Positions 1-36,755 of a stretch of DNA of 36,755 nt are shown here, piece by piece. The stretch covers positions 1 through 36,755 of the forward strand of contig JAUYBG010000018.1 in NCBI GenBank assembly GCA_030693205.1, in the 5' to 3' direction. Origin of the DNA: a bacterium. GTDB taxonomy: Bacteria > Patescibacteriota > Minisyncoccia > JAHIHE01. Positions within the stretch are counted from its first letter, which is position 1, and each line of letters begins with the position of its first letter. A program made the translations under genes and the position numbers. Below the pieces are notes generated by a model, which was not told the origin of the DNA, made no database searches, and saw only the letters and a list, made by a program, of their open reading frames with translations.

Positions 1-21
1 GGTTTACCACTAAGGTCTTAC

Positions 22-55
22 CTTAAAGAAAGGTCGACAATACTGCTTCTTTAAG
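22..55 (+). promoter_or_regulatory. hairpin in the khpA leader
   Basis: A 9-bp perfect inverted repeat (22-30 and 47-55, CTTAAAGAA/TTCTTTAAG) with a 16-nt loop lies upstream of khpA. No U-run follows, so it is more likely a processing or leader hairpin than a terminator. khpA has a GGGAG Shine-Dalgarno-like sequence about 9 nt before its ATG. Confidence 0.35.
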
Positions 56-81
56 TTAATCTTACAAGGGAGAAATTCAAT

Positions 82-417
82 ATGACTGAAATAGTTAAAG
101 ATCAAGAATTTTTGGTAACAGTCGTGAAAGCGATTGTAAACCACCCGGAAGATGTCGTAGTCACGAGAGATTTAGACGAAAGAGGAGTTCTGCTCACTCT
201 TAAGGTAAATCAAGAAGACATGGGTTATGTCATTGGACGGGAAGGCTCGACTGCCAAAGCTATTCGAACACTTTTAAGGATCATCGGCGTTAAGAATAAT
301 GCCAGATTGAATCTTAAAATTGCCGAACCGGAAGGCAGCACAAGAGTTCCTCGAGACAATGGCGCGTCACGATCAAGAAGCGTTGATGACGTTGTCGGTG
401 ACGACCTAAAACTATAG
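82..417 (+). CDS. khpA: KH-domain RNA-binding protein KhpA
   Basis: This 111-residue protein is a single type II KH domain. The GxxG loop that grips single-stranded RNA is GREG at residues 52-55, inside GYVIGREGSTAKAIRTLLR. The last 25 residues are a polar Ser/Arg/Asp-rich tail. KhpA is a small RNA chaperone that works alone or with KhpB in other bacteria. Its place just before trmD matches the common rpsP-khpA-rimM-trmD-rplS order, so rpsP may lie just outside the window. rimM is absent between khpA and trmD here. The ATG start has a GGGAG-type ribosome site, one of the few in this window. Confidence 0.9.
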   Translation: MTEIVKDQEFLVTVVKAIVNHPEDVVVTRDLDERGVLLTLKVNQEDMGYVIGREGSTAKAIRTLLRIIGVKNNARLNLKIAEPEGSTRVPRDNGASRSRSVDDVVGDDLKL

Positions 418-453
418 AATATATAGGAAAAAGGTAAAACTTTTTCTTTTATC

Positions 454-496
454 CAAAGCCGCGATCTTAGAAATAAGAAAGCGGTTTTTGGTTGGA
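454..496 (+). terminator. probable intrinsic terminator after khpA
   Basis: GCCGC and GCGG arms near 459-463 and 481-485 enclose an A/T-rich loop and are followed by TTTTTGG. The stem is short but carries a T-run. It ends only about 15 nt before the trmD ATG, so read-through is plausible. Confidence 0.45.
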
Positions 497-504
497 ATTA
501 CTTT

Positions 505-1251
505 ATGCGCTTTGATATTATCACAATTTTCCCGAAAATTTTCGATTCATATTTCAGTGAGAGTATTTTGGCGCGGGCGCAAGCAAAAAATCTGATCGAT
601 ATCAATGTTCACGATTTGCGAAATTGGGCCAGTGGCGCGCACAGGCAAGTTGACGATAGGCCGTTCGGCGGCGGGCCGGGAATGGTGCTGAAAGTAGAAC
701 CGATTTTTAAAGCGGTGCAGGAAATAAAGAAATCAAAAATTACCCTTCGACAGGCTCAGGGTGACAAGAAAAAAGCGAGCAGAAAAATAAAAAAAACGCG
801 AGTAATTTTATTATCTGCCAAAGGAAAAAGATTTATTCAAAGCGACGTGAAAAGACTATTGAAATATGATCAATTAATACTCATTTGCGGCCGGTATGAG
901 GGCGTTGATGAGCGGGTAGCAAAGTATATCGCGGACGAAGAGCTTTCAATCGGGGATTTTGTCTTGACAGGCGGAGAGCTACCTGCTATGATTGTAATCG
1001 ACAGTATTTCCCGGCACATTCCGCACGTAATTGGCAAGCAAGAATCCTTGACAGAGGAAAGCTTTACATTGTATAATAAAGATGCTAAGATTAAGTATAT
1101 TGAATATCCGCATTATACGAGGCCGGAAATATTCGAGCCAATGAAGAAAAAGAAGTGGGCAACTCCAAAAGTATTATTAAGTGGTAATCACAAAAAAATA
1201 CATGAGTGGAGAATTAAAAACGCAAAATTAGAAGACATTGCAAGGCAGTGA
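505..1251 (+). CDS. trmD: tRNA (guanine-N1)-methyltransferase TrmD
   Basis: TrmD methylates G37 of tRNAs that read CNN codons, using S-adenosylmethionine, and so prevents +1 frameshifting. This 248-residue protein has the family landmarks in order: N-terminal MRFDIITIFPKIF, the knot region VDDRPFGGGPGMVLK, the SAM-binding trefoil-knot segment LICGRYEGVDERV, and IGDFVLTGGELPAM. Between EPIFKAV and the VILLSAKGKRF strand there is an extra basic stretch of about 25 residues. It contains TLRQAQGD, which is encoded exactly by a 24-nt palindromic element (743-766). The insertion lies in a loop ahead of the SAM site, so activity is probably kept. There is no recognisable Shine-Dalgarno before the ATG. 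The stop is TGA, which argues against a recoded TGA. Confidence 0.95.
   Translation: MRFDIITIFPKIFDSYFSESILARAQAKNLIDINVHDLRNWASGAHRQVDDRPFGGGPGMVLKVEPIFKAVQEIKKSKITLRQAQGDKKKASRKIKKTRVILLSAKGKRFIQSDVKRLLKYDQLILICGRYEGVDERVAKYIADEELSIGDFVLTGGELPAMIVIDSISRHIPHVIGKQESLTEESFTLYNKDAKIKYIEYPHYTRPEIFEPMKKKKWATPKVLLSGNHKKIHEWRIKNAKLEDIARQ
743..766 (+). repeat. 24-nt coding palindromic unit inside trmD
   Basis: The 24 nt begin CCCTTCGACAGG and end GGGTGACA. They are the exact reverse complement of the intergenic unit at 12574-12597. Being 8 codons long, the element leaves the frame open and encodes a peptide with LRQAQG. Units starting in the same codon phase occur in hypF (7227) and acs (23679). 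Confidence 0.85.
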
Positions 1252-1260
1252 TTCAGCTTT

Positions 1261-1300
1261 AAAAAACTAAAGTTGTGAAAGACTTTAAGTTTTTGTTTTT
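1261..1300 (+). terminator. intrinsic terminator after trmD
   Basis: AAAAACTAAAGT pairs with ACTTTAAGTTTTT (one bulge) around TGTGAAAG, and T-rich sequence follows. It starts about 10 nt after the trmD stop and closes the khpA-trmD unit. Confidence 0.7.
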
Positions 1301-1403
1301 TGTCCTCAGAGAAAAATAAAAGTCATCAAGAATGTAAATTCAAAACCAAACGAGTATCGATAATATTTTTAGGAACTCTTCGGTTTTCAATTTCTATTTT
1401 TAC

Positions 1404-1500
1404 CCCCACACCAATACTATTGAGAGATTATATGGTATTAGTGTGAATATTTCTTGTAAAAAAATACAGGAAAAATTCTCGATATGATTGGTGTGCGGGG
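1404..1500 (+). other. nested, mutually exclusive hairpins upstream of 16S
   Basis: A 5' segment containing CCCACACCAATACTATTG (from 1405) can pair with two later segments. One is TGGTATTAGTGTG (1433-1445), which gives a local hairpin. The other is ATTGGTGTGCGGGG (1487-1500), which gives a long-range hairpin. The two pairings compete. This is part of the roughly 490-nt stretch between trmD and 16S that holds no gene. It could be a structured leader RNA, or the palindromic remains of a mobile element. Confidence 0.4.
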
Positions 1501-1501
1501 C

Positions 1502-1530
1502 TTGTAACAATTGGAACGTTCACTTACAAT
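1502..1530 (+). promoter_or_regulatory. candidate 16S promoter
   Basis: TTGTAA (1502-1507), 17 nt, TACAAT (1525-1530). This is the best-spaced sigma-70-like pair I found upstream of the 16S leader. It starts just after the competing hairpins. Confidence 0.35.
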
Positions 1531-1620
1531 TTATTTGTGCAGATTCAATAATTCAACGGAATTAAAATAAGTAAGTCAGTTAAATAAAAAACAAACCCGC
1601 CGTCGCAAAAGCTATGGCGA

Positions 1621-1653
1621 GGTAAAGTAAATACTGTTTTTTATGGTTGTCCT
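1621..1653 (+). other. left arm of the pre-16S processing stem
   Basis: The segment containing AAATACTGTTTTTTATGG and GGTTGTCCT pairs with 3370-3399 downstream of 16S (AGGACAACCAT, GACTGTATTTACC). Long stems that enclose 16S are classic RNase III processing sites, so this marks the primary transcript on both sides. Confidence 0.75.
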
Positions 1654-1657
1654 AGAG

Positions 1658-1685
1658 CTTCAGTTTTGCTTCGGCAAGATTGAAG
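1658..1685 (+). other. UUCG-tetraloop hairpin in the 16S leader
   Basis: CTTCA (1658-1662) pairs with TGAAG (1681-1685), and TTGC with GCAA, around a TTCG loop (1670-1673). G-U wobbles fill the gap to make 12 pairs. It lies between the processing stem and the 16S 5' end. Confidence 0.6.
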
Positions 1686-1741
1686 GACGTATTAAGTAGA
1701 ATCAAAAAGATACGCTAGTATCAATTCAAATATATTTAATA

Positions 1742-3229
<1,488 letters not shown>

Positions 3230-3369
3230 TAAGGAGTAAGGTGACGTTTATCGGCTACTTGTTAGCTAGATAAGCAAGCTTAGATAAAATTCTTATTTAA
3301 GTCTCATTAGGTCGTTCCAATTTATTGGAATTTATAAAAGTTTGTCAGCATCTTTTTAAAAGCTGAAAT

Positions 3370-3453
3370 AGGACAACCATAAAAGACTGTATTTACCCCG
3401 TATGATTTTTCGTGCATGATATTTTTGTATCACTTGCGGAAAATTGTACGGGG
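3370..3453 (+). other. right arm of the pre-16S stem plus spacer hairpin
   Basis: Bases 3370-3399 complement 1621-1653 (pre-16S stem). Partly overlapping it, CCCCGTA (3396-3402) pairs with TACGGGG (3447-3453). Inner pairs (ATTTTTCG with GGAAAAT, GATA with TATC) make a long hairpin. The two folds compete for about four bases, so they may form in sequence during rRNA processing. Confidence 0.6.
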
Positions 3454-3480
3454 TTTATATCAATCTATGCTCTTTTTAGA

Positions 3481-3521
3481 AAAACAAAAACCGCGCTCGT
3501 TAAAAGGCGCGTTTTTTGTTT
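3481..3521 (+). terminator. intrinsic terminator between 16S and tRNA-Ile
   Basis: AAACAAAAACCGCGC pairs with GCGCGTTTTTTGTTT (one mismatch) around TCGTTAAAA, with the run of six Ts in the 3' arm. A terminator here would end the 16S transcript before the tRNAs, leaving them to read-through or to a separate promoter. Confidence 0.7.
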
Positions 3522-3533
3522 ATTAGTATGTTC

Positions 3534-3596
3534 TGTCATTCCGAACTTGTTTCGGAATCTATAATACATAGATCCTGAAATAAATTCAGGATGACA
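3534..3596. repeat. 63-nt palindromic element, intergenic copy
   Basis: Two adjoining palindromes (CATTCCGAACTTGTTTCGGAATC and GATCCTGAAATAAATTCAGGATG, each given here in part by its arms) are bounded by TGTCAT and ATGACA. Its reverse complement matches the element inside hypF (7349-7411) at 59 of 63 positions by my count. All four differences are in the 5-nt centre. Confidence 0.9.
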
Positions 3597-3647
3597 AAAT
3601 TACTCTTGCAATTTTATTATTTTTTTGGTAAGATAAAATAAGTTTTT

Positions 3648-3724
3648 GGGTGTGTAGCTCAGTTGGTTAGAGCACTTCACTGATAATGAAGAGGTCCTTG
3701 GTTCAACTCCAAGCACACCCACCA
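3648..3724 (+). tRNA. tRNA-Ile (GAU)
   Basis: The cloverleaf is complete: acceptor GGGTGTG/CACACCC, D-arm with AGTTGGTTAG, anticodon stem CTTCA/TGAAG with loop CTGATAA (anticodon GAT), and T-arm with GGTTCAACTCC. Discriminator A73 (3721) is followed by an encoded CCA. It sits in the usual 16S spacer position. Confidence 0.97.
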
Positions 3725-3730
3725 ATCTAA

Positions 3731-3824
3731 AATTTTAAATTTTCAATGATCAATTTTCAATGAATTTTTAATGACGAAATTTTCAAATTGTTTATTACAA
3801 ATTAGAAATTAAAAATTTAAAATT
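3731..3824. repeat. A+T-rich inverted-repeat element between the tRNAs
   Basis: Terminal 13-bp inverted repeats (AATTTTAAATTTT at 3731-3743, AAAATTTAAAATT at 3812-3824) flank repeats of TTTTCAATGA and TTACAAATTAG type. Related low-complexity sequence lies in hypF (7505, 7681) and after eno (19236-19270). Confidence 0.5.
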
Positions 3825-3851
3825 CCGCCCGAATACAATGAGGTGCGGCCA

Positions 3852-3924
3852 GGGCTCTTAGCTCAGTTGGTAGAGCGCCTCATTTGCAATGAGGAGGTCG
3901 CCGGTTCGAATCCGGCAGAGTCCA
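3852..3924 (+). tRNA. tRNA-Ala (UGC)
   Basis: Acceptor GGGCTCT/AGAGTCC contains the G3-U70 wobble that identifies alanine tRNAs. The anticodon stem CCTCA/TGAGG encloses loop TTTGCAA with anticodon TGC, and the T-arm has GGTTCGAATCC. Discriminator A73 is followed by CAT, so CCA is not encoded, unlike in the neighbouring tRNA-Ile. Confidence 0.97.
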
Positions 3925-3926
3925 CA

Positions 3927-3962
3927 TTAAAAAAGAATCGATGAAAATCGATTCTTTTTTAA
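3927..3962 (+). terminator. strong terminator closing the tRNA unit
   Basis: A perfect 16-bp stem with a GAAA tetraloop (TTAAAAAAGAATCGAT and its complement) ends in a T-run. It begins 3 nt after tRNA-Ala. No 23S or 5S sequence lies beyond it. Confidence 0.9.
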
Positions 3963-3994
3963 TGTTAAGTAGTTTGAATTTTATTTTGTTTGGT

Positions 3995-4076
3995 AAAGCT
4001 CGTCAATCATTTTTGATAGCATGGGTTTCACCAAATGCATTCAAAAATGAATTTTCTTCGCTTTTAAGATGTGCCT
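3995..4076. repeat. imperfect hairpin element, copy 1
   Basis: AAAGCTCGTCAATCATTTTTGA and the later TCAAAAATGA...TCGCTTTTAAGATGTGCC form an imperfect hairpin with a perfect 10-bp inner part (TCATTTTTGA/TCAAAAATGA). The same arms and the same tail (CGCTTTTAAGANGTGCC) recur at 31916-32037. The stretch from here to 4250 is otherwise very A+T-rich and gene-free apart from a -10 box. Confidence 0.55.
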
Positions 4077-4173
4077 AATTATTATTTATAAAAAATTAAT
4101 AAAATAAATTCGGTAAATATTTTATTTTTAAAAAATGTTGATAACTTTTATAGTAATTATTGTAAAAATGTTG

Positions 4174-4179
4174 TATAAT
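4174..4179 (+). promoter_or_regulatory. consensus -10 box before the basic peptide gene
   Basis: TATAAT at 4174-4179, 80 nt upstream of the 4260 start. I do not see a good -35 at 16-18 nt. Confidence 0.45.
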
Positions 4180-4259
4180 GAATTCAGCGGTTTATAAATA
4201 ATAAATATTTCTAAAAAAAATATTTATTATTTTCTAATCAATGAAAGGAGGTGATATGA

Positions 4260-4325
4260 ATGGCTGCTAAAAAAACAAAGAAAAGAGCTACAAAGAAAGC
4301 GACTAAAAAGAAAAGAAAAAGATAG
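4260..4325 (+). CDS. 21-residue lysine/arginine-rich peptide
   Basis: The ATG at 4260 opens a 21-codon frame ending TAG. The product starts MAAKKTKKRATKK and ends KKKRKR. More than half of the residues are Lys or Arg, and the rest are Ala, Thr and Met. An extended Shine-Dalgarno (AAAGGAGGTGAT) ends 5 nt before the ATG and matches the anti-Shine-Dalgarno almost fully, which is rare in this window. A TATAAT box lies upstream. The composition resembles histone H1-like tails or tiny basic ribosomal proteins, so nucleic-acid binding is the natural guess. I recognise no family. An overlapping upstream ATG at 4256 stops after four codons and may be part of the initiation region. Confidence 0.6.
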   Translation: MAAKKTKKRATKKATKKKRKR

Positions 4326-4449
4326 TCGATTTGGTTAGGAGGGGTGGGAGGGCGGCAAAACTTTTTTCTAATAATACAATTACTTCTCACTCCTTTTGGA
4401 TTATAACAGGAAATACTTTAAAAGCACTTTCATTATGTAAGTGAAATAT

Positions 4450-4479
4450 AAAAAACCTGCTTTTATGAGCAAGTTTTTT
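4450..4479 (-). terminator. terminator of the hydrogenase large-subunit unit
   Basis: On the minus strand AAAAAACTTGC pairs with GCAGGTTTTTT (one G-U) around an 8-nt loop and ends in Ts, 16 nt after the hypA-like stop. On the plus strand the same stem has a C-A mismatch but could still stop transcripts from 4260. Confidence 0.7.
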
Positions 4480-4494
4480 ATATTTTTTCGTAAT

Positions 4495-4767
4495 TTATTC
4501 TCCCTCGATTTCCTTCACTAAAATATCCGCTATATCGGATTTTTTTATTATAAAATCCGCATTCTCGGCAATGGTATTTTTAACTACTAAATTCAAATTA
4601 AATTCCAGGTTTTCCGGATCGATCGTTTCCGAATGAGTATGATCGCCGTGGGAATATTCTTTAACGCCCAACTCAATCACTATTTTGGTGATTTTTTTTA
4701 ATTTTTTTTCTTTGGCCGCGGCTAAAGCTGTGTCTAAAATATCTTTGGCGGCTAATAGATCATGCAT
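4495..4767 (-). CDS. hypA: HypA-like nickel chaperone lacking the zinc-finger cysteines
   Basis: HypA delivers nickel to the hydrogenase large subunit and normally begins MHE, where His2 binds Ni. I chose the ATG at 4767, which gives MHDLLAAKDIL, instead of an upstream TTG (4782). The fold-typical segments KKITKIVIELG and PENLEFNLNLVVKNTIAENADFIIKK follow. The 90-residue product is shorter than the usual 110-120. It contains no cysteine, so both CxxC motifs of the zinc domain are gone. A His-rich insertion, YSHGDHTHSE, sits in the middle and could offer a different metal site. It is the last gene of the hyhS-hyhL unit, 64 nt after hyhL. I see no hypB in the window. Assignment rests on motif position and context. 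Confidence 0.7.
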   Translation of the reverse strand: MHDLLAAKDILDTALAAAKEKKLKKITKIVIELGVKEYSHGDHTHSETIDPENLEFNLNLVVKNTIAENADFIIKKSDIADILVKEIEGE

Positions 4768-4831
4768 ATTCGCTTTACTCAAGTTAAAAATTAAAAGTGA
4801 AAAATTAAAAATCTTTGAATTTTATGCTTTA

Positions 4832-6109
4832 TTAGTGAGTTGCGCAGGTGATGCACGGGTCGTAGGCGCGAATAAGTTTCATAATGTTTTTCTTTTCTTC
4901 TTCTATATTGATTTGGCTGCCTCTTTCGCGGGTTTTTAGCCAAACCTTCAAGTCTTCTTCAAGATTGGTTATGGATTGCACGGTTGGTGTAATAATATTG
5001 GTGGCGGTAATTAAACCATCTTTATCGATTTTATAAGCATGGAAAAGCGTCCCGCGCGGAGCTTCCAACGCGCCTACTCCATACGAAGATTTTGGCTTGA
5101 ATTGATTATTGATATCATTTAGCTCAAAACTATTTATTTCCGATAAATATTCACTAAGCAATATTCTCACTTCTTCCATTAAGTGCACTATTTCAATTGC
5201 TTGAGCGATATTATTATAAAAAGAATTAAAACAGGGGATAGGAATGTTTAATTTTTTAAGCTCAATTGCCGCTTCTTGATTTAATTTTTTTGAATTCAGA
5301 TTAAGCCTTGATAGCGCGCCGACCAAATAGCTTCTTGAATGAATTTTTGCTCTTTTTGAAGGCGTGCTGACAGTTTCGGTCTCTCTTATGGTTTTAATGA
5401 ATTTTTCAACGCTCATCGGATGATTTTGCGTGGAGCTTATCATGCCTTCATAAGGCAAATAACCTATGTTGTCGTGTAGCGCCACGTAATTTGTTGATCG
5501 ATTGAATTTTGGCAACGGCACACCGCTAATAACATTAAGCATCTTTTTAGCAGCTGCCATATTCTGCGGTATTTCTGCCAGTAGCTGTGCGAGTTTTTTA
5601 GTATCAGGCAATTTAGTGAATCCGCCAACCTTCGGAGTTAGCGGATGAATAGTTCTCCCGCCGATAACTTCTATGATTCTATTGCCAAAATCCCGCAAAG
5701 CGAGAAATTCTTTCGCGTCTTCGGGATATTTTTTAGCGAACTCAATTCCGCTTTCGGTATTAAAATAATCAGCTAATACTAAAAAATACAAATGTAAAGT
5801 ATGGCTTTGGATTGTTTGCCCGGCAAGCATTAATTGCCGAAGAGTGACTGTCAGTGGATGTGGATCGATTCCAAATGCATTTTCGATTGCTTTAATGCTC
5901 GTTAACATATGGATTACCGGACAAACGCCGCAAATCCTCGCCGTAATCACCGGCGCGTCGAAATAATGCCGGCCGATAAGCAAAGATTCAAAAAGCCGGG
6001 CGCCTTCCTGCGTTTCGATTTTAGCCTCGGCAATCTTGCCGTTGATTATTTTGCCGATAAAACCGGCATGGCCTTCGATACGAGCGATATGATCGATAAC
6101 AATTTTCAT
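4832..6109 (-). CDS. hyhL: [NiFe]-hydrogenase large subunit, group 3b type (HyhL)
   Basis: This 425-residue protein holds the Ni-Fe(CN)2CO centre. The L1 motif RICGVCPVIH (C60, C63, H67) and the L2 motif DPCITCATH (C419, C422, H425) supply the four metal-binding cysteines. Group 3b is inferred from the beta and gamma subunits in the same island, which make a soluble NAD(P)-linked enzyme. The protein ends exactly at the His of L2. In most [NiFe]-hydrogenases a C-terminal extension follows this residue and is cut by a maturation endopeptidase, so none should be needed here, and I see no protease gene. It lies 23 nt downstream of hyhS and shares its promoter. The ATG start is without a clear Shine-Dalgarno. 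Confidence 0.95.
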   Translation of the reverse strand: MKIVIDHIARIEGHAGFIGKIINGKIAEAKIETQEGARLFESLLIGRHYFDAPVITARICGVCPVIHMLTSIKAIENAFGIDPHPLTVTLRQLMLAGQTIQSHTLHLYFLVLADYFNTESGIEFAKKYPEDAKEFLALRDFGNRIIEVIGGRTIHPLTPKVGGFTKLPDTKKLAQLLAEIPQNMAAAKKMLNVISGVPLPKFNRSTNYVALHDNIGYLPYEGMISSTQNHPMSVEKFIKTIRETETVSTPSKRAKIHSRSYLVGALSRLNLNSKKLNQEAAIELKKLNIPIPCFNSFYNNIAQAIEIVHLMEEVRILLSEYLSEINSFELNDINNQFKPKSSYGVGALEAPRGTLFHAYKIDKDGLITATNIITPTVQSITNLEEDLKVWLKTRERGSQINIEEEKKNIMKLIRAYDPCITCATH

Positions 6110-6132
6110 AGATTTAAAAAAATATTTATGTT

Positions 6133-6885
6133 TTATTCCGATCGTTTTTCTAGATCGTCTTTAGCTCCGTAGATTTCCGAGATCTTCATCAGTTCTTTGG
6201 CTGATATTCTGTCTCCTAGTATTTTTTTAAGGCTGGCTAAGTTTCTGTCCCGAATCGGTCCGCGGCAAGCTTCACAGATAAAATTATTTGACGGGCAAAT
6301 AGCGCCGCAGCCGCCGAGAGTGACCGGGCCGAAACAGGGCTGTCCTTTTTGCAATAAGCATTTATTTTCTCTTAGCTGGCATTCATAGCAAACCGGAACA
6401 TCGGGAATTTTGTAGATTTTTCCGGCAATTAATTCTTCCGTAAATCTCACGAATTCATCTTTGTCGATAGGGCAGCCTGGAATTTTTCCGTCAACTTTCA
6501 CATAAGCGGAAATCGGCTTGATCTTTGGGTTGTTGATACCCTCGACGTTTTTATAGACATAATCCATCATTTCTTTGCGTCCGATCTTGGAATAATTTTT
6601 AATCTCAGCGACTCCTCCCAGATCAGCGCAGGTTCCAAGGGCTATAAGGATCTTTGTTTGCTGTCTGGCTTTGATCAGCGTGGTAATATTTTCATCGGTG
6701 ATCGGCGTACCTTCCATGAAGATCACATCATATGGACCTTTGCTTTTATGGCTGGAACCAAGGCGAAAATTATCCAAATCCAGAAATTCGGTAATTTTTA
6801 ATAATTTTTCTCCCAAATCCAAAATTGCGAATTGGCATCCTTCGCAACAAGTCAGGCTGATGATCGCTGTTTTTAATTTAGGCAT
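6133..6885 (-). CDS. hyhS: [NiFe]-hydrogenase small subunit, group 3b type (HyhS)
   Basis: The electron-transfer small subunit carries Fe-S clusters next to the active site. N-terminal SLTCCEGCQF gives the CxxC of the proximal cluster, ALGTCADLGG and GKIPGCPIDKDE the further ligands, and a C-terminal region (CYECQLRENKC, GQPCFGP, GGCGAICP, CEACRGP) the other clusters. I chose the ATG at 6885 (MPKLKTAIISL, 250 residues). The frame extends upstream to 6921, but those codons run through the -10 box of a well-formed promoter, so they cannot be in the mRNA. There is no twin-arginine signal, which fits a cytoplasmic enzyme. It is followed by hyhL after 23 nt. Confidence 0.92.
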   Translation of the reverse strand: MPKLKTAIISLTCCEGCQFAILDLGEKLLKITEFLDLDNFRLGSSHKSKGPYDVIFMEGTPITDENITTLIKARQQTKILIALGTCADLGGVAEIKNYSKIGRKEMMDYVYKNVEGINNPKIKPISAYVKVDGKIPGCPIDKDEFVRFTEELIAGKIYKIPDVPVCYECQLRENKCLLQKGQPCFGPVTLGGCGAICPSNNFICEACRGPIRDRNLASLKKILGDRISAKELMKISEIYGAKDDLEKRSE

Positions 6886-6912
6886 GGCTGTAATATAATT
6901 ATCGTTAACCAT

Positions 6913-6941
6913 ATTATACAATTTTAATGGAATTATGACAA
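6913..6941 (-). promoter_or_regulatory. promoter of hyhS-hyhL-hypA
   Basis: On the minus strand TTGTCA (6936-6941), 17 nt, TATAAT (6913-6918). The likely start point leaves a leader of about 20 nt before the ATG at 6885. Its -35 box overlaps the -35 of the divergent hypF promoter. Confidence 0.7.
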
Positions 6942-6961
6942 ATTAAACATTATGTTATAAT
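6935..6961 (+). promoter_or_regulatory. promoter of hypF, probably leaderless
   Basis: ATGACA (6935-6940), 15 nt, extended -10 TGTTATAAT (hexamer 6956-6961). The hypF ATG begins at 6968, 7 nt after the -10, which is where transcription would start, so the mRNA probably has no leader. Confidence 0.6.
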
Positions 6962-6967
6962 ATAATT

Positions 6968-8455
6968 ATGGAATTATTTACGCGATTGTTTATAAAGAAA
7001 GAAACGATTTTGGCTCTTGGCGCGGAATCGGTTGGTATTTTTGCCGTTTATCGAAATGGCGATATTTTTGTTTCGGAAAACTTCGGCGATTTATTGGACG
7101 AAAAGAACTTTTTGAAATATAAAAAAGCGGTTTTATTTTATTTAAAAAAAGAAAGGTTTAAGCCGGATGTAATTTTGACCGATTTACATCCTTTGTTTAA
7201 AACAACAATTTTTGGAGAAGATTTGGCCCTTCGACTAGGCTCAGGGCAGGCTCAAAAAAGATATTTACTTTTAAGTAAAAAAAATACTAAATTAATAAAA
7301 GTTCAGCATCATTTTGCGCATATTTTTTCCGCGGTAGGGGACTATTTTTGTCATCCTGAATTTATTTCAGGATCTGAAAATTATAGATTCCGAAACAAGT
7401 TCGGAATGACAGAAAGTTATAAAATACCTAATACTTTTTTCGGTATTGCAATGGATGGCACGGGCTATGGTTTGGACGGAAATATTTGGGGAGGAGAAGT
7501 GTTCGAAATTACAAATTACAAATTACAAATTACAAAACAATTTCAAAATCAAAATTTTAAAACAAATACCGGAAAATTAAATTTAAATATTGAGCGAATT
7601 GGAAGTTTGGAAGAGCAGACAATGATTGGCGGGGATTTGGCGGTAAAAGAGCCGGCAAGAATGTTAATCGCGATACTCGCGAAAATTACAAATTACAAAT
7701 TACAAATTACAAACAAATCACAAATAACAAATTTAAAAAAACAAAAAGATTTTATCTATAAATACGTTAAAAACTTTTATACACGAAACGAATTTGAGGC
7801 GCTGTATAGCCAATCAAAACAGGATTTTAATTGCCAAAAAACTACCAGTACCGGTCGAATTTTGGATGCAGTTGCAGTTTTACTTGGATTTGCGGGAAAT
7901 GAAAGAAAGTTTAAGCACGAAGCGGTAAAGAAGCTGGAAGAAAATTCCAGTATTCCTTATTTTTTAAAACCAATAATTACTTTTTCTGTCATTGCGAGCT
8001 CGTTGCCAGCAGGCGATGAGCGCGGCAATCTCTCAGCTTGTTTGAGAAATAAATCTCGCCCGCCTAGACTCGGCGAGGCTGGCATACGCGAGGGATTGCT
8101 TCGTCGTTCCGATGATTACATCGGAACTCCTCGCAATGACAAGAGGTGGATTTTACAAACCACTCCGCTATTTAAATATTTAATTAAAAACATCCATAAA
8201 GATAAAAAAAGATTGGCCGCTACCGCGCAATTATATGTTGCAAGGGGGCTTTATGAAATAATCAAAAAAAATCATAAATCATTAATCATTAATCATAAAT
8301 CGGGCTTCTTTGCCGCCGGAGGGATGGCGAATAACAAAATTATTTCTTCATATTTGGAAAAACAAGGAGTTTACATACCAAAAAAAATCCCCAGAGGAGA
8401 CGAGGGGATCGCAATAGGACAGATTATTTATTATTTAACAAATTCTCGGCACTAA
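6968..8455 (+). CDS. hypF: HypF C-terminal (Kae1-like) carbamoyltransferase domain, with multiple insertions
   Basis: HypF makes the thiocarbamoyl group on HypE that becomes the cyanide ligands. Full-length HypF (about 750 residues) has acylphosphatase, zinc-finger, YrdC-like and Kae1-like domains. This 495-residue protein begins directly at the Kae1-like part (ETILALGAE) and lacks the other three. Visible motifs are VQHHFAH (metal-binding HxxxH), AMDGTGYGLDGNIWGGE, STGRILDAVAVLLGFAGNE and FFAAGGMANNK. Six repeat-derived stretches interrupt it, at about residues 87-96, 128-148, 181-200, 239-255, 340-392 and 435-445. About 130 residues in total are inserted, leaving a core of about 365, which fits the domain. 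It runs opposite to the rest of the island and its 3' end overlaps hypE by 21 bp. The missing domains could be encoded elsewhere. Confidence 0.85.
   Translation: MELFTRLFIKKETILALGAESVGIFAVYRNGDIFVSENFGDLLDEKNFLKYKKAVLFYLKKERFKPDVILTDLHPLFKTTIFGEDLALRLGSGQAQKRYLLLSKKNTKLIKVQHHFAHIFSAVGDYFCHPEFISGSENYRFRNKFGMTESYKIPNTFFGIAMDGTGYGLDGNIWGGEVFEITNYKLQITKQFQNQNFKTNTGKLNLNIERIGSLEEQTMIGGDLAVKEPARMLIAILAKITNYKLQITNKSQITNLKKQKDFIYKYVKNFYTRNEFEALYSQSKQDFNCQKTTSTGRILDAVAVLLGFAGNERKFKHEAVKKLEENSSIPYFLKPIITFSVIASSLPAGDERGNLSACLRNKSRPPRLGEAGIREGLLRRSDDYIGTPRNDKRWILQTTPLFKYLIKNIHKDKKRLAATAQLYVARGLYEIIKKNHKSLIINHKSGFFAAGGMANNKIISSYLEKQGVYIPKKIPRGDEGIAIGQIIYYLTNSRH
7227..7254 (+). repeat. palindromic element inside hypF (CTTCGAC family)
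   Basis: CCCTTCGACTAGGCTCAGGG and the following CAGGCTCA are a variant of the trmD unit. It encodes ALRLGSGQAQ in the same codon phase as the trmD and acs copies. Confidence 0.75.
7349..7411 (+). repeat. 63-nt palindromic element inside hypF
   Basis: It is the inverted copy of 3534-3596, identical at 59 of 63 positions. It is exactly 21 codons from TGT to ACA and encodes residues 128-148 (CHPEFISGS...FGMT) without a stop. It lies between the HHFAH motif and the DGTGYG motif. Confidence 0.92.
7505..7538 (+). repeat. A+T-rich tandem repeat inside hypF, first copy
   Basis: Four tandem copies of an ACAAATT unit encode TNYKLQIT. The same peptide is made again from 7687. Such repeats can vary in copy number by slippage. 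Confidence 0.75.
7681..7733 (+). repeat. A+T-rich tandem repeat inside hypF, second copy
   Basis: It repeats the ACAAATT unit of 7505-7538 and degenerates into ACAAATCACAAATAACAAAT. It encodes ITNYKLQITNKSQITN in the same frame as the first copy. Confidence 0.75.
7987..8141 (+). repeat. 155-nt composite palindromic element inside hypF
   Basis: The ends are TGTCATTGCGAG and CTCGCAATGACA. Inside are GCGGCAATCTC, a CGCCCGCCTAGACTCGGCGAGGC palindrome (given in part by its arms) and GGGATTGCTTCGTCG. It encodes about residues 340-392, including EGLLRRSDDYIGTPRNDK. The same family lies in hypE at 9286-9384. Confidence 0.88.
8270..8301 (+). repeat. palindromic ATCATAAATC repeat inside hypF
   Basis: AATCATAAATC, ATTAATCATTAATC and ATAAATC form a tandem, near-palindromic stretch that encodes NHKSLIINHKS just before the FFAAGGMANN motif. 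Confidence 0.6.
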
Positions 8456-9544
8456 TTTTCCTCTTGGCATTTCAATTGGTCGCAATCCGCCGGATTCGGT
8501 ATTTAGAAAAACACCTTTGCCGTGCTTGATACTGCCGATGATCTTGGCGGTTTTATTATATTTTTCAAGAATTTTAATGGTTTTATCGGCGAATTTAGCC
8601 GGCACAGTGGCAATAAATCTTCCTTCGGATGGCAAAGCCATAATATCAATTCCTAAAAGATTGCCAATAGACATCACCTCTTTTTTATAAGGAAGATTTT
8701 TTTCATCAAGAACAATTTTAATTTTTGACTTTTCCGCGATTTCATTGAGATTTTCCGCTAAGCCGCCGCGGGTCGGATCTTTGGCAGATGTAAGATATTT
8801 TCTCACCGCTTGCATTTCCGCCAATATTGGTTGGCTGTCGCTTTTAAGCCGGGTTTTGTAATTAAAACGATGCGCCAAAATCACTGCGCCGTGTTCGCCC
8901 AAGTCACCGGAAGCAATGACTTTATCGCCTGGCCTTGCGCCGTTATTAGAAATAATTTTCTCTGCAAGTCCAATGCCGGTTGTGGTAAAGGCGATTTTAT
9001 CGATTTTTCCTTTATTGGTTACTTTGGTGTCGCCGGTGACAATTGGGGTATTAGTTTGACGAGAAATTTTGTTTATTGAACAAATTATTTTTTCCAGGTC
9101 AGAAGTGGGGAATCCTTCTTCAATGATAAAACTTAACGCAATCCCAAGCGGAGTTGCGCCCATTACCGATAAATCATTGATCGTGCCGCACATCGCGATC
9201 TTGCCAATATCGCCGCCCGGGAAAAATATCGGGTCAATGATAAAAGCATCGGTTGTCATGACGAGCTTCAAGGATGATTCTATTTTGTCATTGCGAGGAG
9301 TAGCGCGACGAAGCAATCCCTCAACTTGTTTGAGATTTAAATCTTGCATTCGCAAGAGATTGCTTCGCTTCGCTCGCAATGACAGCAAGGGAGCTAAATC
9401 AAATACTGCGCCATCATCTCCGGTATTGGTCCATTTGCCGGTAAAATTAAGGATTTTTCTTAGGTTTTTGAAGAATTCCCACGAAGCGGCTCCGCCCGCG
9501 CCGATATCAAGGGAAATGGATGAATTTTTGAAGATACTTGACAT
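8435..9544 (-). CDS. hypE: hydrogenase maturation protein HypE
   Basis: HypE dehydrates a thiocarbamoyl group on its C-terminal cysteine to thiocyanate, using ATP, and passes cyanide to the HypC-HypD complex. The 369-residue protein has the PurM/AIR-synthetase-like layout: GDDGAVFDL (45-50), LVMTTDAFIIDPIFFPGGDIGKIAMCGTINDL given here by its parts, TGDTKV and DPTRGGLAENLNEIA. It ends LVPRIC, so the essential terminal Cys is present. Residues of about 54-87 (LSLRAKRSNLLRMQ...PRNDK) come from a 99-nt palindromic element (9286-9384). They sit in the hairpin between two strands, where an insertion may be tolerated. The 3' end overlaps hypF (convergent). Confidence 0.95.
   Translation of the reverse strand: MSSIFKNSSISLDIGAGGAASWEFFKNLRKILNFTGKWTNTGDDGAVFDLAPLLSLRAKRSNLLRMQDLNLKQVEGLLRRATPRNDKIESSLKLVMTTDAFIIDPIFFPGGDIGKIAMCGTINDLSVMGATPLGIALSFIIEEGFPTSDLEKIICSINKISRQTNTPIVTGDTKVTNKGKIDKIAFTTTGIGLAEKIISNNGARPGDKVIASGDLGEHGAVILAHRFNYKTRLKSDSQPILAEMQAVRKYLTSAKDPTRGGLAENLNEIAEKSKIKIVLDEKNLPYKKEVMSIGNLLGIDIMALPSEGRFIATVPAKFADKTIKILEKYNKTAKIIGSIKHGKGVFLNTESGGLRPIEMPRGKLVPRIC
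9286..9384 (-). repeat. 99-nt palindromic element inside hypE
   Basis: It is bounded by TGTCATTGCGAG and CTCGCAATGACA and is 33 codons long. It belongs to the family of the 155-nt hypF element. Its left end (in hypE coding sense) is read in another frame than in hypF (LSLRAK against SVIASS), and its right end in the same frame (EGLLRR, PRNDK). Confidence 0.9.
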
Positions 9545-9590
9545 ATTGTTGATTTTGTGCTAAGATTAAATATTAAGTTGGTTTTTGTTT

Positions 9591-9682
9591 TGTCATTCCG
9601 AGCAAAGCGAGGAATCCTTTGAGCTCACTTCATAGTGCGTACAAGAGATTTCTCTCCATCTGCTGATGGATTCGAAATGACA
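9591..9682. repeat. intergenic palindromic element upstream of hypE
   Basis: TGTCATTCCGAGCAAAGCGAGGAATCC at the left and GGATTCGAAATGACA at the right (ends given) form imperfect inverted repeats around ACAAGAGATTTCTC. It shares its ends with the 63-nt element. The rest of 9545-9809 holds no gene and no clear promoter. Confidence 0.75.
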
Positions 9683-9809
9683 GAAATTAATTTGTTCTTT
9701 TAAAACTTTTACGGCTTTGGAAAAAATTGCAGCAGGATATTAAAAAATCTTGGTGCGATTAAAAAAAGCTGTGAATAAAAGAAAAAATAAAATATAAGGA
9801 GGAAGGAAT

Positions 9810-10208
9810 ATGAGTTTAATAGGCGTAATTGCGCCATATATAGCAGTAATAATCTTTGCAGTATTGCTACAATATGCTGCAAAAAGAAACCAAAGAATAG
9901 AAAAAATTGTTGAAAAAGCAGATATGCTATTAAACAAGACAATATTCGGTCTATCAATTTTCGTTGTCAATATGACACTATGGTTAGGAGTTGTAATGGT
10001 AGCCGAATTTGTTTTTTCTGGAATTGCGTTTTATGTAAATCCCGAATTTGTCCAGAGTTTACTGCATAAGGATGGTGTGATTATTGGCGAGCTTATGTTT
10101 ATAGGTACGCTGATCGTCTCAGGCATATTAACAATAGTGAAGCCGCTAGCATCCGCATCTAAAATCTCTGAAGCTAAAATACAAAATATTTGCCCTGCCC
10201 GCGAATAA
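9810..10208 (+). CDS. small membrane protein of unknown function
   Basis: This 132-residue protein has three hydrophobic segments, at about residues 5-23, 46-75 and 89-112. A charged stretch (KRNQRIEKIVEKADM) lies after the first. The C-terminal 20 residues are polar. I recognise no family. A full Shine-Dalgarno (AAGGAGG, 9796-9802) sits 7 nt before the ATG, unlike the hydrogenase genes around it, which mostly have none. It lies on the plus strand between hypD and hypE, both on the minus strand, and none of the coding palindromes occurs in it. This suggests it was inserted into the island separately. A role in hydrogenase function cannot be claimed. Confidence 0.75.
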   Translation: MSLIGVIAPYIAVIIFAVLLQYAAKRNQRIEKIVEKADMLLNKTIFGLSIFVVNMTLWLGVVMVAEFVFSGIAFYVNPEFVQSLLHKDGVIIGELMFIGTLIVSGILTIVKPLASASKISEAKIQNICPARE

Positions 10209-10226
10209 AATCGTGTGGCCTTTTTT

Positions 10227-10886
10227 TTATATTTGAAACTTCGCCTCTATCCCGCAAGCGCCTTCGGAAGAAACCATACACGCACCAATTGGATTATCCG
10301 GGGTGCATTTTTTATTGAACAACTTGCAATCGCGAGGTTCTTTTAAACCGCGAAGAATCGCGCCGCAGATACAATTGGTACTACCAGACCCCTCGACCCG
10401 CTTCGACTCAGCGAGGCGAGCAAGCTCAGGGTGACAGTTTTTTAGAATATTTTTATATTTTATTTTTGCGTCGAATTGCGAATATTTTGAGCGGATCTCA
10501 AATCCGGAATTGGGAATTTTTCCGATTCCTCGCCAATATGCATCGCCGAGCGCAAAAACTTCACTGATCAATTTCATGGCCTTGGGATTTCCTTCAGGCC
10601 GCACTACGCGAACATATTGATTTTCCACCTCTGCTCGATTTTCCGCGATTTGTTTTAAGAGCATATAAATTGTTATTAGAACATCATTTGCTTCAAATCC
10701 AGCGATTACTTGCGGAAGCTTGAATTGCGCATAAGGTTTTGAGCCGATAATCGCGGAAACATGGCCAGGATTAATAAACCCGTCTATTTTAAGTTGCGGA
10801 GTATCAAGAAGCGCTTTCATTGCCGGCACAAAAGCTTTGTGCGAGGAATAGACCGTAAGTCCGTGTTTGATTGCGCTTGCGGTCAT
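10227..10886 (-). CDS. hypD: HypD, C-terminal part (after frameshift)
   Basis: HypD, with HypC, builds the Fe(CN)2CO unit on a [4Fe-4S] scaffold. This 219-residue part continues the family sequence after the frameshift: MTASAIKHGL, IDGFINPGHVSAIIGSKPY, PQVIAGFEANDVL and the cysteine region CICGAILRG, KEPRDCKLF, CTPDNPIGACMVSSEGACG. The ATG at 10886 overlaps the stop of the first part (ATGA), but the sequence just upstream in this frame (PNIVFFGLGFETTTP) is also HypD-like. The two parts are therefore one gene broken at 10932-10941. Residues CHPELARLAESKRVEGS come from a 49-nt palindromic element (10388-10436) inserted shortly before the cysteine region. Confidence 0.88.
   Translation of the reverse strand: MTASAIKHGLTVYSSHKAFVPAMKALLDTPQLKIDGFINPGHVSAIIGSKPYAQFKLPQVIAGFEANDVLITIYMLLKQIAENRAEVENQYVRVVRPEGNPKAMKLISEVFALGDAYWRGIGKIPNSGFEIRSKYSQFDAKIKYKNILKNCHPELARLAESKRVEGSGSTNCICGAILRGLKEPRDCKLFNKKCTPDNPIGACMVSSEGACGIEAKFQI
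10388..10436 (-). repeat. double palindromic unit in the hypD C-terminal part
   Basis: A 24-nt CTTCGAC-type unit is split by a second 24-nt unit (CCCGCTTCGACTCAGCGAGG + CGAG). The second unit is identical to the one in the other half of hypD (within 11055-11102). The frame used here gives LARLAESKRVEG. Confidence 0.88.
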
Positions 10887-11377
10887 TGGAGTAGTTGTTT
10901 CAAATCCAAGCCCGAAAAAAACAATATTGGGTTTTTTTTTTGAAGTTTTAAGGCATCTTCTACCGAGTAAACTTCTGTAATATCCGCGCCCTGCTCTCTT
11001 GCTGTATCTAAGCTTATGACTTTAATGTCATGGTGAGCTTGTCGAACCATACTGCCCTTCGACCCGCTTCGACTCAGCGAGGCGAGCAGGCTCAGGGCGA
11101 CAATCGTTCCTGGTACTCTCAGTACATCGCCATAACAAGCAATAGGAATTCCTTCCAGTGCCAAAGCAATGACCGCGTTAATATCACGTTGGTCAGTGAC
11201 ACAAACCGGGCAGCCTGGTCCGGAAAGAAGTTTGATATTTTTCGGCAGTAGTTTCTTGATTCCGTGCCGCGCCACTGCTTCGGTGTGAGTGCCGCAGAGT
11301 TCCATTAGAACTATCGGGCGATCTATCTTTTTAGCAAATAGATTTATTTCGTTCAGGATATTTTTCATAAAAATCAC
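10883..11377 (-). CDS. hypD: HypD, N-terminal part (before frameshift)
   Basis: It holds the HypD motifs LMELCGTHTEAVARHGIKK and LLSGPGCPVCVT (catalytic cysteines) and ACYGDVLRVPGT. It loses homology after ALKLQKK, where a run of ten As (T10 at 10932-10941 on the plus strand) precedes a +1 or -2 shift. Eight or eleven As would join it in frame to the second part. Start choice: GTG at 11377 overlaps the hypC stop (GTGA), and ATG at 11368 gives MKNILNEI. Residues of VALSLLASLSRSGSKGS and MVRQAHHD type come from palindromic units at 11026-11102. Every conserved HypD motif is intact on both sides of the break, so the gene may still be expressed through slippage, or the break may be a sequencing error. 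Confidence 0.85.
   Translation of the reverse strand: MIFMKNILNEINLFAKKIDRPIVLMELCGTHTEAVARHGIKKLLPKNIKLLSGPGCPVCVTDQRDINAVIALALEGIPIACYGDVLRVPGTIVALSLLASLSRSGSKGSMVRQAHHDIKVISLDTAREQGADITEVYSVEDALKLQKKNPILFFSGLDLKQLLQ
11026..11102 (-). repeat. triple palindromic unit in the hypD N-terminal part
   Basis: Bases 11026-11049 are a 24-nt unit identical (inverted) to 12538-12561. Bases 11055-11102 are a 48-nt stretch, the CTTCGAC unit split by the same 24-nt inner unit as at 10388-10436. It is read in a different frame (LLASLSRSGSKG) from the copy in the second half of the gene. Confidence 0.9.
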
Positions 11378-11589
11378 ACATTTATTTTTTTAAACAATTT
11401 CAGAGTTTCTTCCGCCTCATTTTTATCGAGTTTCTCGATCGCAAATCCCGCGTGCACTATCACGTAATCTCCTTTTGCAACGTCAACGATCTCTGTATTA
11501 ATATTTTTTTCTATGCCATTAAAACTCACTGTCGCATGGTGAGTTTTAATGTCGATCGATTTGATTTTTCCGGGAATAGCTAAGCACAC
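11374..11589 (-). CDS. hypC: hydrogenase maturation chaperone HypC
   Basis: A 71-residue protein starting MCLAIPGKIKSID. Cys2, exposed after Met removal, binds the iron being assembled on HypD and then the large subunit. The small beta-barrel pattern (ATVSFNGIEKNINTEIVDVAKGDYVIVHAGFAIEKLDKNEAEE, quoted here in two overlapping parts as ATVSFNGIEKNI and GDYVIVHAGFAIEKL) is typical, and the length is normal. It directly precedes hypD with a 3-nt start/stop overlap (GTGA), which suggests translational coupling with its partner. Confidence 0.96.
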   Translation of the reverse strand: MCLAIPGKIKSIDIKTHHATVSFNGIEKNINTEIVDVAKGDYVIVHAGFAIEKLDKNEAEETLKLFKKINV

Positions 11590-11595
11590 GGCTAG

Positions 11596-11685
11596 TAAAA
11601 AGTTATAAAGTAAAAAGTTATAAAGTAGACAGACGAAATATTTTAACTTTATAAACTTGATGAACTTTATAACTTTATAAACTTT
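11596..11685. repeat. A+T-rich inverted repeat between hyhG and hypC
   Basis: Two tandem AAAAAGTTATAAAGT units at the left face ACTTTATAAC and ACTTTATAAACTTTTT units at the right, around AGACAGACGAAATA. A similar TTATAAAG motif occurs at 13850-13880. It fills the whole intergenic gap. Confidence 0.6.
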
Positions 11686-12531
11686 TTATATCGCTCCTGG
11701 CGAATCTTTAAGCCCGGCGTAATTGAATACCGGACCGTCTCGGCAGACGTATTTACCGTTAACTAAAACACAATGCTGGCAAACGCCGACTCCGCAATTC
11801 ATTCGCCGTTCAAGCAAAACGTAAATATCGCTTTCCGCCACTTTTTTATTTTTTAATTTTTGAATTACGGGAAAAAACATTACCGGCGGGCCGCACATTA
11901 TTACTATCGGGTCTTTTGCCAGAGGCGTTTTGTCAAAAAGCGTCGTAACCAGTCCGGTACTGCCGGTCCAATTTTCGTGAGCTATATCTAATGTAAGATT
12001 CAATTCAATGGTTTTTTCCCAGTTTCTATATTCATTTTTAAACAGTAACATTTTTTCTTCGCGGCATCCGCTAAACAGCTGGATTTCGCCGAATTCGCCG
12101 GGGTGATTGCAAAGCATTTGAATGAGCGGTCTTAGAGGGACTAACCCCAATCCGCCAGCGACAAGCGCGATGTTCCTTTTGTTCATTTTCGAAAGAGGGA
12201 ATCCATTGCCGTATGGGCCGCGAAAATAAACCTCATCGCCAACCGACATTGAAAAAAGTTTGCTTGTCAATTCGCCTTTTTTTTGCACGCAAATCTGAAA
12301 TTCGCTGCAGAGAGTGGGGGACGAACAGACGGCAAATGGCGCTTCGCCAAAGCCGGGAATAGAAAGAGCGATAAATTGTCCGGGCCACCAGCATTTAACT
12401 ATTTTTTTTTCATCCGTTTCGCATTTAATATCTTTCCTATCATCCGGCTTAAGCGTAAAAAGCTTAACCATGGCGCTTTGGCTTTCAATATTAGTGATCA
12501 CGAGCGGATAAGTTTTATATTGATTTCTCAT
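11686..12531 (-). CDS. hyhG: hydrogenase gamma subunit, FAD/NAD(P)-binding (HyhG)
   Basis: This diaphorase subunit moves electrons between NAD(P)H and the Fe-S chain of the hydrogenase. The 281-residue protein has a flavin-binding barrel (WPGQFIALSIPGFGEAPFAV, with APFAVCSSP in place of the usual RPxS), an NAD(P)-binding segment (IALVAGGLGLVPLRPLI, about 110-130) with the GGxGxxP signature, VIMCGPPVMF, and a C-terminal [2Fe-2S] motif (CGVGVCQHC, YVCRDGPVF). This matches the dihydroorotate-dehydrogenase-electron-transfer-like gamma subunit of group 3b enzymes. It follows hyhB after 73 nt, a gap filled by two palindromic units. Confidence 0.93.
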   Translation of the reverse strand: MRNQYKTYPLVITNIESQSAMVKLFTLKPDDRKDIKCETDEKKIVKCWWPGQFIALSIPGFGEAPFAVCSSPTLCSEFQICVQKKGELTSKLFSMSVGDEVYFRGPYGNGFPLSKMNKRNIALVAGGLGLVPLRPLIQMLCNHPGEFGEIQLFSGCREEKMLLFKNEYRNWEKTIELNLTLDIAHENWTGSTGLVTTLFDKTPLAKDPIVIMCGPPVMFFPVIQKLKNKKVAESDIYVLLERRMNCGVGVCQHCVLVNGKYVCRDGPVFNYAGLKDSPGAI

Positions 12532-12537
12532 AAATTA

Positions 12538-12597
12538 TGGTTCGACAAGCTCACCATGACATTATAATAAATGTGTCACCCTGAGCCTGTCGAAGGG
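12538..12597. repeat. pair of 24-nt palindromic units between hyhB and hyhG
   Basis: Bases 12538-12561 are identical (inverted) to 11026-11049 inside hypD. Bases 12574-12597 are identical (inverted) to 743-766 inside trmD. Twelve A/T-rich bases separate them. This intergenic pair is the simple form of what is nested in hypD. Confidence 0.9.
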
Positions 12598-12604
12598 CAA
12601 TTGC

Positions 12605-13714
12605 TTAAACACTAAAATTCCTTAACGACGACTTAATTTTTTTAGAATTTTTGATTTCGGTTTTAGTTTTCTCGCCGTTTCGGCGAGTCCGCTCGCCTCG
12701 CTTCGCGATCGAAGCGAGGCGTTGAGGCGGATTTGCTTTAAAGTTTATAATTTTAAAAATTTCATCTTTAATGTTAATTCCCGCGGGGCAAACATCCGCG
12801 CACCTGCCGCAACCGACGCATCCGGGCAGATTATACTCATTGGGAATTCTGACGAATTTGTGGCTATACCAATTGTATATCCTGTCCTCGATCGTTTTTA
12901 AAAATTTCGCTCCGCCGGCTATTTCTGAGAATTCCGAATTAAAACAGCTATCCCATTGGCGAACGCGTTTGATGGAATTATCAAAAACATTATTTTCGTC
13001 GAAAATTTTAAAACAAAAGCAGGTTGGGCAAACAATCGTGCATTTATCGCATCCCAGGCATCTTTTGCCCAGGTCTTTCCATATTTTACTGCCATACGAT
13101 AGCTTGGTTTTTCCCCTTAGAATTTTATGAAAATCGCTTAAGCCTTCCTCGGGAATAGCTCCGGCGTATTCGATATGCTCAAAATCATCATAGCCGAAAT
13201 CGTTCAGCATTCTTTGTCCGTGTTTGGATCCCGTAAAAATGCGGAAATCTTTTTGGTCGCTCCGGCTTTCAATAAAAATATCAAACTTAAAATGCTCCAA
13301 AATATTTTCTTCATATTTTTCGTAGAAACTATTTTCTTCGGGGACAGGGCTTTGGCCGATAAAAATAGTCTGGGAGATTATGTCCTGATAGTACGGATCT
13401 TTCTCGAAAACTTGGCTCAAAAGCGCGACCGCCCGCAAATCAAAAACCGTAATTCCGAACAAAACCTGCTTAGGGATCATTTTTTGATCATTGTTATTTT
13501 TATCCTGGCCGCCTAGCGTGGAAAAAATAGTTTTTCTGTTAGGAAGGAGGAAATTCTTAAATGAATAAAGCGGGCGTTCTTTTACCAGGGAAAATTTTCT
13601 TGAATCGGTTATCTGGCGAACGACAATCCTGCCGCTTTCTTTGACGGGAGAGTAAACCGTATAGTTTTTTTTCAGCAAATATTCGACAAAAAGTTTTAGA
13701 TCGGAGTTATTCAT
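12605..13714 (-). CDS. hyhB: hydrogenase beta subunit, Fe-S (HyhB)
   Basis: This 369-residue subunit carries two [4Fe-4S] clusters: CLGCDKCTIVCP (C219, C222, C225, C229), followed by an extra CFC, and CVGCGRCADVCPAGI (C299, C302, C305, C309). The N-terminal 200 residues match the sulfhydrogenase/anaerobic sulfite reductase A-type domain (FGITVFDLRAVALL, DPYYQ). Homology should end near KIINFK (about 326). The remaining 43 residues start with a peptide from a palindromic element (NPPQRLASIAKRGERTRRNG) and continue basic, so the element has probably replaced or extended the native C-terminus. It is the first gene of the hyhB-hyhG-hypC-hypD unit, with its own promoter. Confidence 0.92.
   Translation of the reverse strand: MNNSDLKLFVEYLLKKNYTVYSPVKESGRIVVRQITDSRKFSLVKERPLYSFKNFLLPNRKTIFSTLGGQDKNNNDQKMIPKQVLFGITVFDLRAVALLSQVFEKDPYYQDIISQTIFIGQSPVPEENSFYEKYEENILEHFKFDIFIESRSDQKDFRIFTGSKHGQRMLNDFGYDDFEHIEYAGAIPEEGLSDFHKILRGKTKLSYGSKIWKDLGKRCLGCDKCTIVCPTCFCFKIFDENNVFDNSIKRVRQWDSCFNSEFSEIAGGAKFLKTIEDRIYNWYSHKFVRIPNEYNLPGCVGCGRCADVCPAGINIKDEIFKIINFKANPPQRLASIAKRGERTRRNGEKTKTEIKNSKKIKSSLRNFSV
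12671..12732 (-). repeat. palindromic element at the hyhB C-terminus
   Basis: Two palindromes (CTCGCCGTTTCGGCGAG at 12671-12687 and CGCCTCGCTTCG...CGAAGCGAGGCG further on) encode residues of about 328-349. It lies past the last Fe-S cluster, so it changes only the tail. Confidence 0.8.
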
Positions 13715-13775
13715 GAGGCTTTATCTTAGTGCCACGGAGGCGCTAAAAGATTAGAATATTTAAATGATATAAATT

Positions 13776-13803
13776 ATTATATCATAAAATGTGGATAAGA
13801 CAA
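13776..13803 (-). promoter_or_regulatory. promoter of the hyhB operon
   Basis: On the minus strand TTGTCT (13798-13803), 16 nt, extended -10 TGATATAAT (hexamer 13776-13781). The leader to the hyhB ATG is about 55 nt and has no Shine-Dalgarno. Confidence 0.6.
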
Positions 13804-13813
13804 AACAATAATA

Positions 13814-13842
13814 TTGGATAAAGTGGAAAAGTGTGGTAAAAT
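13814..13842 (+). promoter_or_regulatory. promoter of the 13898 gene and gap
   Basis: TTGGAT (13814-13819), 17 nt, TAAAAT (13837-13842). It is divergent from the hyhB promoter, with only 10 nt between the two -35 boxes. Confidence 0.5.
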
Positions 13843-13897
13843 ATAACAAGTTATAAATCTCGTAAGGTTATAAAGTTTTTAAAGTAAAAGAACAATC

Positions 13898-14044
13898 ATG
13901 GAAGAAAAAACTTTTTTAAGCCCGGCAATAAAAGCAATATTATTTTTTACAATTATTCTTTTAACCGGAATTTTGCTGATCGCGATAAGCGATCCGTTTA
14001 AAAAAGCGCTTGCGCCGACACCAGCGCCTTCAATCGAGCCATAA
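13898..14044 (+). CDS. 48-residue single-span membrane peptide
   Basis: ATG to TAA, 48 codons. Residues 1-12 are polar (MEEKTFLSPAIK), 13-31 form one transmembrane helix (AILFFTIILLTGILLIAIS), and a short tail rich in Pro/Ala (LAPTPAPSIEP) follows. This N-in anchor plus Pro-rich tail resembles the start of many CPR surface proteins. I recognise no family. It lies 53 nt before gap and 55 nt after a plausible promoter, so it is probably cotranscribed with gap. No Shine-Dalgarno is seen. Confidence 0.5.
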   Translation: MEEKTFLSPAIKAILFFTIILLTGILLIAISDPFKKALAPTPAPSIEP

Positions 14045-14097
14045 CTGCCAGCAACAAAGGAGATTATACAAAATAAATAATTTAAATTTAAAAATCT

Positions 14098-15105
14098 ATG
14101 ACAAAAATCGCGATTAATGGCTTTGGCCGAATCGGAAGACTGGCTTTTAGGAATATCCTAGACCAACATCCGAAATTACAGATCGTCGCAATCAATGATC
14201 TGACTGATTCAAAAACTCTGGCGCATTTACTGAAATATGATTCCAACTATGGGATTTATTCAAGGAATGTTGGTTCTGATGCGGAAAATATTATTGTGGA
14301 TAAAAAGAAATATCGTGTTTTTGCCGAGAAAGATCCGGCAAAATTGCCGTGGGGAAAGCTTGGGGTTGATGTAGTGCTCGAATGCACGGGATTTTTTACG
14401 GATTACGCTGGCAACCTGAACCATATAAATGCCGGAGCGAAGAAAGTGATCATCAGCGCGCCGACCAAAGACAACGAAAAAATCAATACTTTTGTGCTGG
14501 GAGTAAATGAAGAAAAATATAACCCAAAAAATGATCATATAATTTCCAACGGTTCTTGTACTACCAATTGCTTGGCGCCTTTGGCAAAAGTCCTTGAAGA
14601 TAATTTTGGAGTGGAACAGGCTTTTGTCGGAACAACTCATAGTTACACCAATAGCCAGCGCTTGCTTGATCTGCCGGCAAAAAACATCAGAGAAGCGCGA
14701 GCCGCCGCGTTGAGCATTATTCCTTCCACTACCGGCGCGGCCAAGGCGGTTTTTCAAACGGTTCCTTCGCTTAAGAATAAGATAAGCGGTTACGCTTTGC
14801 GCGTACCTACCCCGGTCGTTTCTATTGCCGATTTCACTGCCATAATCAAAAAAAAGACTACCGTTCAGGAAGTAAACGATATTTTCCGGAAAGCATCGAA
14901 AAATGAGTTGAAAGGAATTTTGGAGGTTTCGGACGAAAAGCTTGTTTCAGTTGACTTTAAAGGAAATCCGCTTTCGGCGATCGTTGATGCCGAATTAACG
15001 CTAGTTCAAGAAAATCTGGTAAAAGTGACCGCTTGGTACGATAATGAGTGGGGATACACTTGCCGATTGGCGGAAATGGCGGAATATATCGGCAAAAAAA
15101 TGTAA
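14098..15105 (+). CDS. gap: glyceraldehyde-3-phosphate dehydrogenase
   Basis: Type I GAPDH of normal length (335 residues). The Rossmann motif INGFGRIGR is at 6-14, and the Asp in AINDLTD (D34) favours NAD. Catalytic C154 is in SNGSCTTNC, His in GTTHSYTNSQ, and the C-terminal YDNEWGYTCR is typical. It oxidises glyceraldehyde-3-phosphate with NAD and phosphate in the cytoplasm. pgk follows after 10 nt, so the two consecutive steps are coupled in one transcript. No Shine-Dalgarno precedes the ATG. Confidence 0.97.
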   Translation: MTKIAINGFGRIGRLAFRNILDQHPKLQIVAINDLTDSKTLAHLLKYDSNYGIYSRNVGSDAENIIVDKKKYRVFAEKDPAKLPWGKLGVDVVLECTGFFTDYAGNLNHINAGAKKVIISAPTKDNEKINTFVLGVNEEKYNPKNDHIISNGSCTTNCLAPLAKVLEDNFGVEQAFVGTTHSYTNSQRLLDLPAKNIREARAAALSIIPSTTGAAKAVFQTVPSLKNKISGYALRVPTPVVSIADFTAIIKKKTTVQEVNDIFRKASKNELKGILEVSDEKLVSVDFKGNPLSAIVDAELTLVQENLVKVTAWYDNEWGYTCRLAEMAEYIGKKM

Positions 15106-15115
15106 TAAGTAAATT

Positions 15116-16207
15116 ATGAAATTTTTAAAAAGCATTCCGCAGAAAGAGTTGAAAAACAAGCGCGTTTTATTGCGTACTGATTTTAATGTTCCAATTGGCA
15201 AAAATGGCAAGATAAGCGGCAACGAAGACTGGAGGATCAAAGCCGCGCTGCCAACGATCAAATATTTATTAAAGCAAAAAGCAAAGATAATTTTGCTTTC
15301 ACACCTAGGAAGGCCGAAAGGAAAAGTTATTGAGAAATTGCGGCTTGACCCCGTTCAAAACAAGCTTTCCCGCTTGCTTGGGATCTCAATTAAAAAAACG
15401 CCGGATTGTATTGGAAAAGACGTGGAGAAAGCTGTTAGAAAAATGAAAGCGGGTAAAATTTTAATGCTTGAAAATTTAAGATTTCACGAAGAAGAAGAAA
15501 ATAATAATGAAAAATTTGCGAAAAAACTGGCGAAGCTCGGCGATATTTACATTAATGACGCTTTCAGCGACTCGCACCGAAAACACGCGTCAATCGCCGG
15601 GATTACAAAATATTTGCCTTCTTACGCCGGATTATTGATGGAAAAAGAGCTGGAACTGATGAGCGACGCGATCCGCCCTGATCATCCCGCGATTGCGATC
15701 ATCGGAGGCGCTAAGCTGGAAACAAAATTGCCGGCAGTGAATGCTTTGGCGAAAATTTACGATCATGTTCTGGTTGGCGGTATGATCGCCAATGAAATTC
15801 TTAATACGTCGATCAAGAATGAGATTGCTTCCAATGTCGTTTTGCCCAAAGTTGGCAGCTTGGAAAAACAAAAATACTTCGATATCGGTGAAAATGCGAT
15901 TGGGAAGTTTTCCGAACTTATACAAATCGCAAAATTTATTATCTGGAACGGGCCGATGGGAAAATTCGAAGAAAATGAATACAGCCAGGGAACGCGCGGT
16001 ATAATCAAAGCGATAAAAATTGCTTATAATTGCGGAGCGCGTGTTTTGATCGGCGGAGGCGAAACAATTTATGCGGTGCAAAAGTTCGCGCCGGAATTGA
16101 TGGATAAAAAAATAAAAGGTTTTAATATTTCCACCGGCGGCGGAGCCATGCTGGATTTCTTGGCAGGGAAGAGACTGCCGGGGATTGAGGCGCTGAAAAA
16201 TTTTTAA
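15116..16207 (+). CDS. pgk: phosphoglycerate kinase
   Basis: Transfers phosphate from 1,3-bisphosphoglycerate to ADP. Landmarks are RVLLRTDFNVP, LLSHLGRPKG, LENLRFHEEE, INDAFSDSHRKHAS, AIIGGAKLETKLP, WNGPMGKFE and the nucleotide-binding GGGETIYAVQKF with STGGGAMLDFLAG. At 363 residues it is about 30 shorter than most bacterial PGKs, mainly in the C-terminal half, but all substrate motifs are present. It follows gap after 10 nt with no Shine-Dalgarno. Confidence 0.97.
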   Translation: MKFLKSIPQKELKNKRVLLRTDFNVPIGKNGKISGNEDWRIKAALPTIKYLLKQKAKIILLSHLGRPKGKVIEKLRLDPVQNKLSRLLGISIKKTPDCIGKDVEKAVRKMKAGKILMLENLRFHEEEENNNEKFAKKLAKLGDIYINDAFSDSHRKHASIAGITKYLPSYAGLLMEKELELMSDAIRPDHPAIAIIGGAKLETKLPAVNALAKIYDHVLVGGMIANEILNTSIKNEIASNVVLPKVGSLEKQKYFDIGENAIGKFSELIQIAKFIIWNGPMGKFEENEYSQGTRGIIKAIKIAYNCGARVLIGGGETIYAVQKFAPELMDKKIKGFNISTGGGAMLDFLAGKRLPGIEALKNF

Positions 16208-16245
16208 AACCATCGTATTTTTTAATTATTCGAATACTTTATTTT

Positions 16246-17919
16246 ATGGAATATAAAACATATTTTTTAAAAATATCAGGATTAGCTTTTTTATTTTTTT
16301 CGCTTTTAACTTTTTTATTGTCGTCGTTTTATCCTCAGGCGGCAATGGCGGCAAATCCTCCGCTAAGCAATTCTGGCGGCGGAAGCTGGACGCAAAAATA
16401 CGGCATTGGAATTGGCAACTCAACCGCTAGCGTGCTATCCGGTTATCAATTTCGAGTCAATCTAAGTACTGCTGTTTTTGGAAATCCTTATACTAATATC
16501 AAAGCTGATGGATCCGATATACGTTTTACTAATTCTGCCGGCGCGGAGTTGTCATATTGGATAGAGAAAGGTTCTTGGAATAATACGGGAAATTCAATTG
16601 TTTGGGTTAAAATTGATTCAATTGCGGCTTCTCCAAATATTACCACAATTTATATGTATTATGGCAATTCTTTGGCTACAAGCTCAAGCAACGCGCAAAA
16701 TACTTTTGATTTTTTTGATGATTTTGACGGAGCGGTATTAGATGCGGCAAAATGGAATCCCGCGCCAGATATTCTTAATACTTGCGGTACGCCAACTATA
16801 AACTCTACTTTGTTAGGTTCAGTGCTAAAAATTACAACCACTTCGTCTAATTCAGACCCATGCGGTCAGCACGAGGTTATAAAAACTTTATCCAGTTTTT
16901 CCGTAAACCATGCGATTAGGGCAAAAGAAAAAGACAATTCCGGATCTTGGTATCCGGGAACATTTGGCTTCGGACTTCATCTTCCTCTACCTCAAAATGG
17001 CGTAATGAAAGGAATTTGTACTAACCATCAGTATTGTTTAATAACAGTGAAGGATTCAAATATTTTTTCTTCAGCCACTAAAATAACCGATAATTTATGG
17101 TATATTTTTGATCTATTGTGGACTGATTCATTAGCTACACTAACTAGAAACGATGTTGTGTTAGGTACAAATAGCGATACCAATAAAATTCCGACGTCAT
17201 CGCTTCCCGTCACTATGGGAAATGTTGGCGACATGGGGGGGGGAGCATCCAACACTGAAATAAATATGGACTGGATTGCGGTGCGGCAATTTATCAATCC
17301 CGAACCGGCGATTGTTCCGTCCAGTTGCACACTTTCCAGCGATGCGGATAATAATGCGGTGTTAAAAGGCGAAAAAGTGAAACTGAGTTGGATAACAGTA
17401 AACGTAACAAATCCTACGATTAATAATGGTATCGGACTTGTTAGTCCGGCGGAATCGGGTAGTATTACAGTCGGTCCGATAAATAGTTCCGTCACTTATA
17501 CTATGACCGCAACCAGTTCTTCCGGTCCGACTACTTGTTCTCTTCCGATTGGAGTTATTATTCCTCCCACCGGCGGTCTTGTTCCCTGCGCGCGATTAGC
17601 TGATAATCTCGCCACCAATGAAATCGACGAATCCAAGCCCTGCACTCTCTGCGCGATGTTTTATATGTTGAAAAATATCATTAATTTTGCGATGACTTTG
17701 GCTATAGGAATCGGAGTATTTATTCTTGTTATTGCCGGGCTTCTCTATGCGACTTCTGCCGGTAATACCGGAAAAATAGAACTGGCTAAGTCAGCCATAA
17801 CCAGCGCGATCATTGGCATAGCTATCGTCTTTATCGCCTGGATGGTTATCGCGGTGATTCTGCAAGGAATGGGATATGCGAATATGACGACATGGAATCA
17901 GGTGAATTGTATTTTATAA
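16246..17919 (+). CDS. surface protein: DUF2341 head with VirB2/TrbC-like pilin tail
   Basis: 557 residues. An N-terminal signal (hydrophobic 12-33, likely cleavage at AMA-ANPP) is followed by a DUF2341-type beta domain (about 47-160, with VNLSTAVF, ADGSDIRFTNSAG, YWIEKGSWNN and IYMYYGN). Then come a jelly-roll-like region starting FFDDFDGAVLDAAKW, an Ig-like stretch rich in Ser/Thr (about 355-440), and a C-terminal module (444-557). The module has a CTLC motif, two hydrophobic helices joined by a short loop (GNTGKIELAKSA) and the ending NQVNCIL. The module matches the pattern of type IV secretion pilins of the CPR type and is 79% identical to the tail at 22001-22342. It sits between pgk and eno without shared function. 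The head suggests glycan binding or adhesion (inference). Confidence 0.8.
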   Translation: MEYKTYFLKISGLAFLFFSLLTFLLSSFYPQAAMAANPPLSNSGGGSWTQKYGIGIGNSTASVLSGYQFRVNLSTAVFGNPYTNIKADGSDIRFTNSAGAELSYWIEKGSWNNTGNSIVWVKIDSIAASPNITTIYMYYGNSLATSSSNAQNTFDFFDDFDGAVLDAAKWNPAPDILNTCGTPTINSTLLGSVLKITTTSSNSDPCGQHEVIKTLSSFSVNHAIRAKEKDNSGSWYPGTFGFGLHLPLPQNGVMKGICTNHQYCLITVKDSNIFSSATKITDNLWYIFDLLWTDSLATLTRNDVVLGTNSDTNKIPTSSLPVTMGNVGDMGGGASNTEINMDWIAVRQFINPEPAIVPSSCTLSSDADNNAVLKGEKVKLSWITVNVTNPTINNGIGLVSPAESGSITVGPINSSVTYTMTATSSSGPTTCSLPIGVIIPPTGGLVPCARLADNLATNEIDESKPCTLCAMFYMLKNIINFAMTLAIGIGVFILVIAGLLYATSAGNTGKIELAKSAITSAIIGIAIVFIAWMVIAVILQGMGYANMTTWNQVNCIL

Positions 17920-17941
17920 AATATTAATATTGAATAAATTT

Positions 17942-19237
17942 ATGGTTGCAAAGATTAAAAACATCATCGCTCGCGAGATTTTAGATTCTCGCGGAGATCC
18001 GACAATTGAAGTAAAAGTTGAATTAACCGGAAATATCGAGGCAGTTGCTTCGGTGCCATCCGGCGCTTCCACAGGAGGAGCTGAAGCACTTGAGCTTAGA
18101 GACGGCGACTTGAAGCGTTATGGCGGGAAAGGCGTGCTGAAAGCGGTTAAAAATATAAATGAAATTATCGCTAAATTTCTGAAAGGAAAAGACGCGACTC
18201 ATCAGCAAGAAATTGACGATACAATGATCAAGCTTGACGGGACGGAGAATAAAACGAATCTTGGCGCAAATGCGATTTTGGGAGTTTCTTTGGCTTGCGC
18301 CAGAGCCGGAGCTTATGCGGCAAAGCTGCCTCTTTACGAATATATCGCCAAGACCTACAAATTTCGCTCTGATTCCTCGCGCGGCAAGCAATCCCGGCAT
18401 TATAAATTGCCTACGCCGATGTTCAATATTTTCAACGGCGGCAGCCACGCGGATACCAATCTGGATATTCAGGAAATTATGATCATACCGCAAGCCGAAA
18501 TTTCGTTCAGCGAAAAAATTCGTTGCGGCGCTGAAATATTCCATGAACTTAAGAATGTTTTAAGCCAGCATAACCTTGATACCGATATCGGCAATGAGGG
18601 AGGATATGCCCCTGATATCAAATCAACCATTTTTGCTTTTGATCTGGTGCTGGAAGCGATCAAACGCGCCGGTTACATTATAGGGAAAGATGTTTGCTTG
18701 GGCATTGACGCCGGAGCTAACTCTTTTTATGATAAAAAAGAAGATCATTATGTCTTAAAGGCTGATGGTGTTTCGCTGTCGTCCGAACGCTTGATATCTC
18801 TTTATATCGAATGGATCAATAAATATAATCTAATTTCAGTCGAAGATCCGTTAAACGAAAAAGACTGGATCGAATGGCGAAAAGCCTTTATCCGGCTAAA
18901 GACAGCTAATGGCGACACAATGGTAATTACCGATGATCTAACGGTAACAAATATAAAGTTGCTCGAAAAAGCGATTAAAGAAGCGATAGGCAACGCAATC
19001 ATCATTAAGCCTAATCAAATCGGCACGCTTTCAGAAACTATCGAAGCGGTAAAAATGGCGCAAGAGGCAGGCTGGAAAGTTGTCGTATCGCATCGTTCGG
19101 GAGAGACTTGCGATAATTTTATCGCTGATCTGGCTGTGGCGGTCGGCGCGGATTTTATCAAAGCCGGTTCGCTTTCGAGGGGAGAAAGACTGGCGAAATA
19201 CAATAGATTGATGGAAATAGAGGAAGAGATATCTTAA
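17942..19237 (+). CDS. eno: enolase
   Basis: Converts 2-phosphoglycerate to phosphoenolpyruvate. Motifs are REILDSRGDPT, SGASTGGAEALELRDGD, DIQEIMIIP, DIGNEGGYAPD, SVEDPLNEKDW, the catalytic-lysine region IIKPNQIGTLSET, SHRSGET and GSLSRGERLAKYN. I chose the ATG at 17942 (MVAKIKNIIAREI, 431 residues), not an in-frame TTG 12 nt upstream. At about residues 140-152 the sequence YKFRSDSSRGKQSRHYKLPTP is a few residues longer than usual. Its DNA (GATTCCTCGCGCGGCAAGC) resembles a decayed palindromic element. The rest of the protein is standard. Confidence 0.97.
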   Translation: MVAKIKNIIAREILDSRGDPTIEVKVELTGNIEAVASVPSGASTGGAEALELRDGDLKRYGGKGVLKAVKNINEIIAKFLKGKDATHQQEIDDTMIKLDGTENKTNLGANAILGVSLACARAGAYAAKLPLYEYIAKTYKFRSDSSRGKQSRHYKLPTPMFNIFNGGSHADTNLDIQEIMIIPQAEISFSEKIRCGAEIFHELKNVLSQHNLDTDIGNEGGYAPDIKSTIFAFDLVLEAIKRAGYIIGKDVCLGIDAGANSFYDKKEDHYVLKADGVSLSSERLISLYIEWINKYNLISVEDPLNEKDWIEWRKAFIRLKTANGDTMVITDDLTVTNIKLLEKAIKEAIGNAIIIKPNQIGTLSETIEAVKMAQEAGWKVVVSHRSGETCDNFIADLAVAVGADFIKAGSLSRGERLAKYNRLMEIEEEIS

Positions 19238-19288
19238 TTTTCAAAACTCAATTTTCAATTTACAATGAATTATTTTTTAAAATAAAAT

Positions 19289-19876
19289 ATGACTATTATT
19301 TTTAAAATTATTATCGGGATAGCTGTTTTGCTGGGTTTGGTATTAGCGGGAACTTTTATAAGCAATAAATACCGCGGTGGAATCGGCTCATCGCCAAGCC
19401 CGACCCCTTTCGGCGGACAGTTGCCAGCGAGTGTTTCCGTGCAGGAAGAGAAAAAAATAAAAGATTTGGCGGAGAATTTTGTCAGAGCATACGGAACATA
19501 CCAATTTGGAGATTTCACAAATCTGGAAAGCCTAAAGGATAAAATAACGAGCCGCTTATGGGGCGAAAAAGAAAATTTTATAAAAGAGAAAAAACAAGAG
19601 CTGGAAAATAAACCGAAAAAATATATTACATTTTCATTACTTGTTAAAGAATCGGTTGTTTTATCCCAAAGTGGTGATTTAGTTGAGGTGGAAGTTAGAT
19701 ATACAAAAAGGGAAATGAGAGGAGCCACGATTCAGGGCGCAACAACCATAGAATATGTAGATGAAGACGGGCAAACGGGGAAATCATCAATTTCTTTCAA
19801 TAAAGAAGAGAGGGCAATTTTAAAATTTATCAAAGAGGGTAATGAATGGAAGGTTGATGATATTTTAATTAAATAA
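19289..19876 (+). CDS. membrane-anchored protein, possibly NTF2-like fold
   Basis: 195 residues. A hydrophobic N-terminus (3-26) acts as an anchor, followed by a Gly/Ser/Pro linker (RGGIGSSPSPTPFGG) and a soluble domain (about 55-195) with AENFVRAYGTYQ, TSRLWGEKENF, VEVEVRYTKREM and ILKFIKEGNEWKVDDILIK. The pattern of two N-terminal helices and a sheet ending in EGxEWKVDDI is common in NTF2-like or Tim44-like extracytoplasmic domains. I do not recognise a named family. It lies 9 nt before the next gene and 514 nt before the second pilin-tailed protein, probably in one transcript, so a role in the same surface apparatus is possible. Confidence 0.7.
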   Translation: MTIIFKIIIGIAVLLGLVLAGTFISNKYRGGIGSSPSPTPFGGQLPASVSVQEEKKIKDLAENFVRAYGTYQFGDFTNLESLKDKITSRLWGEKENFIKEKKQELENKPKKYITFSLLVKESVVLSQSGDLVEVEVRYTKREMRGATIQGATTIEYVDEDGQTGKSSISFNKEERAILKFIKEGNEWKVDDILIK

Positions 19877-19884
19877 TTTATAAT

Positions 19885-20367
19885 ATGAAAAAAATAAAAG
19901 ATAAGTCAATTATTTTTCTCAAAATTGCGAGTGGCGCGATCGCCGTAATCGGAATTATTTTTATTTTTTCGCTTTTTGCGATTGCGGTTTCAGTTAATTC
20001 TTCAAAAAAAAATACAGGCGAATCATTTTCAGCCGAAAGCGCTATAGGTATTTATGTTGTATATGGTAAAATTGTAAGCGTGCAAAACAATACGATTTCA
20101 GCAGAAACTCCCGTTTTCAATTTGGAAAAAAGCAGATGGGATGAAAATAAAAAAGAAATAAGAAAATTAATAATAGACAATAATACCGTATTAAAACGGA
20201 TAACTTCCCAGCCAAGAGCGGGTAAAAAAAATGAACTTGAATATATTTCAAACGATATTAAGCTTTCCGATTTTAAAAAAGAGGATTCTGTCAGTATAAA
20301 ATATTCAAAAGATGTTACAAAGATTAAAGATTTTACGCCTGAGTCAATAACAATCTTATCCTATTAA
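19885..20367 (+). CDS. single-span membrane protein with a small beta-rich domain
   Basis: 160 residues. One membrane helix (about 9-34) is followed by a Ser-rich linker and a domain starting GIYVVYGKIVSVQNNTISAE that recalls DUF5666/OB-like folds (VxGxIxxVxxNxIxV pattern), ending DFTPESITILSY. The function is unknown. It sits 9 nt after the 19289 gene and 23 nt before the 20390 gene. All three are exported or membrane-bound, so they look like one transcription unit. Confidence 0.65.
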   Translation: MKKIKDKSIIFLKIASGAIAVIGIIFIFSLFAIAVSVNSSKKNTGESFSAESAIGIYVVYGKIVSVQNNTISAETPVFNLEKSRWDENKKEIRKLIIDNNTVLKRITSQPRAGKKNELEYISNDIKLSDFKKEDSVSIKYSKDVTKIKDFTPESITILSY

Positions 20368-20389
20368 TAATATTTTAATATTTAATTTT

Positions 20390-22345
20390 ATGATTTTTCT
20401 AAAAAATAAAAAGAATGGCTTTTTTGTGTTTTTATTAATATTAATGGCAGTTTTATTTTTGCCGCTTATTGCAAATGCACGCACTGAAGATTGCAGTACT
20501 ACTAAATTTTCTAATGGTAATACTACTATGCCTTTGGTTTTTCCTGCTGGTGGAGGGTATAATAATGAAGCAAAGATATCGCTTCCGATGTCTGCTACGA
20601 TTACTACGACAACAGTGGATCTTGTGCCAAAAACTTTAATTAAAACTCCATATATTTGGGTGCCTAATAGTGGCAGTAATACTATAGCTCAGATTAGAAC
20701 AACAGATGGCACTTTAGTAAAATTATATACAAATTCTACGCCTGGATTTGACCCAGCTTCGTTTAATGATCCTTCTCGTATTACTTTAATTCCGGGCGGA
20801 GATGTTTGGGTGGCAAATCGGGGAAACGCCTATATAACATGGCTCGAGCCGAAAAACGACGGCACCGGAGAATATAAATACGGAGGACAAGTTAACACAG
20901 GTGCAACTCTGAATCGTGGTTTAACTTTTGATAGATATGGGAATATATGGACTGGTACGGCTGGAGTTGGAGCTGTTGCGTGCCCGTCTGGAGTAGGTAC
21001 TGGCGATCGTTTGCATGTAGTTTGTACTTCTGCTTCATGCGGAGGAAAAGGAACAAAATTAGCCAGTTTATGTCCGGCATACTCTTATGGCATGATTGGT
21101 GATAAATATGGTATTGTTTGGTCTCAAAGCAACGGGAGTGTTACTTCTTATAAATATTCAAGTGGAGCGATAGTAACTAAGGATACTGAACCGACAGCCG
21201 GTGCATATGGAATCGGCATAGACAATGATTCGAATATTTGGATAGCGCAATGGGCTGATAATGGTGGGGCATGGAAAGTAGTCAGAGACACAGGAGGCGG
21301 CATTACCAGCGTTACAAATTATCCTTCCGGTTTAAGCGGCGGACCTAATACTTATGGAGGACGGGGAATTGCAGGGGACGGTACTATTAATAAAAGTGTT
21401 TGGATGGTTGTTGACGATAACAGGTCTTTTTGGACAACAAGTTCTTCACGAGTTTTAAAATTTAAAGTTTCCGATGGAAGTGTTATTGGTAACATTCCAG
21501 TAGGAATAGGAGCCGAAGGCGTGGCTATTGATTTTGATAATAATATTTGGATAGTAAATTATGGCGGTGGCGGCCCTGGTTATACTAATCCAAACGGTCC
21601 AAGTGCGCCTGCTTCTTGTACTACAGCTGGATACGGTTCCGTAACAAAGCTAAAAAATGACGGAACAGTGATTGGCAGTTATCCTACTTGCGGCAATATT
21701 CCGTATAATTATTCCGATATGACTGGTTTTAGAAGTATTCCGAATTCTTTAACCGTTGGCAGTACAGAATATATGCCGACAACTGGAAATACTTATACTG
21801 GATTTGAAAGCGCGATTAATGCAATTATATATGGAGCAACTTGTACATGTATAGTGGGTGGAGTTGAACAATGCGCGATAGATCCTACAGAATTAAATAG
21901 TTGCTTAGTGCCATTATCTCTGTTTTCAATTACAGGAGGAGATTATGAAGCAAAAAATTTAAGTATTACCTGCAGTATAACTTTTCCCGACATCACAACC
22001 GGTTTGGTTCCTTGCGGCCGATTAGATGATAATCTTGCCACCGGCGATATTGACGAGTCTCAGGCTTGCACTCTTTGCGCAATGTTCTATATGTTAAAAA
22101 ATATTATTAATTTTGTTTTAGATCTGGCTGTCGGGATCGGAGTATTTATTCTTATAATTGCCGGGCTTCTCTATGCTTTATCGACCGGGAATCCCAGAAA
22201 TATTGAACTGGCTAAATCTGCCATGAGTAGTGTGATCGCGGGTTTGGCTATCGTTTTTATCGCTTGGCTGGCAATCGCCGTAATCTTGCAAGGAATGGGA
22301 TACGCGAATATGACTACGTGGAATCAGGTTAATTGCACGCTGTAA
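20390..22345 (+). CDS. surface protein: beta-propeller head with VirB2/TrbC-like pilin tail
   Basis: 651 residues. A signal peptide (hydrophobic 10-29, cleavage near ANA-RTED) is followed by a propeller of about six blades (roughly 85-450) of the NHL/Vgb-lyase type. Examples are IWVPNSGSNTIAQIRTTDG, VWVANRGN, IGIDNDSNIWIAQWA, VAIDFDNNIWIVNYGGG and VTKLKNDGTVIG. Next comes a cysteine-containing region (CTCIVGGVEQC) and the C-terminal module (538-651) with CTLC, two membrane helices and NQVNCTL. The module shares 90 of 114 residues (79%) with the tail of the 16246 protein, while the heads are unrelated. Known propellers of this kind bind proteins or sugars, and lyase activity cannot be claimed. 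Base composition is A+T-richer in the head than in the tail. Confidence 0.8.
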   Translation: MIFLKNKKNGFFVFLLILMAVLFLPLIANARTEDCSTTKFSNGNTTMPLVFPAGGGYNNEAKISLPMSATITTTTVDLVPKTLIKTPYIWVPNSGSNTIAQIRTTDGTLVKLYTNSTPGFDPASFNDPSRITLIPGGDVWVANRGNAYITWLEPKNDGTGEYKYGGQVNTGATLNRGLTFDRYGNIWTGTAGVGAVACPSGVGTGDRLHVVCTSASCGGKGTKLASLCPAYSYGMIGDKYGIVWSQSNGSVTSYKYSSGAIVTKDTEPTAGAYGIGIDNDSNIWIAQWADNGGAWKVVRDTGGGITSVTNYPSGLSGGPNTYGGRGIAGDGTINKSVWMVVDDNRSFWTTSSSRVLKFKVSDGSVIGNIPVGIGAEGVAIDFDNNIWIVNYGGGGPGYTNPNGPSAPASCTTAGYGSVTKLKNDGTVIGSYPTCGNIPYNYSDMTGFRSIPNSLTVGSTEYMPTTGNTYTGFESAINAIIYGATCTCIVGGVEQCAIDPTELNSCLVPLSLFSITGGDYEAKNLSITCSITFPDITTGLVPCGRLDDNLATGDIDESQACTLCAMFYMLKNIINFVLDLAVGIGVFILIIAGLLYALSTGNPRNIELAKSAMSSVIAGLAIVFIAWLAIAVILQGMGYANMTTWNQVNCTL

Positions 22346-22394
22346 AAATGTTCCCACAAAAATACGATAAACTAATTTAAATATATTTTTATGA

Positions 22395-22474
22395 AACCCG
22401 TTAGAAATAAATAATTATTTTTAATGTGGTCTAATAATAACTAGAATCATAAATATGGGAATTTCTAACGGGTT
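22395..22474 (+). promoter_or_regulatory. inverted repeat spanning the pfkB-family start
   Basis: AACCCGTTAGAAAT (22395-22408) and ATTTCTAACGGGTT (22461-22474) are perfect 14-bp arms with a 52-nt loop. The ATG (22455-22457) lies in the loop, and the right arm is coding. Such a fold could affect initiation. ACAAAAATACGA also occurs on both sides (about 22353 and 22478). Confidence 0.5.
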
Positions 22475-23489
22475 GAAACAAAAATACGACGTTATCACTA
22501 TTGGCGGCGCGACTTATGATATTACATTTTTCCCGATCAAAAGTGAAATGTTTTTAATCGATAATGAAAAAGACATTTTGCGGCAGAAACTGCTGGCCTT
22601 TGAACATGGCGCGAAAATCAGTTCGGAAAAAGTCGTTCACGGATTCGGCGGCGGCGCGGCTAATACGGCGGTATCATTCGCAAGCTTCGGGTTTAAATCC
22701 TCGGCTATTATCGCGACCGGAGATGATCTTTTTGGCAATGAAATAATCAGCAATTTTAAAAAAAAGAAAGTAGGAATTGAACTGATCCAGAAAACAGCAA
22801 AACAAAAAAGCGATTTTGCCGTTATCATAATCGGTCCTGACAAAGACCGGATAATTTTTCGCGATGATAATGTAAAAAATAAATTGGAATTAAACCGAAA
22901 AGGAATCGCCGCGCTGAAGAATACGAAATGGATATACCTGGCCTCTTTAAGCGGAGACTGGCAGAGGATTTTAGCTCAGGTTTTCGCCGTAAAAAATAAA
23001 AAGCGGAAGCTCAGGATTGCCTGGAATCCGGGACTAAGCCAGCTCGTCGGCGGCCTGAAAGAATTGAGCTTTTTTTTCAAATATACCGAAGTCTTGATCT
23101 TAAACCAGGATGAAGCTACCCAGTTGGTAACAAGCGATCCAAAAGTTAAAAAAGAGAATATTGTTCCGAGTGATGTAAAAAATCTATTATCCATAATTAA
23201 AAATTACGGTCCGCGCACGGTAGTGATTACGTGCGGCAGAGATGGCGCGTGGGCTTATGACGGAGTAAAAATGTACTATGCGCCGATTATAGAGAAAGGA
23301 GAGAGGCTTGATACAACCGGAGTGGGCGATGCTTTTGGGTCGTCATTTGTTGCCGGCCTGGAATTATTCAAAGACGATATTGATAAAGCGATGAAGCTGG
23401 GGATTCTAAACACATCTTCGGTGGTTGCCGCGCCCGGCGCGCAAAACGGGCTGTTGGGTAAAAAAGATCTAAAAAATCTGGATATATAG
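22455..23489 (+). CDS. PfkB-family carbohydrate kinase (ribokinase-like)
   Basis: 344 residues. The PfkB fold starts at YDVITIGGATYDI (about 13-25), with the substrate-binding GGGAANTAVSFASFG. The C-terminal signature is DTTGVGDAFGSSFVAGLELF, whose Asp in GVGDAF is the catalytic base. The phosphoryl acceptor (ribose, fructose, adenosine or another sugar) cannot be told from sequence. The first nine residues (MGISNGLKQ) precede the usual family start and are partly encoded by the right arm of the inverted repeat, so they may be an added extension. It follows the surface-protein genes after 109 nt. Confidence 0.88.
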   Translation: MGISNGLKQKYDVITIGGATYDITFFPIKSEMFLIDNEKDILRQKLLAFEHGAKISSEKVVHGFGGGAANTAVSFASFGFKSSAIIATGDDLFGNEIISNFKKKKVGIELIQKTAKQKSDFAVIIIGPDKDRIIFRDDNVKNKLELNRKGIAALKNTKWIYLASLSGDWQRILAQVFAVKNKKRKLRIAWNPGLSQLVGGLKELSFFFKYTEVLILNQDEATQLVTSDPKVKKENIVPSDVKNLLSIIKNYGPRTVVITCGRDGAWAYDGVKMYYAPIIEKGERLDTTGVGDAFGSSFVAGLELFKDDIDKAMKLGILNTSSVVAAPGAQNGLLGKKDLKNLDI

Positions 23490-23526
23490 TATTTTATTGT
23501 TTTTCGCTTCTGGAAAAAAGCATAAT

Positions 23527-23632
23527 GTGATATAATATAGCAATATTTAAAAAATATTAACTTAATTTTTAATCAATATTTAATTATTCGATTTTCAATC
23601 AATCCTGCAAAGCAGTCCTGATAATTGAAAAT
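23527..23632 (+). promoter_or_regulatory. extended -10 and leader hairpin of acs
   Basis: TGATATAAT (hexamer 23531-23536) is a good extended -10 without a clear -35. Downstream, ATTTTCAAT (23591-23599) pairs with ATTGAAAAT (23624-23632), with CCTGC/GCAG pairs inside. The hairpin ends 12 nt before the ATG. Confidence 0.5.
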
Positions 23633-23644
23633 TGTGAAAATCTT

Positions 23645-25897
23645 ATGCCAAAAAAGACGAAGAAATTTAAAAAGCCGGCCCTTCGACGCGCTCAGGGTAA
23701 AGTAAAATCGGCCAAGAAAAAAGTATTGAAAGCTAAAAAAGTAGTTTTGAAAAAGAAAAAAGCTATAAAAAAAGTGGCTGTTAAAAAGGCTAAGTTTAAA
23801 GCAAAAATTAAACTTAAGACGAAAGCGAAAATTAAATCCAAGATTAAGCCAAAAGCTAAGAAGTTTAAAGGAATTCCTAAAGTCGAACTTATTGCTGCTA
23901 TTCGGCCAAAAGCCAGCAGTAAAATTAATTTGCCGATAGAAATTGCCAAACCGCATGCCGCGAAAACCGAAGCTGTGGCAAACGAAGCTTCTAACACCGC
24001 GGAAACAACCGAAGTGCTGCTGAGCGCGCAAAAAATATACTTGCCTTCAAAAGAGATTTTGGATAAAGCGATTGTAAAAGATTATGACGCGATATTGAAA
24101 ACCGCCGCCGCCAATCCGGAAAAATTTTGGGAAGATGCCGCTAAAGATATCAATTGGTCTGCGCCATGGACTAAAGTTTTAGATAAAGACAAAAAACCTT
24201 TTTATAAATGGTTTGTCGGCGCTAAAACTAATTTGGCTTATAACGCGGTTGATCGGCATATTGAAGCGGGAAAAGGCGCGAAGACCGCGATTCTTTGGGA
24301 AGACGAGACCGGCCGGACCAAAAAATATACTTACTTGGAACTTTTCAAAGAAGTAAATAAAATGGCGAATGCGCTTCGTTCACTCGGAGTTCAAAAAGGA
24401 GATAGAGTGGCGATATATATGCCGAATATTCCGGAAATTGCTATTTCGATGCTGGCATGCGCCAAGATCGGCGCGATGCATTCAGTGGTTTATGCCGGTT
24501 ACTCGGCAATGGCTTTGACCGATAGAATTCAAGATGCGCAGGCAAAAGTTTTGATCACCGCCGATGGCAGTTTTCGCCGCGGAAAAGTTATAAACCTTAA
24601 AGAGATGGTTGATAAAGCGGTTGTGAATTGTCCGACGATCCAAAAAGTTATTGTGGTAAAAAATAATGCTCAGCCGATCAGTTTTAATATGGCCAAAGAT
24701 GTCTGGTATCATGAATTGATCAAAGATAAAAGCGAGGAAGCGAAATGCGAAGAAATGGATTCGGAAGATCCGGCATTTGTGCTTTATACTTCCGGCACTA
24801 CGGCGAAGCCGAAAGGAATAGTTCACGCGGTTGGCGGATATATGGTGGGCGTGCTTCGCACGATAAAATGGGTATTTGATCTGCATGGGAATGAAGTTCT
24901 TTGGTGCACCGCGGATCCGGGATGGATCACCGGGCACAGTTATATAATTTATGGTCCGCTTTTGGCCGGCATTACGACTCTTATGTATGAGGGTGTTCCG
25001 GATATGCCCGAACCGGATCGAATTTGGAAAACAGTGGAAAAATACAGCGTGAATATTCTCTATACCGCGCCGACTCTGATCCGCGCGATGGCGAAATACG
25101 GCAATGAATGGCCGGCGAAACACGCGATGACATCTTTGCGAATCTTGGGTTCAGTCGGCGAGCCGCTCAATCCGGCGGCCTGGCTTTGGTATAATGAATT
25201 TGTCGGTAAAAATCGCTGTCCGATCATGGATACCTGGTGGCAGACTGAGACTGGCATGCATATGCTGACCCCGCTTCCTTGCGCGCCTCTTAAAGCCGGA
25301 AGCGTGACCAAGCCTTTCCCGGGAATTATTGCGGATATTGTCGATAAAAACGGTAAGCAAGTTGAAGTCGGAAAAGGCGGATATTTGGTAATTCTCAATC
25401 AGTGGCCGTCGATGGTCCGAACGATCTTCAATAATCCCGACCGCTATGTTAAAACCTACTGGCAGGAAATTCCTGGCGGAGTCTATGCCTCTGGCGACAT
25501 TGCCTTCAAAGATAAAGACGGATTTTTTTGGATCCAGGGCCGCGGCGATGATGTATTGAAAATTGCCGGACACAGGATTGGTACTGCCGAAGTCGAAAGC
25601 GCATTCGTTCATCACAAAGCGGTGGCTGAAGCCGGCGTGATTGGTATTCCTGATCCGGTCAAAGGCGAAGTGATCAAAGCGTTTTTGATCCTGAAACAAG
25701 GTTTTACCGGCTCGGATGAACTTAAAAAAGAATTGCTTCTGGCAGTTCGCCACGCTCTTGGCCCGGTTGCGGTGATCGGCGATATCGCCTTTGTCGATTC
25801 CTTGCCGAAAACCCGAAGCGGAAAGATTATGAGACGGGTCTTGAAGGCTCGAGAATTGGGATTGCCGGAAGGAGATACGAGCGCGCTGGTGAGTTAG
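23645..25897 (+). CDS. acs: acetyl-CoA synthetase (AMP-forming) with lysine-rich N-terminal extension
   Basis: Activates acetate with ATP and CoA to acetyl-CoA, AMP and PPi. In the acyl-adenylate family layout I see [18 protein letters not shown] (P-loop), [52 protein letters not shown] and [11 protein letters not shown], whose last motif holds the regulatory/catalytic lysine. The catalytic protein starts around residue 130. Before it lie about 80 residues of Lys/Ala/Val repeats, like a histone H1 tail, and an acidic-neutral linker. There is no alternative ATG between the start and the catalytic part, so the extension is probably translated. It includes ALRRAQGK from a 24-nt palindromic unit. 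Total length is 750 against the usual 650. The direction in vivo and the job of the tail are open. Confidence 0.93.
23679..23702 (+). repeat. 24-nt coding palindromic unit inside acs
   Basis: CCCTTCGACGCGCTCAGGGT and four further bases. This is a variant of the trmD unit, read in the same codon phase (LRRAQG), within the Lys-rich extension. Confidence 0.8.
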
Positions 25898-25909
25898 CAA
25901 TTTTAGACT

Positions 25910-25962
25910 AAATAATAATTTAGACTTTTTAAAAAGACACTCGAAAGTCTAAATTATTATTT
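25910..25962. other. 17-bp inverted repeat after acs
   Basis: AAATAATAATTTAGACT (25910-25926) and its perfect complement (25946-25962) enclose 19 nt. It starts 12 nt after the acs stop and ends 15 nt before the next ATG. There is little G+C in the stem, so it is a weak terminator or another palindromic element. Confidence 0.55.
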
Positions 25963-25977
25963 TATTGTAACTAAATC

Positions 25978-26589
25978 ATGAAAACATTTGTCAAAATCAT
26001 CAAACCCGGTTATTTCAAATGGATCGGCAAGAATCGTTGCCAGACCGGCAGTAATGTTGTTTTGATTTGCGATAGTGGAAAAAATATTCTCGTGGATACC
26101 GGTTCGCCCGGCGAAGATAAAAAAATAATCGCAGGATTGAAAAAGGAAAAGCTTAAGCCGAAAAATATCGATATCGTGGTTCTTACGCATCCTCACGCTG
26201 ATCATATCGCTAATAATTTTTTATTTTCCGAAGCTTTGTTTATTGACAGTCTGGGAGAATTCAAAGGCGATAAATTTTTATTGGCAAAGGCAGAGCGGCG
26301 AATCACTAAAAATGTTCGCATCACCAAAACTCCCGGGCACGCCCTGGAAGATATTTCTATAATTGTAAATAACACGGAATTTGGTATAATAGCTGTGGTT
26401 GGAGATTTGTATTGGCGTGGCGGGGATAATAAATTATTGCAAGTTGAAAGCCCAAAAACTTTGACTGCCAGCCGCAAAAAAATTCTTTTGATGGTTGATT
26501 ATTTGATCCCTGGCCACGGAAAAATGTTTAAAAACCCAAGAGGAAAAGATATTTACGGATTAGAAGATAGGATGTTGAGCGTACATTAA
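25978..26589 (+). CDS. metallo-beta-lactamase-fold hydrolase
   Basis: 203 residues, cytoplasmic. The zinc motif THPHADH (H71, H73, D75, H76) is followed by TPGHALED, VVGDLYWRGGD (bridging Asp) and DYLIPGHGKMF. This is the complete set of metal ligands of the fold. Length and motif spacing resemble MBLAC1/glyoxalase-II-like hydrolases, but the substrate cannot be deduced. It lies between acs and the por genes, 3 nt before porG, so it is likely cotranscribed with them. A role in thioester hydrolysis would suit that context but is only a guess. Confidence 0.85.
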   Translation: MKTFVKIIKPGYFKWIGKNRCQTGSNVVLICDSGKNILVDTGSPGEDKKIIAGLKKEKLKPKNIDIVVLTHPHADHIANNFLFSEALFIDSLGEFKGDKFLLAKAERRITKNVRITKTPGHALEDISIIVNNTEFGIIAVVGDLYWRGGDNKLLQVESPKTLTASRKKILLMVDYLIPGHGKMFKNPRGKDIYGLEDRMLSVH

Positions 26590-26592
26590 TTT

Positions 26593-27210
26593 ATGCCTGT
26601 AAATTGTTTAAATTATATGGAAAATCTTTTTGAAATCCGCATTCACTCCCGCGGCGGGCAAGGCGCGAAAACTATCGGCCAGATATTGGCTGAGGCGGGG
26701 ATCGAAGACGGGAAATTTGTCGAAGCTTTTTCCGAATATGGCCCCGAGAGAAGCGGCGCGCCGATGCAGGTATTCGTCAGAATTTCCAACGAGCCCATAA
26801 GAGTGCATAGCAATATCAAGACCCCGGATATTGTTATTTTGGCTGATCCCACATTGCTGGGAATAGTGGATATAACCAGCGGATTGAAAAAAAACGGCCT
26901 GTTGCTCGTGAATAGTTTTAAGGAAGAAAAGGATGTGCGGGAAATGCTGGGCTGCAGGCAAAAAATATACGCATTAAATGCCACGAAAATCGCCGTTGAA
27001 GTTTTGGGAAAAGATTTTTCCGGAATAGTTTTGATGGGAGCACTGAATAAAATCAGTAATATTGTTTCCAAAAAAGCGCTTGAAGAAGAGCTGGAAGAAA
27101 TTTTTGCCCGGAAAAAAGGCAGAGAAATGGCGGAAAAAAACATTTTAGCTTTCAGAAAAGGATACGAAGCGGTAGAATTACAGGCGTCAAACGCTCAGTG
27201 TAAAATTTAA
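26593..27210 (+). CDS. porG: pyruvate:ferredoxin oxidoreductase gamma subunit
   Basis: The gamma subunit of the four-subunit 2-oxoacid:ferredoxin oxidoreductase. It starts FEIRIHSRGGQGAKTIGQIL, followed by AFSEYGPERSGAPMQVFVRIS and IVILADPTLL, which are strong family signatures. The frame opens at 26593, but the ATG at 26617 (MENLFEIRI) matches the usual start better. Neither has a Shine-Dalgarno. The next gene, porD, begins 15 nt downstream. Pyruvate is the likely substrate by context; other 2-oxoacids cannot be excluded. Confidence 0.9.
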   Translation: MPVNCLNYMENLFEIRIHSRGGQGAKTIGQILAEAGIEDGKFVEAFSEYGPERSGAPMQVFVRISNEPIRVHSNIKTPDIVILADPTLLGIVDITSGLKKNGLLLVNSFKEEKDVREMLGCRQKIYALNATKIAVEVLGKDFSGIVLMGALNKISNIVSKKALEEELEEIFARKKGREMAEKNILAFRKGYEAVELQASNAQCKI

Positions 27211-27225
27211 TCGAATAATAAGGAT

Positions 27226-27576
27226 ATGAATACCGTGAAAAAAACAAATGTAAAATTAAAATCATGGCGTGAAATTCCTATTGGAGGAGTGATTACCGAA
27301 GCCGGCAATGCCAAGAAATTCAAGACTGGCGCTTGGCGCACGAAAAAACCCGTAACCGATAAATCAAAATGCACGAATTGCATGAGGTGTGTCATATTTT
27401 GCCCCGATGCGGCAATAAGCGTTAAAAAATTAGCGGATTTAAGCGAGGAAGAAAAATCTGCGATAAAAATAAAAACCGAGGTAGTACTTGATTCTACGAA
27501 TTATGATATTTGCAAGGGTTGCGGTATTTGCGCCGAAGAATGCCCGGTAAAAGCGATTGAGATGCAAAAAGAATAA
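27226..27576 (+). CDS. porD: pyruvate:ferredoxin oxidoreductase delta subunit (ferredoxin-like)
   Basis: 116 residues. Two [4Fe-4S] motifs, CTNCMRCVIFCPDAAI and CKGCGICAEECPVKAI, sit in the second half, and the N-terminal segment (SWREIPIGGVITEAGNAKKF, GAWRTKKPV) is typical of PorD. It passes electrons from the catalytic subunits to free ferredoxin. The ATG is preceded by AAGGA at short spacing. porA follows after 37 nt. Confidence 0.93.
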   Translation: MNTVKKTNVKLKSWREIPIGGVITEAGNAKKFKTGAWRTKKPVTDKSKCTNCMRCVIFCPDAAISVKKLADLSEEEKSAIKIKTEVVLDSTNYDICKGCGICAEECPVKAIEMQKE

Positions 27577-27613
27577 AAAATGATTATAAAATTATTTTAA
27601 ACATATAATTACC

Positions 27614-28792
27614 ATGTCTTCCACGAGAAAAACAAAATATCACGCTCTTTCCGGCGCCGAAGCGGCGGCTGAAGCAATGAGGCAGATCAATCCGGACGTC
27701 GTGGCAGTATATCCGATTACGCCGCAAACTCCGATCATTGAGTCTTTCGCCAGAATGGCGGCCGATGGCAAAGTTACGACTTCCATAATCAATGCTGAGA
27801 GTGAGCATTCGGCGCTGAGCGCGGTTGTCGGCGCTTCTGCCGCGGGAGTGCGGGCTATGACCGCCACATCAAGCCAAGGTTTGGCTTTTATGGCTGAAGT
27901 TTGCTATATCGCTTCCGGGATGCGGCTGCCGATCGTAATGGCGGTTGCCAATCGGTCGCTTTCCGCGCCGTTGAATATCCACGGAGATCAATCTGACGCG
28001 ATGATGCTTCGCGATTCCGGTTGGATCCAGATATTTTCCGAAAATGCCCAGGAAGTTTATGACAATACATTGATTTCATTGAGGCTTGCGGAACATGGAA
28101 AAGTATTAACGCCGGTAATGGTAATGCAGGATGGCTTTATAACCAGCCATGCCGTTCAAAATGTTTTGAAGATCGAAGACAAGATCGTAAAAAAATTTAT
28201 CGGCGAATGGAAACCATTGTATCCCTTGCTTGATGTCGACCATCCTGTGACTTACGGCGGACTGGATCTGTTTGATTATTATTTTGAACATAAGCGCCAG
28301 CAAATAGAAGGGATTGAAAACGTTTTAAATGTTCTGCGTATAATTGACGATGAATACGAAAAGCTCAGTGGAAGAAAATATTCCTATATCGAAGAATATC
28401 GCTTGAAAGATGCCAGCATCGCTGTTGTGCTTATGGGTTCAACCGCCGGAACGGCGAAAGTCATAGTTGATAAATTAAGAAAAAAAGGGATCAAGGCCGG
28501 ATTATTAAAAATACGCCTTTTTCGGCCATTTCCCGGGGAATCAATCAGGAGATCCTTAGCCAAAATAAAACGAGTGGCAATTCTCGACAAAGCCGCCGCA
28601 CCCGGAGCATATGGAGCGCTTTCAAACGAAATTCGCGCGTTATACGCGGGAGCGAAAAAAACTCCTAAATTTCAAAGTTGCATCTATGGATTGGGCGGCA
28701 GAGATGTGAGTTTGGAAGATGTTGGAAAGATTTACGCGGATTTACAAAAAGGTAAGATTGACAATAAAATAAAATATATCGGATTAAGGTAA
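27614..28792 (+). CDS. porA: pyruvate:ferredoxin oxidoreductase alpha subunit
   Basis: 392 residues. Landmarks are LSGAEAAAEAMRQINPDVVAVYPITPQTPIIE (given here as the parts LSGAEAAAEAMRQI and VYPITPQTPIIE), SEHSALSAVVGASAAGVRAM, TATSSQGLAFMAEV, NIHGDQSDAMMLRDSGW and the C-terminal AVVLMGSTAGTAK and FRPFPGESIR. The subunit binds pyruvate and part of the TPP pocket. The beta subunit (porB), which completes the TPP site and carries a cluster, normally follows but is replaced here by a phospholipid gene 5 nt downstream. porB must be elsewhere if the enzyme works. Confidence 0.95.
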   Translation: MSSTRKTKYHALSGAEAAAEAMRQINPDVVAVYPITPQTPIIESFARMAADGKVTTSIINAESEHSALSAVVGASAAGVRAMTATSSQGLAFMAEVCYIASGMRLPIVMAVANRSLSAPLNIHGDQSDAMMLRDSGWIQIFSENAQEVYDNTLISLRLAEHGKVLTPVMVMQDGFITSHAVQNVLKIEDKIVKKFIGEWKPLYPLLDVDHPVTYGGLDLFDYYFEHKRQQIEGIENVLNVLRIIDDEYEKLSGRKYSYIEEYRLKDASIAVVLMGSTAGTAKVIVDKLRKKGIKAGLLKIRLFRPFPGESIRRSLAKIKRVAILDKAAAPGAYGALSNEIRALYAGAKKTPKFQSCIYGLGGRDVSLEDVGKIYADLQKGKIDNKIKYIGLR

Positions 28793-28797
28793 AACCT

Positions 28798-29472
28798 ATG
28801 TCATATTTTTTATCTTTGTTTATCTTTGCCTTTTCTTTATTTTTTCTTTATAGATTTTGGTTTTTGCGGAACCCCAAGCGAACGATACCTGCGGGCGACA
28901 ATATCGTGTCTCCGGCGGATGGAAAGATCGTAAAAATAATAAAATATGATCACGGAAAAGATCTTGAGATCCGGGAAAATAAATTAGGCAAGGTTCTGGT
29001 CAAGACCAAGGACGTATCGCCGCGGGGCTGGCTTATTGTGATAATGATGAATATACACAATATGCACCGCCAAAAAGCGCCGCTTGACGGAGAGATACTT
29101 TCGATCAAATATTCCAAAGGAAAATTCTTTAATGCCATACACAAAGCCCATAATATGCGCGCGTCTTTGGAGAATGAAAATAATGAGATTTTAATAAAAA
29201 CCGCCATTGGTAATATTAAGGTGATCCAGGTGGCGGGAGTGATGGCTAAAAAAATAGTTTGCGCGGTAGAAGAAGGGCAAAAAGTTGTCAAGGGAGATGC
29301 GCTTGGCTTGATAAAATTAGGCAGTCAGGTTATTTTAGTCCTGCCCGCCTCGACTGCAGGCGAGGCTGAAGACAATATTGAGTTGAAAGTTAAGGAAAAA
29401 GATAAAGTTAAAGCCGGTTCCAGCATTATCGCTGAAATTAAAACAATTGAAAAAGGCATTTTTGATTGGTGA
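28798..29472 (+). CDS. psd: phosphatidylserine decarboxylase proenzyme family
   Basis: 224 residues. An N-terminal membrane helix (3-23) is followed by FLRNPKRTIPAGDNIVSPADGKIV (given by its ends FLRNPKR and VSPADGKIV), IMMNIHNMHRQKAPLDGEI and the self-cleavage motif LGS (174-176, in IKLGSQVILVLP), whose Ser becomes the pyruvoyl group. The short length and N-terminal helix match the archaeal/short bacterial class, which could act on phosphatidylserine or a related lipid. After LVLP a palindromic element adds ASTAGEAED. It starts 5 nt after porA, with AAGGT as a weak ribosome site, so it is cotranscribed with the por genes although unrelated to them. Confidence 0.9.
   Translation: MSYFLSLFIFAFSLFFLYRFWFLRNPKRTIPAGDNIVSPADGKIVKIIKYDHGKDLEIRENKLGKVLVKTKDVSPRGWLIVIMMNIHNMHRQKAPLDGEILSIKYSKGKFFNAIHKAHNMRASLENENNEILIKTAIGNIKVIQVAGVMAKKIVCAVEEGQKVVKGDALGLIKLGSQVILVLPASTAGEAEDNIELKVKEKDKVKAGSSIIAEIKTIEKGIFDW
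29344..29366 (+). repeat. palindromic unit inside psd
   Basis: CCCGCCTCGACTGCAGGCGAGG is a palindrome close to the inner 24-nt unit of the hypD copies. It lies in frame just after the self-cleavage motif and encodes PASTAGEA. Confidence 0.7.
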
Positions 29473-29499
29473 AAGGCTGTATAAAAAATAATTTTTACC

Positions 29500-29519
29500 C
29501 GGTTAAGAACCGATTTTTT
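29500..29519 (+). terminator. intrinsic terminator after psd
   Basis: CGGTT-AAG-AACCG (29500-29512) is followed by ATTTTTT. It is 27 nt after the psd stop. Confidence 0.75.
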
Positions 29520-29550
29520 GCTTTATTTAAGCGATAATTATGCATCATTC

Positions 29551-29579
29551 TTGACATTTTTAAAAATTTAGCATATAAT
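29551..29579 (+). promoter_or_regulatory. perfect consensus sigma-70 promoter
   Basis: TTGACA (29551-29556), exactly 17 nt, TATAAT (29574-29579): both hexamers match the consensus fully. The transcript would start near 29586 and have a leader of about 140 nt before the 29725 gene. Confidence 0.85.
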
Positions 29580-29627
29580 ATAAAGTTATGTTTTAAAATT
29601 GTTCTTTCAAAACACATACAATAAATT

Positions 29628-29680
29628 TTACCTCGCGTAATCAGTTATTAAAATACTTAATGATTGTTTAAGCGAGGTAA
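29628..29680 (+). promoter_or_regulatory. structured leader hairpin or small RNA
   Basis: TTACCTCGC (29628-29636) pairs perfectly with GCGAGGTAA (29672-29680), and inside AATCA (29639-29643) pairs with TGATT (29661-29665). It lies in the long leader between the perfect promoter and the GTG at 29725. It matches no RNA family I know. Confidence 0.5.
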
Positions 29681-29724
29681 TAAACAAAAAGATTACCAAG
29701 CGAAAAGAAAAAATAAAAGAAAAG

Positions 29725-30324
29725 GTGATTAAAGTGGTAAAAAGAAGAAAACTAGAAAGCCTGGTAGCAAAAGACGATATCAGATATGACTGGAAGAATT
29801 TTTTTGATTTAACGGTGGTAATCGTTGAATCAAATCGCCCATTAAGCGTAAGCAGGGTTGCGAATTCTTTTTCGCCGGAAGGGCAAAATCCGGATTTGAT
29901 GGTTCTCGTCAATCCGCTGGAAAAAATTTATACGATTAAATCAAATCGTATAAAAGCAAATGAGCTTTCCGCACTTAAATTATTGGGCGGACTGACGCAC
30001 GAGTTGAATCTCAGCGATGAAACTGCAGTGTGTGGAGGAACAAAATGGGTATTGAATAAAGAGACAGGAACGATATACAGTCCTAATCACGGATTTAAAT
30101 CTTCTTTAAGCTTAAAAGAAGTAATAATAGTGATAGGGATGAAACAGTATTTCCGGGAAATAAAAAAACTGCGGAATACTATATTTCTGCCGTCACCTGG
30201 CCAGGTGGATGCCACAGAAAGCATCCGAATGGCGTTAGAAAAAACGCCGGGAGAAATGCCAATCGGCGGTAAGATTGAGGTAATTAAGGGAAAAGCTAAG
30301 ATTACCTTAAGGGGTTCATTGTGA
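29725..30324 (+). CDS. unknown 199-residue protein
   Basis: No membrane helix, no signal and no motif I recognise. The N-terminus is basic (MIKVVKRRKLESL). Features include RYDWKNFFDLTVVIVESNRPL, LLGGLTHELNLSDETAVCGGTK (given by its parts LLGGLTHELN and AVCGGTK), one cysteine, alternating sheets and helices, and a C-terminal strand pair KIEVIKGKAKITLRG. It is probably a globular cytoplasmic protein. The start is GTG with only AAAGG ahead. It is a single-gene unit: a perfect consensus promoter and a structured leader lie upstream and a terminator overlaps the stop. This suggests strong, possibly regulated expression. Confidence 0.75.
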   Translation: MIKVVKRRKLESLVAKDDIRYDWKNFFDLTVVIVESNRPLSVSRVANSFSPEGQNPDLMVLVNPLEKIYTIKSNRIKANELSALKLLGGLTHELNLSDETAVCGGTKWVLNKETGTIYSPNHGFKSSLSLKEVIIVIGMKQYFREIKKLRNTIFLPSPGQVDATESIRMALEKTPGEMPIGGKIEVIKGKAKITLRGSL

Positions 30325-30338
30325 GCCCTTATTTTTTT
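30309..30338 (+). terminator. terminator overlapping the 3' end of the unknown gene
   Basis: AAGGG pairs with CCCTT and TCA with TGA around TTG, and ATTTTTTTT follows. The stop codon lies in the hairpin. Confidence 0.75.
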
Positions 30339-30342
30339 TGGC

Positions 30343-30370
30343 TTGACTTTATTTTTCTATTCGCTATAAT
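30343..30370 (+). promoter_or_regulatory. promoter of nusA
   Basis: TTGACT (30343-30348), 16 nt, TATAAT (30365-30370). The leader to the nusA ATG is about 125 nt. Confidence 0.7.
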
Positions 30371-30417
30371 ATATTTATACGATTGACTGCCTTATTGAAT
30401 GAACTGATTTTTTTGGA

Positions 30418-30435
30418 AGCCCGAGTGATCGGGCT
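30418..30435 (+). promoter_or_regulatory. GNRA-tetraloop hairpin in the nusA leader
   Basis: AGCCCGA-GTGA-TCGGGCT is a perfect 7-bp stem with a GNRA loop, followed by CATTTTAAAAAAATG. It is similar in form to an attenuator, with a weak T-run. NusA binds RNA hairpins at pauses, so feedback on its own mRNA is conceivable. Confidence 0.5.
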
Positions 30436-30503
30436 CATTTTAAAAAAATGCTTTCCGTTTCCAATAGGGTAAACTTAATTAATAAGCAATAAATACGAAA
30501 ATT

Positions 30504-31901
30504 ATGTTAGATCAAAAACAATTCGCTTTGGCTATCAACCAGATCGCCGAAGAAAAAGGCATCGCAAAAGATGAGATTTTCAAAGTAATTGAAGCGGCAT
30601 TGGCCGCTGCCTATAAGAAAGACTACGGCAAAAAAAGCCAGATCATCCGCGTTAAATTTAATCCGGAGACAGGCGATATAAAAGTTTCCCAGATCAAACA
30701 GGTGGTGCCTGACGATATTGAAGAAGAAGCTGAAGCTATCGCTACCGGCGAAACTTTTCAAACTGCTTTAAAGATAGAATCGGAAAGAGCGATCATCAAT
30801 AAAGCGGCTAGAGACGAAAAAAACTCCGTGCCGGGCGCAGAATTCGGCGAAGAGCAAATAAAGATAAGATATAATCCCGATAAACACATAAAACTCAGCG
30901 AAGCGCGATTGATCAAACCGGACGCGAAACTGGAAGATGAGATCGAGAATGAAATGCCTTCCAAGTCCGATTTCGGCAGAATCGCATCGCAAACCGCCAA
31001 GCAAGTGATCATTCAAAGGATCCGAGAAGTGGAACGCTCGGTGATCTTCAATGAATTTAAAAAACACGAAGGAGCGGTATTGATCGGAAGCGTACAGCGG
31101 GTTGAAATACTCCCGCCTTTCAAAGGTAGGGTTGTTTTTGTCGATATCAATAAGACCGTCGGCATTATTCCTCCGTCCGAACAAGTCATGCGCGAGAATT
31201 ACAGAACCGGGCAAAGATTGAAGGTTTATGTGGTAAAAGTCAGCGAAACTCCCAAAGGACCGGAAATCATACTTTCCCGGACTCATAATGAATTGATAAA
31301 AAATCTTTTTACGCTTGAAGTTCCTGAAATTGCCGACAAATCCATCGAAATAAAAGCCATAAGCAGGGAAGCCGGCGATAGGTCAAAAATTGCCGTTACA
31401 TCGAACGATCACAATATTGATCCGATTGGCGCTTGCGTCGGGCAAAAAGGAACCAGGGTTCAGGCGATCATGGAAGAAATTGGCGGTGAAAAGATTGATA
31501 TCATCGAATGGAACAAGGATACGGCAAAATTCATTGCCAAGGCTTTAAGTCCGGCAAAAGTTTTGGCTGTAAAGATCGACGAAAAGAGCAAGTCAGCCGT
31601 AGCAAAAGTTATTCCCGAGCAATTATCGCTCGCTATCGGAAAACATGGCCAAAATGTCCGTCTGGCCTCAAAACTTACCGGCTATCGAATCGATGTGGTA
31701 GCTGGCACGCCGGAAGCGCCAAAAGAAGAAGCCTCGGAAGCGGCTAAGGAAGTAAAAGAAAAACCTGCCGAAAAAGAAAAAGAAACTAAGAAAGAAAAAA
31801 CAAAAAAATCTGTTGTAGGCGAAGCGGTTGATGGCACGGAAAGCAAGCCGGTTAAAAAAGTCAAGGAAAAAAAAGAAAAAGTGAAGAAAGAGAAAAAGTA
31901 G
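30504..31901 (+). CDS. nusA: transcription termination/antitermination protein NusA
   Basis: NusA binds RNA polymerase and nascent RNA and controls pausing, termination and antitermination. The 465-residue protein has the N-terminal polymerase-binding domain (1-125), an S1 domain (about 190-265, GSVQRVEILPPFKGRVVFVD given by its start), and two KH domains (ACVGQKGTRVQAIMEEIGGE and LAIGKHGQNVRLASKLTGY). After about residue 400 comes a 60-residue tail of Lys/Glu repeats in place of the acidic repeats of E. coli NusA. It has its own promoter and structured leader. No Shine-Dalgarno is seen. The usual neighbours rimP and infB are absent. Confidence 0.96.
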   Translation: MLDQKQFALAINQIAEEKGIAKDEIFKVIEAALAAAYKKDYGKKSQIIRVKFNPETGDIKVSQIKQVVPDDIEEEAEAIATGETFQTALKIESERAIINKAARDEKNSVPGAEFGEEQIKIRYNPDKHIKLSEARLIKPDAKLEDEIENEMPSKSDFGRIASQTAKQVIIQRIREVERSVIFNEFKKHEGAVLIGSVQRVEILPPFKGRVVFVDINKTVGIIPPSEQVMRENYRTGQRLKVYVVKVSETPKGPEIILSRTHNELIKNLFTLEVPEIADKSIEIKAISREAGDRSKIAVTSNDHNIDPIGACVGQKGTRVQAIMEEIGGEKIDIIEWNKDTAKFIAKALSPAKVLAVKIDEKSKSAVAKVIPEQLSLAIGKHGQNVRLASKLTGYRIDVVAGTPEAPKEEASEAAKEVKEKPAEKEKETKKEKTKKSVVGEAVDGTESKPVKKVKEKKEKVKKEKK

Positions 31902-31915
31902 AGCTGTCATAAGAC

Positions 31916-32037
31916 AAAGCTCGCCAATTATTTTTGCTTGCCCGCTTCGACTCGACTCGAATCGAGGCGAGTATAGGGGTAACCCCTGAATCCCCTTGTA
32001 CAATCAAAAATAAATTGGCTCGCTTTTAAGAGGTGCC
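31916..32037. repeat. imperfect hairpin element, copy 2, with nested palindrome
   Basis: AAAGCTCGCCAATTATTTTTG (given as AAAGCTCGCCAATT + ATTTTTG) pairs with CAAAAATAAATTGGCTCGCTTTT. The tail CGCTTTTAAGAGGTGCC matches copy 1 (3995-4076) at all but one position. A CCCGCTTCGACTC...GAGGCGAG palindrome (31941-31971), related to the inner unit of hypD, sits in the loop. It fills the nusA-ppaC gap. Confidence 0.65.
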
Positions 32038-32069
32038 AATATGTTTAATTAATAATTATTTTATTTAAT

Positions 32070-33002
32070 ATGCAGAATAAAACTATTTCTCTCGGGCATA
32101 TGAATCCTGACGCGGATTCGGTATTAGCGGCAATATTAATTTCTCGCTTTGCTGAAAATATTTTTGGTTTTAGCGTTGAGCCGCGAATTGCAGGCGATAT
32201 CAACAATGAAACAAAATATATTTTAGATCTTCTAAAGATTGAAAAGCCGGTTATGATAGAAAAAATTACCGATGAAAACGTAGTATTGGTTGATACCACA
32301 GAGCCTGCCCAAATTTTACCCGGTTTAACTGATGCGAATTTGGCGGCAATTGTCGATCATCATAATCTTGGCGGGTTGAAATCCGGGAAACCGATTTTGG
32401 CGCGCATTGAACCTGTCGGTTGCACAGCCACGGTAATTTACAAGATCTTAAAAGAAAAAGGCGTTAAAATAGATAAAACATCGGCGATCATGATGATCGC
32501 TTCCATAATTTCCGATACATTGAATTTGACTTCCCCGACCACTTCTTCTGACGATAAAAAAATATTCGAAGAACTGAATAAGACCGCTAAGCTCGATCTT
32601 GAAAAATTCGTTAAAGCGCAATTTGCGGCAAAATCCAGCTTGGGAGGAATAGCGACCAGCGAGATTGTCTCTAAAGATTACAAGAATTTCGAAATGGGCA
32701 AATCCAAAGTTGGAATTGGCGTTTGGGAAACAACGGATACTCAAAGCGTAAGCTCCAAGAAAAGCGAGTTAATGGCGGCGTTGGCGGCAAAAAAATCAGT
32801 CGAAAAGCTTGATTATGTTTTCTTTTTGATCGTTGACATTTTAAAAGAGAACAGTATAATGTATATCTTAAGCGATGCGGAAAAAAATCTCGCGGAAAAA
32901 GTTTTTGGCGCCAAAGCGGAAAATAATGAAATATTTCTCAAGGGAGTCGTTTCTCGCAAGAAACAAGTTGTTCCGCCGCTAACGGGCGAATTAAGCAGAT
33001 AA
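32070..33002 (+). CDS. ppaC: manganese-dependent inorganic pyrophosphatase (DHH family)
   Basis: Family II pyrophosphatase hydrolyses PPi to phosphate. Metal motifs are GHMNPDADS (9-17), VLVDTTE, AIVDHHNLGG (DHH) and IISDTLNLTSPT. The DHHA2 domain ends with SRKKQVVPPLTGEL, the substrate-binding SRKKQ signature. At 310 residues it has the normal length. It would clear PPi made by Acs, tRNA charging and nucleic-acid synthesis. It overlaps an alternative trigger-factor start (TAATG). Confidence 0.95.
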   Translation: MQNKTISLGHMNPDADSVLAAILISRFAENIFGFSVEPRIAGDINNETKYILDLLKIEKPVMIEKITDENVVLVDTTEPAQILPGLTDANLAAIVDHHNLGGLKSGKPILARIEPVGCTATVIYKILKEKGVKIDKTSAIMMIASIISDTLNLTSPTTSSDDKKIFEELNKTAKLDLEKFVKAQFAAKSSLGGIATSEIVSKDYKNFEMGKSKVGIGVWETTDTQSVSSKKSELMAALAAKKSVEKLDYVFFLIVDILKENSIMYILSDAEKNLAEKVFGAKAENNEIFLKGVVSRKKQVVPPLTGELSR

Positions 33003-33040
33003 TGCGGATAAATACCGACAGTATAACAGTAAATAAAATT

Positions 33041-34342
33041 ATGAAAATCGAACTAAAAAAACTTCCCAAATCACAAGTTGAATTGACAGTCGAAATTCCG
33101 GCTGAAAAATGGAAACATTATCATGATCACGCGGTAGAATGTCTGGCCAATCACGTAAAAATTCCCGGTTTCAGGCCGGGCAAAGCCGATGCTAAAACAA
33201 TTGAAAAAAATGTCGGCCTTGCGGCAATTATGGAAGAAATAGCCGAACACGCGGTAAATGATACTTATCACGAAGCGCTTCAAAAACACAAACTTGTTCC
33301 CGTAGGCCAGCCAAAAGTGGAAATGATCAAACTGGCTCAGGAGAATGATATAATTTACAAAGCGATTTTAGCGGTTATTCCGCCGATCGCGCTTAGCGAG
33401 GATTATAAGAAAAAATTAGCGGCTGAAGGAATAAAGCTTGAAACTCCGAAAGTGGAAGAAAAAGAGCTCAAAGATTCTATTGAATATTTACTGAACTCGC
33501 GCGCGAAGATCGTCACAGTCGCTCGTCTGGCTCAAAAAGGCGATAGGGTGGAGATTGATTTTGAAAGCCGGCTGGATAAGGTAAAGATCGAAAAAGGAGA
33601 GAGCAAGCATCATCCGTTAATAATCGGGCGAAGCAATTTTTTGCCGGAATTTGAAAATAATATTATTGGAATGAAAACCGCTGAAGAAAAAGAATTTAGC
33701 GTCGTTTTTCCCAAAGATTATTATCAGAAAAATTTAGCGGGAAAAAATGTCAGTTTCAAAGTTAAAATGAATTTAGTGCAAGAGGTGATCACGCCAAAGT
33801 TTGATGACGAGTTCGCCAAAACCCTTGGCAATTTTAAAGAAGTCAAAGAGTTGGAAAAGAGCATTTCCGAAGGAATTATGCTTGAAAAAACAAAAGTGGA
33901 AAAAGAAAAATTTCGGACTAAAATAGTCGAATTTCTTATTAAAAATTATGGCACAAAAGAGTTGCCGGATATCTTGGTAAACTCTGAAGTCGAGAGAATG
34001 CTTGCCGAATTTAAGCACAGTGTCGAGCAGAATGGCTTAAAATTCGAAGAGTATCTGAGTCAGCTGGCTAAAACCGAGGCTAATTTGAAAGAAAGCTGGC
34101 GGCAAACCGCCGAAAGCCGGATCAATAATTATCTTATTACCCATGAGATCGTCAAGCAAGAGAATTTAAAAGTAGCCGAGAAAGAAATTTCAGAGCAAGT
34201 AAATAAAATTCTGGCTAATTATAAAAAAACCGACGATGCTCAGAAAGAAATTGATCCGGAAAAATTAAAAAATAACATTTATGATGTTTTGATTACGGAA
34301 AAAGTTCTGGTTTTCCTGGAAAATATCGTTCTTAAAAAATAA
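33041..34342 (+). CDS. tig: trigger factor
   Basis: Ribosome-bound chaperone and prolyl isomerase that meets nascent chains. I chose the ATG at 33041 (MKIELKKLPKSQVELTVEIP, 433 residues) because it matches the family start. An in-frame ATG at 33002 overlaps the ppaC stop and would add 13 residues. The ribosome-binding signature is GFRPGKA (in IPGFRPGKAD). The PPIase part has GDRVEIDFES, LIIGRSNFLPEFENNIIGM, FPKDYYQKNLAGKNVSFKV (typical EEKEF/FPxDY), and a helical C-terminus follows. clpP lies 15 nt downstream, a common pairing. Confidence 0.94.
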   Translation: MKIELKKLPKSQVELTVEIPAEKWKHYHDHAVECLANHVKIPGFRPGKADAKTIEKNVGLAAIMEEIAEHAVNDTYHEALQKHKLVPVGQPKVEMIKLAQENDIIYKAILAVIPPIALSEDYKKKLAAEGIKLETPKVEEKELKDSIEYLLNSRAKIVTVARLAQKGDRVEIDFESRLDKVKIEKGESKHHPLIIGRSNFLPEFENNIIGMKTAEEKEFSVVFPKDYYQKNLAGKNVSFKVKMNLVQEVITPKFDDEFAKTLGNFKEVKELEKSISEGIMLEKTKVEKEKFRTKIVEFLIKNYGTKELPDILVNSEVERMLAEFKHSVEQNGLKFEEYLSQLAKTEANLKESWRQTAESRINNYLITHEIVKQENLKVAEKEISEQVNKILANYKKTDDAQKEIDPEKLKNNIYDVLITEKVLVFLENIVLKK

Positions 34343-34357
34343 ACATTATATAAAAAT

Positions 34358-34963
34358 ATGAATAATATGCCAAAAATGGAACTGGTGCCGATGGTAATCG
34401 ATAAAACCTCTCAAGGGGAGCGGGCGTATGATATTTATTCCCGCCTCCTCAAAGACCGGATAATCTTCCTGGGATTTCCGATCGATGATAGCGTTGCCAA
34501 TACCGTTATCGCTCAATTATTGTTTTTGGATAGCCAGGGAGACGGAGATATAAACTTATATATCAATAGTCCCGGAGGCAGCGTCAGCGCGGCTTTGGCT
34601 ATTTACGACACGATACAATATTTGAAATCAAACGTTTCCACTATTTGTATCGGTATTGCCGCCAGTGCCGCGGCGATATTGCTCGCGAGCGGCGCAAAAG
34701 GCAAGAGATTTGTTTTGCCAAACTCAGAAGTTCTGATCCACCAGGTAATGGGAGGGGCAAGCGGCCAGGCGGTTGATATCGCTATCGCTTCGCGCCATAT
34801 TCTTCAGATCAAAGACAGGATAAATAAAATTTTATCAAAACATACCGGACAAAAAATTGAAAAGATCGAGAAAGATACCGATCGAGATTTTTTTATGAAC
34901 GCGGAAGAGGCGAAGGCGTATGGGATTGTGGATAAGATCATTGTTTCGAAAAAGAAAAAATAA
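34358..34963 (+). CDS. clpP: ATP-dependent Clp protease proteolytic subunit
   Basis: Serine protease that forms the tetradecameric chamber fed by ClpX or ClpA/C. The catalytic triad is complete: S103 in [15 protein letters not shown]128 in [10 protein letters not shown] and D177 in [13 protein letters not shown]. The oxyanion segment NSPGGSV is at 70-76. The Ser motif ASA in place of the common ASM is a mild change. Length (201) is normal. It lies 15 nt after trigger factor. clpX, its usual next neighbour, is absent, and a terminator follows. Confidence 0.97.
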
Positions 34964-34996
34964 GAAAATTACAATTATGGAATCTAATAGTTATTT

Positions 34997-35026
34997 AAAA
35001 ATCGGCTGTTTTGTAAGCCGATTTTT
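34997..35026. terminator. bidirectional terminator between clpP and gpmI
   Basis: AAAAATCGGCT and AGCCGATTTTT are perfect 11-bp arms around 8 nt, A-rich before and T-rich after. It serves both converging genes. Confidence 0.88.
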
Positions 35027-35049
35027 AAATTTATTTTTTTATTTTATTT

Positions 35050-36654
35050 TTATCCATTTTCTACGCTATTATTTTCTTCCAAAAGCGGCAATAAGCTTCG
35101 TCCTGTCATTTCTTCCGGTTTTTTGACCTCCATCAGTTCAAGAATAGTCGGCGCGATATCCGCGAGCAAACCCTTGACCGCGCCTTGTTCATTGATAATC
35201 TCAGTTTGGTCTTTGTTTTTTTTATTTTTAGACGTCACCAGCCATAATGGAACAGGGTTTGAAGTATGTTCGGTCAGCACTTCTCCCGTAAGCGGATTGA
35301 TTTTTTCCTCGGCATTTCCGTGATCAGCCGTAATCAGAAGGGCGCCATTATAAGTCAGGACGGCATCAATAATTTTTGCCAAATTTTTATCCACGGCTTC
35401 AACCGCTTTGATCGTTGCGTTCAAATCTCCGGTATGCCCGACCATATCGGCGTTGGCAAAATTACCGACTATGAAGTCGTAAACTCCGCGGGAAATTTCC
35501 GTTACAATTTTATTGGAGATTTCCACCACAGACATTTCCGGACGGTTGGCAAAATTAGATATTGAAAGCGACGGAATCAGCGTTCGAGTTTCTCCCGGAT
35601 ACGCAACTTCATTGCCTCCGTTGAAAAAATATGTAACATGGGCGTATTTTTCCGTTTCCGCGATATGAAGCTGCTTGAGCCCTTGTTCGCTGATCACGCG
35701 CGCCAGCGGCCAAACAATGCGTTCAGGCAAAAAAGCGACTTCGGAAGCGATATTTTTCTCGTATTCGGTCATTGTAACAAAATAAAGATTTGAGATCGTT
35801 TTGCTTTTTTTAAATCCATTAAAATCCGATGCCGTAAAAGCCTTTGTTAGCTGACGGGCTCGATCTTCGCGAAAATTAAAAAATATAACCACGTCATTGT
35901 CTTTGACCATTCCGATCTTTTCGCCGTCGGCATTTTTGTTTTCAATAAAAGTCGGGGAAATAAATTCGTCGGTAACGCCTTTTGCATAGCTGTTTGTTAG
36001 GACATCAGAAGCGCTAGAAGCGGAATTTTCTCCGTTGCCGATTATGCATTCGTAGGTTTTCAGAGTCCTGTCCCAGTTATTATTCCTGTCCATCGCGTAA
36101 TATCTTCCTGCAATACTGGCGATCTTGCCAATATTCATATCAGCCAAAATTTGTTCGATCTCGCTGATAAACTTTATTCCGGAATTAGGCATAGTATCGC
36201 GGCCATCCGTAAATAAATGCAAAAACACATCGGGAAAATTTTCTTTTTTCATTAACTCGATAAGAGCGCCCAAATGTTCAATATGGCTATGAACGCCGCC
36301 GTTACTGGCCAAACCGAATAAGTGAATTGAGGATTTATGGTTTCGCGCGCGGTTAATCGCGTTTAGAAACGCCGGATTCGTGAAAAAACTGCCATTTTGA
36401 ATAGATAATGTGATTCTAGGAAGATTTTGGTAAACAATCCGGCCCGCGCCCAAAATAGTGTGTCCAACTTCGGAATTTCCCATTTCTCCCCACGGCAGAC
36501 CCACTGCAATGCTGGAAGCTTGCAAAGCTAAAGCCGGATAATGCCGCCACAGCGAATTAACAGTCGGAGTATTAGCTTGAGCGATCGCATTGCCCTGAGA
36601 ATTAAAATTTATTCCCCAGCCATCGAGAATCAGCAGCACAACTGGTTTATACAT
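35050..36654 (-). CDS. gpmI: 2,3-bisphosphoglycerate-independent phosphoglycerate mutase
   Basis: Interconverts 3- and 2-phosphoglycerate using two Mn ions and a phosphoserine. N-terminal LLILDGWGIN, MGNSEVGHTILGAGR (catalytic S61), GLASNGGVHSH, FTDGRD, IAGRYYAMDRNNNWDRT (given as one 17-residue run), FFNFREDRARQLT, GNFANADMVGHTGD and ITADHGNAEE are all present. The 534-residue length is normal. It joins gap, pgk and eno elsewhere in the window to complete lower glycolysis except pyruvate kinase. It is convergent with clpP. Confidence 0.97.
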   Translation of the reverse strand: MYKPVVLLILDGWGINFNSQGNAIAQANTPTVNSLWRHYPALALQASSIAVGLPWGEMGNSEVGHTILGAGRIVYQNLPRITLSIQNGSFFTNPAFLNAINRARNHKSSIHLFGLASNGGVHSHIEHLGALIELMKKENFPDVFLHLFTDGRDTMPNSGIKFISEIEQILADMNIGKIASIAGRYYAMDRNNNWDRTLKTYECIIGNGENSASSASDVLTNSYAKGVTDEFISPTFIENKNADGEKIGMVKDNDVVIFFNFREDRARQLTKAFTASDFNGFKKSKTISNLYFVTMTEYEKNIASEVAFLPERIVWPLARVISEQGLKQLHIAETEKYAHVTYFFNGGNEVAYPGETRTLIPSLSISNFANRPEMSVVEISNKIVTEISRGVYDFIVGNFANADMVGHTGDLNATIKAVEAVDKNLAKIIDAVLTYNGALLITADHGNAEEKINPLTGEVLTEHTSNPVPLWLVTSKNKKNKDQTEIINEQGAVKGLLADIAPTILELMEVKKPEEMTGRSLLPLLEENNSVENG

Positions 36655-36681
36655 AAGATTTTTTATAAAATTTATATATTT

Positions 36682-36710
36682 ATTCTAGCATTAAAAATCG
36701 CTTTTGACAA
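36682..36710 (-). promoter_or_regulatory. promoter of gpmI
   Basis: On the minus strand TTGTCA (36705-36710), 17 nt, extended -10 TGCTAGAAT (hexamer 36682-36687). The leader is about 25 nt. Confidence 0.65.
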
Positions 36711-36713
36711 TTT

Positions 36714-36742
36714 TTGTGATTTTTGCGTTTATCTGATATAAT
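36714..36742 (+). promoter_or_regulatory. divergent promoter reading out of the window
   Basis: TTGTGA (36714-36719), 17 nt, extended -10 TGATATAAT (hexamer 36737-36742). It faces the right edge, so an unseen plus-strand gene probably begins just beyond. Confidence 0.55.
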
Positions 36743-36755
36743 ATAATTATTAGAA

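Follow-up and report, generated by a model that had tools for sequence, protein, structure and literature searches.

Composite repeats in hypD

The window, by which we mean the whole stretch of 36,755 nucleotides analysed here, is contig C18 of a 1.0-Mb genome in 23 contigs, with a completeness score of 100%. Because genomes with Tagabacteria, Portnoybacteria and Moranbacteria loci belong to its class, we take this small genome to be patescibacterial, and probably of Paceibacteria. It contains hypD, on the minus strand, whose neighbours are the hypE/hypF side on one flank and a hydrogenase-type NAD-binding subunit on the other. HypD has a relative of solved structure (2z1d). Two composite repeats lie in the gene, each consisting of a REP-like hairpin (the outer unit) with a second short unit (the inner unit) in its loop, and simple outer units occur elsewhere in the window:

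10227-11377, minus strand: hypD (PF01924), host of both composites, split by a frameshift at a T run near 10932-10941
10389-10436, minus strand: composite repeat C, outer REP-like unit (TGTCACCCTGAGCTTG / TCGAGGGG) with the inner unit in its loop, C-terminal part of hypD, peptide CHPELARLAESKRVEG
10397-10420, minus strand: inner 24-nt unit CTCGCCTCGCTGAGTCGAAGCGGG of site C
11055-11102, minus strand: composite repeat A, outer unit (TGTCGCCCTGAGCCTG / TCGAAGGG) with the inner unit in its loop, N-terminal part of hypD, peptide ALSLLASLSRSGSKG
11063-11086, minus strand: inner 24-nt unit of site A, identical to that of site C
11026-11050, plus strand: TGGT-type outer unit TGTCATGGTGAGCTTGTCGAACCAT, inverted partner of composite A (head-to-head heterodimer), coding-strand peptide MVRQAHHD
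12537-12561, minus strand: simple TGGT-type outer unit, intergenic
12574-12597, plus strand: simple CCCT-type outer unit, intergenic, forming a tail-to-tail pair with 12537-12561
742-766, minus strand: simple CCCT-type outer unit within an ORF

In both composites the outer hairpin TGTCACCCTGAGCYTG|TCGAAGGG is split in its loop by CTCGCCTCGCTGAGTCGAAGCGGG, and both follow the coding-strand (minus) formula TGTC-R-CCCTGAGCYTG + CTCGCCTCGCTGAGTCGAAGCGGG + TCGARGGG. The initial annotation described a 24-nt unit nested in another, identical at 10388-10436 and 11055-11102. The nesting is confirmed, at 10389-10436 and 11055-11102, but the composites agree at 45 of 48 positions; all three differences fall in the outer unit, and only the inner 24 nt are identical. 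That annotation did not mention the inverted partner of composite A at 11026-11050. It had correctly recognised the intergenic pair (given as 12538-12597) as the simple form: the halves of these units match the outer halves in hypD and keep the same order, as do those of 742-766, and the halves flanking the hypD inner units, when joined, give the simple unit of 742-766 and 12574-12597.

There are exactly two occurrences of the inner 23-mer in the window, against none expected from shuffles. In the 1.0-Mb genome as a whole the exact unit is confined to the two hypD sites, and three other places hold variants with a longer loop. A longer-looped relative, GCTCGCCTCGATTCGAGTCGAAGCGGG, lies at L024:1087. 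In the window, a related palindrome (CGCTCGCCTCGCTTCGCGATCGAAGCGAGGCG, 12688-12732) occupies the end of the ORF 12605-13714 and is possibly a decayed relative of the inner unit.

The two composites are read in different frames, and the peptides they encode, ...PELARLAESKRVEG... and ...ALSLLASLSRSGSKG..., are those given previously. However, the hypD frame in which they were placed is interrupted: the gene reads as two ORFs, 10883-11377 and 10227-11021, with the shift at a run of ten T residues at about 10932-10941. This run could reflect either gene decay or a homopolymer, sequencing or assembly error, and the statement that both composites lie in one protein holds only if it is a sequencing or assembly error.

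Other short in-frame repeats are present in hypF and hypE (6968-8455 and 8435-9544), namely VIASSLPAGDERGN...TPRNDK, LSLRAKRSNLL...TPRNDK, CHPEFISGS and TNYKLQIT, so that the whole hyp cluster is decorated. The hypE of one relative (G008) also bears further repeats. No known RNA family was found within window positions 6900-13800.

An outer unit resembling CGTC-tagged REPs

The outer unit is a hairpin of 24-25 nt made up of a TGTC tag, a stem and GAG-loop-TCGA. Its core, GAGCYTGTCGA, occurs 19 times in the 1.0-Mb genome (0 for the reversed pattern), and about 21 units are recognisable in all. The flanks on either side of the core are complementary and covary between copies (ACCCT/AGGGT, ATGGT/ACCAT, ATAGT/ACTAT, ATCCT/AGGAC and GCCCC/GGGGC), with 73 of 76 inner-4 cells paired, where shuffles gave 43 on average and at most 64. 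The stem has about five Watson-Crick pairs (4-5), followed by GA/GA and a G-C, and reaches eight only if the GA pairs are counted. Folding energies of the DNA gave little strand preference, and a strand-specific hairpin is suggested from the GA/GA motif only. TGTCA precedes the stem in most simple units of the genome, and several degenerate copies are without the tag. Inverted pairs are small in number, with four head-to-head (C7, C10, C23 and hypD site A) and two tail-to-tail (C16 and the pair at 12537-12597 in C18); all join a CCCT-type with a TGGT/TAGT-type unit, with the tags outside in the head-to-head and inside in the tail-to-tail arrangement. Of the 286 class genomes, 125 contain a 15-mer of the outer unit and none its reversed control.

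By its tag, its dimer habit and its intragenic habit the outer unit matches the CGTC-tagged REPs, a group which includes RPE-4 and RPE-6 of Rickettsia, as described by Di Nocera et al. (2013; PMC3733652). Those elements are likewise short hairpins, tagged at one end by an unpaired C/TGTC, that form inverted heterodimers, show compensatory stem variants, have intragenic copies and lack a linked transposase gene. Head-to-head dimers predominate among them, with which the outer unit agrees (4 versus 2 pairs, on small numbers). Against stems of 8-9 bp and 4-5-nt loops in that group, the unit here has 4-5 Watson-Crick pairs, GA/GA and a loop, and would come within their stem range only with the GA pairs counted. 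Of our two units, the outer carries the tag (CGTC, or TGTC/CCTC, in that group) and the inner has neither a CGTC/TGTC nor a GTAG tag. The part of the paper drawn on here does not include Patescibacteria among the phyla listed for CGTC repeats and contains no description of one unit nested in the loop of another (PMC3733652). Our literature search found no report on REPs in Patescibacteria.

A second parallel is provided by the Rickettsia palindromic elements (RPEs; Ogata et al., 2000, as reviewed in PMC2229807), which are also palindromic, in frame in conserved proteins and tolerated by the host. These are about 105-146 bp long and belong to Rickettsia, whereas the units here measure 24-48 bp, occur in Patescibacteria, Nitrospira and Planctomycetes, and are nested.

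Ends, target and spread of the inner unit

A scan of 84,980 species genomes with the 20-mer core of the inner unit returned 53 stretches, mostly from Patescibacteria and Nitrospira, and also from Planctomycetes, Bacteroidetes and Syntrophaceae; one match, in Comamonas (L039), appears unrelated. The design is a stem CGCT/AGCG around GAG..TCGA, with (G)CTCGCC as the invariant 5' end. Across the 52 contexts outside hypD the unit begins with C in 52 and continues with T in 51, and ends with GG in all 52. The preceding base is G in 42 and the following base is Y in 51, with almost no information beyond. These sharp ends within unrelated flanks define the unit as CTCGCCTCGCTGAGTCGAAGCGGG, with G|Y as its insertion step.

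Short target duplications at the junctions, which the initial annotation advised checking for, were looked for and none were found. A duplication of 1-2 nt (GY) is ruled out by the flank table of the 52 contexts, since T follows the unit in 19 of them and yet the unit always begins with C, and since its last base is G even where the preceding base is not. The inner unit thus falls outside the definition of MITEs, for which terminal inverted repeats and a target site duplication are needed, as it has no duplication. Insertion of the IS200/IS605 type also produces no target duplication, which is a feature shared with the inner unit; here, however, no transposase is carried, the element is only 24 nt long, and the preferred target is loops and a G|Y step rather than a fixed tetranucleotide.

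Empty sites were sought by removing the unit, joining ten bases from each side and searching for the resulting 20-mer elsewhere with two mismatches allowed. Exact removal restored a repeat known elsewhere in the searched DNA in 14 of 69 cases (13 without the self-match of L082), and removals shifted by 1-4 nt did so in 0-2. The restored sites are other palindromic repeats (for example CATCCTGAACTTG|TTTCAGGATC, GATTCTGGACAAG|CCAGAATGAC, GATTGCCACGTCG|CTTCGCTCCTCGCAATGAC and CCTGCCTG|CCGGCAGG), and the inner unit lies in the loops of GTCATTCCGG..CCGGAAT, CATCCTGAACTTG..TTTCAGGATC, GATTGCC..GCAATGAC and GATTCTGGACAAG..CCAGAATGAC repeats. A flanking palindrome score of at least 7 was reached by 23% of the contexts and by 1% of swapped flanks (about 18-fold). 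Taken together, the restored sites and flanking palindromes indicate that the unit often, though not solely, enters hairpin loops; about a quarter of the contexts are clearly palindromic, and the remainder are simple repeats or ordinary coding DNA.

These data bear on the view that the composite is a REP variant with a long self-complementary loop, in which nothing was inserted. REPs with loop variants whose inner parts are complementary have been described (PMC3733652), and the loops of our outer unit come in many lengths. We nevertheless hold this to be very improbable, as the inner unit occurs with the same ends at about 50 sites without this outer unit and with unrelated sequence around it, and its exact removal restores simple repeats.

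An assembly or library artefact, such as an adapter-like oligonucleotide, is harder still to credit. It would fit an exact 24-mer found across many metagenome-assembled genomes (MAGs), and the homopolymer frameshift in hypD. Against it, two MAGs of different studies share an insertion with flanks 98% identical and two other Nitrospira share one with flanks 86% identical (orthologous loci L050/L077 and L037/L043, with the unit itself unchanged); the unit stands in frame within essential genes, forms with different loops occur, and there was no match in the papers searched or in phage, plasmid or viral contigs. For lack of a match in such contigs, a phage, plasmid or viral origin was also rejected. 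We make no claim of conservation from the Nitrospira copies, because the scan is biased towards exact ones. A literature search with the unit sequence or the peptide PELVEG retrieved no relevant prior description.

Several genomes hold one inner copy each, so that no donor is visible inside them, and some copies are contained in longer duplications (L041/L073, L068/L069 and L131/L140). The family, with variable loops, is present in 17 of 286 class genomes (reversed control, 0). From its ends, spread and empty sites, the inner unit looks mobile.

Much of this spread is within coding DNA. An open frame of at least 110 amino acids runs through the unit in 38 of 52 contexts, some of which may not be genes, and Pfam names the protein in 18 of 20 frames tested. 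The hosts are DnaE, LigA, an RseP-type M50 protein, an NADH:quinone oxidoreductase/antiporter subunit, an RsmI-type methylase, MurT, a dephospho-CoA kinase-type DUF359 protein, an HI0933-like protein, Sua5 joined to TsaE, a GT4 protein, an RluD-type protein, RsmH, PriA, an O-antigen ligase, a histidine kinase, L1, IF-2 and a DUF2298 protein. The peptides PASTQRGE, LASLSRSG, (A)RLAESKR, PLRLSEA and RFDSARR show that all five stop-free frames are in use. In DnaE the receiving loop has 10-11 residues in many relatives (longer in some) and 19 in the bearer of the unit. The proposal that selection acts on the DNA and not on the peptide is supported by the use of an identical 24-mer in five stop-free frames of unrelated proteins, and by the covariation of the outer stems.

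RPEs are also found within RNA genes (PMC2229807). At L082:7319-7410 the inner unit abuts a tRNA-Gly gene at its 3' end, where the CCCGC of the acceptor stem is provided by the unit, for which reason ARAGORN still calls the tRNA; this placement, with the tRNA intact, resembles that of integrating elements at tRNA ends. At L072:6643-7800, TsaE and Sua5 form one open frame through a GATTCTGG..CCAGAAT repeat that contains the inner unit.

Order of insertion and possible mobilisation

At the C-terminal hypD site, one relative (G006) has an outer unit without the inner (TGTCATTCTGAACTTGTCGAAGAATC), two (G005 and G008) have decayed forms of it, two (G016 and G047) have no unit, and the nearest relative (G001) has an AT-rich repeat. 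The composite at the N-terminal site was in none of the relatives examined. The three forms that the initial annotation asked to look for at the locus (no unit, outer alone, and both) are thus all seen, and a single composite common to all relatives, which would have suggested one old event, was not observed. The outer-only units of G006, G005 and G008 differ in their stem (ATTCT/AGAAT) and sit roughly a codon away, so that their shared descent with the outer unit here is not proved. A third hypD loop, before PQVI(A/T)GFE, bears repeats of the HPNPLPEGEG and VIARSHQATKQS...VARNDN types in G012 and G001 (L031 and L032).

The order originally proposed, outer unit first and inner second, agrees with several observations. 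The outer unit stands alone in the 125 class genomes noted above, the inner unit occupies loops in no fewer than four further repeat families, its exact removal restores an uninterrupted repeat, and three relatives have an outer-only unit at the orthologous hypD site. The reading of outer-then-inner insertion with selection at the DNA level is therefore supported, as far as comparison of sequences can support it.

Filling of the outer loop has also recurred. The pattern CCTGAGCYTG..TCGAAGG, searched in the 286 class genomes, found filled loops at 35 places in 25 genomes (reversed control, 3 matches); as the pattern fixed the insertion point, we do not claim that this point is exclusive. Seven loops hold a 24-nt GGT-type unit, e.g. 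CCTGCGGTGAGTTTGTCGAACCCG, of the same GAG..TCGA design and in the same orientation, and those of G170, G177 and G167 hold relatives of the inner unit with other loop lengths. Head-to-tail arrays of 24-nt outer units are found in frame in LigA of G197 (L226, about five copies) and IF-2 of G079 (L247, about four). Hosts of in-frame composites or arrays are ATP synthase alpha (AtpA), ValS-type and IleS-type synthetases, topoisomerase I (TopA), a PolX-type polymerase, LigA and IF-2.

The comparisons between genomes demonstrate precise whole-unit insertion, recurrence, nesting, loop preference, frame-independence and an outer-only state in relatives. Judged on its sequence, the hypD case is a real and well-delimited nested insertion of REP-like units, of which the inner is unusually short and widely shared. 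We consider that both layers are probably short mobile elements like REPs and RPEs, nesting in hairpin loops. The outer unit would have reached two tolerant sites in hypD first, and the inner unit would then have entered its loop, either twice or once with subsequent short-range copying. The inner unit would insert whole at a ...G|Y... step, creating no target duplication, and would often use the loop of a hairpin repeat already in place; its 24-nt length and five stop-free frames would let it pass in coding DNA.

The two composites need not be independent nestings, because the exact combination of outer and inner unit is seen nowhere else: it is confined, among about 21 outer units, to two places in hypD 640 bp apart, and is absent from 52 other inner contexts. 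A single nesting, followed by copying of the composite (or of the inner unit plus a few bases around it) to the other hypD unit through local transposition or short-tract gene conversion, comes close to an even chance, and is compatible with the mobile-element reading for the first nesting. The identity of the inner copies and their restriction to hypD favour copying of the inner unit. The outer halves, on the other hand, differ at 3 of 24 positions, including a C/T loop variant that also varies among other outer units, which favours separate outers, and in other genomes the same loop point has repeatedly been filled by different inserts. Independent nesting, and one nesting with short-range copying, are both possible.

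On the mobile-element reading, the transfer step would be enzymatic and would act on extruded or single-stranded hairpins, as do HUH (Y1) enzymes on REPs (PMC8266576). By this analogy a mobiliser of the HUH (Y1) class is conceivable, although we are inclined to doubt it. The presence of Y1_Tnp was not associated with that of the inner unit (11/17 versus 177/269 genomes, p=1) or of the outer unit (88/125 versus 100/161, p=0.17), 5 of 18 inner-bearing genomes have no Y1_Tnp, and no simple outer units were found in the flanks of 31 Y1_Tnp loci. A RAYT was rejected as the cognate enzyme, there being neither flanking units nor an association in presence.

The lack of a target duplication and of an association with Y1_Tnp would also suit an origin without any enzyme, in which a nearby unit is copied into the loop when replication slips or switches template at a hairpin; the tandem arrays in LigA and IF-2 resemble slippage products. 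We think this unlikely, since identical 24-mers with identical ends are spread over several phyla, and a genome holding just one copy offers no visible template.

A broader proposal can be put forward tentatively: a lineage-spanning family of hairpins of about 24 nt, among the smallest mobile DNAs known, which may prefer the loops of hairpin repeats (those of its own superfamily included), nest within essential genes, and be mobilised by an undescribed activity and not by a linked Y1 transposase.

The literature leaves open how transposase-less REPs of the CGTC type spread (PMC3733652). The inner unit, with its exact ends, cross-phylum identity and filled and empty sites, fixes the ends of the piece that moved, points to hairpin loops as a preferred target, and argues against target duplication. 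It also follows that core proteins of Patescibacteria (DnaE, LigA, IF-2, AtpA, ValS and TopA) contain peptides arising as by-products when DNA inserts, a point of importance for annotation, protein modelling and phylogenies. Insertion of very short mobile DNA into protein genes and into other mobile DNA can be recognised directly in genome sequences.

The GTAG REPs and REPINs that are associated with RAYT (TnpA-REP) resemble the present units in being short hairpins in inverted pairs, for which single-strand-type recognition is proposed (PMC3116915, PMC8266576). They differ in that the units here are without GTAG, flank no RAYT and show no Y1_Tnp association, and in that the genome's own Y1_Tnp is flanked by another palindrome, CCAAGGGGAGTCCTTGG. 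This sole Y1_Tnp gene (L024, G000:C16:411-632) has four perfect copies of that palindrome around it, two of them inside its own ORF, and is probably a REPtron with its own palindrome.
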